A stretch of 64,000 nt of DNA from Athripsodes cinereus (taxonomy: Eukaryota > Arthropoda > Insecta > Trichoptera > Leptoceridae). Shown here piece after piece: positions 1-64,000 of the stretch (position 1 is the first letter of the stretch; each line of letters opens with the position of its first letter). A program made the position numbers and the translations under genes. The stretch is from assembly GCA_947579605.1 (NCBI GenBank), contig OX388317.1:20665384-20729383 (forward strand), read 5' to 3'. Below the pieces are notes generated by a model, which worked only from the letters and a program-made list of their open reading frames with translations, was not told where the DNA came from and searched no databases.

Positions 1-6
1 AACATA

Positions 7-183
7 GTTCGTCGGTAGCCTGGAGGTAGAGTCTCGGCCTTGTTGTGAACAAGGGATACGTGGTTCGATACCAGGTGCCGGCAAACACCCCTTTCACGAC
101 ACAAGCTTTTAGTAGCTTACTGTGAAAGGTGTATAAGGTTGTATTTGAGTTTATAACAAAAACCCAGATATATCTTTTAAAAA
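7..183 (+). mobile_element. tRNA-derived SINE, family S copy 1
   Basis: A Pol III-type head is visible: A-box-like TAGCCTGGAGG near 18-28 and B-box-like GGTTCGATACC near 62-72. A body with CTTTCACGACACAAGCTTTT and a tail running into AGATATATCTTTTAAAAAA follow. Five further copies occur in the window, all in the opposite orientation. SINEs of this kind encode no protein and are mobilised by a partner LINE. The tRNA of origin cannot be named because the anticodon arm has decayed. The element may start just outside the window, since other copies begin with GAGTTCGTCGG. Confidence 0.85.
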
Positions 184-1949
184 AATATATTCTATGTTGG
201 ATCACAAATTGTATAAAAGCACATGTCTATTCAAACGTCCAAATGGAAATAATTAATCTATGGTTCAATAATTACATTTGAAAACAGAATCAATAATTTT
301 CTCTATTTTTTTTTATTTTCAAATCAAAAAATCATGCAAGTTCCCCAATGTACTCGTACATACTGGCTGTAGTAATGTAATTCTAAAAGTATTAGGCTGT
401 ATTGAAGCGAAGGAGTTTACGATCTTGTAACATCCTTTATGTCTTAACCCTTCCATAACCACTATTATCCATATTGTATTATTATGTTGTATTATTCCAC
501 AGTTTGAGTGCTAGCTGCTAGATCTGTTACACACTAGGATAGTTATTTGCGGCTCCGCTCAGAAAATAATAAAAGAAACATTCATCGCTTAAAGTACCCG
601 GAAATGACTCGATCTCCATCTCTTTTCTTTTAGTTTTCGAGTGTTTATAAAAGATCACTTTTAAAACATTGGTCATCTTCAACTCAGCAATGTGAATCGC
701 CAACCATCCCGAATATCTTATTTTTAATTTGACACGAAGAATAATATGCAGTTATTTCGCAGTCTTACACACTTGTAGGAAATTTCATGAGAGTATGAAT
801 GAATGAAAGCAAAAGAAGACAAAAATCGCTCAGCTCTGCTGAGACATGTAGTGTTGATAATAGACTTGTGGTGCCGCGGAGAGGTGGTTTGGTTGACTAC
901 ATAATAAATATGTTGAACGTGTTTCTAAAAACTCTGGAAAACGTGGAAGTATTCAAAGCAAAGAAATGAAGTCTTGTTTTTATTATATTTTTTTTACAAA
1001 ATCATATATCATGACCATATTTTTGTATCTCCAACTTAATTATTTCGACAAATCGGAATTAAAATGTTGTTGACAATACTATCATGTCGATCAATAAATA
1101 ATTCCGCTCAAATCTGATGGCACGATTTTTTTTTGTAAACTGTTAAATAATATAATACTTTTATGATGTTTGAAACCTAGTAACTTTATAAAAGATCAGC
1201 TCTCGTATAGAGTGTATTATTTTTCTTTTATCATGCCTAATTACGATGTCCATAATGTACATACACACTAACACAATATTGTATACGAACGAACTAAAAT
1301 ATTTATTTACCAATTTTCTTGTACAAGTTGATGTGTATTATGTTACAGCTAGTATTGCCATTGCTAGAAATAAAATTATCCTCACGTACGCGTAATAAAA
1401 AGCGTTTTGTGGAGTTTTTCGTGCTTTTGGGACCGTTCACCTCTCGCAGTTCGTCGAACTCAAATTCAACACGTATTGAATTATATATTTTGCATAACTT
1501 ATGTTTTTGCTGCTTGAATTTGTTTGAATTATTTTGCATGAATGAAAGCGCATCTTCAATAATTATATAACTCCAAAAACCTGAATGTAAGCAAATTCAT
1601 CACCTGGTGATGTTTTTGATAAATAATAATATTTGAAAATTCTATGCCGTGAAGATTTCATAATACAAAATGACAGAAATCATTCTGAAAACTATGAACT
1701 TAATTTTAAATAATCTCTCTCCCTGAGAAACAAAACATAGTTTTTAATCTTTACAGTACCTAATCAAAATGTACCTATAATAATAATAATATTTAAAATC
1801 CAAAAAAAAAATCCAAACAAATATTCTTTAATATTTCTGTGATTTATTATAGGTAAGTGTGTCAATAATCCTATGAATATTAACTAGGATTTATTATCTG
1901 TGTCGGTGAACATATACTAGAATTCCACAATTAGGTCAATTGAAACAAG
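184..1949. other. AT-rich DNA, no gene recognised
   Basis: No coding pattern, RNA gene or clear repeat was recognised. Short overlapping open frames on both strands near 1303-1570 have no recognisable domain and look like chance frames in AT-rich DNA. Confidence 0.5.
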
Positions 1950-2066
1950 TGTTTCTTTCTACTGTAAATTATTGATTATTGATTTATAAAATATTGATTC
2001 GACCTATGTCGCGTCGTTACGAAAGACGTCACTCTCGTGATCAATATTTTACAGTAGAAAGAAAAA
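1950..2066. repeat. Foldback (MITE-like) element
   Basis: TTTCTTTCTACTGTAAA (1952-1968) is matched in reverse complement by TTTACAGTAGAAAGAAA (2048-2064), giving 17-bp inverted ends around about 80 bp. The interior holds CGAAAGACGTCACTCTCG (2020-2037), a word shared with the foldbacks at 52.1 and 59.5 kb. There is no coding capacity. Confidence 0.6.
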
Positions 2067-2720
2067 CTAGTTTTAATTTACCTTACCAGAGTTTAAATCG
2101 TTTATCAATTTTCTCAATGTACAAAGATCAAACATTTTAATTTTTTAATAAATAGTTTGAAAATGTTACATTCAGGGAGGATTATTTTCTGTCGGTGAAT
2201 CGTAAGTGGTTGTAAGTCCCGATTCAATATTTTATATTCCGTGGAACTAGGGGGAGAGATGTACGGTCATTGTTGTATTTTTAAAGCAAACAATTGGTTT
2301 TCTATAACAACACCATCGTGTACCAGCATTGTTTGTTGTTTTTTTTTATTTTATTTTATTTATCACATAAATGTTACATGTATCGTTTTACGACACCTAC
2401 TACATTCAATTTGCCCATAGGTGAATTTATACAATTGTATCCGATTGTTTTTTCATATTATTTTTTGTAGTTTTCATTTTTATCTCATGTTACGAACTTT
2501 GCAGAGTATTTTTGTGATAATGATTACTCCGTATCTATAAAAACTTTTTATCATGAAAGCTTCCCAAAATAGAACAAACATTTTCGATAATATTGTTTAT
2601 AGAAAATCGAACTTTTTTGCTCATTTATGTGCTAAATCATTAAGTCGTAATATTATATCAGCGTGCAAATGGTAGAATTTCATATGGGTAAAATGTTTGT
2701 GTTTCCATTAAATATGTAAA
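2067..2720. other. AT-rich spacer, nothing recognised
   Basis: No gene or repeat boundary is evident. Confidence 0.4.
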
Positions 2721-2866
2721 GTAACCCAAATACAACCTTATACACCTTTCACAGTAAGCTACTAAAAGCTTGTGTCGTGAAAGGGGAGTTTTCCGGCACC
2801 TAGTATCGAACCACGGACCCCTTGTTCACGAGGCCGAGACTCTACCTCCAGGCTACCGACGAACTC
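2721..2866 (-). mobile_element. SINE family S copy 2
   Basis: This is a reverse-oriented copy. On + it runs from CCCAAATACAACCTTATACA through the GTATCGAACCACGG B-box complement to GGCTACCGACGAACTC. The A+T tail side is cut short at 2721, so the 3' end is truncated or diverged. It faces copy 1 about 2.5 kb away. Confidence 0.85.
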
Positions 2867-3639
2867 TTTTATAAATACTTCCCTTCATGGAACGCTAAAA
2901 ATAAATAGGTATTCGATAGTTAATCTTTTCGACCGATGGTTCTAATATGTAATTAATTATAATGTTCAATTTTCGACCATATTTACATTCACAGAGTCTT
3001 GCATCATTAGAGATTTATAACTCTAAAAATTACTTCACAATTTCGCGAAGAAAACAATTGGAATAGGATCTCCTCCATCTTACTTTCTCTCCGAGAGTAA
3101 CATAGTTTAATTATAGAATATCTTACCAGGCTTCTGTACCAAAACTGCGAAATATATTTTCCATTACCTCCTTCACTTACATGAATATCTAATAATTAGG
3201 TTAACCCACAAAGACCCAACGCACGCCGACGTGAGAAGATAGATACACGTATAATTATTAAGGAAAACTTAGTTAAAATGTACACTTACATAGTAGGTAC
3301 CTACGTTATCTAATGCTGTTAATATTTTACAGAAAACCATCTCTTCACTGTTTCTCTCTATGCTATAATAATGGTAATAATACTATCTTTGTCTCTTGTA
3401 AATCTTTGCCTTGTGCCTACTTGTCGTTTCAAAATTGGATTAGTTGGAATATTGTACGTTGGAGGAAACTTACCGTATGTCATGAAATATATATTGTGTC
3501 ATCAATATGTAAATATATATAGTAATTTTTCAGCATGTTCAAAATATTTTCAATGTTTAGTAATACAATGTTAGATACGATTGTGAGTCATGATTTTGAT
3601 ATCCATCATTGTTGTAACATTTTATGAAACGTATAGTAT
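2867..3639. other. AT-rich spacer, nothing recognised
   Basis: Two short overlapping open frames at 3313-3574 show no domain. No repeat was recognised. Confidence 0.4.
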
Positions 3640-4510
3640 GGCTAATTCTGAATCATAAAATAGTTTAGTTGCACTAACTAAGTGTGAGGAGATAGTTGAG
3701 TCATGATAATTAGTTCTAATTCGTATTCATAGTTTTCCGTACCAATTTAGTTAATTAGTTCATTTTGACACCTTAGTACAACTATAAATTTCGTCGCTAT
3801 ATGGATTTCGTATTCAGAATGAAATTTTAGTTGACAATCGACGACTAAAATAAGTTGGATTTGGCAGAATTTTATTTGCGAATATTATTAGTTGCTGTCA
3901 TTTTGCCGCATAATATTTATTTATTTATTTATTTATTTATTAAATAAACGGCTAATGCCTTTTACAAACATAAAATATAATAAAACAGAACAAAAAAATA
4001 CACATTTCACATTAAATCCAAATAGGCTAATAAAAAACAAACCATGTAAAAAATAACTTAATAGCAAAACAAGACAATACATATTGCCATTTAAAAAAAA
4101 GTATGCACTAAAATATTGCTATATTTTGGAAGTGTTAAAGTGTTTTTTCAATTAAAAATAAAAATTTATATTTTTAGGGCCCTCGCAACTCTTAGCATGT
4201 ATAAATTGTAAAATTATACCACCTCCGTCGCAAATACGAACGTCAAAATATAGCGGCAAATCTGACATTTCACAATTTTCACGCGCGACAACTATTAAAT
4301 TGTTGCCAGAAGTGTAAATGGAACGTGAAAAACATTTTGTTTTGCGGCATCACTGACTAATATTAGTTTGTCCCATAGATTTTACCGTTTGCCCTTGGTG
4401 GTTCTCGAGTTTATAGTTGTTTTTAGTTCATAACTAATGCTGAATACTATATAATAACTAATATTAATCAACTATTAGTTTAGTTAGTTCATTAAGATTC
4501 AGAATTGGCC
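3640..4510 (+). mobile_element. Terminal-inverted-repeat element, family T copy 1
   Basis: The left end GGCTAATTCTGAATC matches, in reverse complement, the right end GATTCAGAATTGGCC. The whole is collinear with a second copy at 36534-37230, including TCACGCGCGACAAC and TTAAATTGTTGCCAGAAGTG. There is no transposase frame, so it is a non-autonomous DNA element. TAGTAT occurs on both sides (3634-3639 and 4512-4517), a possible target duplication. It is longer than copy 2 because of an insertion at 3918-4111. Confidence 0.75.
3918..4111 (-). mobile_element. Family-D LINE-tail insertion nested in family T
   Basis: This segment is absent from the equivalent place in family T copy 2 (near 36830). 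It is flanked by AATATT at 3912-3917 and 4112-4117, consistent with a 6-bp TSD. Read on the minus strand it ends TTTGTAAAAGGCATTAGCCG followed by repeated AAAT units, the same 3' layout as the family-D tails at 8.6, 40.1 and 59.4 kb. Confidence 0.7.
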
Positions 4511-6240
4511 CTAGTATTATACCAAAATTGATACTTGTGCGTTATTTTGTTTGGCGACATATTTGACATTTATTTATTTTTCAATTTTCCAGAACACATT
4601 ATATGAAACTAAAAACACAGTACCTACATAAGAATGCTTTAATAATATAAATCACCACATAAGGCCAGTTAAGATTTCACGCATTACTAAAACATTAATT
4701 CTGTCATCAACGGTATACTAGTTATTTTTAAAATTTTATACGTTCTTAATGCGTTTTCAATAAATTTGTAATATAACGATCAAAAAGTATACTGTAATAC
4801 TTTGACTTATATATTATTTTAGCCAAAAATTACATAATGTTGTTTTTATCTGATATACTTATATGTAGAATAGAAAATATGTATATTTTAGATTATGTTT
4901 CATAGAAGATGATATAATAATATGTGTTCACCTTCAATTTGTTAGGGGATTCTGTGTACTGTATATTAACATTAATAATAAACTTATAACTAATGTACCG
5001 ACAACTTTGATTAGAGTTTTAGCTACTAAGGTAATATTAAGTAGAAAATAATGATTATTATATTATAATACAAAATGAAATGTTACGAAAGACATGTGTT
5101 ACGTGCGTGTTGTGAGCCTTTTAAGGTTAAAATGTTTCTCGTGTTAAAATAGATTTTTTTTTCACCCCTTGCCAATGTACATATTTATTAATTTTTTTTT
5201 TGTTACGTCTTAAAGACTTATTCAATATAGTTGTCATGTTTCAAAATATTTTCCATGTTTTCGTACCTATCTATTAGCTGACCTGAGTGCTTTTCCCATA
5301 TTCTTGGAATATTATACTTGGCATTTAAAATATGGCAAGTCTGAACGAATGCTAACCCTAGACTATCAAAATTAAACACAAAGTTGTGCTTTTTATGATT
5401 TAGAATAAAACAATTAAATAAAAAATCCGTGTTAATTTACAACAAAAATATTATATCCTCAAACCTCAAACATTGATAAACAATAAAATTGTAAACATAT
5501 ATTCTTTCAATAAAAAATACGTAAATATACAGAACTAGCAGGAGAAATAAAAAATATTTGGCATTCTAGATCCGTTTATATAATACCTTTAGTCATGTCA
5601 GCTACAGGGGTAACTCCGAAATCTTTAATAAATAATTTACAAAAATTAGATTTACCGGTTAATTTGTATATTAAAATTCAAAAATCTATTATAATAAACA
5701 CTTGTAATATTGTAAAAAAGTTTTTGAACACAGATATTTCAGGCACAATGCTGGTATTTTGATCCCGCGTTTTGAGCCTAATCCTTTGATATCCTGTATA
5801 TCTGGATAGGTGAATTTTTCCCGGCATTAGACTGTTAAGTTTTTGTGTGACCATGACTGATCATGTGGAGACTTATCTGGTTGTATAATGCTGAGAAGTG
5901 TGGATGGCAATTCTGCCGCCGCGTAAAAAAATTGAGTGTTTTTGTAAACTAATATACAAATTACCAAACTTGCAATTGAATCTATCTCTCTATCTACATC
6001 ATGAAAGCATCTCCCACAAGTAGAGCAGCCAGTGGACTTACTGTATGTCGTCTTCTATGTGCCAGATATAAATAAAACAATCAGGCTGGGGTACAGCACT
6101 AAACCAAAGATGGTTGATGTCAGAAGTTTATAGAAAGAATGAAATACTTATTCATTTCCGTTTACTGTTCGGTATTCCCAAATTATTATTTATTGTAAAT
6201 TCAACTCATGAAACTACCATATAAAGCTCAGAAAACACAA
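4511..6240. other. AT-rich spacer, nothing recognised
   Basis: No coding or repeat family was recognised. GTTACGAAAGAC near 5073-5086 is a short word also found in the foldback at 2.0 kb. Confidence 0.4.
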
Positions 6241-6242
6241 CG

Positions 6243-6338
6243 TCACCTTATCCCGTAATACTCTGGACGGGACTTGAACCCACAACTCTACATTTTCGCG
6301 AGGAGTACTTTGTCCAATAAAGCTACCAGGCGACATTA
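6243..6338 (-). mobile_element. tRNA-like sequence, probable SINE head or tRNA relic
   Basis: On the minus strand an A-box TAGCTTTATTGG is followed 33 nt later by a perfect B-box GGTTCAAGTCC. The D stem (GCTT/AAGT) and T stem (GTGGG/CCCGT) pair. The acceptor stem pairs only near its inner end and the anticodon stem does not form, so it is not a functional tRNA gene. It differs from family S. No second copy was found in the window. Confidence 0.55.
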
Positions 6339-7582
6339 TAATAAATTATTCTTTAAAAAAAATTCTCAGAAAATAAGGGATATCTACTAAATTCGAAACA
6401 ATTCAGAAAATTTGAACATTACCCTCAAATTTTTTAAATGGTTTAGATATATTGAATTCTCCACACTGCATCAGGGGGCAGACGCTTCTGGCGGGCCACA
6501 AAATGAATAATGAATTATACCAACAGACTTGAAAATTATTTATTTTCTCTCTGCAACACCACCAAGTACCTACTTCTATTATTCTATAACATGGCTCTAG
6601 TATTTAGCATATAGATCCTCGTAGTACAACCTTTCTTTCATTCACTTTGATCGCAAGTCTGCGCACGTTCAACTTGGATATAATCCAGTTGGTTCCACTG
6701 TAGGTACTAGAAATGTGTATAGATATACCTATGGTACCTATTACTACTACTACCCCCATACTGGCGACCACTTTTCATTTGGCATATTAAAACCATACCT
6801 ACCGAATAAGTGTACCATTGTTATTACAGTTAGTTCTCAATTAACATAGCTTCACTTAAATTTTATTTTAATTACCTGACTTTTGGCATTTTTACCCCTG
6901 ATTTTGTGTTAATAAATCATCGCATTGCCAATTACAAAATATTATAGCCTTAACTTTTTAATAAGTATATTTTTTTTAAGCAAATTTTTCAATTTTTTAT
7001 GAACATATTTTAATTTAATTATTTATAGATAGAAAGTTACCTAAAAAAATGAGTAATACTTTGAAAGTCTGTACGTTCACACAGTGAAAATTCATGATTG
7101 AAAATGAAAATTGAAAATTGATGATATTTTACATTTTATGACACAACACAATTAATTTTTCACTTTGATTTATTTAAATATTTATTTGTTTATTTTTATC
7201 TCCAAACTTTATTTAAATTTTATACAGCAAACTTTATTTTAATTTTTCTTGTTATGAATGTGATTGTGTTAATATAGGAGATGAATGCTTTTTGTGATTG
7301 TGTATATGTTTCAGTATGATTGATATGTTTGTGAGATGTTTGCCCTAGAACAGGTTATACCTAGTTGGGCAGCATCAATAAAAATATGTATAGATTTGTT
7401 TTTTATTGGTGTAGTAAAATAAATAGAAATAAAATAAAAAATAAATAAATTTGTACATTTTTCTTTAAGCTGCATACAATAAACGTATCATCCTTATTAG
7501 TGTATTTCTAGCTTCTTGGATATTATTACAAATATCGGTAACTCATTACATTTTTATTCTGATAATGTTCTGTTCTTAATTA
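6339..7582. other. AT-rich spacer
   Basis: Nothing coding was recognised. The stretch around 7250-7450 ends in a run of AAATAAATA-like units after CATCAATAAAAATATG and could be the 3' untranslated end of an unidentified retroelement. Confidence 0.35.
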
Positions 7583-7762
7583 TTTTTTTTTTTTTCAAAA
7601 TATATATCTGGGTTTGTAACAAACCCAAATACAACCTTATACACCTTTCACACTAAGCTTAAAGCTTGTGCCGTGAAAGGGGAGTTTGCCGGCACCTGGG
7701 ATTGAACCACGGACCCCTTGTTCTGAAGGCCGAGACTCTACCTCCAGGCTACCGACGAACTC
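7583..7762 (-). mobile_element. SINE family S copy 3
   Basis: This is a full-length reverse copy: a T-run and ATATATATCTGGGTTTGTAA on the left, the B-box complement GATTGAACC near 7699, and GGCTACCGACGAACTC on the right. Compared with copies 2 and 4 it has lost a few bases at AAGCTTAAAGCTTG and carries the GTGCCGTGAAAG variant shared with copy 6, so these two may form a subfamily. Confidence 0.9.
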
Positions 7763-8030
7763 ATATTATTTGAACACTGTTATTATTTCAATGCCTATTA
7801 CTCATCACTCCAGAAATACCTAATTCATTCTATCCCGCAGACATAACGTAATTATGAATCAACAATAAGTGTGGTATTCCTGTATTAATACAAGTACGTA
7901 CTGAAACATTGCAAACCCCCTCGTCTCGTTTGTCCCCGACAAATTGTCCGCAGTTTTCCACACAAAGTAATTTAAAATGCACCTCATCCATGTGGTTCAA
8001 GGTGGGGGGGATATAAAGTTGACGGTAAAA

Positions 8031-8051
8031 GAGAGAGAGAGAGAGAGAGAA
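8031..8051. repeat. (GA)n microsatellite
   Basis: About ten uninterrupted GA units. Confidence 0.9.
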
Positions 8052-8399
8052 TGTACATAGTTACATACGTAATATTCCGTTACTCTAGTCACAGTAAGTT
8101 TTGGCAATAATCGCTGCTATTTTATGTAACATATTTATAATTCCCGGTTGTCAAAAAATACATAGTTTTTATATTCACCATTGCTTATTAATATTATTAT
8201 CAATTAATTATTATTATTATTATTTCGAATTGTATACATTATTTCTTAATCTATTTACATGTTTAATTTATATGATGTTTTTTAATGATTTTATTTTTTT
8301 GACATCTAATCTAACGAATTTGACAATTATCATCTTGAACTATTTAAATTGGATATTTATTTTAATTTGTATATTTCATTCTGTCTTTTAATGTTTGCA

Positions 8400-8640
8400 T
8401 TAATCAAATTTTGTCCAGTCTCTGTACAATTTAATTTAATTGTTTAATTCTATTACTATTGCTGTTTTGTTCAAACTACTACCATTTTTGTTACCGATTA
8501 ATGTTTATTTTTATAAATTTGTACCAATTAATTTTTTATCAGTTTTTATTGTTGTTGTCTGTCAAATTGTTTTTTTTTCTACTTATATGTTTAACGTGTA
8601 AAAGGCTCACGCCGTGTACAAGTGATAAATAAATAAATAT
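8400..8640 (+). mobile_element. Family-D LINE 3' end
   Basis: A T-rich tract leads to TTTAACGTGTAAAAGGCTCA, CGCCGTG and then AAATAAATAAATA. The same block closes the repeats at 40.07, 50.53 and 59.42 kb, and on minus at 3.96 kb. The layout of a conserved terminal block plus simple A-rich repeats is that of a 5'-truncated LINE 3' untranslated end. The parent LINE cannot be identified because no coding sequence is retained. Confidence 0.6.
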
Positions 8641-8899
8641 TCAAGATTATTTATAATACCTAAATCTTATATCGAATTTTAGCTTTCAGGTTTATTCTAT
8701 CAAGTATAAGACCTTTAACTTTCAATAATGTGTTTGCAATAGACAAAAATAAGCTGCTTTTTGCAAGTCCATCAGATACCTCACTTATAGGAATCATATA
8801 ATGATATGGATAGAAGATGAAGAAATTTAGTTTAGGTCAAAACCTTTTACCTTAGTTTTCAATCTGTATCTAACTATTGATTTATTGATTGGTTTATAT

Positions 8900-9110
8900 C
8901 TATCTCTTCTGTTTAAATCTTCTTCTTCTCCTTTACGTGTCTTTTCGGGTCCCCGCGACGTTGACGATCACTTGGGAGAAATCTTTTCTGTTTTGGGTAG
9001 CACGAAACAGCTCCTTCACACTTCTCATCCCGGTCCACTCCCGAATGTTCTGAATCCAGTAAAAAACCACTTTCTTTTCCGCTCTACGGCCATCTAAATG
9101 CCCCTGTATT
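8900..9110 (-). pseudogene. Retroelement C-terminal fragment
   Basis: The minus-strand frame reads IREWTGMRSVKELFRATQNR then KDFSQVIVNVAGT before decaying. A homologous minus-strand piece at 21.12-21.27 kb reads WTGIRHVGELFRVPQDREAF. The WTG..LFR..Q-R pattern recurs at the C-terminus of repetitive insect retroelement proteins that I know only by pattern; I cannot assign a clade. No start codon or catalytic domain is present. Confidence 0.45.
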
Positions 9111-9867
9111 TTAAATAAAATAATATAATCACTCTGGGACAATCGTAATAATACATTAAAAAAAATGCAAATAGTTTGGTTTTAGATGTTTAATATATAA
9201 AACATTGAATGATTATTCAATTTAATATATTTATAGGAATTTTTCGACAACCTTAAAAAGTCTGCATTAATTAGTCGCATTAATTAAAAAATTCCACCGA
9301 AATACCTTTTATCAAAAATTGCCTGTCATATTACTCAATACAATTAGCACTGGATTGCACTTACACATGAACCGACTCTCATAATAATAATATTACAGTC
9401 GCAGGATTTGAAAAGGCGCTTTTCTATTTATGCTATGCAACATATCTACAACGACCCTCTGGCGACATAAGTGAATGAGAGGGAGAGATGAAAAGTGAAA
9501 GTTTATATGAGAAATGTGGAATAATTTCATGAATAGCAAATGCCGAATGAATATTTGATAATTATTTTACTAAAACCGTGTTGCAGTTATAACGGTTATG
9601 TGCTTTTTTGTGATAAAGTTTTATTGTGTGTCTCTTTCTGTGCTGTTTCATTATATGATATTATTAATTATTCGAATTACAGTAATTCTATGTAAGGTCC
9701 TTTTAGTTTTCCCACTTGTAGGATATGTGGTAATAGTATGAATAAATAAACGGTTTCAGGTAATGGATGTCGTGTTACTGACAAACTTATCGATGTTATT
9801 TTTACACTTAACCATTTTATGTAAATTTAACACATGAAATTATTAAATATGCTTAGATAACCACTAC
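9111..9867. other. AT-rich spacer
   Basis: Nothing coding was recognised. The segment 9710-9750 (CCCACTTGTAGGATATG then GGTAATAGTATG) resembles a decayed 3' end of a family-B repeat on +. Confidence 0.35.
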
Positions 9868-10040
9868 TATACCATCTCGGCATATCTCAAAAGTGTTTTT
9901 GCGGAACAACTGTTTGTAATAATCATGCAACTCGTCCTCTCCATGCCAATCAAAAATAATACTGTCAGGTTAGGTAGGAATACTCATCGCTGAATTTAAA
10001 ATGCAAAATGTCTATTTTCGAACACCTGTAAATACAAACA
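9868..10040 (-). mobile_element. Family-B repeat (RTE-tailed SINE-like)
   Basis: The + strand shows CCATCTCGGCATATCTC, then ATCATGCAACTCGTCCTCTC, CATGCCAAT and a block ending near TCGAACACCTG. This is the reverse complement of the family-B order, which ends in GCCGTGATGGTAT. It is diverged but collinear with the copies at 27.6 and 61.4 kb. Confidence 0.6.
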
Positions 10041-11157
10041 CTCGAAAACAGTGTGTGAGACCAATTCTTAGCCATTAAAATGAAAAAATTAATACATAAA
10101 TTTTGTATTTTCTAAGATTTATATGAAGTTTCTTGTACTTATTTGTGTAAATATACGAGGATTAATTTTTGGTTGAATTTATTTTGTTTAGATAGTAGAA
10201 ATCCATAATGAAATTAAAAAAGAATTTAGCAGAAAAAACATTTGTTTTATTAATTTCTTTATTCTTGTCATACCTTTATTGTGCATATCAACACGAAAAA
10301 AACGTCCATATATTCAATTCTCTCCCACAAAGAAAAAGTCATAGGACTAAATGTATTTATTAAATATTGTACTTATTAATAATTTACTATAAAAAAATAA
10401 TAAGGATGGGTGATCTACGTCATCGCCGAATTTATTATGATACATGTCCTATGTATACCTAATAATTGACTAAACTGCAATACACGTTTGTGGATGACAG
10501 CTGAGTTATGAACGATTTTGTAAACCATATAATATAAATAGTTGTTGTCTGTTTTGTACTTTTTATCAATAAGTAAAATAAAAATATATGGATTCCTTAA
10601 ATAGAATACATCTTCCAACCAATATGTTTATTTATGGGAAACTTGCATAAAAATAATATCGCAATATTTAGATATTTTGCTAGGTATTAATTTATTCATG
10701 TAGAGATTCCATTAAAAGTGGAATGATCGATCGTTTTTGTAACAGTCCAATTCTGATTTACGAAGCAATACAAAATCGAATCAAATTAATATTTTACCTA
10801 TCTATAGTCGAAGATTAAAACGATAACAACTAGAATCGGTTATTCGTTTCGTTATTGGTGGATACTATCGATAGTTGCATAGATAAAATCAATCAAAAGG
10901 ATTATATTTCGATTTCAATTCCATTTCATAAATCGCTAACGTGTATGTTCTCGTTACTTAAAATGGATCGAAAAACATCGTCATGCAAATATGAAGTTCT
11001 AAAAGGGATAAAAAATCTTCCTGAATAGTACGAATATCAAAGAAAAACAATATCTATTAAAAATAGTTTCATCACATTGTATTGGAGGTGTTGGATATTC
11101 TGAATAACAACAAAGAACGATGTTAATCAAGAATTATTTTTTAGGAACTGAAAAATA
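10041..11157. other. AT-rich spacer, nothing recognised
   Basis: No repeat family or coding segment was recognised. Confidence 0.4.
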
Positions 11158-11360
11158 CACCCCGTCGGGCCCCCAGTAAAGAATAGGTCTCACTCCTTTC
11201 TGTAAGTTTTCGAGGGCCATGTCAAATACAGGGGGTCGTAAGACATCACGCTAATAACATCAACCATTCAACAAATAGAAATGTTATAATGAGAAGACAA
11301 TCTGCATGTTTATTACAAGCAATTTATCAGCTGGGTTTCCCAGTTGTGAGAAAGAAATGA
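11158..11360 (+). mobile_element. Family-B repeat, long form
   Basis: A GC-richer head (GGGCCCCCAGTAAAGAATAG, then TTTCGAGGGCCATGTCAAA) leads into TGCATGTTTATTACAAGC and the CAGCTGGGTTTCCCAGTTG end region. The same head-plus-body order occurs at 12.0-12.24 kb, so the head seems part of a longer family-B form. Confidence 0.5.
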
Positions 11361-11995
11361 CATTAAATATACTAGCCAAATAACCTTTCAAATTTTAAAT
11401 TCTTAAGTCGTTTAAATGAAACAGTATTTAAATCACGAATTTTCCGTTTGAAAGTTTTTTCAATCTATAAATCATGCAAATATGCTTGATTTCATTTTTG
11501 ATTCTGAAGGTCGTGACCTGCCGTTCTTTGTGCCTCCAGTACACGCATGACTGCGGTTCTCCAGTCCTTTCATCGCGCTATAGTGTTCTCGTCGTTTTAT
11601 CAACTGTCGAGCCAGTTGCAGATTTTATTTTACTCTCTTCTTAGATGTAGTCTAAGATGACACAAAAATTTCAATTACAGATCTCATGCAAGCTTCAATT
11701 GTCATATTGTTACCCTTAGTTCAGTTTGAAATACATTTTTCTTTATTCGTTTCTTAATTTGAAATATCTATTTTTTCGACCCAGTCTAATGTTCTTATAT
11801 TGATGATACTAAAAATGAATCCGGAAATCTAACAAACTGTTCGCAGTTACCTGCAATGGAGTTTTAATGATTCAATCCGAATTTTAATCCACTTTTGTTC
11901 ATTAACAAACTGTATGAAACAGTTGATTGATTATTTGAATTATAGATATCTTCTTACTTATCAATAGAACTATTCTATGATTATCTTTACCTTCC
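11361..11995. other. Spacer between two family-B copies
   Basis: No coding feature was recognised. The patch 11510-11600 (TCGTGACCTGCCGTTCTTTG onward) is somewhat richer in GC than its surroundings. Confidence 0.35.
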
Positions 11996-12240
11996 GATAC
12001 CGTGGAGTCCCCTGCAAAGAACAGTTCTACCAATTTTTTTTACAAATTTCCGAGGGTCCCGTTAAACACAAGAAACATGACGAACAAGACAGGTAGTATC
12101 TTCAGTTGAACGATAAAGTGTGCTACCCATCCTGATTGGCTTATTTTTCAATGGCCACAGAAAGGATGACTTGTGTATTTATTACATGCAGTTAGCCAAT
12201 GATTTCGCCACTAATGGGAGATACGCTAATGATATAAAGA
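11996..12240 (+). mobile_element. Family-B repeat, long form
   Basis: The head GTGGAGTCCCCTGCAAAG and TTTCCGAGGGTCCCGTTAAA parallels 11.16 kb. It is followed by TGCTACCCATCCTGATTGG, TTATTACATGCAGTTAGCC and a terminal block near ACTAATGGGAGATACG. Confidence 0.55.
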
Positions 12241-12424
12241 AATAATGTGTGTAACCTCAAATAATACTCGCCTACACAATGATTACCGCTGTATATTAAA
12301 ATGGTTTTAAGTAATTAAAGTAAGTAAATGGTAAAAGTAACTTTCAGTAGTCATATTTATTTAAGAATGTTTCAATAACTTGTTTTAAGATAGCGATATA
12401 AACTTTACAATAAATAATAAGATA

Positions 12425-12490
12425 TTGATTGAGCAGACATTTATTTTGTAAAACTCATATTAATTTATGGAAATAAATGCAAACTTAATT
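12425..12490 (+). repeat. Family-E short repeat
   Basis: TTGATTGAGCAGACATTTAT, TTTGTAAAACTCATATTAA and TTATGGAAATAA match, with changes, the tail of the 15.8-kb foldback and a reverse copy at 58.69-58.78 kb. It may be the 3' terminus of an unidentified retroelement. Confidence 0.45.
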
Positions 12491-12620
12491 CGACAATGAT
12501 TTTGTTAATCGAAATCAGGTTACTGTACCTATTTTCAATGTAATTCGTCACTTTTTGTGTATCCATATTAAATTAATTAATTAAAAAACTTATACTTTTT
12601 TATACACACTTATATTTTAA

Positions 12621-12673
12621 TTTTTGTAGACAATATTGTTTCGTCTCTTAATGAGACATTATCAATACTAAAC
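12621..12673 (-). ncRNA. Hammerhead-like RNA motif, left arm of F3
   Basis: This is the inverted twin of the motif at 12878-12930. Its UUGAUAAU core, GUCUC/GAGAC helix II, GAAA and ACAAUAUUGU helix III are identical, because the arms of the foldback match. Confidence 0.4.
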
Positions 12674-12877
12674 TATGCAAAACAAATAATATTCAATTAA
12701 GGTGAAAATACAGTGGTAGTGGTAGAGGGGGGAACAATGGAGGTATGAGGGTATGAAACAAGTGGGAATATTCTGAGAATTGGGGATGCATTGGGTATTG
12801 TTGTTTTATTGACTAAATTATTTACACTATTAATATTTTTATGAATTTCCAATGTTTCTCTTAGTAATTTAGTATTG

Positions 12878-12930
12878 TTTAGTATTGATAATGTCTCATT
12901 AAGAGACGAAACAATATTGTCTACAAAAAT
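12878..12930 (+). ncRNA. Hammerhead-like RNA motif, right arm of F3
   Basis: Read as RNA: helix I 5' strand UUUAGUA, core UUGAUAAU, helix II GUCUC-AUUAA-GAGAC, GAAA, self-complementary helix III ACAAUAUUGU, C at the cleavage position, then UACAAAA closing helix I (GUA/UAC, an A-A mismatch, UUU/AAA). Textbook hammerhead nucleotides U4 G5 A6 A9, G12 A13 A14, A15.1-U16.1 and a non-G at 17 are met. C3-G8 is replaced by U3-A8 and one extra U precedes helix II. It was folded by eye only; cleavage is unproven. Confidence 0.45.
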
Positions 12931-12995
12931 TAAAATATAAGTGTGTATAAAAAAGTATAAGTTTTTTAATTAATTAATTTACTGTACCTATTTTG

Positions 12996-13377
12996 AAATA
13001 TAAATAAATTCGATACAGGGTAACCTAGTGAGGCTGCTGCAAATTAATTGTAGCCATATTGGTGATAAGTTGTCTTAATATTTGTAAGTTGTTGTTGATT
13101 GATTGAATAAAGTAAACATATATTTATTTATAATAAAACTCAAAAAGTTAGTGCTTACATATATCCATAAAAGCAAAATAATACTAAGATATCAATGACT
13201 TTAAAAATGTTGAATTTACTATAGCATGCCATTACTGGGCTTATATATGTAGCCAGGTGACTTAAATTTTATAACTAACATGTAGATTGTTTTTTTTATT
13301 ATTATATTTTATTTTATCTTATTCATTTTTCAAATATATATATACCTTTATACATTTTTAATATAATTTTTTTCCAG
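12996..13377. other. AT-rich spacer, nothing recognised
   Basis: No repeat or coding signal. Confidence 0.4.
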
Positions 13378-13508
13378 ATGAAAAATTGTACAGATACAAT
13401 TATTTCGTTGTAAAAACATTGAAGCAAAATGCGAATAACTACGTTAATGAAACATTATACACTCTTTTTTATATTTTAAACTTAACCCCCGAGGCTTGCT
13501 TTGAATAA
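13378..13508 (+). CDS. Weak candidate terminal exon
   Basis: A strong-looking acceptor (AATATAATTTTTTTCCAG) precedes an open phase of about 43 codons (EKLYRYNYFVVKTLKQNANN..TPEACFE) ending in TAA, overlapping an AATAAA. Nothing in the protein is recognised. Open runs of this length occur by chance in AT-rich DNA, no upstream exon was identified, and the splice signal is the only real support. Confidence 0.13.
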
Positions 13509-13763
13509 AATATATTTTTCGCGTTTGTTTTCACGAAAATTACAAACGGTATTGGTTTCACAAGGGGACACCTTTAATTTCGTTTCTCGTTAGTACAATG
13601 GCTCATTTCACACAACGACTTTCATATCGTTAATAATATATTGGAGACTAGTTGAAAATGTTTATAACATCACATGCATAGACAATTCACACAGATCGAG
13701 CTAGTCCTAAACTAAGATATGAATCATGTGTTATGGGTGCAAACGCGACGATACACATAGGTA

Positions 13764-14310
13764 TACACCAGACTGGATTATTGTAACAGCCTGTACTTTG
13801 GTCTTCCTATGTTGCAGCTGAATAGGATCCAGACTGTTTTCAATGCTGCTGCAAGACTTCTCCTGAGAGGTCGAAGATTTGAGCACATTAATCCTCTCTT
13901 GCACAACTTACATTGGTTAAAAGTAAAGCAACGAGTGGAGTATAAGATATGTGTGATGGTGTTTTCGGCTTTGAAGGGTGTATTACCATCATATTTGTCG
14001 GAGATGTGCGAGATCGAGATCATCAGTGAAAGACGGCTCATGCTTCGCTCAGCACAGGGTGAGGCAAAATGCAGACTGATTGAGCCATCTCGATCTCGCA
14101 AAACAGGCTTTGGAGATAGAGCGTTTAGTGTTGCGGGTCCCAGATGTTGGAACAAGCTGCCTCTGTGTCTGCGAGAGGAGGTGAATGGAGAGAGTTTTAA
14201 AAGAGGGCTGAAGACACACCTTTTTGCTGGGAGTTTCGGGTGATGGATACGATATACAGCGCCCTTGAGGTCATGTTATGAGTAAACGGCGCTTTACAAA
14301 TTGTCCATAT
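13764..14310 (+). pseudogene. 5'-truncated LINE (L2/Crack-like), RT C-terminal end
   Basis: The frame from about 13764 reads LDYCNSLYFGLPMLQLNRIQ, then NAARLL (with AA variants), LLHNLHWLKVKQRVEYKI and LPSYLSEM, and stops at 14241. LDYCNSL..G-P followed by N-AARL and LHWL-V--R is a familiar C-terminal pattern of L2-type LINE reverse transcriptases. The polymerase domain (F/YADD) is absent, so it is a 5'-truncated dead copy of about 0.55 kb. The 3' end GGCGCTTTACAAATTG followed by an (AT)-rich run also resembles L2 termini. The clade is recognised by memory of motifs only. Confidence 0.75.
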
Positions 14311-15050
14311 ATATATACACAATGCACTAAACGTATAAACATGTAACACCTAGACCCCGTACAATTTAAAAAAGATCATTTTTATTAATGTTTCTAATTT
14401 AATAATTGTTTTTGATATGCTTCATTTTATTTTTTTTTAATATAAAATAATGGTTATAAGTTTCTTGTGTGGTGTTTTCCATAATATATTTTGTTTTGTT
14501 TCTGTAATATGAAATGTACCTATTTACATAGTTTGTATTTTTATGTAACCTTACGTTTGCAAAAGGCTAAAAAAGCTTGAAATAAATACATATTGTAATT
14601 TCTTTTTTATATAGTTGTATAATTGTATAGTTATAGTTTTCCTTAGTTTATAATATTATGTTGTATTTTGTTCACTGTCCAGCAATTAAGTCTAAAACTG
14701 TCAAGCTGGCAGTGGCATATTATATAGAAATAAAATTAAATAAAAAAATATCGTACGCTACTAATTTCAAAATTTCACCGTGTGAGAAGTGTCTTATAGT
14801 ATTATTTTTTTTTATTTCACCAGGTATAGGGATGTGGGTAGATAGGTATTTTGTATTTTCACCCAGCACCACCACAATCATTCTTTCTCACTCTATCTCT
14901 CTTTCTCTTTTTCACCCTGCCCGGGCATGAATAATACATGACGCGGTTTTATTTTTCATCCTTTTGTTTATCGCCCTCTTTTAATCATGCCTAAAAAGGG
15001 ATGTTAATAAATCTTCGATACAAAACATTAATCGATTAATATTTTAATTA
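14311..15050. other. AT-rich spacer after the LINE end
   Basis: The segment 14340-14600 is T-rich and ends TTTGCAAAAGGCTAAAAAAG then CTTGAAATAAATACA, a weak match to the family-D terminus. An open frame at 14658-14930 has no recognisable domain. Confidence 0.35.
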
Positions 15051-15195
15051 CTACTGTACCATCACGGCATATTATACCACAACTGGGGTCGCCAGCGGAC
15101 CAAATGCACGTAATAAACATGCATATTATAGTCCTCTCAATCAAATAAATAAGATATTCAGAATGGGTGCATTCCACATCGTTAAATTATAGATG
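15051..15195 (-). mobile_element. Family-B repeat
   Basis: The + strand shows ACCATCACGGCATATTATAC, CAACTGGGGTCGCCAGCGGA, CATGCATATTATAGTCCTCT and CAGAATGGGTGCA, in family-B order (reverse). Confidence 0.75.
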
Positions 15196-15792
15196 TTAAT
15201 AATCGTGTTTACTTTCCTTGCAAAATAATTACATGTTTTGTTGTATTTTGTATTCTTTATTAGGCTACTACAAATCAGCTTTTCGATGGTTAGTTACTAA
15301 TATTCAGGTTTCAAATACAGTTAAGAATTCGCCATATTTTCAAATCAAGAAATAAAATCTCTAGTCCAATTATTGAATACATCGATGGTATAAAGCACAA
15401 AAGACACATATCCACATTTGACACTTTCAAGAAAACAGGTTTTTAAAGTTTGAGATTCTCAATTAATTCACTAACTTCAAATTTATGCAGAAGGTGTTGA
15501 AAATCATAATGTTTGTTCTTTTTTAATGTCATTTCTTGCTTATTTTTTATTATATTTTTAACCTGAATGTCAAGAATTAGCATTTTTAGATGATGGTCAT
15601 GGACATGTGTTTGGAAGTGTGATGGAAGTGCCGCTCACGGCGACTTTTTGGATGTGTTTATGCGTGCACAGATGACACATGTCCGTCCTAGATGGACATT
15701 TGTTTTTTAGAAACTTCATATATTATGTGACATGTTACATCTGTGCACAAAACAAAGTGCATTTGTGGACGTGAGACATTTGGTTTTTATTA

Positions 15793-16058
15793 AATATTTC
15801 AATGATTGATTGAGTCGACGTTGATTTTGTAAAACTCCATTATATTGATATAATGAAAACAAAATTGTTTTTGGTTTTACTACGATTTATTTGTTAAATA
15901 AGTTACCAGGTTTCGACCTATGAGGTCATTGTCAAACTCTTTTGTTTTGTTGAGTTTGACAATGACCTCATAGGTAAAAACCTGGTAACTTATTCAACAA
16001 ATAAATCGTAGTAAAACCAAAAACAATTTTGTTTTCATTATATCAATATTTCAATGAT
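15793..16058. mobile_element. Foldback element F1 with 14-bp TSD, copy 1
   Basis: AATATTTCAATGAT at 15793-15806 and 16045-16058 brackets a 238-bp insertion. Inside are a 35-bp left tail (TGATTGAGTCGACG onward, family-E-like) and a palindrome with arms 15842-15939 and 15952-16048 around a 12-bp TTTTGTTTTGTT loop. There is no coding sequence. The left-arm tip contains a hammerhead-like motif on the minus strand. In the right arm GGTCGAAACC has become GGTAAAAACC, so that copy of the motif is broken. Confidence 0.75.
15896..15940 (-). ncRNA. Hammerhead-like RNA motif in F1, copy 1
   Basis: Minus-strand RNA: helix I strand GAGU, core UUGACAAU, helix II GACCU-CAU-AGGUC, GAAA, helix III ACC-U-GGU, A at the cleavage position, then ACUU pairing back to GAGU. 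Core differences from the textbook are U3-A8 for C3-G8 and one extra U before helix II. Helix III is too short to close alone; short self-complementary helix III is known in hammerheads that work as dimers. Confidence 0.45.
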
Positions 16059-16119
16059 ATTACGATTGTTGGTAATATTTAGTCAGGACATAGATGGCGT
16101 TGCAACCGATCTTGTACAT

Positions 16120-18497
16120 TGTCATGAAATGAATATATACAAGATTGTAAATATTATTTTAGATTGTAAATTTAATATTATTATTTTCGTATACCTAGAT
16201 GGAATATTTGTAGTAGGTAATTAATATAGGAATGAAACTTAGTTTAATTTCAAGTGGATGATGATGATCTATCTATCTATGTAGGGGACAGATACAGGTA
16301 TATTTGGTGTGTGTGTCAGATAGAGATGGAAGTTGTTTTTTTTGTGTGTTGCTAGGGCATTTTTCAGTATCTGAAGAGGGAGGATAGATGACTCGTGGCA
16401 GTTTGTTTTGAATTCTTAAGAAATTAGGTTGTGCCCATATTAGTTTTAAAAGCAGTGTTGGAATTTATTGATTAAAGAATAATTAATTGTTGGACACAAC
16501 CAAAGTATTATTTATGATTTTGGAGTGATATTCACGTACAGAGTGGATATAATATTTTACATCCTAAATAATAATTGTATTAAATAACAGATTCAGTTAC
16601 CTGCCAGCCGCAAAGCTAAGTGTTTTAATATTATTTTATTATTTATATATATAGGTGCTAGGATACTCTCAGGATGTCTGTTGTCTACAAGGCAATATTT
16701 GTACTCAAGGATTTATTATTTTACAGATTTTGAAAACGAAGGAATTATGTGTTATATATATGCCTATTTTCAGTATTATTATATGTATGTATGTACCTAT
16801 GACTGAATTTATATAGCACCGTCCCACGAACCTAATACTAGACCGACGGCAGTGACGTACCGACCCACCTAATATTATACTTTTATTTAATTTATTTTAC
16901 CATAACGAAAGATTATGCAGTTTGGAGATAAGTTGTACGTTGATCAGGATATTATTTGATTATTAATTTAATTACATATTTTATCGTCGAATGTCATTTA
17001 TATTCTACGAACTTACTGGATTTTACTACTTATTCAACATGCTGTAATTGCTGCGATATCATGGAAGGAACAAATTTGATATTTTGCATGACACTAATCA
17101 TAAGTAATATTTATGTATTTATTGGTCGTAATATATTTTTATTTGACTTACATGATTCCTAAATTCACCTCACCATAAATATGTAGTCTTTTATAGCTAA
17201 ATCTTGTCGAGATTACCTTATGGATATGGATCCCTTCTGCCTATCGACACTAGACTAGCTACCTAGTGTCTATAGTGTGGGTTTGATCTATTCGTAACCA
17301 CATATTTATCATTATTATTATACAATTATGCACGAGACGTATTATGTACTTTGTAGAAACATATACTATATACTAACAATTTCAGTCCTAATCCTGCTTC
17401 GAAATGTAGGTGTACCGTTAGCAAGCCCTGCTCCTATCTCTTCGATTCAGCTTTTGAGACAAGGGTCAATATGGGTCTTGCCCCGTTTCCCGCCAGGGTC
17501 CTAGACAAAGCTTCTTAACATATATTTATAATTATTCTTATTATATATAGCTGCATGTTCAAATGAGTATACATATTATATATTATTTTATATATTCGGG
17601 GTGTAGATTAGTGCACACGGGCTCAAAGTACGGCATGGCGAGTTTTGAGGCGAGAAGGGGCGAAGGCGGCGCCCCTTCAGCATGGACACAGCATGCTTTC
17701 CATGCATTAACAACCAGTAGTTATAGTCTCCGAAAATGATGTCAAAGCAATTGTGTTGAAATTTAATTAATATTCAAAAGTAATAAAGTTATGTTTTTGG
17801 GTGCGCCACTGTCCTTTACGACGCAACGAATTAGTAGGTATGTTGTAGAACATATGTACATACATGGACTATAGATACTATGAAACGGTTATCTTATGTA
17901 GGGACATAGATCGGCAACCAGTTACCATACAACATTCTCGTGATGATATAGAATAATATTATTTAAATTTTATTTTATGATGATTGTTATGTTATATTTT
18001 GTTATGTTTTATTATGCTCTATTTTTATTATGTTATTTTACAGTATCTCAAGGTAAGTGATCTGACGTCAAAGTTGATCTCAGAGTTAATATGTATCAAA
18101 ATTCATGTTTAAATTGTTTTATTGATTTTGTGATTTTGTTGTTCTTTTGATTATTGAAATGTATATTTCAGGTGACTTATTTTGCGTTTTTAAAAATACA
18201 CATCGTAGGTAAAATTATCGGCAAAACACAACGTACTGGGTCCTAATCTACGAAAATAGTTAATAGATAAATCTAGACGATCACGAAAGGCCAAAATTCG
18301 TTAATTAATTTAATTAGGAATGCGATATTTCGTACGTATATTTGCAACAATGCGAAAATTCATACAATTCTTAGCTAGTCGGATAGGGATGTAAATTCTA
18401 GTTTGGGAATCATTTATTACAGTAGGTATAGTTTAGAAGCTAGGATGTTGCAAATTCGGAGCTTAGAATGGTTTAAAATAGGTAGGGTCATCACAAA
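16120..18497. other. Spacer between the 400-bp copies
   Basis: No coding feature was recognised. Two patches stand out as GC-rich for this window: 17399-17520 (with TTGCCCCGTTTCCCGCCAGG) and 17598-17700 (with GAAGGCGGCGCCCCTTCAGC). Neither matches a family seen elsewhere here. Confidence 0.4.
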
Positions 18498-18897
18498 ATA
18501 TTATGTGACATGTTACATCTGTGCACAAAACAAAGTGCATTTGTGGACGTGAGACATTTGGTTTTTATTAAATATTTCAATGATTGATTGAGTCGACGTT
18601 GATTTTGTAAAACTCCATTATATTGATATAATGAAAACAAAATTGTTTTTGGTTTTACTACGATTTATTTGTTAAATAAGTTACCAGGTTTCGACCTATG
18701 AGGTCATTGTCAAACTCTTTTGTTTTGTTGAGTTTGACAATGACCTCATAGGTAAAAACCTGGTAACTTATTCAACAAATAAATCGTAGTAAAACCAAAA
18801 ACAATTTTGTTTTCATTATATCAATATTTCAATGATATTACGATTGTTGGTAATATTTAGTCAGGACATAGATGGCGTTGCAACCGATCTTGTACAT
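18498..18897 (+). repeat. 400-bp block, copy 2
   Basis: This is an exact partner of 15720-16119. The flanks differ on both sides, so the duplicated unit is sharply bounded. It carries a second copy of foldback F1 and its 14-bp flanking repeats. Confidence 0.9.
18674..18718 (-). ncRNA. Hammerhead-like RNA motif in F1, copy 2
   Basis: It is identical in sequence to the motif at 15896-15940, having been duplicated with the 400-bp block. Confidence 0.45.
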
Positions 18898-18955
18898 GTA
18901 TTAACTCATTTTACCTAAAATGTGGACATGTGTCTTTTGTGCTTCATACCATCGA

Positions 18956-19728
18956 CATATTTTTTGTCATAATATGAAACAGGTCAATCCGTCTGTGCCA
19001 TCCAAAATCCCACAAATGGGAATACCGGTAAACTAACTTTATGTAAAAATACAAATTAACCTCTACGATGTTTTATAAATACGATAACAACTATGGAAGA
19101 ATTTCATGAATGTAAAGGAAGTGATCAAAGTCGAGATGGAAAAAGTGCAGGTAATTTCATTATGTGTATGGTGAATTTAGATTAAATTAATTAAACCCAG
19201 AATTCTACCGCTTTTCAAATAATCTTCTGAACCAAATGGATACTCTAAATTTTATCGATGATTCAAAAGATAACATCGATTGTTATATACATCTCTTATA
19301 GAGGCTCTACTCAATATGCGCGGATTTCTCTACATTTTTTTATAAAACCTCCACTTTGATCCATTTTGAAAATCCGGTGATGATAAAATATATTTCCGTG
19401 TCAATGAATACTATTAGATTGACCCGTGTTTTGTCTGTTCTGAATTTTCCAACGAATGGGTTCATCGTTCGGTGATTCGATTCATTCTAGATATTCTCTT
19501 CATTCATTGCACTAAACGCTATATAACAATTCGAATTGAGTATTGTTACCTATGTTTTTCCTATCACAAAATGACGCAACAAACATGTTTGTGTGCATTT
19601 AAATACCATTTTAAGTACATATCAAAATACTAAGAATTTTATAGGATATCCTGTGAAATATAATTGACACATTGAAGACATTTTCAAATTGCCTAGCTTA
19701 TATTCATTCCACGATCAAGATATTGAAT
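18956..19728. other. AT-rich spacer, nothing recognised
   Basis: No coding or repeat family was recognised. Confidence 0.4.
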
Positions 19729-19880
19729 GTCTTTAGTTCAGCGATGAGGTATGCCACTCTTCCTGAATGTCTCAAATTTTATTGGTACGAGAGGATAACT
19801 CGCATGTTTATTACATGCAGTTGATCCACCGGCAACCCTTTCGTAGTAGACATAAAGGATATTATTTATTGATTTGGCAG
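19729..19880 (+). mobile_element. Family-B repeat
   Basis: Forward-order blocks are present: TTCAGCGATGAGGTATGCCA, CTTCCTGAATGTCT, GGTACGAGAGGATAACTCG, TTATTACATGCAGTTGATCC. The GTGATGGTAT terminus is missing or replaced at ACATAAAGGATATT. Confidence 0.65.
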
Positions 19881-19911
19881 TAACGTTGTGGTAGTTTCTA
19901 AACATAATTAT

Positions 19912-20010
19912 GAATGTTTGGAGTCAAAAAACTTTACAAATACCACTAAAAAAAATCATAAAATAATAATTTTTAGTGGTATTTGTAAAGTTTTTTGACT
20001 CCAAACATTC
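19912..20010. repeat. Perfect hairpin, about 39-bp arms
   Basis: GAATGTTTGGAGTCAAAAAA (from 19912) is matched in reverse complement ending at 20010, around an A/T-rich loop near 19954-19971. ACATAAAGGAT followed by a TATTGATT-like word lies on both sides (19855 and 20015), suggesting that the hairpin sits inside duplicated family-B-derived sequence. Confidence 0.8.
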
Positions 20011-20197
20011 GTAAGACATAAAGGATTACTATTGATTCCTGTCTTGACGCGTAAATTTTGCCGTTTTAACATTAAAATTACAAGTTATGCATATTTTTAG
20101 TTGTATGAAAATTTTATTGATTTATTTTATTTATCTCTATTAACCTCTTGGTTTGCAATAGTTATAGAAATAATTATAAAAAAACTAAAATAAAAAT

Positions 20198-20253
20198 AAA
20201 CAAGTATGTTTACGACATATCGTAAAAGGTATCAGATATATTATGAGTACATA
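20198..20253 (+). repeat. 56-bp direct repeat, copy 1
   Basis: AAACAAGTATGTTTACGACA onward to GAGTACATA is identical to 22577-22632. Confidence 0.9.
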
Positions 20254-20339
20254 TATACAATAATAGTAATTTATATAATAAAAACAAAATACCAATATAA
20301 TATTATTATTAATACATACATAAATATATACACAAATAC

Positions 20340-21005
20340 GAACATACATATACTTGAAAAGGTTCAAAAGAAATTTCTAAGACATCTGTATTGTCGAACG
20401 TATGGATATTACCCATTTCTGTATCCTTCATTGTTTGTCGCTGGATGTTTGGGTTATGATACACTTGAGAGGTGAAGAAATTTTTTTCCTATTGAAACAT
20501 TACTTTAAATTATTGAATGGAATAATTCATAATCCGATGGTATTGACAGAGTTGTCATTTTATGTACCGCACTCCTACAGTAGATCGCGGGGGCATTTGT
20601 TGTTCTATCCTACCCATGGAAGAACAAATTTGGCGATGAATTCTCCGACCAACAAGGCAATGGTCTTTTTTAATTTGTTGGCTCAAAACTGTGACATGTT
20701 TTACGTATCTTACAGGGAATTTGTTGCCTTCATTGAGTCAACGAACATTCTATGGTGATCTTTTGTGTGATTGTTATTTGATTTTTTATGTGTATGCATG
20801 TGTGTGTATGTATGTATGTATGTGTATGTATGTATGTATGTATGTATATATGTATGTATTTTATTTGCTTTATGTTTTTTGTTTTGTTGTTTTTGAATAT
20901 TGTAAATATTGTGTAACTATAGTATCCTTTTGCGCATCGCATTGGCTAAAAGCTGTAATGATGTGCAAAGTAGCTTTAAAGAGAATAATAATAATAATAA
21001 TATAC
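20340..21005 (+). pseudogene. 5'-truncated LINE end with frameshift
   Basis: The reading frame begins LEKVQKKFLRHLYCRTYGYY then PFLYPSLFVAGCLGYDTLE, shifts frame near 20465, and continues FFLLKHYFKLLNGIIHNP then LSFYVPHSYSRSR to a stop at 20756. ERVQ--FLR and LGY-SLE--R pieces are typical of the region downstream of the polymerase in insect LINEs of the jockey/I type. The polymerase domain is absent. The 3' untranslated part includes a TATG microsatellite (about 20798-20860) and ends in AAT repeats near 20985-21003. Confidence 0.7.
20798..20860. repeat. (TATG)n microsatellite
   Basis: GTATGTATGTATG units with minor interruptions lie inside the 3' region of the LINE remnant. Confidence 0.9.
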
Positions 21006-21124
21006 ATAACAGGAGAAACAAAAAACAAAAACAATAAAATGTCATAGCCACAGGTACATGTTTTTCCAACAGATCCCACCAGGCAGAGCCTGAGTGTGGG
21101 AATACCTATTAATAACTATACATA

Positions 21125-21275
21125 TTATGAAGCTATTCCTTCTTCTTCTCGTGCCGTATCAGGTCCCCCCAAGGTTGGCAATCACTCTGGCGAAGGCTTC
21201 TCTATCCTGCGGGACCCGGAATAGCTCCCCCACATGTCTTATACCGGTCCAGAAGAAGAGTGAAGCCATTTGCTA
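21125..21275 (-). pseudogene. Retroelement C-terminal fragment
   Basis: The minus strand reads WTGIRHVGELFRVPQDREAF then ARVIANLGGT and a stop. It is homologous to the fragment at 8.9-9.1 kb, with the same T-rich CTTCTTCTTCTCGTG sequence just beyond the stop. There is no catalytic domain and the parent element was not identified. Confidence 0.5.
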
Positions 21276-22094
21276 TCTTAAAATAAAAAATAAATATCTT
21301 CTTATTAGAAAGGTATCTTAATGTAGTGTGTGCACTGTATACAAAGTTAGATAACTGTGTATGACATATTTTTAATGTCTTATATTATTTTACATTAATA
21401 TTTTCATATATAAAATTAATCACGTACTTACTGCAGTTTGTATAGTCGCTGTATATATAATGTTGAACGACAAAAATATCTTTTGAAAATTGTCCAAGAT
21501 TTTCCTCTCAATATTCCAAGCGCGCAGTGCAAAACTTCAACACAAAGATTTTCATAATAAATACATAGTTGAAGTATGAATCTTATGTTAGCAGTATCGT
21601 CATAGAAAATATGCCAAGAAAACCGATTATCTACGTGGCATCATCACCATCTTTGTGTATTCCATTATTCCATACATCCCAGTAGAGAAACATGATCTTG
21701 TTTCTACAATCAGCTATTTCAATGCAATCTTGTCGCTATAATAAATTACGGTTCGGGCGAATGAAATTAAATAACATTTTTTTTTCACTTTGTTTTTTTT
21801 TTTAAATGAGAGGACGTTTTTCGTCTTATAAAGAAGGACATTGTCAATCAATTGACAATTGTTAATTTCATAATGGAATTGAATGTTTCAGGCTTCTTTT
21901 TCGTCTTTTTCATCGAACCCTCAATGTTGAGGATGGTGACAATCATTCATATAGATGTAAATAAGTGCCTTTCAGCGACACAATACAATTAATTGGTCAT
22001 ATTTTCACGGAATGGGAAAACAAAAATAAGTAGATACTCGCAAAAAAAAACATAATATTAATCAACTACACTTCATCCGCATAACCAACAGATC
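21276..22094. other. AT-rich spacer with a foldback-related word
   Basis: At 21812-21868 the minus strand carries UUGACAAUGUCC followed by AAGACGAAA, a diverged version of the hammerhead-like core block seen at 52.1 kb. Otherwise nothing was recognised. Confidence 0.4.
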
Positions 22095-22165
22095 GTGCAC
22101 ATTTCCTTTAAAAGGAATCATGAAAGGTGTTCAGATGCTTACGAATCAGCTTAGGCTGGTTTTTA
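22095..22165 (+). repeat. Family-G repeat, copy 1
   Basis: TGCACATTTCCTTTAAAAGG then GATGCTTACGAATCAGCTTA parallels 40190-40260. It has two copies in the window and no recognised function. Confidence 0.5.
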
Positions 22166-22189
22166 TGTGCAACCATGGCGCGTTCAAGA

Positions 22190-22345
22190 ATCTCACCAAT
22201 CCTGCCTTTAGAATTGTAAACAGCGATGAGTAATCCCTTATATTTCTTTAATTTTATCGCACATTGAGAGCGAATTGTTTATTCATTGTATGCAGCTAAT
22301 CCACTGATTACCCAGCTTGTGAGAGATACATTGATAATATAAATA
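22190..22345 (+). mobile_element. Family-B repeat, diverged
   Basis: CATTGTATGCAGCTAATCC and ACCCAGCTTGTGAGAGATAC keep the family-B order. The terminal GTGATGGTAT is eroded to TTGATAATAT. Confidence 0.5.
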
Positions 22346-22576
22346 GTTTCATTAAAACTAATCTCATTTTCAATTCGCTTAGCAAAATTAAACTGACTAG
22401 ATCCAAATTACTCTTAAATTATTATTAAACGAGTATTATACATACTGCTTCTTACTGTATTACGTATTTTTATCGCTCATACTTTCTTTATGATATAAGT
22501 ATCTTACAATCTTGGTTATATCGAGTGTGCTTGACGTAAGAAAATCCCCAAATGTGTCGTAAAACCGTTCCAATGC

Positions 22577-22632
22577 AAACAAGTATGTTTACGACATATC
22601 GTAAAAGGTATCAGATATATTATGAGTACATA
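22577..22632 (+). repeat. 56-bp direct repeat, copy 2
   Basis: It is identical to 20198-20253; the flanks differ on both sides. Confidence 0.9.
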
Positions 22633-23504
22633 GTACGTAACGTTTTAAACATAATATAGCCAGATATACGAGAGATACATTGATGCCACAAAATATGCAC
22701 TGGTTACACTGTGTGTAACGAATGTGAGTTTATATGACACTTAAAATTAAATTAAATATATAACGTAAAACTCGTACTAGGCTAACGAGATTAGCAAACC
22801 AAACCAAAACAAAATTATGTTTTTCAGTGCTTGAGTATTTAACGTGTCTGAAAAATTCCTCAATGTTGAATAATCATTTGCAATCGACATTGAGATATAT
22901 TAGATTCAAAACATAGTGAGTTTTTGGAACTAAAAACTATACTTATATAGGTACCTAACTATTGTTTTGTCATATTATGTACATGCAATCAAAGTTTCGG
23001 CAAGTACCCTATCATTTTTATGAGCAAAATAAGACTTTAATTTTGAAATTTAAAGGGACAATCGGGTGCTGGAAAGTGGATTCCACTTGCTCAGAAATGT
23101 AGAGGTTAAACGTCTTTAGATAAAAATCGTTTTAGATGAATGCTATTTCTATAAATGAACAGAGAACATCGTTTTTTTGGAATTGGATCGATGGGAATAG
23201 CTCATTTAAACTAATTTAAATCCATATATCTGTACCTGAGAGGCATTAGGACTTATGTGCATTTTTGACAAAAATGCCAAAGTTACGAAAAAAGCGAAAA
23301 TAACACATTAGTCGTGAGTCTTAAGTACAGAAATGCTTAGGGTCTATACTATAGGGTCTGTGTAATAAGCTGCGTATACTATATACAGCTTATTACTAGT
23401 AAAATGTTGAGATTTTTTCGATTAAAAAAATTGAATTTGAAAATGGCATTTTAGCACTTAAGACTAAATGGCTCTCAGGTACAGATATAATTGTTACTCT
23501 AATA
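22633..23504. other. AT-rich spacer, nothing recognised
   Basis: The run 23340-23400 has near-palindromic text around GGGTCTATACTATAGGGTCT and TATACTATATACAGC, but no family was recognised. Confidence 0.4.
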
Positions 23505-23945
23505 CTTACTTACTTTTCGGTTCCGGACTTCAGACCTTGCCACTCCAGTATGCAGCGACGTATATCGCCTTGTCATTCACCATCATCAGAGGCCTGAGTC
23601 AATAACACACTTTCGCGTCACGTTCCCGCTCTGTTAGCGTTCGGGTGCAGACGATGTTGCGCCAAAGTGTTAATTTTCGTAACTATTGTGTATCTTAGCA
23701 ACGAAATTGACACTTGCATGCAACTTCGTCTGCACCCGAACGCTAACGGAGCGGGAACGTGACGCGAAAGTGTGTTATTGACTCAGGCCTCTGGTCACTC
23801 ACATTACATGCATTCCGCATCAGCGGACATTGCAATAGGTGAGAATCACTCTGCTCCTCCCCGCAGTCGCAGCTAGCGTCCTCTCCATCCAAAAAGGCCC
23901 ACTCTCGCTGGTTACTTCTGCACCTTAACAAACTTGACACTTATT
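23505..23945 (-). pseudogene. LINE C-terminal fragment split by a foldback
   Basis: The minus strand reads LLRCRSNQREWAFLDGEDAS then CDCGEEQSDSHLLQCPLM and CNVSD. This is a Cys-x-Cys..His..Cys knuckle of the kind at the C-terminus of many LINE ORF2 proteins. A 207-bp foldback then interrupts it. Beyond the foldback the frame resumes as MMVNDKAIYVAAYWSGKV and a stop, which fits the usual end of such proteins, followed by (AAGT)-type tail units near 23506-23518. The catalytic domains are absent (5' truncated). Confidence 0.65.
23587..23793. mobile_element. Foldback/MITE with 68-bp inverted repeats
   Basis: Arms 23587-23654 and 23726-23793 are near-perfect inverted copies, beginning CAGAGGCCTGAGTCAATAAC. 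They are unusually GC-rich for this window (TTTCGCGTCACGTTCCCGCT). There is no coding capacity. It sits inside the coding part of a LINE remnant, so it arrived later. No convincing target duplication was found. Confidence 0.85.
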
Positions 23946-26221
23946 ATTAAAATTATTAAAATAGGTGCTCAAAATCTATTAGAAACCAACACTCAGAATA
24001 TTTTTGCACTTAATGAATCGCATCTTTTCTCGAAATATTATTTTTCTGTTTAGAAATAAGTTTATTTTCAAATTATAAAATCGCATATGTGATGGAGCCA
24101 TTACTTGCATCAAATACACAACGTACAGTATGAATATGTTCTCATAGTCACAGCACGACTCTTATACCTCACTTTGGGTATTGTGGACGACGAGAATGGA
24201 AAACTTATCTTCAGACTACGACAATGAAACGCAGATAAACATATGCACTTCTCCAAATATTTGCTTCAACAATACAATGTTGCATTTTTTCATTTTAACT
24301 TAAGATAATATTTTCTCTAGATGCTATTCAGGACAACAACTTCTTTTACGGATGTATTTTTAACAGCCTTTATTTTTCATGTTGATTTTTTTTAGAATAC
24401 TCTCTACAATGGATGAAGAGTTTTTAGTCAGACAGAATCAAAACTTTTGACGTCTCTGAATTTTCAATTTTATCACCAATAGACATTGTATTAAAAAATT
24501 CAAAGACATTACTTACATATAACTGCTATGTTTCACCTCTCCGTTGCTGAATGTAAGTCTCTTAACCTCTCCATTCTTCATGGCCTCTTATTTTGTCATG
24601 TTGATAATGAAATAAACCCATATATCTGTATTGATGGCTTCCTATACTTCTCTTGTCCTCGGGTGATCTATACCAAAGATCCAAGGCGACTATATTATGT
24701 TTGATGAGATATGAAAAAAAAATCACCTGGTAGGTACTAATAAATAATATCTTCACATGGTTTGAGAGTAAATTGTGCAGTTATATAAACTGCAACTAGA
24801 TTTTTGAATGCAAACGATACTTCTTTACATTTCTACATATTATGTGCATTCAGTGTACCACTCACCCTATTGCTATTCTTATATTCTTTGTATTGAAGAT
24901 AAATACGTATTTTAAATTGCATACAATATGGAGATGTTTCTACAGTGCGCCGTGTAATACATATAAGTAAAAGATACACATGGTGCTAAGAAGAAAGCAT
25001 TGTGCAATATTGCTAAGTATCGAAAGCTATTGGAGTAATGCTCTTTGAATAAATCTTTTATTAATATCATTCAAATACGACCTCTTTATCTGTTTATTCT
25101 GCCATGATTCAAATGGATCTCTTTTGTTGCTATTTAAAGCATCCTTTTATAACTCAGTATATAACACAGCTTCTTAAGAGCTGGATGAACTTAGCCAATT
25201 AGACGTAAAAGTTCTAATATTAATACCTTGATAGTTTTTTGGGGGATTGCATTGACCTTCAGCAGTAATGGTTCTTCTGAGAATGGTCTTATTGTCAGTA
25301 ATAAATAATAATAATAATACAATTATATCCACAACAACAACTGCAACTCGTCAACCCTTGGCATATTGACTTCTTAAAAGAATCCATCCCACTCTCTTCT
25401 ATCTAAGACTGCTGCTGCGCTGTAAAGTCTACTGTCACTCGGTCTATCTACTGAAGTTTCAGTCTTTCTACTTGCCTTCGTCTTCTGCCAGTTCTGTATC
25501 CTTCATCCACTATTCAATTCAATTCAATAATAAACACTTTAGATAACTTAGCCAAAGTAATCAGTAAATATACTTTTTTTTGGTACTTTCAATTTGCTAT
25601 TTTTTTTTGAATTTGATTTAGGTACACCTTAAAAATGAAATGAAATAATTTCTCTTTTTTCCTATAATCGAATGTTAGCTATGTGTTTTTTACATTATAA
25701 TTAAAATATAGGGCATGGTTTGGATGAACGCTAACTCATAAAAATAACTTGTATAGATTAAGTTTGTTTTATGCTTCTTTTGAATAAATAAATAATAAAA
25801 AGACTAGGGTCGTAAAGATACATAATCGAAAAATATAATTTAATAAACATAACTTTGTTTATGTTTACGAATATACGAATATACGAATACGATTTTTAGA
25901 AAATCTTCTGAAATCCCAAAGTGAAAATTACATTTTAAACAAAGCATTAGATCTAAAATGAATGCAAATCTCTTTAGCCAGTTTTTTCAGTTGGTACGCT
26001 GTATATCAACTATATTTATACTACACTATTATCGATACTGACGGATACTCGTTAATTGCCTATTCAATAATTTTTGTGGGTTTTGTTTCGTGTTATTAAA
26101 TTACGACAGTGTCGATACTTTTATTCCTAGAACACTAAAAAGATTCCGTCCTCGATTCTTAAGTTATTCTTATATGTTTCTGCTGCCTCCTGAAGAAAGG
26201 TTAAATAATCGATTTATTTTT
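23946..26221. other. AT-rich spacer
   Basis: No intact feature was recognised. The patch 25370-25510 is richer in C and T on +; its minus strand could be a decayed LINE 3' coding end (TGRRRRQ-like run), but the frame is broken and I cannot support a call. The open frame at 24562-24756 (-) has no domain. Confidence 0.35.
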
Positions 26222-26401
26222 ATTTTTTTTAAAAAGATATATCTGGGTTTTGTTATAAACCCAAATATAACCTTATACACCTTTCACAGTAAGCTACTAA
26301 AAGCTTGTGTCGTGAAAGGGGAGTTTGCCGGCACCTGGGATCAAACCCCGGACCCCTTGTTCATGAGGCCGAGACTCTACCTCCAGGCTACCGACGAACT
26401 C
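26222..26401 (-). mobile_element. SINE family S copy 4
   Basis: This full-length reverse copy has a T-run/AAAAAGATATATCTGGGTTT tail complement on the left and CCAGGCTACCGACGAACTC on the right. The B-box complement is GATCAAACCCCGG. It is one of the best-preserved copies. Confidence 0.9.
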
Positions 26402-26662
26402 GAAATTATAAAATGATATATTGGAAGAGCTCAGTGTGACTATTGACGATGAAATATAAAAAAAAATTAATAAATTATAGTTTAAATGTAAGATGTTTAA
26501 TGATTATTGATAATTGAAATAAATAAGATGTGTGACGCGTACGGAACATTTGATAATATATATTATCAATTTTGATTTGACCTGAAGTCGTCCAAAATGA
26601 CTGTATTTGTGCGTTTAGCAACAGATTATTCTGCTTTATTATTATCTCATATCTCATTTATT

Positions 26663-26908
26663 AAACAAAACAATTTTTAATTAAAGAATTAGTTAATTAT
26701 GTACTACAACCACTTTAATTTTTTAAAAACACTACCGGTTTCAACGCTCAGATGCGTCATTGACGAGTGTCATACTAAAACTGAAACCGGTAGTGTTTTT
26801 AAAAAATTAAAGTGGTTGTAGTACATAATTAACTAATTCTTTAATTAAAAAATATGTTTCGTGATTACCACATAGTTAGTGCCAACAAAATCAAACAAAC
26901 AAAACAAT
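26663..26908. mobile_element. Foldback element F2 with 12-bp TSD
   Basis: AAACAAAACAAT at 26663-26674 and 26897-26908 brackets an insertion of 222 bp. The palindrome arms are 26674-26743 and 26782-26851 with a 38-bp spacer. A 45-bp one-sided tail (ATGTTTCGTGATTACCACAT onward) lies on the right. This is the mirror orientation of F1 and F3. There is no coding frame. Confidence 0.7.
26724..26772 (-). ncRNA. Hammerhead-like RNA motif in F2
   Basis: Minus-strand RNA: helix I GACAC, core UCGUCAAU, helix II GACGC-AUCUGA-GCGUU, GAAA, helix III ACCGGU, A at the cleavage position, then GUGUU pairing with GACAC. Helices I, II and III all form although none shares sequence with those of F3. Two core positions differ from the other loci (U4 to C, A6 to U), so this copy is probably inactive. 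Confidence 0.35.
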
Positions 26909-27143
26909 ATTAGATTCCACATTTGAACACAATATAAGATTAACAATAAAATTTCAATAAAACATTAAATATCAAAAACCATAAAATATTAAAATAAATT
27001 TAGGTATATTCAAATGTAGAACCCCAACATTATTCAAGTTGATTCTTCCATGATGTTCTATGAAATAGTACAATCATGGGAGATCACTTACAGAGCTACA
27101 GGGAAAAAAACCTTCTTACTATCCTGGTGGACGATAGAAGATA

Positions 27144-27174
<31 letters not shown>

Positions 27175-27597
27175 GGACAATATTAACGTGTCGTTTTCGT
27201 GCCAAAGCTCCTCAAGGACACTGTACAATTCATTAATTCTAGGACATTAGATCCACGTTATATTATAAATATAGATAAATACATAGATAAATGAGAAATC
27301 TCGGATACATAAAGGTATCCACGTCAGAAGTTCCATACTACATTGAGTTACAAATTATGTAAAACAGAATACAATATTTAAAAGTAATTAGTAATCTGAA
27401 AAATTTTTAGGTCCCTTCTGAATGTCTTAAGATCTGCAGCTTGCTTGCTTTGTACTACTAATTTCAATATTTGGATACTTATCTTTTATATCATTACTTT
27501 ACTGCAGTTAATAGAACCATAACATATAGAACCACCACCAACCATAAACGTCTTGTAGATATTCTAACGGAATACTACTACTACTACTACTACTACT
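26909..27597. other. AT-rich spacer with microsatellite
   Basis: It includes an (ATT)n run at about 27141-27173 and a (TAC)n run at about 27569-27598. No coding feature was recognised. Confidence 0.4.
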
Positions 27598-27745
27598 ATA
27601 CCATCACGGCATATCCCACAAGTGGGGTAGCCAGCAGATCAGCTGTATGTAAGAAACATACAAACTGTCCTCTTTGTGCCAGTATAAAATCAAGACATTC
27701 AGGATGGGTGGCAAACCTCAACGCTGAATTTAATAATACAGGAAT
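27598..27745 (-). mobile_element. Family-B repeat
   Basis: This is one of the cleanest copies. On + it reads ATACCATCACGGCATATCCC, ACAAGTGGGGTAGCCAGCAG, GAAACATACAAACTGTCCTC, TTCAGGATGGGTGG. In the reverse sense this ends CCCCACTTGTGGGATATGCC then GTGATGGTAT, close to the 3' end of the RTE LINE at 43.6 kb. Confidence 0.85.
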
Positions 27746-28254
27746 ACTAACGGAATACAACCCCATCTATTTAAACAACCTGTTTTCCACTACGTAACAC
27801 AGGTGATTTTACTCGCTCAACGCTTTCTCACCATAAACTTCCTCGCATTAAGTTATCCGGGTTCAAAGTTTAAGTGTGTCTACATAAAATTCCCTGTGTT
27901 TGAGATTTAATCAAGCACACCTGAAAGTTCCCACGGGGAAACTAAAGCTCTACTTGCTTCAGATAATAATATTCACCTACTACAATACATAATACAACAT
28001 AAAGTAGGCACTTCGTGTTCTATAGCCTACATACTGCCTATTAATTTGGTACTTTTATAACATTTTAATATTTTGATTTTGTTGTAAAATCATAACACTT
28101 CAAAATTCATTTTCAGGAAAAATGTTTGCCTGTAGATCGAGAACATTCTAATATCCTTTTTAGAAGTAAAAGGAGTAAAATAATTAATTCAAGCAAAATC
28201 AAAACAAATGCTCATTTATTTATTTATTCTTTACATTGATAACAAAAAAATTAC

Positions 28255-28420
28255 ATAGAAAATATATTTATTTATTTATTTTATTCTTCACTGTACATTG
28301 GTTACAATATTACAAAATAAAACAAGTGTCATATAAATATCAGTTATACAATCAATGTACAGAGGGCGAGTTTGTCGCGAAGGCATGATCTCTTACAAAT
28401 AACCCAAAGGTTTTAAAACA
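28255..28420 (-). mobile_element. Family-C repeat
   Basis: On + a TTTATTTATTTTATTC tail complement is followed by CACTGTACATTGGTTACAAT and GGGCGAGTTTGTCGCGAAGG, then GATCTCTTACAAATAACCC. The same blocks make up the 145-bp insertion at 48449-48593. I recall GGGCGAGTTTATC-type blocks as frequent in lepidopteran genomes. Confidence 0.65.
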
Positions 28421-28639
28421 AAAACCAAATCATAATAATAAAAAAAGCTAAGCAACTGAAGAAAAAAAATAATCTTACAAAAAACACATACATATATGTA
28501 CACAATAATAACAAAAACAGAAGAAACAGAAAAGAAAATACCAAAAACAGAAGGTTAGGGGAGGGAAGAAGTGAGTTTATATGATGTTCGATATCTTATT
28601 CTTTTAGAAATCATAAGTATATTAGTTGTTACAGATACT

Positions 28640-29050
28640 TATAAAACATTTCAATGAACTACCCAGTGAAGTGCGATCCGTTCTTTGTTATGAGAGGTTC
28701 AGAGGATGTGTAAAGGAATATGTTGTAAAGACAAATATGAATACAGTGTGAAATGCGATTGATAGTGATGTGATTCTAGGGTGGGAAATGATTTATAAGA
28801 AGTGAAATTTTGCATGTCTTGTGTATTTTTGGTTTATTTTTTCTAATAGATGTGTGTGTGTGTGTGGGTGTGTGTGTGTGTGTGAGGGTGTGTGTGTGTG
28901 TGTGTTGGATGGTGTGTTTTTGGGTTAGAATGAATTGTGGTATGTGTTGGTGAGTCTTTGTGAATGATGGATGGTGAGATAATATAGTTAAGTATAGTTA
29001 TAATGTGTGTTGTGTAAAATATATATATAGGTATATATAAATAGATAATT
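28640..29050 (+). pseudogene. LINE C-terminal remnant and 3' region
   Basis: The frame at about 28647-28745 reads HFNELPSEVRSVLCYERFRG then CVKEYVV before a stop. W/FN-LP--VR----- -F+--LK is a common ending of LINE ORF2 proteins. The following 300 bp is G/T-rich with a (GT)n run at about 28849-28912, as often seen in LINE 3' regions. No upstream coding part was recognised. Confidence 0.5.
28849..28912. repeat. (GT)n microsatellite
   Basis: GTGTGTGTGGGTGTGTG units with GGG and GAGG interruptions. Confidence 0.9.
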
Positions 29051-29540
29051 ATAAGTAAATGAAAAAAGTGTGTAATGTTTAATAGGTGTGTTTTATTTGG
29101 TTAATACTCCCTCCCTATACACGAGATATCTCTAATAGGGAGGTAGAATATTATTATGATCATTTTTCATTGTTTATTGAAAATAAAATTGTATTGTATA
29201 CCAACTTTGGAAATAAATATATTTATTATTATTATAATGTAGCAAAACATTCAACTGAACTCGTAATTAAAACTCATTTTTTTATTTTCTTTTATTTCAC
29301 CATGTATCGAGGGCAGAGAGTGAAAATGAAACTCTTTTATACAAAATAATTCTGCACAAATTTAGAGGCGATTGTCTCAATTGTTCATATTAAAATTTTA
29401 TCATGTAATTTTCTGACTTCCAAACTTTTGATCATATAACGCAATAGATAGGTAGTTTTTCTGTGCATTTATCAAACACAACATCTCCTCATCATTTTTT
29501 TATTAGGTAGGTACCGGATGAGTCGGAGGCCTTACTAAGG
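29051..29540. other. AT-rich spacer, nothing recognised
   Basis: An open frame at 29086-29349 shows no domain. Confidence 0.35.
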
Positions 29541-30215
29541 TTTTTGGTGTGATATCGTGTGAGTCATTGTTTTTGTTGTTGTGTTGTTGTTCGCTCATCT
29601 CTTGGACTGAGCGCTTGTCCCATAACACACTCGCTTGTTTGCCTGAGAACTCACTCATATATGACTTTTCACCTAACCTAGGGACTAACACGTTACTGAG
29701 TCAACCGTTAACCCACTGACTTGCCCATTCACTAACTTGTTTGCTGACATTCGGGGCTCTTTTCAAATCTCAACGGACTGGCGCGAGCATTAGCTCATCA
29801 CCTCATTCAAACTAACTAATCTACTGACGTTCATGACAGTTACTCAAGATACTAACAAACTAATCTACTGACGTTCATGATAGTTATAGCTAACTCAGGA
29901 TACTAACAAGATACTAACGCAGCTAACAGTGACTCATTTGCAGACGAGTTTCTCTCATTGACATTTTCTGAATCATTCACTGTCCCATTTTTGTTTTGTT
30001 TCTTGTATTTGTTTTTATAATTGACAGTACTATGGAGACATGTTTTGTTTGACTGATTCTTTTTGCTCATTTTTTGAAAGGTTTTATTTTTAGTTACCTA
30101 ATTTCAATGATTTTATTGTTATTTATCATATCGGTAATTCTGCCACAACACAGCCCTATGGCTAGTGTGGTAAAAAATAATTATTGATTGTGTTAAATGT
30201 TACTAAGCATGTTTT
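29541..30215 (+). repeat. Motif-dense block rich in TGACT/ACTAAC words
   Basis: About 400 bp (29560-29960) is crowded with ACTAAC, CTGACG, TGACTCA and related words. It includes an imperfect 45-bp direct repeat (AATCTACTGACGTTCATGA at about 29818 and 29863). A right-hand GCCACAACACAGCCC / GGCTAGTGTGGT near-palindrome lies at about 30142-30173 and could be an element terminus. No coding frame was found. Confidence 0.4.
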
Positions 30216-30859
30216 ATAAAAGTGTAAACTGGATATTATTTGAATAAAAGATTATTCTTATTATTATTTCATACTAAACGTACTACAAGGGTTAAACTAA
30301 TACGTATACTACGTACTGCATGTTGTATAATAATGACATTAAAATATAAAGCCTCTTCTCGTTATTTGGTAGCTGGTATAGGTACCTTCCTCTTTACCAG
30401 ACGGAAAATTATTTTATATTATGAAATCCACCACCTGTGATTCAATTAGAGACACCTGAGATATACATAATATTATAATTGTATAATATCATTTGTTCAA
30501 AGTAATTAGCTATATGTGGCTTGAATTAAAATTTGTATTATATTTAATTATATCAAAATTGGTGCTGTAGCAAGAACAATTGCACATGAACCAAAATGGC
30601 ATTTTGTGATACACCTATTTAAATTATCTATATTGTTAAAAAAATGTTTCATTTTATTGACACTAACAATGTGTTAATCTCGAAACATTTTTAAAATATT
30701 TTGTTATAGTAACTATGTACGGTAGTGTTTTATAAAAAATCTTTACTGACTAGTTGTTCGAACGTTTATGTTTTTATATCTAAAAACATACATACAATAT
30801 AGAAACGAAAGCAGAGTAAAAAATTTTGTAACTTACATTGAAACTAAAATATTGAAACA
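30216..30859. other. AT-rich spacer, nothing recognised
   Basis: No repeat family was recognised. Confidence 0.4.
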
Positions 30860-31041
30860 ATGGGAAATCGTATAAAAAAAAATAATTGTGGCAAATTAAA
30901 AAATCTCAATGAAAATGTGCAAATGATTCGGGAAATTTCATTTTTGCAATATCTAAAAAAAGGCGGACCCAAAGGTCTATGCGTTCTTGTTTTAACTGTC
31001 ACCTCATTTATTATTCTATATTTTAGAGGTAGCTTGCTTTG
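30860..31041 (+). CDS. Candidate host first exon, N-terminus of a membrane protein
   Basis: An ATG in favourable context (AAACAATGGG) opens a frame that runs to a consensus donor G|GTAAGT at 31042. The predicted N-terminus (MGNRIKKNNCGKLKNLNENV onward) is basic and polar for about 38 residues. It then has a hydrophobic stretch, GLCVLVLTVTSFIILYF, followed by RGSLLW. That layout fits a type II membrane protein such as a Golgi enzyme, but I recognise no family. The exon would end in phase 2 (TG|). Without splicing the frame stops after W at 31045. A LINE fills the DNA directly downstream, so the next exon would be at least 5 kb away. Chance open frames of 60 codons are common here; the donor and the composition raise this one above them. 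Confidence 0.33.
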
Positions 31042-31171
31042 GTAAGTCAACAATATCTGTATGAGTAATTATTAATAGTAGGTATTTTGTACGAATAACT
31101 AATTTGGCTTTCACATCTCTTTTGTAAACTCTACGCCTAATACGTAAGTGTAATTTGTACAATGCAATGGA
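31042..31171. other. Junction between candidate exon and LINE
   Basis: AT-rich DNA; the exact 5' junction of the LINE was not located and no target duplication matching its 3' flank was found. Confidence 0.35.
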
Positions 31172-32191
31172 TTGTATTGGCTTTTAAAACAGGATAAGCC
31201 AATTCGTAAGCATCGAGACGCGAGCCCAAAGAAGCATTTGCGCTGCAGTAGATGTCACAGCTGTTTCCATTTCACTTGTGTGGAAACCACAGAAACAAAC
31301 TATAAAAAGATGTCATCGGTTGCTAAATCATCATGGAAGTGTAAAACATGTAAAGGCCAGGATCCAAGATCCAATACTTCAACCACGTCCACTCCAACGA
31401 CTGTTGTTCCAATAGACAATCAAGAGGCACTCTCTATGACTCCTGTTGGGCAGGCTCAGCCCTGCTTTACACTGTCTTCTGATATTGCTGACAGATTAGT
31501 ACGAATTGAGGCGGAAGTGTCAAAGACCAATGAATCTCTGCAGCTGATATGGGAGGAACTCTTCTCTCAGCGAAAACAGATAGAGGTCTGTGTTTCTTCC
31601 GTTAACGATCTGGATCAGAGGGTGTCAGTATTGGAGAAGAAGTTAAAGGATAATGATGCGAGTGTAGCCGAAATCAATACCCTTAAGGCATCTGTTCAGT
31701 CTCTGCAGATAGCAAATGAAGAAAAGGAGCAATTTTTGCGTGCTAATAATGTGGAGATAAAGAATATTCCATTCAAAAATACTGAAAATCTATCATCCAT
31801 TGTTGGCCAGGTTGCTGAGAAAATAGGTTTCTCTTTGAAGCAGGATGATATTGATCTGATGACAAGGGTAGCGACAAGAGCGCAGGGGCCTAAGCCTATT
31901 ATTATAAAGTTTGCTCGGCGATCACGTAAAGAGGAATTTTTATCATTGGCCAGAAAACTGCGAAAACTTACCACAGCGGATCTTGGATGGAGAGGTAGTG
32001 AAACTACTATATACGTAAACGAACATCTAACGACTGAGCGAAAAGTTTTGCTATCTAAAACAAAGACAAGAGCGAAGGATAAAGGATATAAGTTTGTATG
32101 GATTAACAACTATAAGATCCTTGTAAGACAAAATGAAACTAGCCAGTCTTTTTGGGTGCGAAGCGAGAACGATTTATCCAAGATAACATAA
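31172..32191 (+). CDS. LINE ORF1 protein (PHD-like, coiled coil, nucleic-acid-binding), N-terminally truncated
   Basis: This is the ORF1 protein of the element, which in related LINEs binds its own RNA. Seen in sequence: CSRCHSCFHFTC then WKCKTC near residues 24-60, the latter half of a C4HC3 PHD finger whose first Cys pair is missing. A Thr/Ser-rich linker follows. A probable coiled coil spans about residues 105-180 (IEAEVSKTNESLQLIWEELF, LDQRVSVLEKKLK). The C-terminal block has NNVEIKNIPF, KPIIIKFARRSRKEEFL and YVNEHLTTERKVLL, ending YKFVWINNYKILVRQ. That C-terminal pattern is typical of insect LINE ORF1 proteins. No convincing ATG precedes the finger, which fits 5' truncation. The frame is intact for 339 codons. 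Confidence 0.8.
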   Translation: MYWLLKQDKPIRKHRDASPKKHLRCSRCHSCFHFTCVETTETNYKKMSSVAKSSWKCKTCKGQDPRSNTSTTSTPTTVVPIDNQEALSMTPVGQAQPCFTLSSDIADRLVRIEAEVSKTNESLQLIWEELFSQRKQIEVCVSSVNDLDQRVSVLEKKLKDNDASVAEINTLKASVQSLQIANEEKEQFLRANNVEIKNIPFKNTENLSSIVGQVAEKIGFSLKQDDIDLMTRVATRAQGPKPIIIKFARRSRKEEFLSLARKLRKLTTADLGWRGSETTIYVNEHLTTERKVLLSKTKTRAKDKGYKFVWINNYKILVRQNETSQSFWVRSENDLSKIT

Positions 32192-32861
32192 TAATGCTTA
32201 CTTATTTTGGTCGCTTGCTGTTATTTATATATATTTGTAATTTACTGAAGGAGCTTATATTGATGGAATATTTTAATGCATTGATAATGAATGTAGTGCA
32301 TACTTGTTGTACTGAAGTTGGACGTTGGTTGGTGTTAAAGTTGAAGCTGATTCAAATCTTAATTTTTAGAGTTTTAAATGGTGGTCATCCTCTCCTTAAC
32401 CCCCCTAACCCTCCCTCCCTAAAACACTTCCTTAATCTGCGCTTGTTCCATTGTCAGAGGTATATTTGGTGTGTTGGTGTGGTTTGTTTGTTTTGTGTGG
32501 AGTTTGTTTTGACCATAACTGTGATTCTGATGTACTTGATGCTATTCTCATTTTGTATGATGCGAGAATGGTTTGGGGTTGTTTGCTGTCTGAGAATTGA
32601 TTTTGTTCTGAATTTGTGCTCTAATTCTCTGATTTTTACCATCATGATGAATGTAACTTTGTGCTGTTTATTGGTTTCTGGTTGTGTCGAGTCGCGCAAA
32701 GCTTTATTGGTCCTCATCATGAATAATAAATATGTGTGTTTTTGTGTGTCGTTTTACTATGTACACTCTATGAAAGCGGATGTCTTACTATATTTGATAT
32801 ATGTTTGTATGTGTGCTTATAACTGTCTTTGTCGCTGTTTAGCAACTTTGGGATCTCTTGA
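32192..32861 (+). other. Inter-ORF region of the LINE
   Basis: This G/T-rich stretch carries a 257-codon open frame (32152-32925) overlapping the end of ORF1. Its product is rich in Cys, Val and Leu with no domain, so I treat it as a chance frame. Jockey-type ORFs usually lie much closer together, so this 670-bp gap is unusual. Confidence 0.5.
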
Positions 32862-35774
32862 TGGTTTGAGTTTGCCAATTATATTTGTGTTATTAACAGT
32901 AGAACTGGCGCGAATGATAAATTAGCTATATATCATCAGAATGTGCGTGGATTACGCACAAAAACGGATGAACTATTTCAGGGTGCTTTGTCCAGTGATT
33001 ACGATATTATTACGTTAACTGAAACTTGGTTGGACTCGGATATAAAAGATGCTGAATTTCTCGATGGTAGGTATGTGGTGCATCGTAGAGATAGAGATTA
33101 TTCATGTTTAAATATGACTCTTGGTGGTGGCGTCCTAATAGCCCTGCGCTCACGGTTTGACGTTGTTCGCCGTAACGAGTGGTGTACTGACTCTGCGTCA
33201 ACTGTGGAAGACCTCTGGATTACCATGAGGCTTAATCATAACACATACATACATGTTTGTTGTGTATACATACCTAACAGGTCGAATCATATTATGAATA
33301 TAGAAAGTTTTATGGAGAAGGTAAGTAAACTAATGGGTGAATTCCCGAATGATCAGTTTCTTATCGTTGGAGACTTTAACTTGCCGAAGATTACATGGAC
33401 GAAGCTCCCCAATCAGAATAAGTGTCAACCGTCCAATCTGAATGACCCAGTTACGTCTCATTTTGTAGATTGCTTGAATGTAAATTTGTTAAATCAATTC
33501 AACTTTGTACAGAACTCATCCTCTAATATACTTGACTTGGTTATATCAAATATTGAAGATATATTTCTAGCGCCAGCAGATGACCCATTTGTTCGAGAGG
33601 ATTCCTTCCATAAATCGCTTATGTTTGATGTAAGGTGTAATAATTTGGATTCTCTGGTACCAGTGACAAGGACAGTGAAGCTCTTCCACAAGGGAGATTA
33701 CGAGAGAATAAATGAAGCATTGATGGACATTGTCTGGGGTGAACGTTTTCAAGGTAAGAGTTGCGAAGAATGTGTCCAAATCCTTTACTCTATACTTGAA
33801 GTTTTGATAGATGAACATATCCCTAAAAGAACCAAGTATGCAGATTCGTGTTCATATCCTCCGTGGTATACGATTCCACTCATAAAGTTAACAAGGGAAA
33901 AATTTAGAGTCTTCAGAAGGTATAAGAGACACGGAAGCCATAATGATTACATTATATTTTCAACTCTGAGGTCAAGGCATAAAACACTTGCGAAAGAATG
34001 TTACAATAATTATCTGAATAACATGAAAAATACTCTTAAGTCTGATCCCAACTCATTGTGGAGCTTCGTTAAATCTAAGAACAAGCAAAACTGCATTCCT
34101 AAGACAATGTTTCTAGATGGAGTTGTGGCTAGCGGTGGGCATGACATATCGAATTTATTCTCTGTTCGTTTCTATGACTGCTTTAATCATGATAGTCAGC
34201 CAACATCGTATATCTCTCCAGCTGATCAAGGTGTTAGAACTCTGAATGATGTTACTGTAAATGCGGATTTGGTATTGAAATATTTATTATCTTTGAACAC
34301 AAAACAATCACCGGGAGTCGATGGTATCCACCCATTGTTTGTGTATAATTGCCGTGAGAACCTCTCTATCCCTTTATCCATTATATTTTGCAGATCATTG
34401 AACGAGGGCTGTTTTCCCAATATGTGGAAAAGCGCACTGATAACACCAATACATAAATCGGGTTCGCAAGATGACGTGACCAACTATAGACCAATATCCA
34501 AGCTTTGTACGTTTGCAAAAATTTTTGAACACCTGGTGCAGGATCAACTATATGCGTCAATAAAGCCATATATCAATGAATCACAGCATGGTTTTGTGCA
34601 GGGTAGGTCTACTTCTACAAACTTAATTCTTTTTACAAGTTATGTTGTGGATGGAATGGAGCGGGGTGGTCAGGTGGATGCCGTATACACGGACTATAGC
34701 AAAGCCTTTGACAAGGTAAACCACTCTATTTTGTTACAGAAGCTTGGGAGCCTGGGAATATGTGGTGATTTGTTTAGATGGTTTTCTTCTTATATTTCAA
34801 ATCGAAGACAGGCAGTTGTTATTGGGGGTCACAGATCAGATTGGAGGGACGTTCCTTCTGGAGTGCCACAGGGCTCTATTTTGGGTCCTACTTTATTTAA
34901 CGTTTATATAAATGACATCAATTCATGTTTTGGTTTTTGTAAATTCATTCTTTATGCAGATGACATGAAGATTTACTCACAGATTCAGTCGATCAATGAC
35001 TGTTTCAGATTTCAGCGTGACCTGGATCGATTGACAGCTTATTGCAAGGCAAATTGTTTATATCTAAATGTTGATAAATGTGTATTGATCCGATTCACTA
35101 GAGGGAAAAATCCTATTAAATTTAATTATGGGCTTGATAACTCTGAACTAAAACTGGTATCTGAGGTAAGAGATCTGGGTGTGACGATTGATGACAAAAT
35201 GACATTTCGTAACCATTATGAGAAAATTATTTCCAAAGCCTCACACATGCTTGGTTTTATCTCCAGGGTGACTAGGCCTCTGAGGAGTTCCGAAGTTGTA
35301 AAGACTCTGTATGTATCATATGTAAGGAGTATTCTTGAATATTGTTCGTCTGTGTGGAGTCCACACTTTGGGCTTCACATAGATAGGATTGAGAGGGTTC
35401 AGCATAGAACTCTTAGAATGCTTAACTTTCTGAGTTTTAAGAGGTTTGACAACTATGGGGAAGCTGAGAGATACCACGGCCTGCAGTCTCTTTCTGGCAG
35501 ACGTAAAATGGCGGATCAGGTATTGTTATACAAAATTATTCATTCGAAAACGGACTGCCCGGATCTGAATGAGTTAGTGCACTACCATGTTCCTAGAACT
35601 GCTGCCCGACATCCTCGGACATTTTACATTACTGCATTTAATACGAGTTGTGCCAGGAATAGTTTTCTTCGCCGTTCCTGTGAGAGCTACAATTGCACAT
35701 TTCAGGGGGTTGATATTTTCGGCTCCACTCTTTCACAGTTTAAGTCTGGTATTAAGTCGGCGGTGATGAGTTGA
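32862..35774 (+). CDS. LINE ORF2: AP-like endonuclease plus reverse transcriptase
   Basis: The enzyme nicks target DNA and copies the element RNA at the nick. The endonuclease runs from YHQNVRGLRTK (about 32925) through LTETWLD (about 33020), GDFNLP (about 33369) and SFHKSL (about 33605). The RT runs from SPGVDGIHP through YRPISKL, QHGF, TDYSKAFDKVNH (about 34689), SGVPQGSILGPTLFN (about 34860) and the catalytic YADD (34953-34964). The C-terminal part has RVTRPLRS..ILEYCSSVWSP and ERVQHRTLRML. The open frame begins after a stop at 32859. The first ATG is at 33114, inside the endonuclease, so the true start is non-AUG, lost, or reached by reinitiation after ORF1. All main catalytic motifs look intact. 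The jockey/CR1 group is assigned by motif memory. Confidence 0.85.
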   Translation, partial: WFEFANYICVINSRTGANDKLAIYHQNVRGLRTKTDELFQGALSSDYDIITLTETWLDSDIKDAEFLDGRYVVHRRDRDYSCLNMTLGGGVLIALRSRFDVVRRNEWCTDSASTVEDLWITMRLNHNTYIHVCCVYIPNRSNHIMNIESFMEKVSKLMGEFPNDQFLIVGDFNLPKITWTKLPNQNKCQPSNLNDPVTSHFVDCLNVNLLNQFNFVQNSSSNILDLVISNIEDIFLAPADDPFVREDSFHKSLMFDVRCNNLDSLVPVTRTVKLFHKGDYERINEALMDIVWGERFQGKSCEECVQILYSILEVLIDEHIPKRTKYADSCSYPPWYTIPLIKLTREKFRVFRRYKRHGSHNDYIIFSTLRSRHKTLAKECYNNYLNNMKNTLKSDPNSLWSFVKSKNKQNCIPKTMFLDGVVASGGHDISNLFSVRFYDCFNHDSQPTSYISPADQGVRTLNDVTVNADLVLKYLLSLNTKQSPGVDGIHPLFVYNCRENLSIPLSIIFCRSLNEGCFPNMWKSALITPIHKSGSQDDVTNYRPISKLCTFAKIFEHLVQDQLYASIKPYINESQHGFVQGRSTSTNLILFTSYVVDGMERGGQVDAVYTDYSKAFDKVNHSILLQKLGSLGICGDLFRWFSSYISNRRQAVVIGGHRSDWRDVPSGVPQGSILGPTLFNVYINDINSCFGFCKFILYADDMKIYSQIQSINDCFRFQRDLDRLTAYCKANCLYLNVDKCVLIRFTRGKNPIKFNYGLDNSELKLVSEVRDLGVTIDDKMTFRNHYEKIISKASHMLGFISRVTRPLRSSEVVKTLYVSYVRSILEYCSSVWSPHFGLHIDRIERVQHRTLRMLNFLSFKRFDNYGEAERYHGLQSLSGRRKMADQVLLYKIIHSKTDCPDLNELVHYHVPRTAARHPRTFYITAFNTSCARNSFLRRSCESYNCTFQGVDIFGSTLSQFKSGIKSAVMS

Positions 35775-36310
35775 TGGTGCAGTTTGGAAACCTTTATCCC
35801 TTCTTTATCCCTTCTTTGGGATGAGTCTCCTATACTTCCCTTTCCTAATGACCATTGTTTTTATTTATATATATATTTTTTTTTGATCTTTGATTATTAT
35901 TTTTATTTTTAGCTGATGTTTTTAGTATTATTTTTATAAACATTGTTTTAATTTTAACTATTTACTTTTATCTGTCACTATTACATATTATTTTTTGGCG
36001 TATTGAATCTTGCGCTTCTTACATTAACGCTTATTATTTTTATCTTATTTTATGGTGACTATGTAATGTATTTTTAGTTCTGTAACTATTTTAAAAATTT
36101 TTTTTCGAATTTTTAAAGTTATTGTTTTGGGTTTTTTATTTTTGGGTTACATAGATGGGTACTTTTAATCTGGGAATCTTAATCATTTACAGTATTTGTA
36201 AACATTTGTGCATTCTGTAATTGGGTTAATACTATACCTAATTGTTTTATACTATATTTATGTAAAAACCTGTAGAAATGCCAATAAAGGAAAAAAAATA
36301 AAAAAAATAA
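35775..36310 (+). other. LINE 3' untranslated region and A-rich tail
   Basis: A T-rich tract with repeated TTTTTATTTTTA patterns ends in CCAATAAAGG then A-rich repeats. AATAAA lies about 20 bp before the tail end. Confidence 0.65.
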
Positions 36311-36533
36311 AGGAGACACCTCTCCTGTATATTTCTATTCAAAGAAGTTTAAATATTCGACTCAGTTTTCAAATAAATTTTCAAGCGATTTTCTCAAACT
36401 TGTTATTTGAATATAAATTACGGGACTTCGCCGATATTCATACATAAATATGTGGGGCGTTATAACGCACTCCTAATATTTTTAACTTAAAAATGATGTG
36501 TTAGGAAACATCTACATCCTACAATAACACTAT
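36311..36533. other. Short AT-rich spacer
   Basis: Nothing recognised. Confidence 0.4.
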
Positions 36534-37230
36534 GGCCAATTCTGAATCATAAAATAGTTTAGTTGCACTAACTAAGTCAACTAAGTGTGAGGAGATGGTT
36601 GAGTCATTATAATTAGTTCTAATTCGTATTCACAGTTTTCCGTACTAATTTAGTTCATTAGTTCATTTTGACACCTTAGTACAACTATAAATTTCGAGTA
36701 TCTATGGATTTCGTATTCAGAATGAAATTTTAGTTGACAGCCGACGACCAAAATAAGTTGGATTTGGCAGAATTTTATTTGCGACTTTTAATGTGCGAAT
36801 ATTATTAGTTGCTGTCATTTTACCGCGGAATATTGCTATATTTTGGAAGTGTTAAGTTGTTTTTTTTCAATTAAAAGTAAAAATTTATATTTTTAGGGCC
36901 CTCGCAACTATTAGCATTTATAAATTGTAAAATTACACCACCACCGACGCAAATACGAACGCCAAAATATATCGGCAAATCTGACATTTCACAATTTTCA
37001 CGCGCGACAACTTTTAAATTGTTGCCAGAAGTGTAAATCGGAACGTGAAAAACATTTTGTATTGCGGTATCACTGACTAATATTAGTTTGTCCCATAGAT
37101 CTTACCGTTTGCACTTGGTGGTTCTCGAGTTTATAATTGTTTATAGTTCATAACTAATGCTGGATACTACATTATAACTAATATTAATCAACTTTTTAGT
37201 TAGTTAGTTCATTAAAATTCAGAATTGGCC
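36534..37230 (+). mobile_element. Terminal-inverted-repeat element, family T copy 2 (empty site)
   Basis: The ends are GGCCAATTCTGAATC and TTCAGAATTGGCC. It is collinear with 3640-4510 but lacks the family-D insertion, reading CGGAATATTGCTATATTTTG straight through at about 36829. It has small indels relative to copy 1 (an extra AAGTCAACT near 36574). No transposase. Confidence 0.8.
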
Positions 37231-37371
37231 CTACTTACTTCTAATAGCTGAAGAACCTACGCTTGTAAGACCTTGACTTCCTAAATATGTAATAGGTTTC
37301 CAAAATTTTTTTGTCTTGAGCAATGGATTACCAGTAATTTTTGACACTTCGCTCCTCTCGACCTAAGTGAT
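37231..37371. other. AT-rich spacer
   Basis: Nothing recognised. Confidence 0.35.
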
Positions 37372-37495
37372 TTTAATATTTATTTATTCAGTCTTTACTA
37401 TACATTGATTACAAACAATCGCAAAATAGGTACACACATTCAAGTTAGATACAATAGCCCTTGGTTTGTTCCACTTAACTGCAGAATACAATTAT
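37372..37495 (-). mobile_element. Family-C repeat, diverged fragment
   Basis: TATTTATTTATTCAGTC then TATACATTGATTACAAAC parallels the left part of the 28.26-kb family-C copy. The GGGCGAGTTT block is not preserved. Confidence 0.4.
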
Positions 37496-38930
37496 TCAGC
37501 ATTTCATCTCCGAACCTGACGACGTAGCCAATTCATTTGGATTTATGCGTGAAAAGAAACAAGATTCGTTAGATAAAATAATATGTACAATTGTACACGC
37601 AATCATTTTTTTATTCATTGTTATCATATATAAAAAAATACGTGACACTTTAAAAAAAAATTATTCGTATTTACATCGCTGAATAGTTTTGTGTTTTTAT
37701 TATTCCACGCATCGGAATTCCAAACAAGTCATTCCTAAATTTATTTTATTTGTTTCCAATTTGTAAAACTACTGCTTTTATTTTATTTCGGTTAATGAAT
37801 TTATTTTCATGTTAACATTCAGAGTGTAGCCGGCGTTTTGTTAAAATTAAACACAATTCGTTTTTTTTGTCAATGTATTTTCGTAAGTTTTTTATTTACA
37901 TTGTTTTATTTCAGTTTAATTAAAAAATATTATTGTTCTCTTCGATTCAATTATTTTAACCGCAATCAAGTAAAAATATTTTTATTTATTTTATTTCTCC
38001 AGCCATTTATAAAATAAAATATTTGTAGAGGACACTTCAAACCCAATGTCGAAAGTCGGACAAATATTAAATCTTCTATTACAAGTTTCGTTTGACGTAC
38101 GAAAATTACTTGAACGGAATTTTCGAAAATCGGGCAAGCAGCGAAACCGCTGGCTAAGTCTTTGAAAGATTTTAAATAATTATTATTATAGAAGTTACTT
38201 TTAGGAAATTTGGGGATAAATGTTTATTTAAAAACAAGTTATATGTTGTAAAATTTGATTTGTCCCTTGAAATTCATCTTTTCTGTAAGTTTTAGAATAT
38301 CCCGAAAAAAGCAGATATTCGAAAAACATTACAAATAAGAGATTTAACATCTTCAATGTCTGATTTTTAATAAGCATGTCGAGGATGACCCATATATTTA
38401 AAAAACTTAGTTTTTCTAGCTGCTCCACATGTGGGAGAATCGCTGATGGCATAGATAGAAGAGAGGTAATGAAATTGTTTTTAAATCAATTCATTATTTT
38501 TTGAAGTTACATTGAAAATATTTTAATAATAAAAGCTACATTGATATATTGAAAATAATTTATTCATTTATTTATTTGCTTCTGGATGTCGAATATCGGC
38601 ATTTCATGTATTGTTAATGTGGCATGCTAAATTTATTGCTCAACCCCTATTCATACTTATGCATATTTACCTTTCTCCCTTTCCCTGAATTCAAGATAGC
38701 AATGCAAACAAAATATTACTTTCGTATTATTGTTCTTTACGTTGCCTCTTTGTCAAGTTAGTGTTTATTTCACGTGAATAATAAATAATAATAACCATAA
38801 TAAATCTTTATTGACTACAAAGTTTTTACAGTAAAACGTTAAGAAAAAATATAAAAGTAATTTAATCAAAAAATTTAAACCAGTGTTCCAACAATAAGCA
38901 TAATATATCACATACATATATTATACCATC
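37496..38930. other. AT-rich spacer, nothing recognised
   Basis: The open frame at 38228-38452 (-) has no recognisable domain. No repeat boundary is evident. Confidence 0.4.
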
Positions 38931-38970
38931 ACAGCATTTCCCACGAGTAGGGTAACCAGCGGACCAATAA
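38931..38970 (-). mobile_element. Family-B 3' end fragment
   Basis: On +: ATACCATCACAGCATTTCCC, ACGAGTAGGGTAACCAGCGG. Only the RTE-like terminus is kept. Confidence 0.65.
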
Positions 38971-39104
38971 AATAAGAAAATCAAATAAAAAATCTTAACT
39001 GTACAAATGACGGATTTATTTCCTGCAGGCAATTTCTTGCAACCAACCAGTTGTATTGGTAGTTTAGACACATGTTTACAATTAAAAACAATATTTACTC
39101 GTAA

Positions 39105-39332
39105 GTGAAACACCATACACGATTTAAAAATATCAACTGTCTAATACGACTCGAAATCTTTTATAAAAAGTCTGAGATGAAAAAGTGTGAAATTATAAGC
39201 TTTGATCCAGAACAAAGTAATTTTGTCGACCTGAAACAAAATTTGGTGACCCTTAACGTTCAGTATCGTGCTTTTCATACATGCGAAAAAGCACCGCATG
39301 ACATGTTTTTTGCACTACATCATATTTTCTAA
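39105..39332 (+). CDS. Unrecognised open frame, doubtful
   Basis: A 75-codon frame starts with ATG and has balanced composition after residue 25 (KKCEIISFDPEQSNFVDLKQ, then NVQYRAFHTCEKAPHDMFF). No family is recognised, no splice signals frame it clearly, and frames of this length arise by chance here. It is kept only because its codon mix looks less AT-driven than other small frames. Confidence 0.13.
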   Translation: MKHHTRFKNINCLIRLEIFYKKSEMKKCEIISFDPEQSNFVDLKQNLVTLNVQYRAFHTCEKAPHDMFFALHHIF

Positions 39333-39885
39333 AAATTATACAAATTATACAGCGGGTTAGAAACCGTATAAATGTTTTCTTCTACACCAAACTGTAAGAA
39401 TCGGTTGCAAGTTATTATAAAGTTTTTCAAACATATTTTGTATGATAAACTTTGATGTGATATCCAATTGTGTCAAAAAATTCATAAGATTACATAAAGT
39501 TGTCCATTACGAAACGTGAATATCTAAAATAATAAAAACAAGTCTTGTCATTTTCATTCCCAGTAATGTAGGTATTTTAATGTATATCGAAATAAGAATA
39601 ATAGTGAGGAAATATTATTTCCAAGTTCCAAATTATATAATTGCTTGTTCATTTGAATATCTAAGTTCAAAACACTCTCCTTAATTACTCGAGTGTCCGT
39701 GTTGTATGTCATTTCTCATTTGTTTACGCCATATTTACTAGAATTTATACCCTCAGTTTTAATCTTCTCTGTACACTGATTGAAAAGATCCAACAAGATC
39801 CGAACCCGTCAAGTACATAAATATATAAAGAAATTTTCGAATTGTGTTTTACTCTATTTAATTTTATTTCTTTGACGTGCTTCAG
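39333..39885. other. AT-rich spacer, nothing recognised
   Basis: No repeat or coding signal. Confidence 0.4.
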
Positions 39886-40115
39886 CAATATTTTAAATAA
39901 TTACTAATTTATTTTGATATGCCGTAATTGAGTCATTATATAGACCTTTTTTTATTAATTATTATTTTTTTGTTTTATATTAATCTTGACTCATAAATTT
40001 GCAATGTTGATTGTGTATGATTGTTTTTATTGTGGCTGTCTGTCATACTTTTTTTGTATAACATGTAAGAGGCTCACGCCGTATGTGATCTTAAATAAAC
40101 AAATCAATAAATGTA
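39886..40115 (+). mobile_element. Family-D LINE 3' end
   Basis: A T-rich tract ends TATAACATGTAAGAGGCTCA, CGCCGTATG, then TTAAATAAACAAATCAATAA. The terminal block matches 8.6 and 59.4 kb. Confidence 0.6.
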
Positions 40116-40189
40116 TTTATGTACAATATCACTTAGCAGATACCTCATCTACACACATTTACGCATCTACACACCCAACCAACACATTG

Positions 40190-40260
40190 TGCAAACTTCC
40201 TTTATTTATAAAAATCACGGAAGGTGACCCGATGCTTACAAATCGGCTTAGGTTGTAGCG
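40190..40260 (+). repeat. Family-G repeat, copy 2
   Basis: TGTGCAAACTTCCTTTATTT then GATGCTTACAAATCGGCTTA matches 22095-22165. Confidence 0.5.
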
Positions 40261-40886
40261 TTATGAGTCTTATCTCAAAAACATTTATAACCTAAGCTTT
40301 TGCTAAAATAGATACGACGTTCTTCTATGTACATACTTATGAAAATGCTGATTTAGGGTGTTAGATTTTAATCCAAATATTTAGTAAAAAAAATTGGGGA
40401 GGTTCTATTTTTTCTTTTAATTTCTTTGTAATCTACCTTGGAAGAAAACTTCCATTATCTTTTAAGCTCCGTAATTATTCGGTCAATTAAAAATGAATTA
40501 AAAAGGAAATTGGCGGGGAAATAATAATAATTTTCTATAATGGATAATGGAAAAAATCCTATTAATAATTTATGTAGTAATATTAATGGCTTTAAACTAG
40601 GAATGACACCCTTGAAGATATTTTTTTAAACAAATGTACCAAATTATTGATAAGTTATATTCTTTTATATTCTTATTTTGAGATTTTTATTTAAAATACT
40701 GAAATAAATATTTATAGTTGAAACCTTCCAAATCCTCTCTTGGAGGTATAAAAACAGGCGTCATTCATTCAGTTTAGCGAATTTTGCAATCATGGAGTCC
40801 AGCACCAATGTCGTTATCATAAGAAAATTGCTCTGTAAAATGTTTTAAAAACTTGTATACCAAACCAATAATAAATTTAATACTTA
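40261..40886. other. AT-rich spacer, nothing recognised
   Basis: No repeat or coding signal. Confidence 0.4.
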
Positions 40887-41310
40887 TATACCATCACGGC
40901 ATTTCCCATAATTGGGATAGCCAGCGGACTAACTGCATTAAAATTTAATGTTTAATTTAATTAACATGCAAGTTATCCTCTTCGTGCCAATAATGCCTTG
41001 ATGTGGTTGGTAGCCTGATGCTAGTCTCGGACTTTCAATCGAAACCGCTACCGTTTACTCCATCTTCACAACACAAGAATATTGCTTATTCTGAGGATAT
41101 CCGGGGTGTACTTGGTTTAATTTTAAATCCAGATTCATCTATAAAAAATGCAAGAGATTCAGGATCGATGGCATATCTTATGATGATCTGAGATGATAAA
41201 TGTCTAATTAGTGATGTTTTATGAACACCTGCCTTTCATTAGTTTACTGGAAAACAAAAAAGTGGGATGCCTACACTTTACCGAGGACCCCACTCTAGGC
41301 TAGGACCGTC
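40887..41310 (-). mobile_element. Family-B repeat, long form
   Basis: On +: ATACCATCACGGCATTTCCC, ATAATTGGGATAGCCAGCGG, ACATGCAAGTTATCCTCTTC. It extends past GAACACCTGCCTTTC to a GC-richer head complement (ACCGAGGACCCCACTCTAGG) near 41280, as in the + copies at 11.2 and 12.0 kb. A tRNA-like scrap (GGTAGCCTGATGCTAGTCTC at about 41010) lies inside. Confidence 0.6.
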
Positions 41311-41400
41311 ATTTCCCCCATTACGGAGATTTCAGATACGAGTATTTGTATTTTAACTATTTATCAATAAAGTTATATTTATAAATTAAATTTTTTATAG

Positions 41401-43673
41401 ACGTATCTAGACGTATCTGGCGGTCTAAAACACATAAAGATCAGAAAGCTAAGAGGATAAAAGTCGAAAAGTTGAATGAGATAGAGTGTAGGGAAAAGTA
41501 TGAAAGAGAAACATGTATGAAATTTGATGCAAATGAAGGTAATGATTTGAATGTAGATGAGAGATGGAGTGTGATGAAACAAGTGCTAGTAGACTGTGCA
41601 AAAGATATCTGTGGAGAAACTGTGATTGGACGGAAAAAAGGCGATGCATGGTGGGATGATGATGTTAAAGACGCAGTTATGAAAAAGAAGAATGCATGGA
41701 AGGGTGTGCTAGCCTCACGTAATCTAGATCAAGGAAAAATTGAGAGTGCTAGAGAAGTATACAAGGAATGTAAGAAAGCTGTAAAGGAACTGATAAAGGA
41801 AAAAAAGAAATTAGTAGATGAAGCAGAGTGTAAGAAATTGTCTGATAATGTGAAAGAAAATATGAAAATATTTTGGAAAGAAGTTAAGCGTAAAAGAAGC
41901 AACAATGAGGTGAATAGTATGAATGCGATTAGAAATAAAGAGGGATGTATGTTGATGAATGGTGTTGACGTTGTGAATAGATGGAAAGAATATTTTGAGG
42001 AGCTGTTTGAAAGTGGAGGTGAATGTCCAAGCCAGAACAGTGAAAGGGAAAACGCGAATGAAACAAGGGATGAAGAAATAACTATGGATGAGATTAAGAA
42101 TGCAATGAAGAAAGCAAAGAATGGCAAAGCGGTTGGATATGATATGATCTCTACGGAATTCATCAGTTTGAGTGGGCTGAGGACTCTCGAATGGTGTCAT
42201 GCACTCTTTAACCAGTGTTGGAGGGAAGGTTGCACGCCAGAAGACTGGCGAAAAGCTGTGATATGCCCTCTATACAAAGGAAAGGGGTCAAGACTAGAAT
42301 GCGGGAGTTATCGGGCTATCAGTCTGCTGAGCTCGGTGGGGAAGCTGTATGCAAGAATATTGATTGAAAGAGTTCGAAAAGTAACTGAGACGAATGTATG
42401 GGATGTGCAAGGTGCCTTTCAGAGTGGTAGAGGATGTGTGGACCAGATTTTTTCCCTGCGAATGGTGACAGAGAAGCTCCTGGAGAAACACCAGAAGCTT
42501 TTCTGCGCGTTTGTTGATCTTGAAAAGGCTTATGATAGAGTAGATCGTGAGAAAATGTGGCAAGTGCTATCAATGTGTGGGGTGGGTAGTCAGCTAATTC
42601 GCGCCATTGCGTCCCTATATACAGGAAGTTCTGCATGTGTTAGAGTGAACAATAACCTGTCGGAATGGTTCACACTGACAAAAGGAGTGAAACAAGGGTG
42701 CGTTATGTCGCCATGGCTTTTTAACCTATACATTGATCATTGTATTCGTCCATTGAAAGAAATGAATGTAGGTGTTGATATGAATGGGATGAATGTAAGA
42801 GCGTTAATGTTTGCCGATGATTTGGTATTGATGGCTGAAAGTGAAAGTGATCTACAGCGAATGATGACGTGTGTGTATGAAAATTGTGCGATTAATGGAT
42901 TGAGAATGAATGCAAAAAAGACAAAAATTATGGTGTTTGAAAGAGGAAGTGAGAGAACAGTATGCCAGGTGATGATTGACAACGAAGTGTTAGAGCAAGT
43001 TGACGAATGTGTGTACTTAGGTAGCTTGTTCACGAGAGATGGGAAGTGTGAAAGCGATATTGAAAGGAGAAAAGTTGCTGGCAATAAGGTAAATGGTGCA
43101 ATCCGACCAATAATTGCAAATAGAAACATATCCACCACAGCTAAAAGGTTGGTGCACTCTGCTATCTTAGTGCCAACACTTATGTATGCAAGTGAGACGT
43201 GGACATGGTTAAAGAAGGATGAACGTGGCATAAATGCAGTAGAAATGAGATCGTTGAGAAGGATGTGTGGTAAAAGTCTGAGAGATCGTGTGCGTAACAT
43301 TGATATACGAAAGGAATGTGGAATGAAAGTTGGTGTAATAACAAGGATGAATGTAAATAAGTTAAGATGGTTTGGGCACGTGGAAAGAATGAATGAGGAC
43401 AGAATGACTAAGAAGATATATTTGTCTGAGAGGAATGGTGCTCGGAGACGTGGACGTCCGAGGATTAAATGGCAAGATCATTTAAATCAAATCCTACAGG
43501 ACGGTCACGTGTTGAGCACATTGAAAAGGAGAGCATGCATGAGGAATTGTATGACAGTGACGGAAGCGAAAGATGTATGCAAAGATAGAAGGAAGTGGCG
43601 CTCGATCCTTTCTGCCTACCCCGCGAGGGAAGCGGCGTGATGGTATGTATGTATGTATGTGTACGTATCTAGA
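41401..43673 (+). mobile_element. RTE-type LINE, 5' truncated, with 11-bp TSD
   Basis: ACGTATCTAGA at 41401-41411 and 43663-43673 flanks the element 41412-43662. Coding begins inside the RT precursor region, so the endonuclease half was never copied, as is usual in target-primed insertion. The 3' end GGCGTGATGGTATGTATG followed by TATG units is the simple-repeat end expected of RTE elements. The right flank runs straight into a SINE tail complement, so the target lay at the edge of SINE copy 5. Confidence 0.85.
41472..43640 (+). CDS. RTE-type reverse transcriptase, endonuclease missing
   Basis: The intact 722-codon frame is open upstream to about 41412 (KTHKDQKAKRIKVEKLNEIE). Motifs in order: GKAVGYDMI (about 42130), YRAISLLSSVGKLYARIL (about 42310), QGAFQSGRGCVDQI, FVDLEKAYDRVDR (about 42510), KGVKQGCVMSPWLFNLYID (about 42681) and catalytic FADD (42810-42821). 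Then CVYLGSLFTRDGK, ETWTW and the RTE-typical C-terminus LRWFGHVERM and RRGRPRIKWQDHL. It stops just before the 3' repeat. RTE proteins usually carry an N-terminal AP endonuclease; it is absent by truncation, so the copy cannot retrotranspose alone. There is no internal stop or frameshift, which implies recent insertion. Confidence 0.85.
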   Translation: MNEIECREKYERETCMKFDANEGNDLNVDERWSVMKQVLVDCAKDICGETVIGRKKGDAWWDDDVKDAVMKKKNAWKGVLASRNLDQGKIESAREVYKECKKAVKELIKEKKKLVDEAECKKLSDNVKENMKIFWKEVKRKRSNNEVNSMNAIRNKEGCMLMNGVDVVNRWKEYFEELFESGGECPSQNSERENANETRDEEITMDEIKNAMKKAKNGKAVGYDMISTEFISLSGLRTLEWCHALFNQCWREGCTPEDWRKAVICPLYKGKGSRLECGSYRAISLLSSVGKLYARILIERVRKVTETNVWDVQGAFQSGRGCVDQIFSLRMVTEKLLEKHQKLFCAFVDLEKAYDRVDREKMWQVLSMCGVGSQLIRAIASLYTGSSACVRVNNNLSEWFTLTKGVKQGCVMSPWLFNLYIDHCIRPLKEMNVGVDMNGMNVRALMFADDLVLMAESESDLQRMMTCVYENCAINGLRMNAKKTKIMVFERGSERTVCQVMIDNEVLEQVDECVYLGSLFTRDGKCESDIERRKVAGNKVNGAIRPIIANRNISTTAKRLVHSAILVPTLMYASETWTWLKKDERGINAVEMRSLRRMCGKSLRDRVRNIDIRKECGMKVGVITRMNVNKLRWFGHVERMNEDRMTKKIYLSERNGARRRGRPRIKWQDHLNQILQDGHVLSTLKRRACMRNCMTVTEAKDVCKDRRKWRSILSAYPAREAA

Positions 43674-43823
43674 TTTTTGTTATAAACCCAAATACAACCT
43701 TATACACCTTTCGCAGTAGGCTTAAAGCTTGTGTCGTGAAAACGAAGTTTGGCTGCACCTGGGATCGAACCGCGAACCTCATGTGCTTGAGGCCGAGACT
43801 ACCTCCAGGTTACCGACGAACTC
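43674..43823 (-). mobile_element. SINE family S copy 5, separated from its tail by the RTE insertion
   Basis: ATAAACCCAAATACAACCTT onward to TACCGACGAACTC is a diverged reverse copy (GGATCGAACCGCGAACC at the B-box side). Its T-run tail complement seems to lie on the far side of the RTE element at about 41387-41400 (AAATTTTTTATAG). Confidence 0.8.
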
Positions 43824-43837
43824 GAATATAGGTATAC

Positions 43838-43955
43838 AACCACGGCATCTTCATTATTCCAATTTCTTTACCAAGTGTACAAGTGGAATAACCACTGAAC
43901 TGTGTTTATTATAATAGAATTATAGGCTGCCCTTTCCATGCCAGTAATGTTAACA
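43838..43955 (-). mobile_element. Family-B repeat, diverged
   Basis: CAACCACGGCATCTTC, AAGTGGAATAACCACTGAAC and GCTGCCCTTTCCATGCCAG keep the family order. Confidence 0.5.
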
Positions 43956-46330
43956 AGTAAAAATTTATACTACTTCAATTTTTTAAATAAAAAATGTATT
44001 AAATTAAGTGCTTCATTGTCGGTTGGCATGAATGGATTACATATTCAGAAGATACATTTTTTGTTTCAAATATTTCATTTTCAATATGAAGGACACACTC
44101 CTGAAATATGACAGGCTGAGAGCTATACGTGTAATTAATTGGATCGTTAATTGTAATGTACGTAATAAACACGTAAATTTTATTTTTCATGGTAGAAATG
44201 TCACCCACAGACATAATTAAAGTAAATTTTAATGGTCTTTTGATAATATCGCTGTTATTTTTATTTTTTTGTTTTATTAATTGGACTGAGTTCATTACTG
44301 TAATAAATTATTTATATTTTCATCCATTAACAGAATTTTCATAACTAAGCGAACTTAAGGCAAGGAATAACTTAACACACCAATAAGTTTTCATTTTTTT
44401 AAACTGGTTTAAATTTTGCAGATTACGAGATGTACGTACCCGAATAAAAGTGGCATAAACACTCCACCTTCTATTCCTTATAGAAGAAACTTATTTTTTA
44501 ATCTGGATGTTAGTCAATTTCACATTTTTTTATTTATATAAATGTTATACTAGATAGATGGAGGTAAGGATGTTGGCAAAAGCTGACTAGATGGCTAGGA
44601 AGAAACGTCTGTAACTTGGCAGGTATCCGAGGAACGAAGGTGTTGTTTTTTTTTTCATCCGTAAAGTTTCCGACGGATTGGACGACCCTCTTTTACAATG
44701 CACTCAGAACGTCGGCAATGTTGTGTTAACTAATAACTCATTTGGCATCGAGACACTGTGCTTTCTGGTGGAGAGTAAAAGGGCAAATGAAAATATAAAA
44801 AGAAATTGCAAGATCGCCAATGTTAAGACGTCCTGAGTCTCATATCGCACACAAAGAAGAAGAAAACAATAAAATTAAATCAAGTAACCATATTTTTTTA
44901 TGTTCTATACATACATTTAAGAAGGAATATACATTTTTATAATACACAAAATTTGTCAGTAGAATATATTATCATACACAGTGAACATGATTGAACGAAG
45001 TCATTCTTTTGACAAACTTCTTTAATCATAGATGAGTAGAAGTGGGAAAAGTTTATAGAAAAAATAATTTAGTTGAAAGCATTGTGTCTTTTACTTTTTC
45101 TTCACCGTTTATACAAAGTGTTTTATTCCCTTCTATTATTGCAATATTGTTCTCAGCAGTGGGTAGGTACCTTCTATTTTCCCTAAATAGTAAGTATAGA
45201 TACCTACGAATAATATTATTACCTCGGTAAGAAAATCAATACCTATCGATTCTAGAACGTTAAACTCTGATAAACACTTAACTCAATATTTTAATTGTTA
45301 TTATCATTGTACATTTTACAATTTTTTTTTATTCTACATTAATTCTCACTCTAAATCTCGTAGCTAACTCCCTGGTACTTGGTTTCCCTAAATAGTTATC
45401 TTACTCAGATGGATCATTTCACCTACATTATTTTTATCAACGTACATGTTCAACATTTTATTAATCTGTATGGCTTTACATATTTGGGTCTTTTTTTAGC
45501 TAATCATTATAAAGACATATACATTTTTTATAGAACACATGAAACTCTAACTATCATTAAAAAAATAAGTAAAATACGCAACAAGAGAAAAAAAATATAA
45601 ACGAATTTAGAAAACTTACAAGTATCTATAAACAAATTCTAACATAATATGCAAGATTCATGGATTCCACTACTGACTTTTTTTTTTGAATAATTCTATA
45701 ATTTGAAAATTCTTGTTTTTTTAACTATTCACAAAAAAAAACTATTTATGATTACTAATTACTTTATTATGCCCAGTTGGTTAACTGGCTATCCAACTTG
45801 TGGAATATGTTGTGATAGTATAAATATGGATTAGTAAAAACATAACTAACTTTAACTTTAAAATATGTGATTGTAAAGAATTTTCATATATTTATGATAA
45901 TTGTTAAATAAAATCAGTTTTGGGCTATACACTTTTTAAGTAAAAGTTAGTTATATTAACAATTGTACAAAAGTTAAAAATATACTTTTCAGGAGTTAGA
46001 ACATTTTACTACTAAACCGTCAAATGGAATATTTTTAATCAGCTTGAAAGCCAGCGATTAAATGTTTTAAAACAGATACAAAACCAATTCATCCATGACC
46101 ATACAATTATTTTTATTATATCAGTATTAATAATCAGTATGAAAACCATATCTGTTCTTTTTGCAATGCACATCTCTATCTATCCGTGGTGTATATTCTA
46201 CCGACACGTGTTAGTAGCTAAAGTGTGGGTTGGTACTTGTTTTTCTACTAATCATTAAATGGTTCTACTTGTTTTTTTTTAACTCGTTTTTCAAAACATT
46301 TGTATGATATTTTGTTATATACTGTACGAT
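43956..46330. other. AT-rich spacer with a family-B end
   Basis: The segment 45770-45830 (TTAACTGGCTATCCAACTTG, GGAATATGTTGTGATAGTAT) is a + oriented family-B 3' end. The segment 44555-44870 is somewhat GC-richer and may be a decayed LINE end, but no frame is readable. Several short open frames have no domain. Confidence 0.4.
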
Positions 46331-46680
46331 AATCTCACCCCGCGTCCCAAGTGCGGTGGGCAGAGAGAACGGAAAACCTTATAGATTTTTCCTTATATAC
46401 TTCTTTCGCTTATTCTACTCGTACATTCATACAATTTCTCAAACACGCTCTTTGATTTTTCCTACTTAACATACGGCCGTCCGTGGGAATTTGATCCACG
46501 TGATCAAGCCACGTGGTTCTCGGACGCCCGCGTTTCCTCACACCCCTTATTTCAAGCAAGTTTATCCTCTTTATCATTCCTTCCTCGTCCATTCTCTCCA
46601 CATGTCCAAACTATCGTAACTTATTTACACGCATTATTGTATCAACAACACTCCTCGTGACCTTTGATGCGATCTATCTA
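46331..46680 (-). pseudogene. RTE-type LINE 3' fragment
   Basis: The minus strand reads FGHVERMDEEGMIKRINLLE, KRGRPRTTWLDHVDQI, RACLRNCMNVRVE and a stop. It corresponds to the last 100 residues or so of the 41.4-43.6 kb protein (FGHVERM, RRGRPRIKWQDHLNQI, RACMRNCM). Beyond the stop the sequence is diverged, with TGCCCACCGCACTTGGG where the intact copy has CTGCCTACCCCGCGAGG. Its 5' edge touches a family-B repeat. Confidence 0.75.
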
Positions 46681-46800
46681 TACCCATCATCATGGCGTCA
46701 CCCATAAGTAGGATAACCAATGCAACAATTGCATGCAATAAACATACATATTATCCTCTTTGCGGCAATTAATAAATTTAGGTATTCGGGATGATGATTC
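46681..46800 (-). mobile_element. Family-B repeat adjoining an RTE fragment
   Basis: On +: CATCATCATGGCGTCACCC, ATAAGTAGGATAACCAATGC, ACATATTATCCTCTTTGCGG, TATTCGGGATGATG. Confidence 0.65.
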
Positions 46801-47220
46801 GAAAATGGTTAAAGAACTAATTAACTTTCATTGATTACCAAGAAAGGTTTTCAATAAATTTTACGACTATTTGTACAATTTAATCAAATATTTACACTCC
46901 TCATAAAAGAGATACATTAAATTAAGAAATGTGTACACAACATCTACTATATTTATTTATTTATTTATTTATTTATTAATCAGAGACACAAACAGAAAGT
47001 TGACAAAATACACACAAAAAAATAAAAACAACATACATTGATTCGGCCAGGCCAACCCCCCAATTAAGTGTGTCTACAGCATACACATATTAATGTTAAC
47101 AAAAGAATGATAGAAAAAAAAAAAAAAAAACCAATCAAACAAAAGCAGATCACAATCACCGCAGGCCCAGTACAAACTGAACCTGCACCAAACAAGCACC
47201 GATCAAAAAAACAAAAAATT

Positions 47221-48441
47221 TCAACCTACAAAGATACCAAAGTTGGAGGCAACACTCCTTCTGAACACCGTCAGTGAATGACAAAAGACATCCGCACCAT
47301 CCACGCAATGTGAGCATAAAACATTATATAATCTACACATTCTGCTGATTGGACTATTTTGACTGACATTGTTACTATGTCTGTCCATTAAGAAAGTTCT
47401 TAGGTTACGTAGGCGGGGATTTGCTGCATAAAAATTCAATGAACTGACCGACACAGTATCTACATTACCATTGATCATTTTATGAAGCATAGTGAGATCC
47501 GCAAGTATTCTCCTGTCCCTCAGTTTATCCATCTTAAAAAAGGAAAGACGATCCTCGTAACTTTTCAAAAATCTGCCCTGTCCAGCCCTATATGACAAAC
47601 CTCTCGTGAAGCGTCTCTGGACCCTCTCTAATGCATCAATATGCACCTCGTACATTGGGGACCATATCAGCGAGTTGTATTCCAGAGAGCTACGAACCAA
47701 GGAATAATACAAAATCTGGAAACTGTTTGTTCTTTTAAATTTATGCGAAATACGACTTATAAATCCCAGTTTTCTATTTGCGCGCATGATGATATCATTA
47801 TAATGACCACGAAAACTAAGTTTTGAGTCTAATGTGACACCCAAATCACGTACTTCGTTCACTTTAGGTAAAGTTTCGCCCCCCAAGACATAGTTAAATT
47901 CTATAGGTTTTCTTTTATTTGTGAAGGTTATACTGTGGCATTTTTTAATATTTAGTGACATCTCGTTCAGTTCACACCATTCTGTCAACCTCCAAAGATC
48001 ATGTTGCAATTTCAGGCAGTCATTAATTGATACTATAGGGAGAAATATTTTAAGGTCATCAGCGTATAACAGTGTATGACAATCCAAAGCAACGGGCAGG
48101 TCATTTATGAACATAAGAAATAGCAAAGGACCCAAATGCGATCCCTGGGGAACCCCCGAAGAGATCAGAGATGGTGGTGAATCAAATCCGTCGACAACTA
48201 CATACTGTGATCTATAATGTAAGTAAGATTCAATCCATCTTAATAAACCACCATGTATTCCACAAGCTTTGAGTTTGGACAAAAGCATTCGATGATTGAC
48301 CTTGTCGAATGCTTTACTGAAGTCTGTGTAAATAGCATCGACTTGTATTTTACGATCAAAGGAGCGGGAAATGCAGGTGACGAATTCCAGAAGATTTGTG
48401 TTAGTTGATTTCCTCGGTACAAACCCATGCTGAGAAACACA
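47221..48441 (-). pseudogene. LINE ORF2 C-terminal half (reverse transcriptase)
   Basis: The long open frame from the insertion junction to the stop carries SQHGFVPRKSTNTNLLEFV, TDFSKAFDKVNHRMLL, SSGVPQGSHLGPLLFLMFIN, catalytic YADD in HTLLYADDLKIF, VRDLGVTLDSKLSF, RSSLEYNSLIWSP and ERVQRRFTRGL. These are the RT palm, thumb and C-terminal motifs. It is intact over about 400 codons but cut from its N-terminal half by an insertion. Confidence 0.8.
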
Positions 48442-48442
48442 A

Positions 48443-48448
<6 letters not shown>

Positions 48449-48476
<28 letters not shown>

Positions 48477-48593
48477 CTTTATTGTACAAAATATTTAAAC
48501 AAAAAGAATGAGATTAGGTACAACATGGTATATACAAATATTTTGCACAATGGGCGAGTTTATCGCAGGGACGCGATATCTTCCAACTAACCC
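48449..48593 (-). mobile_element. 145-bp family-C insertion inside LINE ORF2, with TSD
   Basis: AATATAA lies at 48442-48448 and 48594-48600 (7-bp TSD). On the minus strand the insert begins GGGTTAGTTGGAAGATATCG, holds GATAAACTCGCCCATTGTGC, and ends AATAAAGTTTATTATTATTA with further ATT units. If the insert and one TSD are ignored, the host frame continues without a break across the junction, so the boundaries are exact. Confidence 0.85.
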
Positions 48594-49712
48594 AATATAA
48601 CTCCGAAAGTGAGCAAAAAGTCTTTCATAAACAAGCTTTTCAAAAACCTTTGAGATACAAGACAAAATACTAATTGGTCGATAATTAGTGACATCGCTCT
48701 GGTCTCCAGATTTAAAGATGGGAGTTATCATAGCCACCTTCCATAGATCAGGATAAACACCCTCATTAAGAGATTTATTGAATATTATGTTAAGTGGAAT
48801 TGAAAGTTCAAAAGCACACTCTCTCAAGAAAATTGGGTGAATCTCATCTGGACCAGAACCCTTGTTTGGAACTAGCCTGCTTAATTGCTCAAGAACCTCA
48901 CCCCTAGTTACACTAAAAATTCCCAATGTATTAACCTGATTTTGGTTATCAATGAAATCACCAGAGCCACCCCGAGATGAATCGTTAAAAACAGAAACAA
49001 AGTATTCTGAAAATAGTTCTGCAATTTTTGGACCTCCCTCAACGCGAACGTCCCCATGATGCATACAATTTGGAATTGAGTGGCCGCTTTACCCCCCTTA
49101 GATTTCGCGTATTCCCACAAGGGCTTAGTGGACACTGGTAATGAGTTCTCAATGCTATCCATATACTTAGTGTAGCATTCATGCAGGCTTTTCTTAGATC
49201 TCGCTCGAAGGCACGTAAACATTTGATTATCTGTAAGATTTCGAAATTTCTTCCATTTTTTATGGTTTCCTTCAGTAATTTTATAAGTGAACTAGAAAAC
49301 CATACAGGACATTTATCCTTATTGTTTTTCTTTTTGGGAGTAAATTCTTCGATTATTTCACCTACAATATTATAAAAATGCTGCAAAGATTCGTTGCAAT
49401 TCATATTCAAAAATAAACGTGACCAATCTAAAGATGATAATTTTTCCCGACATTGAACATAATCAGTTTTCCTAAAATTGAGTCTCACACGATCACGGTT
49501 ATATTTCAGATAGTCATCACTACTAACAGATAAATTCGACAACAAAGCAGGGTGATATTCATCCAACCTGACAAGGGGTGCAGCCATAGAAACCCCCAAA
49601 TGGGGATCCGACATGACCAAATCAAGCATTCTACCATTACAATTCTTGACATGATTAAATTGCTTAAAGTTACATAATGACAAAAGCTCCAAAACTAACT
49701 CTGCCTTCTGAA
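48594..49712 (-). pseudogene. LINE ORF2 N-terminal part (endonuclease end and RT start), frameshifted
   Basis: Three pieces in different frames line up. 49712-49210: MLDLVMSDPHLGVSMAAPLV and DEYHPALL, the endonuclease end. 49222-49060: RARSKKSLHECYTKYMDS and KPLWEYAKSKG. 49064-48594: FSEYFVSVFND, NKGSGPDEIHPIFL, WKVAMITPIFKSGDQ and YRPISILSCISKVFEKLVYE. Frameshifts at about 49210 and 49060 show that it is dead. The start lies in mid-endonuclease. Confidence 0.75.
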
Positions 49713-50042
49713 ATAATACATAAACAGCCCGAAATCGATTGCAGTAAATTTAACATATTCCATACATAATATCCTGTATTTTAAATGCAACATTCAAACC
49801 ATTTTAAACTCTACGATTTTATTAACGATATGATTTTATGATCATAGTAGAGAATTTTATGGTGAAAATTCATAAAATTACAAAGTTATGGCAGTTGCTG
49901 CACGTGATAAAGCCTATAAAGTGTATTCGAAATTCTGAATTATTCCAATTTACCTATCGCAGATCCAAAATACAACTTTTATAATTAATGTATAATATTT
50001 CTGTGAAAATATAATCTAAAGAGAATCTAACTCATTCTCTCT
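49713..50042. other. AT-rich spacer, nothing recognised
   Basis: No repeat or coding signal. Confidence 0.4.
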
Positions 50043-50145
50043 ATCTTCACCATCACGGTATCTGCAACATGTTGGGCAGCTAGTAGACCAGGTGCATGTT
50101 ATAAGCATGCAAGTGGTCCTCTCCGTACCAATTATGGTTAGATGG
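50043..50145 (-). mobile_element. Family-B repeat
   Basis: On +: CACCATCACGGTATCTGCAA, GTTGGGCAGCTAGTAGACCA, ATGCAAGTGGTCCTCTCCGT. Confidence 0.65.
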
Positions 50146-50339
50146 AAGAAATCACTTTATTGTGATTATCTCGCCTCTGCACATCATCACATTAATTTTT
50201 CTTTTGTATACTGCTCTGTTGATTTTCTTATATGAATGATGATGTGCAAGAAGAATAAAATAAATAACACATAATTATGAATCATTTTGACGCATAACGT
50301 ATTGCAATAAAAAAAAAATTGTATCACTGGTAAACTAAA

Positions 50340-50580
50340 CGTGAAAACTATTTATTTTGAGTTTTTTTTTTAAAAACAATTAAAAAAAATTGATGCATTT
50401 CAGGATCTTTTGCACAGTTGTATACTATTTTTATCATTTATTTTCACAATTAGGTCGTATTTTTTTAATTTGGAATTATTGCATGTATGCTATTATAATG
50501 ATTTGTAATTTGTTAAATTATGAAAAAGGCTCGTGCGGTTTATTGTTTTTAAAGATGAAATAAACAATCAATAAAATTTA
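50340..50580 (+). mobile_element. Family-D LINE 3' end, diverged
   Basis: A T-rich tract ends TATGAAAAAGGCTCGTGCGG, then GATGAAATAAACAATCAATA. Confidence 0.5.
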
Positions 50581-51149
50581 TTTCTTTTCGAATACCTACA
50601 GAATATGAAATTTTGATTAGCAAAAGTGTACAACATTGCAAAAGATATATGCTTGTGTTTTGATATGGTTGATATGCAAAAATAAATAGTCTAATCTAAA
50701 TCACACTAAACTCTCTATTTATCTCCGAAATGAGTTTTTTTGTAATATGTTTTCAGATATTTTCATATTTTTAATTAATGCCTAAGAAGATCTATTAAAA
50801 TAAATATAGAAGTTATTCATACTTTTCGCGGAATTTTCATCTGCTTATAAATTCTTTTTAAAAAATATTGCAAATACTTAGTGCATTTTTTTTCAGTATT
50901 TGCTTACACGAAAAATAAGAAAAATTTCTTGTTTAAAAAAGAACACAAATAATAATAAAAAAAATATTATTATTTGCTAACATGATAGAATTAGAAAAAT
51001 CGCGATAAATTTCTCCTTTTAATTAAACCCAACATTCCATAAATACAGCCCTTCTAATAAATTAAAAGTTAATATAGATTAAGCTAACTTTTTTTTTAAT
51101 TGAAATAAATCGAAATAATATACTCTAGATATCATCTCACTCTTCCCTG
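50581..51149. other. AT-rich spacer, nothing recognised
   Basis: No repeat or coding signal. Confidence 0.4.
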
Positions 51150-51320
51150 TTAGTTTTTGGTCTGCTGGCTATCCAATGGCCTGCCCAATGGCCCGCCCGT
51201 GAGGACAATTTAGGTTTGAATGTGCGGATAAGTAGGAGTTAACGACTCCTGAGATATCCGAGTGTGAGGTGGGTCTCTCTTCAATTCTGGCTACCCCACG
51301 TGCTGGTATGAATAAATGAT
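51150..51320 (+). mobile_element. Family-B repeat, rearranged
   Basis: GTCTGCTGGCTATCCAATGG and CTGGCTACCCCACGTGCTGG then TATGAATAAATG are family-B-like ends at both edges of a segment with CCCGCCCGTGAGGACAATTT. It looks like two partial copies or an internal duplication. Confidence 0.45.
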
Positions 51321-52044
51321 ATTATGAGGTTCAATTTTAGGTTGAAAAAGGACCTTTCTCTGTCTGTCTGTGAGTGTTTATCTCTGTCGCTTAGTCAGAT
51401 CTTAGGCATATGCACTGACCGACTCAAGAATTAACGTGTAACTCCCGTTTAAAAGTTAGAATTTTTGTAAGTTTGGTCGATATATGTTTTTTTGCGTCTT
51501 TTCACCCCTGATTCCGTCAAGTACCTACTACCTACTTCATAGTACCTCATTTTTCCTCTTCTTCTTCATCGTTTTTCTTTTCTCACTTTCTCTCTCTATC
51601 TAGCTTTTCTTGTCTGACATTTATTAATAGGTATATGTTGGATAATAGTAAAAAGTCTTAAGAGGGACTTTATTATTATTATTTCTGTTTTTATTGTACT
51701 CGGTAAAAACTCATTTTTTTCTTTTTTCTCATCCATAAAATGTCGTATTTAAGTAGTATAATAATAAGAAGATGTATCCAGGTTAATAAAATGTAACATT
51801 CAGGTGATTTTATTTTTCTTTGTTTTTTTTATTTCTTCTTATTTCAATTTTCTTCTCGGTTAATTTTGAGAATAATCCAGCTTTATTAATTCAAAAATAT
51901 TTTGTTTTTAACTTAGACACATCAATCTGCCTCATTCTCAAAGTTTTAATATTATCTATCCACTGTGTGTCTATTCTCTCACACGGCATCTTTTGTAAGG
52001 GCGACAAATTGGACAGAACGATATATCAACCCAACCTTTCAATC
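51321..52044. other. AT-rich spacer, nothing recognised
   Basis: T-rich; an open frame at 51820-52065 has no domain beyond hydrophobic runs. Confidence 0.4.
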
Positions 52045-52190
52045 TATTCACTGTGTCAGTGTTAAGGTAGTAGAATTCCATAAGGAAGTTAAAAAACAAA
52101 TGTTGGTTTATTGTCGAGAGAGACGTCTTTCGTCAGTCAAAGATTGACAATGTCCTTACAAGACGAAAGATGTCTCTCTCGACAATAGAA
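52045..52190. mobile_element. Foldback element F4 (CGAGAGAGACGTC family)
   Basis: Arms 52111-52134 (TTGTCGAGAGAGACGTCTTT, CGTC) and 52162-52185 are inverted copies with one mismatch. The left flank (CACTGTGTCAGTG then TAGTAGAATTCCATAA) is repeated at 59136-59175, so the unit is larger than the palindrome. No coding frame. Confidence 0.65.
52137..52185 (+). ncRNA. Hammerhead-like RNA motif in F4
   Basis: RNA read: helix I AGA, core UUGACAAU, helix II built on GUC..GAC (GUCCU-UAC-AAGAC, one C-A mismatch), GAAA, helix III AGA-UG-UCU, C at the cleavage position, then UCU pairing with AGA. The left arm carries the palindromic form AGACGUCU of helix III. The core is the same U3-A8 variant with the same extra U as in F1 and F3. 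Confidence 0.38.
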
Positions 52191-52261
52191 CATAAAGTAG
52201 AGGACGACAATTGTTTTTACATTTCGCCAACTTTTTAAGCTTCTATCGAATGTAATACTCA

Positions 52262-52313
52262 CTAATCGAAATCGAAAGAAATACTCACTAACATCGAAAG
52301 AAATACTCACTAA
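52262..52313 (+). repeat. Short tandem repeat next to a LINE insertion
   Basis: CGAAAGAAATACTCACTAAC occurs twice, with a diverged third unit (ATGTAATACTCACTAAT) before them. The array ends at the LINE junction. Confidence 0.75.
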
Positions 52314-53551
52314 CATTATAATGAAAAGGGCGGAAAGTAAAATCAACGAAACACTTTCAGAAGATCAATTTGGATTCCGCAAAGAGACAGGTACAAGAGA
52401 TGCAATTCTGAGTCTAAGACTTGTTCTTGAAAAGAGAATAACAGTAAATAGAAACACGTATGTAGCATTCATCGACCTAGAAAAAGCATTCGATAAAGTA
52501 GAATGGGAACAACTTTTTAAGACTCTAAACCAGATAGGAATGAGCTATAAGGACAGAAGAGCAATCTGGAGCCTATACAAGAATGAAATGGCTGTAATTA
52601 AAAGCGGAGAGAGCTGCGCAGAAGCGAGGGTAGAACAAGGTGTGAGACAGGGATGCTCAATGTCGCCAGCACTCTTTAACTGCTATATACAGCGAGCTAT
52701 TGATGAACTCAGAGAAGAAATGAAGAACTGGACAGGAGTAAAAATAAATGGGAAAAAAGTCGACATGATTAGATATGCAGACGACATAGCACTGCTCGCA
52801 GACTCCGAGATGGAGCTGAACGAAGCCTTAGGGAAAATGGAAAGTATACTGTTGTCAAAGTACAACATGAAAATAAATAAAGATAAAACAAAATGTATGG
52901 TCGTTGGAAGGGAGGAAGCGACTGCGAACATTGCCATAAATGGAGTGAGCATCAAACAAGTAAGAGAATTTGTGTACTTGGGCAGCAGAATAAACCAGGA
53001 CGGACGCTCCAAATCAGAAATTGTGAGCAGAATAAACCAGGCACGAATTGCCTTTAACAAAAAATCCAAAATATTAGAATCCCCCAATATTGATCTAAGC
53101 GTGAGGAAGAATCTCACTAAAGCCTTTGTGTGGAGCATTTTGTTATATGGGTGCGAGACGTGGACCATCAGCAAGAGGGAAAGCGGACGGTTAGCGGCAT
53201 TTGAAATGTGGTGCTATAGACGCATGCTGAAGATTCATTGGTCGGAACACGTCGAAAACGAAGAAGTGTTAACCAGGGTTGGCGAAAAAAGGCAACTCCT
53301 CAAAAGAATCTGCCAACAACGAGCTAATTGGATTGGCCACAACATCAGGCACCCAGGACTGCTCATCGCAATCGCAGAGGGCAGGACCGAAGGCACAAAT
53401 GGCAGAGGTCGACCGAGAGACGCCTATATGGACCAACTGAAGAGGGACATGAGCTGTGGCTCATATATGGAGTTGAAGAGACTAGCTGAGAATAGGGAGG
53501 AGTGGAGAAATAAGTCAAAACTCGTTGCAGACCAATCCATAACTCATTATA
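52314..53551 (+). mobile_element. RTE-like LINE fragment with 7-bp TSD
   Basis: CATTATA at 52314-52320 and 53545-53551 brackets a 1224-bp insert that starts inside the RT domain. Short TSD and 5' truncation fit target-primed reverse transcription. The TSD is short enough that chance cannot be excluded. Confidence 0.65.
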
Positions 53552-53616
53552 TATATCGAATGATGCTTCTTTCCTTACTAGGCTTATTTTCACACTTTGC
53601 TTCCAAAATTAATTGA
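52321..53616 (+). CDS. LINE reverse transcriptase fragment (YADD)
   Basis: The frame is open from the junction: NETLSEDQFGFRKETGTRDA, FIDLEKAFDKVEWEQL (motif A), EQGVRQGCSMSPALFNCYIQ (motif B) and catalytic RYADDIALLAD (YADD at 52774-52785). Then EFVYLGSRINQDG, LLYGCETWTISK and the C-terminus WIGHNIRHPGLL and GRGRPRDAYMDQLKRDM. This is the RTE-like type often annotated in insects as endonuclease-reverse transcriptase. The N-terminal endonuclease and RT fingers are absent. Residues after about 408 come from flanking DNA, since the insert seems to end at 53544. There is no internal stop, so the insertion is fairly recent. Confidence 0.8.
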   Translation: MKRAESKINETLSEDQFGFRKETGTRDAILSLRLVLEKRITVNRNTYVAFIDLEKAFDKVEWEQLFKTLNQIGMSYKDRRAIWSLYKNEMAVIKSGESCAEARVEQGVRQGCSMSPALFNCYIQRAIDELREEMKNWTGVKINGKKVDMIRYADDIALLADSEMELNEALGKMESILLSKYNMKINKDKTKCMVVGREEATANIAINGVSIKQVREFVYLGSRINQDGRSKSEIVSRINQARIAFNKKSKILESPNIDLSVRKNLTKAFVWSILLYGCETWTISKRESGRLAAFEMWCYRRMLKIHWSEHVENEEVLTRVGEKRQLLKRICQQRANWIGHNIRHPGLLIAIAEGRTEGTNGRGRPRDAYMDQLKRDMSCGSYMELKRLAENREEWRNKSKLVADQSITHYIYRMMLLSLLGLFSHFASKIN

Positions 53617-53816
53617 AAAGCGAAACAGCTATACAATAAAAAAAAACAAGATTTATTTCAATTAAAATACGCCAACTCCCTTTAAATATAACATAGTGTT
53701 GTAGTAGACATATGTTTGTGTAACTACAATCTACTCATAAAATATATAGATTTTTCACGATATGAAACACGTGTTTTTTTTAATACATGTTCCTATATTT
53801 TGTTGTCTAAAATACA
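53617..53816. other. AT-rich spacer
   Basis: Nothing recognised. Confidence 0.4.
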
Positions 53817-54062
53817 TCAAACATATTTTGAACCACTCTAGATTAATCATTCCAATTAATCACACTCATCCGTAGTCAATCTATTTGAATAGGTATTAAC
53901 TAAGTAGGTATGTTGTTTATGATACATATACATATGTGAACTTCGTTAAGGAGTATACATATACAACATACCTACCTAGTTAATACCTATTCAAATAAGT
54001 TGACTATGGATTAGCGTGATCAATTGGAATGATTAATCTAGAGTGGTTCAAAATATGTTTGA
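53817..54062. mobile_element. Foldback element, two 100-bp arms
   Basis: Arms 53817-53916 and 53963-54062 are inverted copies with a few mismatches (TCAAACATATTTTGAACCAC matched at the far end), around a 46-bp spacer. No coding frame, no GAAAC core and no clear TSD, so it is kept apart from F1-F4. Confidence 0.85.
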
Positions 54063-57000
54063 CATCTACACTTCTATGTAGTTAGTAAAATCCAGTTCCC
54101 GACATCCAATTGTGCCAAAAAATTCATAACATAAAATACATCAATTTGATTATATTATAAATTTACTTTTGTCAAAGCATCGACCTGTGTATCGTAAATA
54201 GGGAAAAAATTACATCATATTCTGGTTCATACTTGAATCTCTTATAAATATCCTTCAATAAAATAATATATCATACATATTCATATCACCTTTGAGTGTA
54301 GTTACCATATCAACATAACATACCTCCCTAATACAGATCCGATCTTCCATCTCATGGGTATGAAATCCTTCCAATATTGTTTAATGTATTATTTACTGAC
54401 GCCTTGTTCCTACTACTTCTATACATAGAGTATGAACTTCACGCCCGCTTGTCACTGCATTCCCGTCTCTTATAATTTCCCATGAGGCGCCCCGTTGTTG
54501 GGCGTAGTTACTACCGCGCTACGCTATACCGAGTGCCTCTATCCGCCTAAACTAACCTCGGGAAATTTATGCTTTTTGTCCCCGAATAAAGTGCCATCCA
54601 AAACGATGTATAATATTGTTGTCGCTTGTATCTATAAACGTTAAGTTTTGCGATAGACCATCTGAATGAAGTGTGTCAATAAAAATGAATTTTAGATGTG
54701 ATGGTTTCCGTAGAGTTCATATTCCGGAAATGGCATGATGGTATAAATGAATAAAAATGGATTTTAATCGTTATTAATGCCTACTCTATTTGAAATGCAG
54801 CTCAAGTGATAAATAGAAATGGATATACCTTCCATTTATTTGTTTAATCATGTTTTTCTGCTCCTGATTTTATGTAACATCTGTATCATTTTTCACTGAA
54901 GACACAAAACAGTTTTTTTTTTTTTTTTTTTTTTCATATTCATATTCATATCATTTTTTTATATTTTAAGTTACAATTCAATTATTAAACACAAAAATGA
55001 AAATATACAAAAACAACAAAAATCTGGCCCCAGGCAGCATCATAGAGCTGGTATTAGGGGCTAGAAGATCTTTAAATGAATTTGTCTTCTATAGAGCACA
55101 TAATTTACCTCTTGTTTTAACACAAAACATTAAAATCAGAAAAAAAAAAAAACAATAATCCGGCAATCAAAATCTAATATCTCTTCTTTCTAATGTACGT
55201 TTTTTCAATTGCCTCTTGAATTAAATATTCTCAGTTAAATATAATAACCTCCTTTACACGAGACATGTCTCTATAAGAAAATGTTTAGATTTAAGTTTTT
55301 ATCAAGAAGTCTATTTATTTTAATATGTGTATTAATTGTTATGTTCAATAAAATGAATACATAATTAAATAATTATCTGTCTAAAACACCTTGTAATCAA
55401 TATGATGTAGAGAATAAAAAAACAAGCAAACAAAAGTATTGCAACATTCTCAAAGATTCAAATTTCTCGATGTATAGTATCTAGTTCTGTTTTTGCCATA
55501 CTATAAAATTTCTCTTAGAATACATATTTGAAAATGTATAATTATGAGAGTAAACAATAAACTACTTGATATTTTTAATACCTGCCGACACAATAACAGC
55601 CCCTCTTTTATTGAATAACAAATATCATATTTTGAATACAACTTGTTAATTTGTATTTTTCAAGTTTCTGAAAAATTATTAAAATACTACGTAAATTCAA
55701 GCATCCAAACAATGCCGAGTATGCTAAGTGAGAATGTGAGGACTTGAATTATTATTTTGCAAGTTATAATTGTTTGAAATATTCTCTCACCACATCCAGT
55801 AATATTAATAGTATATAAAATTCTTAAGTTAGTTTGTTCATTTGTCTCTACCACACTCTGTTGAAATGATGTAGCACAGTCGATCCCCAAACTATGAAAT
55901 TCACATAACGCTGTTTTGGATATGGTTATAATATAAATATTTTATGTTGATTGTTGCACTGCTATGCCAGTGTACGATTTCATTTTTCATACTTCATTAT
56001 TTTACTAATAAGATCGACAAAAACAAAATCATTTCATTGAAACTAAAATCTAAATACAATTATGAATTGACAACGTTGCACTTGTAATACGTTTCCAAAA
56101 TATAAAGTTAATAAACTAGTTATATGAAATTATATATCGTGTTCGTGGGTATAGAAATTAATTGTGTATTTAATTACTGAATGCTTTAACTAGTTTTAGT
56201 CTCGAAAGTAGTGTTTTTGTTTCATTATATAATATAAAATTTAACTTTTATTTTTGTAAGTTATACTCCCGTTTCATAACATCATTAAAAGAAAAGATTA
56301 TAATTCACGGGTAAAAGAACTAATTATATAATGGTTGCAAAGTAGAGAACAAGAAGCAGAGTCGTCTTACCCTAATTTACGAGATTTTCTTTGGACTCAT
56401 TCTAATATAATTTCGTAGTTTTATTGTATCTGTCTTTTATCAACTAAAACTATACAACGTTTACTTCAGTTTTGTACGAGTATAAAGTTTGAATGTTTCT
56501 TAGTATTGTACTCTAATAAGAGCAATAACATAAACTTATCGTTGGCGTGTAAACTTAATATTATTAGTAAACTAGTAGTCGCTTGTAGCGGTTTTTGAAA
56601 TAGTACCTAACATACGACACATACAACCTTCTCACAAAAAAAAAACATATATTAAGCCATGACAAGTCTGCGAATAGTTATTCCTGAATAAAAATTAAAA
56701 TATTACTTACAAACATTTTTATTTATTTATTAATATAGGTATTTTTTTAACGTATAATAATTTAAATCAGCTTGCTTAAGCTAATCGATAAGCATCCACT
56801 TTTTTTCTTATTTCCTACTTCAAAGATTTTTTACAATTTTCTGGTTGTGTACATGAGGTTCTGTTGAGTGAATTATTCTTTATTTATTCCATGGATCACA
56901 AACTCAATTTTGTACCGAAAACTCACTTAGCCAGGCATAACACATGGAATACCAATTATTCCATATTTGTTAGTACTGGTGATGGAGATACCATGCTACC

Positions 57001-58689
57001 CTCTTTGGAATTGGGATTTGTCACAATAATATATGAAAATTTCAACTCCCCAATGAATATATGTTTCAAACTTTTGAAAAACCTTTAGAACTTAGTATAA
57101 GTAACATACTGTGAAATTGCCATGTTGCTTGCATAAATTTGCATCCCACATTTCGTATGCATGAATTCTATTTCGTGAAATTTAATTTTGTTATTTCAAT
57201 ATTTAAATAATATGATAAATTGAAATACTGCATTAATTTATTTTATAATTTAGTGGCATACGTATTCCATACAAAAAGAGCGTTCTATATTTCTGCGTCC
57301 GTTTAATTATTTTTGATAATGATTTTTTTATTAATGTACGCTATTTTTGTGGTTTTATTTTATTTTTTACTTTTTAAACGTCCCTCATTTGAGCACTCGA
57401 TCAAATTAAAAATTATTCCTTCTTGGGATTGAGTATAGATAATCCTTCGTGTATTCTCATTCTATGTAATCTCATCTTTAATTAAATATATAAAAGCTTT
57501 GTTTTTGTAAAATGTGTAAATCTATGAAAACTTTTATAACGGCACGCAATCTCTGCCAACTTATAAAAAATCTCGTATGAGATTTTTATTCAATTGTTGT
57601 TTTATTAATCAACGATTCAGAAAACTAAACAAACTTATTTATAAAACATCTAAAAAATCAAGCCTCTGTCTCGTGTCGCCTAGACGACTACAATATAATA
57701 AAACATTGTAGTTTTCAAGGAATTCCTACATTACAGCGAAATATTATGTTTTGTCTCACTCCCGTGCGACATCGTCCTATTCTCGTCTAGAAGTTATTAG
57801 ACAAAACTTAGTACTCCAACCACTTAACTATATGAAAGACAATTCTCTCAACGTTTCCCCCAAGGTTTACAAGATGTTTTAGTTCATTCTCCTTGTCTCT
57901 AAGCCGTGATTTTATTTATAGTTTGGGAGATGTTTTTTTTTATATATCAATATTTTTCTCCTATCTCTTTCCTTTATAAATGTTTATCTCTTTTTACTAA
58001 TATCTTAAAAACAGATAAATGTGTCGGCGAGATTCATAATTCACGTATATGTATTATAGCGTATTTCGAAACTCAGCGACACATGACAAATAAAGTATTT
58101 ATACATCCCCAATCAAAACACGTGTAGTATTGTAATAAAGCTCAATGGTAAGAACTGTATTGAAAATTGTATCTATTACAATTACAAGAAGTTTGTCTTT
58201 GTGGTATATGGAGATTGGGTACAGGTTTCTTATGAAATAAAAAAAGAGAAGAAAGTTCCACAGTAGGATCTCGCACGTGTATTTGTGTTATTATTTCATC
58301 ATTGAAGTGTTGTTGGTTGAACAAATTATCCACCACCTTCGTGGCATGTGCTGGAAGAATTGCGAAGCTTTTTTTTCAGGAATAGCTTAATGTCATTTAT
58401 AAAAACTTATTATTCGTATAAAAATATATAGATGTAATGTTATAAAGATAGTGTTTTATAAAGGATTATTTTGCTATATAAAAATTACAAGTTATTATAT
58501 TTTTTTCGAAGTATTTTTTTTCCTTTTAAACTGGGCGTGATTCTTTAAAAATCCAATTAATTATTTAATAACCTTATCTTAATTAAGTTATGGAAATGAA
58601 CAAACCCTTCCCAGTTTAACTGTCTGAATTTTACTGTAGAGTTTTTCAAAAGAAACTATATAAAAAAAACATTACGAACTGAAACAAAA
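54063..58689. other. Long AT-rich stretch with no recognised gene
   Basis: Islands inside it: 54425-54600 is GC-rich for the window, with a GCGTAG..CTACGC hairpin near 54507-54526; a T24 run lies at about 54911-54934. Open frames at 55687-55890 (-), 56864-57088 (+), 57906-58127 (+) and 58142-58336 (-) show no domain. No repeat family recognised elsewhere in the window was found in 55.2-58.6 kb. Confidence 0.45.
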
Positions 58690-58780
58690 CAAATACAGTA
58701 AAACTCAAACTGCTTATTTCCATTAATTAATATGGAGTTTTACAAAATAAACGTCAGTCAATCAATAACTTATTCTTACT
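58690..58780 (-). repeat. Family-E short repeat
   Basis: On +: CTGCTTATTTCCATTAATTA, ATATGGAGTTTTACAAAATA, AACGTCAGTCAATCAATAAC, the reverse of the 12.43-kb copy and of the tail of foldback F1. Confidence 0.5.
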
Positions 58781-58826
58781 ATATTTTTTTGTGCATTCTT
58801 TACTGATCATTGATTTCAAACAATCA

Positions 58827-59002
58827 TTTTTTTTTAAAAAAGATATATCTGGGTTTTGTTATAAACTCAAATACAACCTTATTACCTTTCACACTAAGCT
58901 AAAAGCTTGTGCCGTGAAAGGGGAGTTTGCCAGCACCTGGGATCAAACCACGGACCCCTTGTTCTGAAGGCGAGACTCTATCTCCAGGCTACCGACGAAC
59001 CC
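58827..59002 (-). mobile_element. SINE family S copy 6
   Basis: Full-length reverse copy from the T-run and AAAGATATATCTGGGTTTTG to GGCTACCGACGAACCC, with the B-box complement GGATCAAACCACGG. It shares the GTGCCGTGAAAG variant with copy 3. Confidence 0.9.
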
Positions 59003-59129
59003 GAAAAAAATTAAAAAACTGACCATAAAACATTATTTGTATGTCTACTTACCAAAAATATATGGTAGAAAATCTAGAAGTAGTTAATATTAGATTTAAT
59101 TTTACTTAGGTGGATACTGGGCTATTCGT

Positions 59130-59622
59130 TCACTCTATTCACTGTGTCAGTGTTTAGGTAGTAGAATTCCATAATGAAATAAATAAAACAAATGTTTTAT
59201 TGTACTATTCGATGTAGGTGCTATTCGATGTACTATTCGATTATTCGATGTACTATACAATGTTTTGATTTTTCATGACTTTTCTAGTTGTTCTGTTTTG
59301 ACTAATTTTATGATTGTTTTTGATTTCCAATAATTGTATTTGTTCTTCGCCAGTTGTTTTTCTTTTCTAACTGTGTTGTAAATGAGAATTATGTTTTGTT
59401 TTTGTTTTTATATTTAACATGTAAAAGGCTCACGCCATGGATGTATGTATAAATAAAAATAAATAAAATAAATAAGTATTCACGAGAGAGACATCTTTCG
59501 TCTTGTTCATTCAATTGACAATGTCCTAACGATTGTCCTGACAATGTATGTACTACTAACAAGACGAAAGACGTCACTCTCGTATATAAATCAAATAGCA
59601 GAATAAAACATTTGTTTTATTT
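59130..59622 (+). mobile_element. Composite: CGAGAGAGACGTC foldback interrupted by a family-D end
   Basis: The left part repeats the 52.05-kb flank (CACTGTGTCAGTGTTTAGGT, TAGTAGAATTCCATAA, AACAAATGTTTTATTG). A segment with ATTCGATGTACTATTCGAT units follows. A family-D 3' end (TTTAACATGTAAAAGGCTCA, CGCC, then AAATAAATAAAA to about 59475) comes next. Then foldback arms 59483-59505 and 59559-59582 (CGAGAGAGACATCTTTCGTC / GACGAAAGACGTC). The right edge AATAAAACATTTGTTTTATT mirrors the left AAAACAAATGTTTTATT. Confidence 0.55.
59510..59585 (+). ncRNA. Decayed hammerhead-like motif in the composite foldback
   Basis: UUGACAAUGUCC and AAGACGAAAGACGUC are kept but separated by an enlarged helix II region of about 40 nt. 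Helix I is not convincing. It is listed for its homology to the 52.14-kb motif. Confidence 0.2.
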
Positions 59623-60019
59623 ATTTAGGATTTTTGAGTTATTGAGACACCCGAGGTCAATCTTCATTGACGTAAGGGTTAACCCCACATAAGCTGGTGT
59701 TTGTGTATGTGAGTATTATTTTACACTCGATGTTGTATAGCACTTGTATTGCAATAATTAGTGAGTCAGAGGGAATCACTACTACTTCTACTACTACTGC
59801 TTGTCTATCATTCATTGTTGTCGTTGTTGACCTGCTGTCCATCACCCCGCCTCTAGCTGTCATCCGCACTCGTACCACTACCTTCTCTTACTCTCCTGTC
59901 AGACATCAACCCCGTCAACTCGTCAACGTTTGTTATTATTTTCATCATCAAATATCTCTATTATGATAATATTTTATTAAAAATATAATGTGTTTAAATT
60001 TTTAATTATCGACCGACGG
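59623..60019. other. AT-rich spacer, nothing recognised
   Basis: A TAC/ACT-rich patch at about 59780-59800 only. Confidence 0.35.
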
Positions 60020-60245
60020 TTTTTGGTGGAAATCCATCTAAACCTGCCTTTAAAATAACAGCAAATCTCTCAAATAAGGAAGCCTGCGGACTTATAGCAT
60101 GTAATGTACATACACGTCGTCCTCTTTGCCCTATTAAATATACATTCAGAATGGGTGACATGCCTCATTAAAAATTTAAAGATATCAAATGTCCTGTTCG
60201 TGTTGCTTAACGAATACCCGCCTTCTAGATGACACAAAAAAAATA
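60020..60245 (-). mobile_element. Family-B repeat, diverged
   Basis: AGGAAGCCTGCGGACTTATA, ACACGTCGTCCTCTTTGCCC, TTCAGAATGGGTGACATGCC and AACGAATACCCGCCTTCTAG follow the long family-B order in reverse. Confidence 0.55.
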
Positions 60246-60434
60246 AGGGAAAAGAATATAAAAGCTTTTGTATTCTTCCTCGAGATGGTTTAAAAATGTA
60301 ATTTTTTACAATTGACTCACAGGCTACACTATTTTCATCATACAAGCTATTAATTAGCGAAACAGTGTTTGAGTTCATATTTATATATATTTACGAAATA
60401 ATCGTGAACTTAAATATAATGATAATACGTTCAT

Positions 60435-60590
60435 TTATTCCTTTATCTCACACAGTATTGCCCCCAAATGAGGTAGCAAGCGGGAATACTGCAGATGATA
60501 AACATGCGAGTCGTTTTTTCAGTGCCAGAAAAAATTAAGATGGGTTGTATGTATATCTTGTCGCTGAATTCAAGATGTTTAATGTGTTCT
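60435..60590 (-). mobile_element. Family-B repeat, diverged
   Basis: CACACAGTATTGCCCCCAAA, TGAGGTAGCAAGCGGGAATA, AAACATGCGAGTCGTTTTTT, GTCGCTGAATTCAAGATG. Confidence 0.5.
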
Positions 60591-61410
60591 TAAAATATGT
60601 TAAAATATATTTATACGATCTCAATAATCAAAATGCACCAATCATCTGGTTTATCTACAACCTTCCATCTTTACTATTGGTTGATGTTTATATGTACTAT
60701 CCAATGACAGCTCGCAGTGATGCCATGTTATTTCCCAGCGGTATTTTCCTATTGTATCAATTTGAATTTGGAAGCGATGCGAATGATATTTAACTTTCAC
60801 AATATGTAACTGACACCTATGTTATTATTACGAGCCTTCCTTTCAAATGAATGATGTTCGAAATTTGAATTTCAAACCTGTCAATTAAATGCTTCCATTT
60901 CGTTGATATATTTATATATACCTACGAATACGAGCTGAAATGAATCGAATATTCTTCTCGATTTATTTTGCATAATTTGAATTTACATTTGAAAATCAAA
61001 TTTGGAACACATACGTACATAGTACCTACCTACGGTTGATTTTTATACTTTGGAATAGAACAGCGTTCTTGTCAACATTTTCGAACGAAATTTAAATTTA
61101 ACATTATTATCTACTCGTTGAACCTCACCCACACAATATTTACCATCTTGCATTCAGTGAAGAGGCTGGCCACTTTTTTGAAAGACTTTTCATTTTTTAT
61201 AACCCAGAGAGAACTTTTAATAGTTCCCAAACATATAATGAAAATTTAGATCACTCATCTTCTGAAATATGGTGTCGAGAAAAAATTAACCAGCTAATCA
61301 ATTGTATATTTATTTGTTTTCAAACCTCGGAGTCCCCGAAACATGACAGTTCTTTCACTTTTTTGAAATGTTTTTAGTGTCCTGTAAAAGGCAAGTATTC
61401 GAAACTACTA
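60591..61410. other. AT-rich spacer
   Basis: No gene recognised. CCTCGGAGTCCCCGAAACAT at about 61325 resembles the GC-richer family-B head. Confidence 0.35.
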
Positions 61411-61740
61411 CTTCACCATCACGGCATATCCAACAAATAGGGTAGCCAGCAGACCAGCTGCATGTAATTAACATGCAAACTGTCTTCTCTGTGCCAACAT
61501 AGTATTCGAAAACATCCCTTTAAAGTACTAAAGATTTTACGGGGCAGCACTTCTCGCTTTAACGCGACATTAAATCCTGTTTGTGCATGTGTGTGTCGTT
61601 GTTTCTCCATATGTGCACGAGGTATGTAGCATGCGCTGCCCTTAAAAAACTTGAGATTTATAATTCAGCGACGAGGCATGAATGCTAGTCTGATAGCAAT
61701 CCTTGTTGCGGGACAGGTATACCTTAATGTTCAAAAAAGA
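61411..61740 (-). mobile_element. Family-B repeat
   Basis: On +: TCACCATCACGGCATATCCA, CAAATAGGGTAGCCAGCAGA, CATGCAAACTGTCTTCTCTG, then further family blocks to about TTCAGCGACGAGGCATGAAT at 61665. One of the better copies. Confidence 0.75.
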
Positions 61741-62490
61741 TAAGCAGGCAGATCGGATGTTACCTCAACTGAGAGAAATACCATGATGGTACTATAGACC
61801 TGTATGGTTTAGACTAGTAACCCAGTACTAATTTTCTCAGAAAACGTGTTCCAAAATTATCATTAATAATAATATTATTGTGCTGTTTCACTCCAACATA
61901 TTAAGATGCTTATGATCTCTTTCCTACTTATACTTAATTATTGCACATTCTATAAATATACCAAAAAAGCCATGAAATGTCCCCTACATTTTTTTAAACA
62001 AACAAAGCCTTGCAATTAATATGTTTGGTCGCAACATTTGATTGGTCGCATTACTAATTTTTCCTTTGCACTTCTTTTCTGTGCAATATAAGTTGGTGGA
62101 TGATACAGAAAAAATATTTCATTTTGGCATAACAAATTTTACAGTTTATTTTATATTCCACTCACCTATGTAAAAATAATTGCGTTGTTATTCATTATCT
62201 GTCTATAAAAATTTAAAATAATTATTGCTGGTGGCAAATTGATTACCAACATAAATGTGGCATTAATTAATAAATAATTAATAAATTACCCATACAATTG
62301 ACATTTCTGCGTTTAATTAAACGCTTTTTTCATTAATTAATGCCTATTGAACAAAATTACGAATTTAATTTAAATTAATTATATTTTTACCACGTAACAA
62401 AGTGTAAAATTAATGAACTTTTATATGGAGTTATGTATCTACTGTTTTAGAGTTTTTTTGAAAATCTGTATTTTCATTCCATTAAATTAG
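61741..62490. other. AT-rich spacer, nothing recognised
   Basis: No repeat or coding signal. Confidence 0.4.
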
Positions 62491-62541
62491 TCTACTCTCC
62501 TGTTTACCCCATTTGTGGGATACGCCGTGATGGTATAGTTT
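62491..62541 (+). mobile_element. Family-B 3' end fragment
   Basis: TTTACCCCATTTGTGGGATA, CGCCGTGATGGTATAG is the RTE-like terminus alone. Confidence 0.7.
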
Positions 62542-62683
62542 AGAAGTAATATGTCTACTTCAAACCTACTTACAAAAGATGCCATGATGATAGCTTCTTC
62601 TTCACGTCTCTGACCAGGCCACCCTGACGTTGATTTGCCAGGCCATTTGGAAAAATACTTCGCTCTCCTTCCCTCATCACCAG

Positions 62684-63055
62684 ACTTGCTGCGACTTTAC
62701 CCGCTAAGTGTAAGCACTTCAGCCGTCATCTGACGACATTAACCAATGGATAATGATGTGCATCTCACTCTATCAAACTTGCTGCGACTTTACCCGCTAA
62801 GTGTAAGCACTTCAGCCGTCATCTGACGACATTAACCAATGGATAATGATGTGCATCTCACTCTATCAAACTTGCTGCGACTTTACCCGCTAAGTGTAAG
62901 CACTTCAGCCGTCATCTGACGACATTAACCAATGGATAATGATGTGCATCTCACTCTATCAAACTTGCTGCGACTTTACCCGCTAAGTGTAAGCACTTCA
63001 GCCGTCATCTGACGACATTAACCAATGGATAATGATGTGCATCTCACTCTATCAA
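62684..63055 (+). repeat. 93-bp tandem array, four units
   Basis: Units start at 62684, 62777, 62870 and 62963. Each begins ACTTGCTGCGACTTTACCCG and ends CACTCTATCAA. The units appear identical. All six frames of the unit contain stops, so it is not a coding repeat. It is markedly less AT-rich than its surroundings. Confidence 0.95.
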
Positions 63056-63140
63056 GACGTAAATTTTAAGTATCACAATATGGTTCAAAAACGATTTAAG
63101 TTGTGCCTTATATCTAATTTATCTTTTTTTCTTTTCACAG

Positions 63141-63184
63141 ATTTATGAAAATACGACACCTTCATTGCAAAGCAGTTTTAAAAG
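63141..63184 (+). CDS. Candidate 44-nt internal exon
   Basis: The strong acceptor TCTTTTTTTCTTTTCACAG and the donor AG|GTATGT bracket ATTTATGAAAATACGACACC through AGTTTTAAAAG. Two phases are open: IYENTTPSLQSSFK, or FMKIRHLHCKAVLK after one carried base. It cannot follow the 30.86-kb exon directly, because TG plus A would make a stop. No protein family can be judged from 14 residues. Confidence 0.3.
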
Positions 63185-63273
63185 GTATGTATTTGTAGTA
63201 CATATTTGTGCTAACATTATACTAAACTACAAGACACTCGTATAATTATGATCCAAAGTAATACCAATATATT

Positions 63274-63441
63274 TTCGTTATATCAAATATTTGAATCACT
63301 TTAAAGCCTTTTGTTTTCATTATATCAAATATTTGAATCACTTTAAAGCCTTTTGTTTTCGTTATATCAAATATTTGAATCACTTTAAAGCCTTTTGTTT
63401 TCGTTGTATCAAATATTTGAATCACTTTAAAGCCTATTTTC
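63274..63441 (+). repeat. 42-bp tandem array, four units
   Basis: TATCAAATATTTGAATCACT starts at 63281, 63323, 63365 and 63407 with one or two base changes between units. The unit is a multiple of three, which keeps a repetitive frame (NHFKAFCFRYIKYL) open by arithmetic alone; I do not call a gene. Confidence 0.95.
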
Positions 63442-64000
63442 GTAAGAAAATAAGCTCGAAGATTTTTACTATTGATCTTCTTCTAGGGGGTTTGACAATA
63501 TAAATTCTTTTACTATCTTCTTCAAAACTAAGGCACGCTTGAATAATAACAAGAACCTTCATAATTGGTTGAAAAATGTGCCGTTTTGAAGAATAACATC
63601 GCAAGGGCCTATTTTAGAACTACAATACCTTCCGAACAAAAGGGTCTTTGACCTTGCATTGTTTACAAGTTTTTTGTTCCACAACAAAGGTCCAACAATT
63701 TTTTAACAGCATCTGTGTTAGAAGACCTAAATAATGTTTGCCTCCCGTTGTTTTGTCTCAAATGCAGAGCTTGCCACGTGCCACGCCAAGTAGTGCCTTG
63801 AACACTATGTATGCGGTTTTGAATTCCACCCTTTCTTTTACTTTAAACCAGTGAATATTATCTCTCAGAGGAGGAGCTATCGTCAAAATTTGTTGGATTC
63901 TTTAGTGAAAACAAAAAAACCTAGTAAAGATAAAAAAAACCTTTTACGTTCTTGTATTAAAATATGAATGTTTATCTTTGTTGTACGAAATTCAACAATA
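63442..64000. other. AT-rich end of window, nothing recognised
   Basis: No coding or repeat feature was recognised up to the window edge. Confidence 0.4.

Follow-up and report, generated by a model that had tools for sequence, protein, structure and literature searches.

Hammerhead-like motifs in the terminal repeats of Penelope-like elements of Athripsodes cinereus

Main finding

The window, that is, the whole stretch of 64 kb of DNA that was analysed, contains four loci with a hammerhead-like RNA motif. Judged from sequence, all four are terminal repeats (pLTRs) of Penelope-like elements (PLEs). Very probably the motif is the minimal type I hammerhead of these elements, carried on foldbacks of inverted pLTRs, with a core mostly characterised by a U3-A8 pair and an extra U, and would cut as a dimer after H17.

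Motif copies in the window

Motif copies were searched for with a strict script that demanded helix II, a loose eight-letter core, self-complementarity in helix III and no fewer than 3 bp in helix I. Five copies were found in the 64 kb, against a mean of 0.125 and a maximum of 2 in first-order Markov shuffles (n = 40). With a core lacking the extra U, the same script gave one match (60332) against a shuffled mean of 0.325, which was considered to be chance. The copy at 52.14 kb (core from 52144, plus strand) was rejected by the strict script due to a C.A mismatch after 3 bp of helix II and was recovered by looser scans. The looser census of the window returned 11 matches (shuffled mean 1.5, maximum 6, n = 60), eight of which are the hammerhead-like motif, including two decayed ones (21847, minus strand; 59538, plus strand), and the other three are taken as background. 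The features are as follows.

12490..12532, plus strand: decayed motif TCGACAAT...CGAAATCAGGT, adjoining the F01 element
12530..12981: foldback assigned to inverted head-to-head pLTRs of a Penelope-like element (family F01); tailed on the left (+95 past H17), short on the right (+54 by blastn, with the arms complementary as far as about 12981)
12623..12671, minus strand: second full F01 motif copy, left arm, core from 12665
12700..12867, minus strand: C-terminal 56 residues (780-835) of the PLE RT/GIY-YIG ORF (tblastn, 100% identical to P0001)
12879..12927, plus strand: hammerhead-like motif, family F01, right arm of the foldback, core UUGAUAAU from 12885
15805..16049: F03 foldback, tailed on the left (+99), short on the right (+62)
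15898..15941, minus strand: hammerhead-like motif, family F03, UUGACAAU core
15956..15990, plus strand: decayed F03 copy on the opposite arm, AAAA in place of GAAA
18583..18827: duplicate F03 foldback
18676..18719, minus strand: F03 motif of the duplicate foldback
21806..21850, minus strand: decayed F06-like motif, core from 21847
26665..26899: F10 foldback, short on the left (+67), tailed on the right (+104)
26727..26772, minus strand: hammerhead-like motif, family F10, UCGUCAAU core with C4, U6 and the pair U3-A8
52036..52226: F06 foldback, ends about +50 and about +98 past H17, about 78% identity to the L072 pLTR
52141..52179, plus strand: hammerhead-like motif, family F06, core from 52144
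59129..59626: F07-related foldback with a decayed motif, core-like string at 59538 (plus strand)

The order of the motif and the helix sequences quoted in the initial annotation proved correct; this also holds for U3-A8, for the additional U in front of helix II and for UCGUCAAU at 26.7 kb. The plus-strand motif that it placed at 12.88 kb is present, but the element there has two full copies, one on each arm.

Identity of the elements

The genome searched comprises 716 Mb in 160 contigs. Used as a query, the foldback at 12.6-13.0 kb gave at least 103 matches (40 of 1,017 candidates scored). In L055, a motif locus fetched from contig C1, two direct motif copies flank an ORF of 835 residues with the domains RVT_1 (E 8e-13) and GIY-YIG (E 1.7e-5). 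A reverse transcriptase and a GIY-YIG domain in one ORF are the make-up of endonuclease-bearing (EN+) PLEs, and in L055 the GIY-YIG domain is C-terminal to the RT, as in that group. Searching the same genome with the protein gave at least 56 matches, 37 to 100% identical (54 of 3,232 candidates scored). Named proteins related to it come from Parnassius, Diabrotica, Diaphorina and Rotaria, among others, the nearest to the window PLE being from the butterfly Parnassius mnemosyne (38%), which makes an insect host probable; no related proteins were found in viral contigs.

The other loci lead to PLEs as well. The 26.7-kb foldback (F10) matches the region upstream of a PLE at C22 (L066, whose ORF is interrupted by stops), the 52.1-kb foldback (F06) matches the upstream region of a PLE at C8 (L072), and full copies of the 15.9-kb family (F03) hold a PLE C-terminus. 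Because of these protein, upstream-region and C-terminus matches (F01, F10, F06 and F03), all four loci are assigned to PLE pLTRs. The motif was initially described as shared by several unrelated foldback elements, a view that the protein and pLTR similarities contradict, as all four are pLTRs of PLE families. The link to Penelope elements that was drawn in the same place holds, the motif lying in PLE pLTRs upstream of PLE ORFs.

Among 17 motif families in the genome, the motif was found upstream of a PLE ORF in 11 (F01, F02, F07, F08, F10, F11, F12 and F14-F17). F03 has the C-terminal PLE piece and F06 is linked to PLEs through its similarity to F07, while F04, F05, F09 and F13 gave no PLE protein match within the examined loci. 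The layout is that of PLEs, with pLTR-ORF-pLTR or tandem copies, an inverted pLTR and an optional tail of 30-40 bp. It is not that of metazoan non-LTR retrozymes (tandem repeats of about 300 bp with a hammerhead and no ORF), as the motif precedes PLE ORFs.

Position of the motif relative to the ORF

In 20 regions beside PLE ORFs, the sense motif stood before the ORF in 12 and behind it in one (L062), three had an antisense copy only (L061, L068 and L075), and four had no motif (L065, L069, L070 and L074; three of these contain N). The predicted cut, after H17, lies 52-79 nt 5' of the ORF ATG in 12 PLE loci of 10 families. L064 was omitted from this range because its ORF start is triplicated in a row; its cut falls 58 nt before the first ORF start, and 404 nt separate it from the last, with which the ORF opens. 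As an observation in its own right, the start of this F11 PLE ORF is repeated three times, 173 bp apart, behind the motif. Head-to-tail arrangements, with a PLE C-terminus in the same orientation ahead of the motif, were seen in L055, L059, L060, L063, L067 and L073 (four families). In the five loci with an identified PLE-frame stop, the core starts 31-67 nt downstream of the stop codon (L055 31, L060 52, L063 67, L067 52, L073 46). From these positions we place the motif in the pLTR directly before the PLE ORF and, in tandems, between one stop codon and the next start.

A close parallel among the systems compared is the Poseidon element PAc of Anolis, likewise an RT/GIY-YIG PLE with the motif at the pLTR-ORF junction, as described in part of PMC11167929. 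According to the same text, its ORF starts inside the ribozyme, which is cut 26 bp after the start codon, whereas here the predicted cut precedes the start codon.

Fold and covariation

To assess the fold, the helices of 17 family sequences were spliced without gaps into columns; this was done instead of a covariance model, as MAFFT alignment of whole motifs misregistered the variable loops and the UCGU rows. Base pairing was found in 93.6% of the cells, compared with 56.6% with shuffled partners (none of 500 shuffles as high) and at most 52.1% in slid controls. Cells with two-sided change numbered 70 against 25 in shuffled data, and the covariation score was 0.936 against 0.225 (slid controls at most 0.242). 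Two of the five measures showed no excess, namely pairs with two-sided change (9 against 8.6 shuffled) and further pair types (23 against 21.8). Nine of the 11 pairs scored show two-sided changes, G10.1-C11.1 is one-sided and A15.1-U16.1 invariant; the outermost pair of helix I is formed in 10 of 17 sequences, and over its four pairs helix I is paired in 83.8% of cells. In reading these figures, GAAA and helix II pairing are no independent evidence, as the choice of loci required them, helices I and III were a requirement of the strict window script only, and the close families F01/F02, F03/F04/F05, F06/F07 and F08/F09 are not independent of each other. The earlier suggestion of a structured RNA of hammerhead design is thus borne out, since helices I, II and III covary strongly among the 17 families.

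The three helices follow each other in type I order, with A15.1-U16.1, H17 and GAAA. Positions G12 to A15.1 (demanded), U16.1 and non-G17 are found in 17 of 17 family sequences, as are G5 and A9; GAAA was demanded by the scan and the others partly. In individual genomic strings, helix II of the C3-G8 type formed 119 of 156 pairs, where shuffles averaged 65 and reached 84 at most, in 52 distinct strings copied by hand, with possible omissions, from 100 listed. For the U3-A8 type (the first 50 of 100 listed strings, 32 distinct) it formed 78 of 96 pairs, the shuffled mean being 66 and the maximum 74; the excess is modest, as these strings resemble one another.

Comparison with the Rfam hammerhead families, as the initial annotation proposed, gave no match at E ≤ 10 in the window or in 12 motif loci, those with the canonical core included; Rfam is a detector and not a definition, and the search had no positive control.

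Helix III, dimers and cleavage

Helix III is self-complementary in 16 of 17 families, with 6 to 10 letters and many different sequences. Among its irregular forms are two of length 7 with a central letter, and one G.U in F06. A helix III of 6 or 7 letters is too short for a hairpin and must, if formed, form between two copies. Parts of PMC7761336 and PMC7229834 report or propose that PLE and amphibian hammerheads act as dimers, which agrees with this. The dimer link drawn at the outset holds, helix III self-pairing as a dimeric hammerhead requires. Co-folding of dimers gave no clear hammerhead apart from a suggestive one in F10. The PLE minimal type I hammerheads of Cervera and de la Pena 2014 and Lunse et al. 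2017, as portrayed in the same two sources, have in common with the present motif the pLTR location, the type I order, a very short helix III, proposed dimers and thousands of copies.

Two RNA copies would pair via the self-complementary helix III into an active double hammerhead. This may cut tandem PLE transcripts after H17, leaving a leader of 52-79 nt before the ORF. The PLE protein probably assists the predicted cut, which would not be needed for the RNA to be reverse transcribed.

The genomic copies were examined for traces of the cut in family F03. Among 100 listed of 707 copies of the post-cut sequence, 94 keep the 3' part of the ribozyme directly upstream (within three letters), the other six have an upstream mismatch, one of them through a one-letter shift, and one of the 100 is joined exactly at the predicted cut. 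The H17 letter in these copies is A in 82, T in 14, G in 3 and C in 1. With 94 of 100 keeping the ribozyme and one joined at the cut, the genomic copies do not record cleaved RNA and look as if made from RNA uncut at the predicted site. This agrees with results in part of PMC11167929, where mutants with a dead ribozyme still insert, cleavage needs the protein and no RNA-seq ends lie at the site. Arm starts near the cut do occur, exactly at +1 in L004:1158-1211 (F01) and at about +4 in L008. We considered reading in vivo cleavage from these 5'-truncated copies and rejected it on the single F03 copy in 100 that is joined at the cut.

An alternative is that the motif serves PLE RNA as a conserved structure for protein binding or reverse transcription, which kept the hammerhead fold while cutting was lost in the U3-A8 and C4/U6 families. 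The missing spike of 5' ends at the cut site among the listed F03 copies, the dispensability of the ribozyme for insertion in PMC11167929, as far as its text was available, and the two families without U4 and A6 are all in its favour. However, the hammerhead positions G5, A9, G12, A13, A14, A15.1-U16.1 and non-G17 that recur in every family (with GAAA demanded and others partly) and the strict exchange at the 3-8 pair exceed what a binding hairpin needs, and the available part of PMC3088659 attributes in vitro activity to U3-A8 hammerheads. We therefore regard this alternative as possible but rather unlikely, and prefer the cutting dimer.

Core pair, extra U and C4/U6 core

As the scanner scored positions 3 and 8 separately, mixed pairs were permitted. 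Among the 17 family sequences, the 3-8 pair is U-A in 11, C-G in six and mixed in none. The strict core C3 U4 G5 A6 N7 G8 A9 is found in six families; nine differ from it by U3-A8 only, and two (F10 and F11) also have C4 and U6 and so are without U4 and A6. The RT tree of 12 ORFs requires at least two changes of the C3-G8 label, on well supported branches.

Genome-wide, the pattern TTGAYAATG...CGAAAC matches 3,162 times against 21 for the reversed control. The C3-G8 pattern was counted 7,698 times (reversed-pattern control 57) and the U3-A8 pattern 16,566 times (control 958), while the mixed pairs U3-G8 and C3-A8 gave 822 (control 106) and 1,044 (control 80), respectively. Mixed pairs thus number 1,866 against 24,264 matched ones, with an odds ratio of about 170 after subtraction of controls, which is no probability, as the matches are kin by descent and were counted by pattern, not all being confirmed PLE copies. 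CTGANGAG, the core that lacks the extra U, was found 608 times (control 157), and more than 40 of 100 listed are one string. Given these low counts, the extra U is the rule for these motifs. By pattern counts, U3-A8 replaces C3-G8 in most matches of this genome, with the extra U (A9-U-G10.1) before helix II.

The one CTGANGAG locus checked is a 313-bp tandem repeat. L090 (G000:C3:17192600-17194100, minus strand) holds a 313-bp tandem repeat in 4.5 copies, carrying CTGATGAG...GTCGAAA flanked by TTATGT/ACATAA; an Rfam search of L090 gave no match. By eye, this repeat resembles a type III hammerhead whose helix I is tiny, and it may be a satellite or a retrozyme.

It is very unlikely that the 3-8 switch merely reflects biased mutation of old copies (C to T, G to A), as two single steps should leave many mixed copies, in contrast to the scarcity counted here, and U3-A8 is present in ORF-bearing families. 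The sequence is AT-rich and the listed mixed pairs mostly resemble scattered single copies of both parent types, as such a bias would have it. We thus favour a compensatory exchange, and roughly 23,000 matched-core pattern matches in one genome (controls subtracted) would represent a natural one; the matches of this genome also display the near-universal self-complementary helix III and the steady distance to the ORF.

Neither the core pair nor the extra U is without precedent. The same covariation of C3-G8 to U3-A8 is described in the available part of PMC3088659 for several natural hammerheads, compared with about two thirds of the pattern matches of one genome here. With regard to the C4/U6 families, that text also describes a viroid U4C variant active enough to infect, and a natural A6C variant that is slow and of low activity. 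The printed RNA of Anolis PAc (PMC11167929, in part) has, by reading its letters, the extra U as well, AUG being A9-U-G10.1, while its core is C3-G8 and ours mostly U3-A8. Relative to the PLE minimal type I hammerheads in parts of PMC7761336 and PMC7229834, the motif here is mostly U3-A8, with C4/U6 in two families, a comparison that leaves aside the original core lists. The initial annotation had called the variant core non-standard; this stands in so far as the core is mostly U3-A8 here, but U3-A8 is in PMC3088659 and the extra U can be read in PMC11167929. The motif is a variant of the known PLE hammerhead motif, with the core pair mostly switched from C-G to U-A, and no new class. As far as the searched literature goes, the scale of the switch and the C4/U6 core in two families are unreported, the cores of Cervera 2014 and Lunse 2017 being outside this comparison.

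Foldback architecture

The arms at 12.6, 15.9, 18.7 and 26.7 kb are 95-97% complementary and enclose loops of 12-171 nt. Among neighbours up to 1 kb apart in two listings of 100 places on C1, 22 pairs were inverted as (-,+) and one as (+,-), and seven pairs were direct. The ends of the foldbacks were measured with six reference pLTRs, and both could be measured in 27. In all 27, the copies are head-to-head, with one end lying 28-67 nt past H17 and the second 94-104 nt past it; allowing for duplicates (L039 with L041-L044; L028, L053 and L054; the two window copies), these are about 20 separate cases. The counts cover the families of the six references, with inverted copies of others (e.g. L071, L076 and L078) outside them. 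Excluded were the references L045 (with its copies L026 and L027), L066 and L072, as well as L068 and one-arm loci; L072 consists of two ORF-bearing copies head-to-head, both past +187, and L068 has pieces to +117 and from +116. The 52.1-kb foldback fits the rule of one short and one tailed end (+50 and +98). From their ends and similarities we identify the window foldbacks as head-to-head inverted pLTR insertions of PLEs.

Independent foldback DNA elements of the MITE kind, with terminal inverted repeats mobilised by a transposase and the motif shared by convergence or transposase use, would account for the long inverted arms around short loops, but this candidate was rejected as next to impossible, since the arms are PLE pLTRs in all four window families, pairing is retained amid sequence change, which is unexpected for a DNA-binding site, direct pLTR-ORF-pLTR and tandem copies occur in L055, L059 and L060, and the foldbacks terminate at the two PLE end points, one short and one tailed.

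For bdelloid Penelope elements, the part of PMC3846280 available likewise describes head-to-head inverted pLTRs with palindromic junctions, and an optional 31-bp tail at the 3' end of one inverted pLTR, comparable with the one-tailed foldbacks here. The word hammerhead has 0 occurrences in that text, whereas here the motif is in the pLTRs. The one-tailed rule suggests that the two target strands differ in cells. In vitro, both target strands are cut and extended by PAc, with no strand difference in the start site, according to part of PMC11167929.

A more speculative suggestion, which we consider improbable, is that helix III is a dimerisation signal joining two PLE RNAs per particle, so that both cut target strands would be copied at once from the RNA pair, one strand starting at each of two adjacent sites. 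This would explain the head-to-head foldbacks with one tailed and one short end, and also the retention of the hammerhead fold even though the copied RNAs are uncut. Together, the core exchange, helix III, the ORF spacing, the one-tailed foldbacks and the few copies truncated at the cut site make the question of cutting versus dimerisation directly testable.

Other repeats in the window

A dispersed repeat with CCTCCAGGCTACCGACGAACT is found in the window at 2717-2870, 7613-7766, 26252-26405, 43676-43827 and 58854-59006, and inverted at 1-185; by eye, it resembles a tRNA-derived SINE. Two tandem arrays lie at 62588-63145 (period 93) and 63230-63480 (period 42). ORFs with RT domains are located at 31172-35774, 41472-43640, 47221-48489 and 52321-53616, the first set of which (PHD, endonuclease and RT) looks like a LINE.
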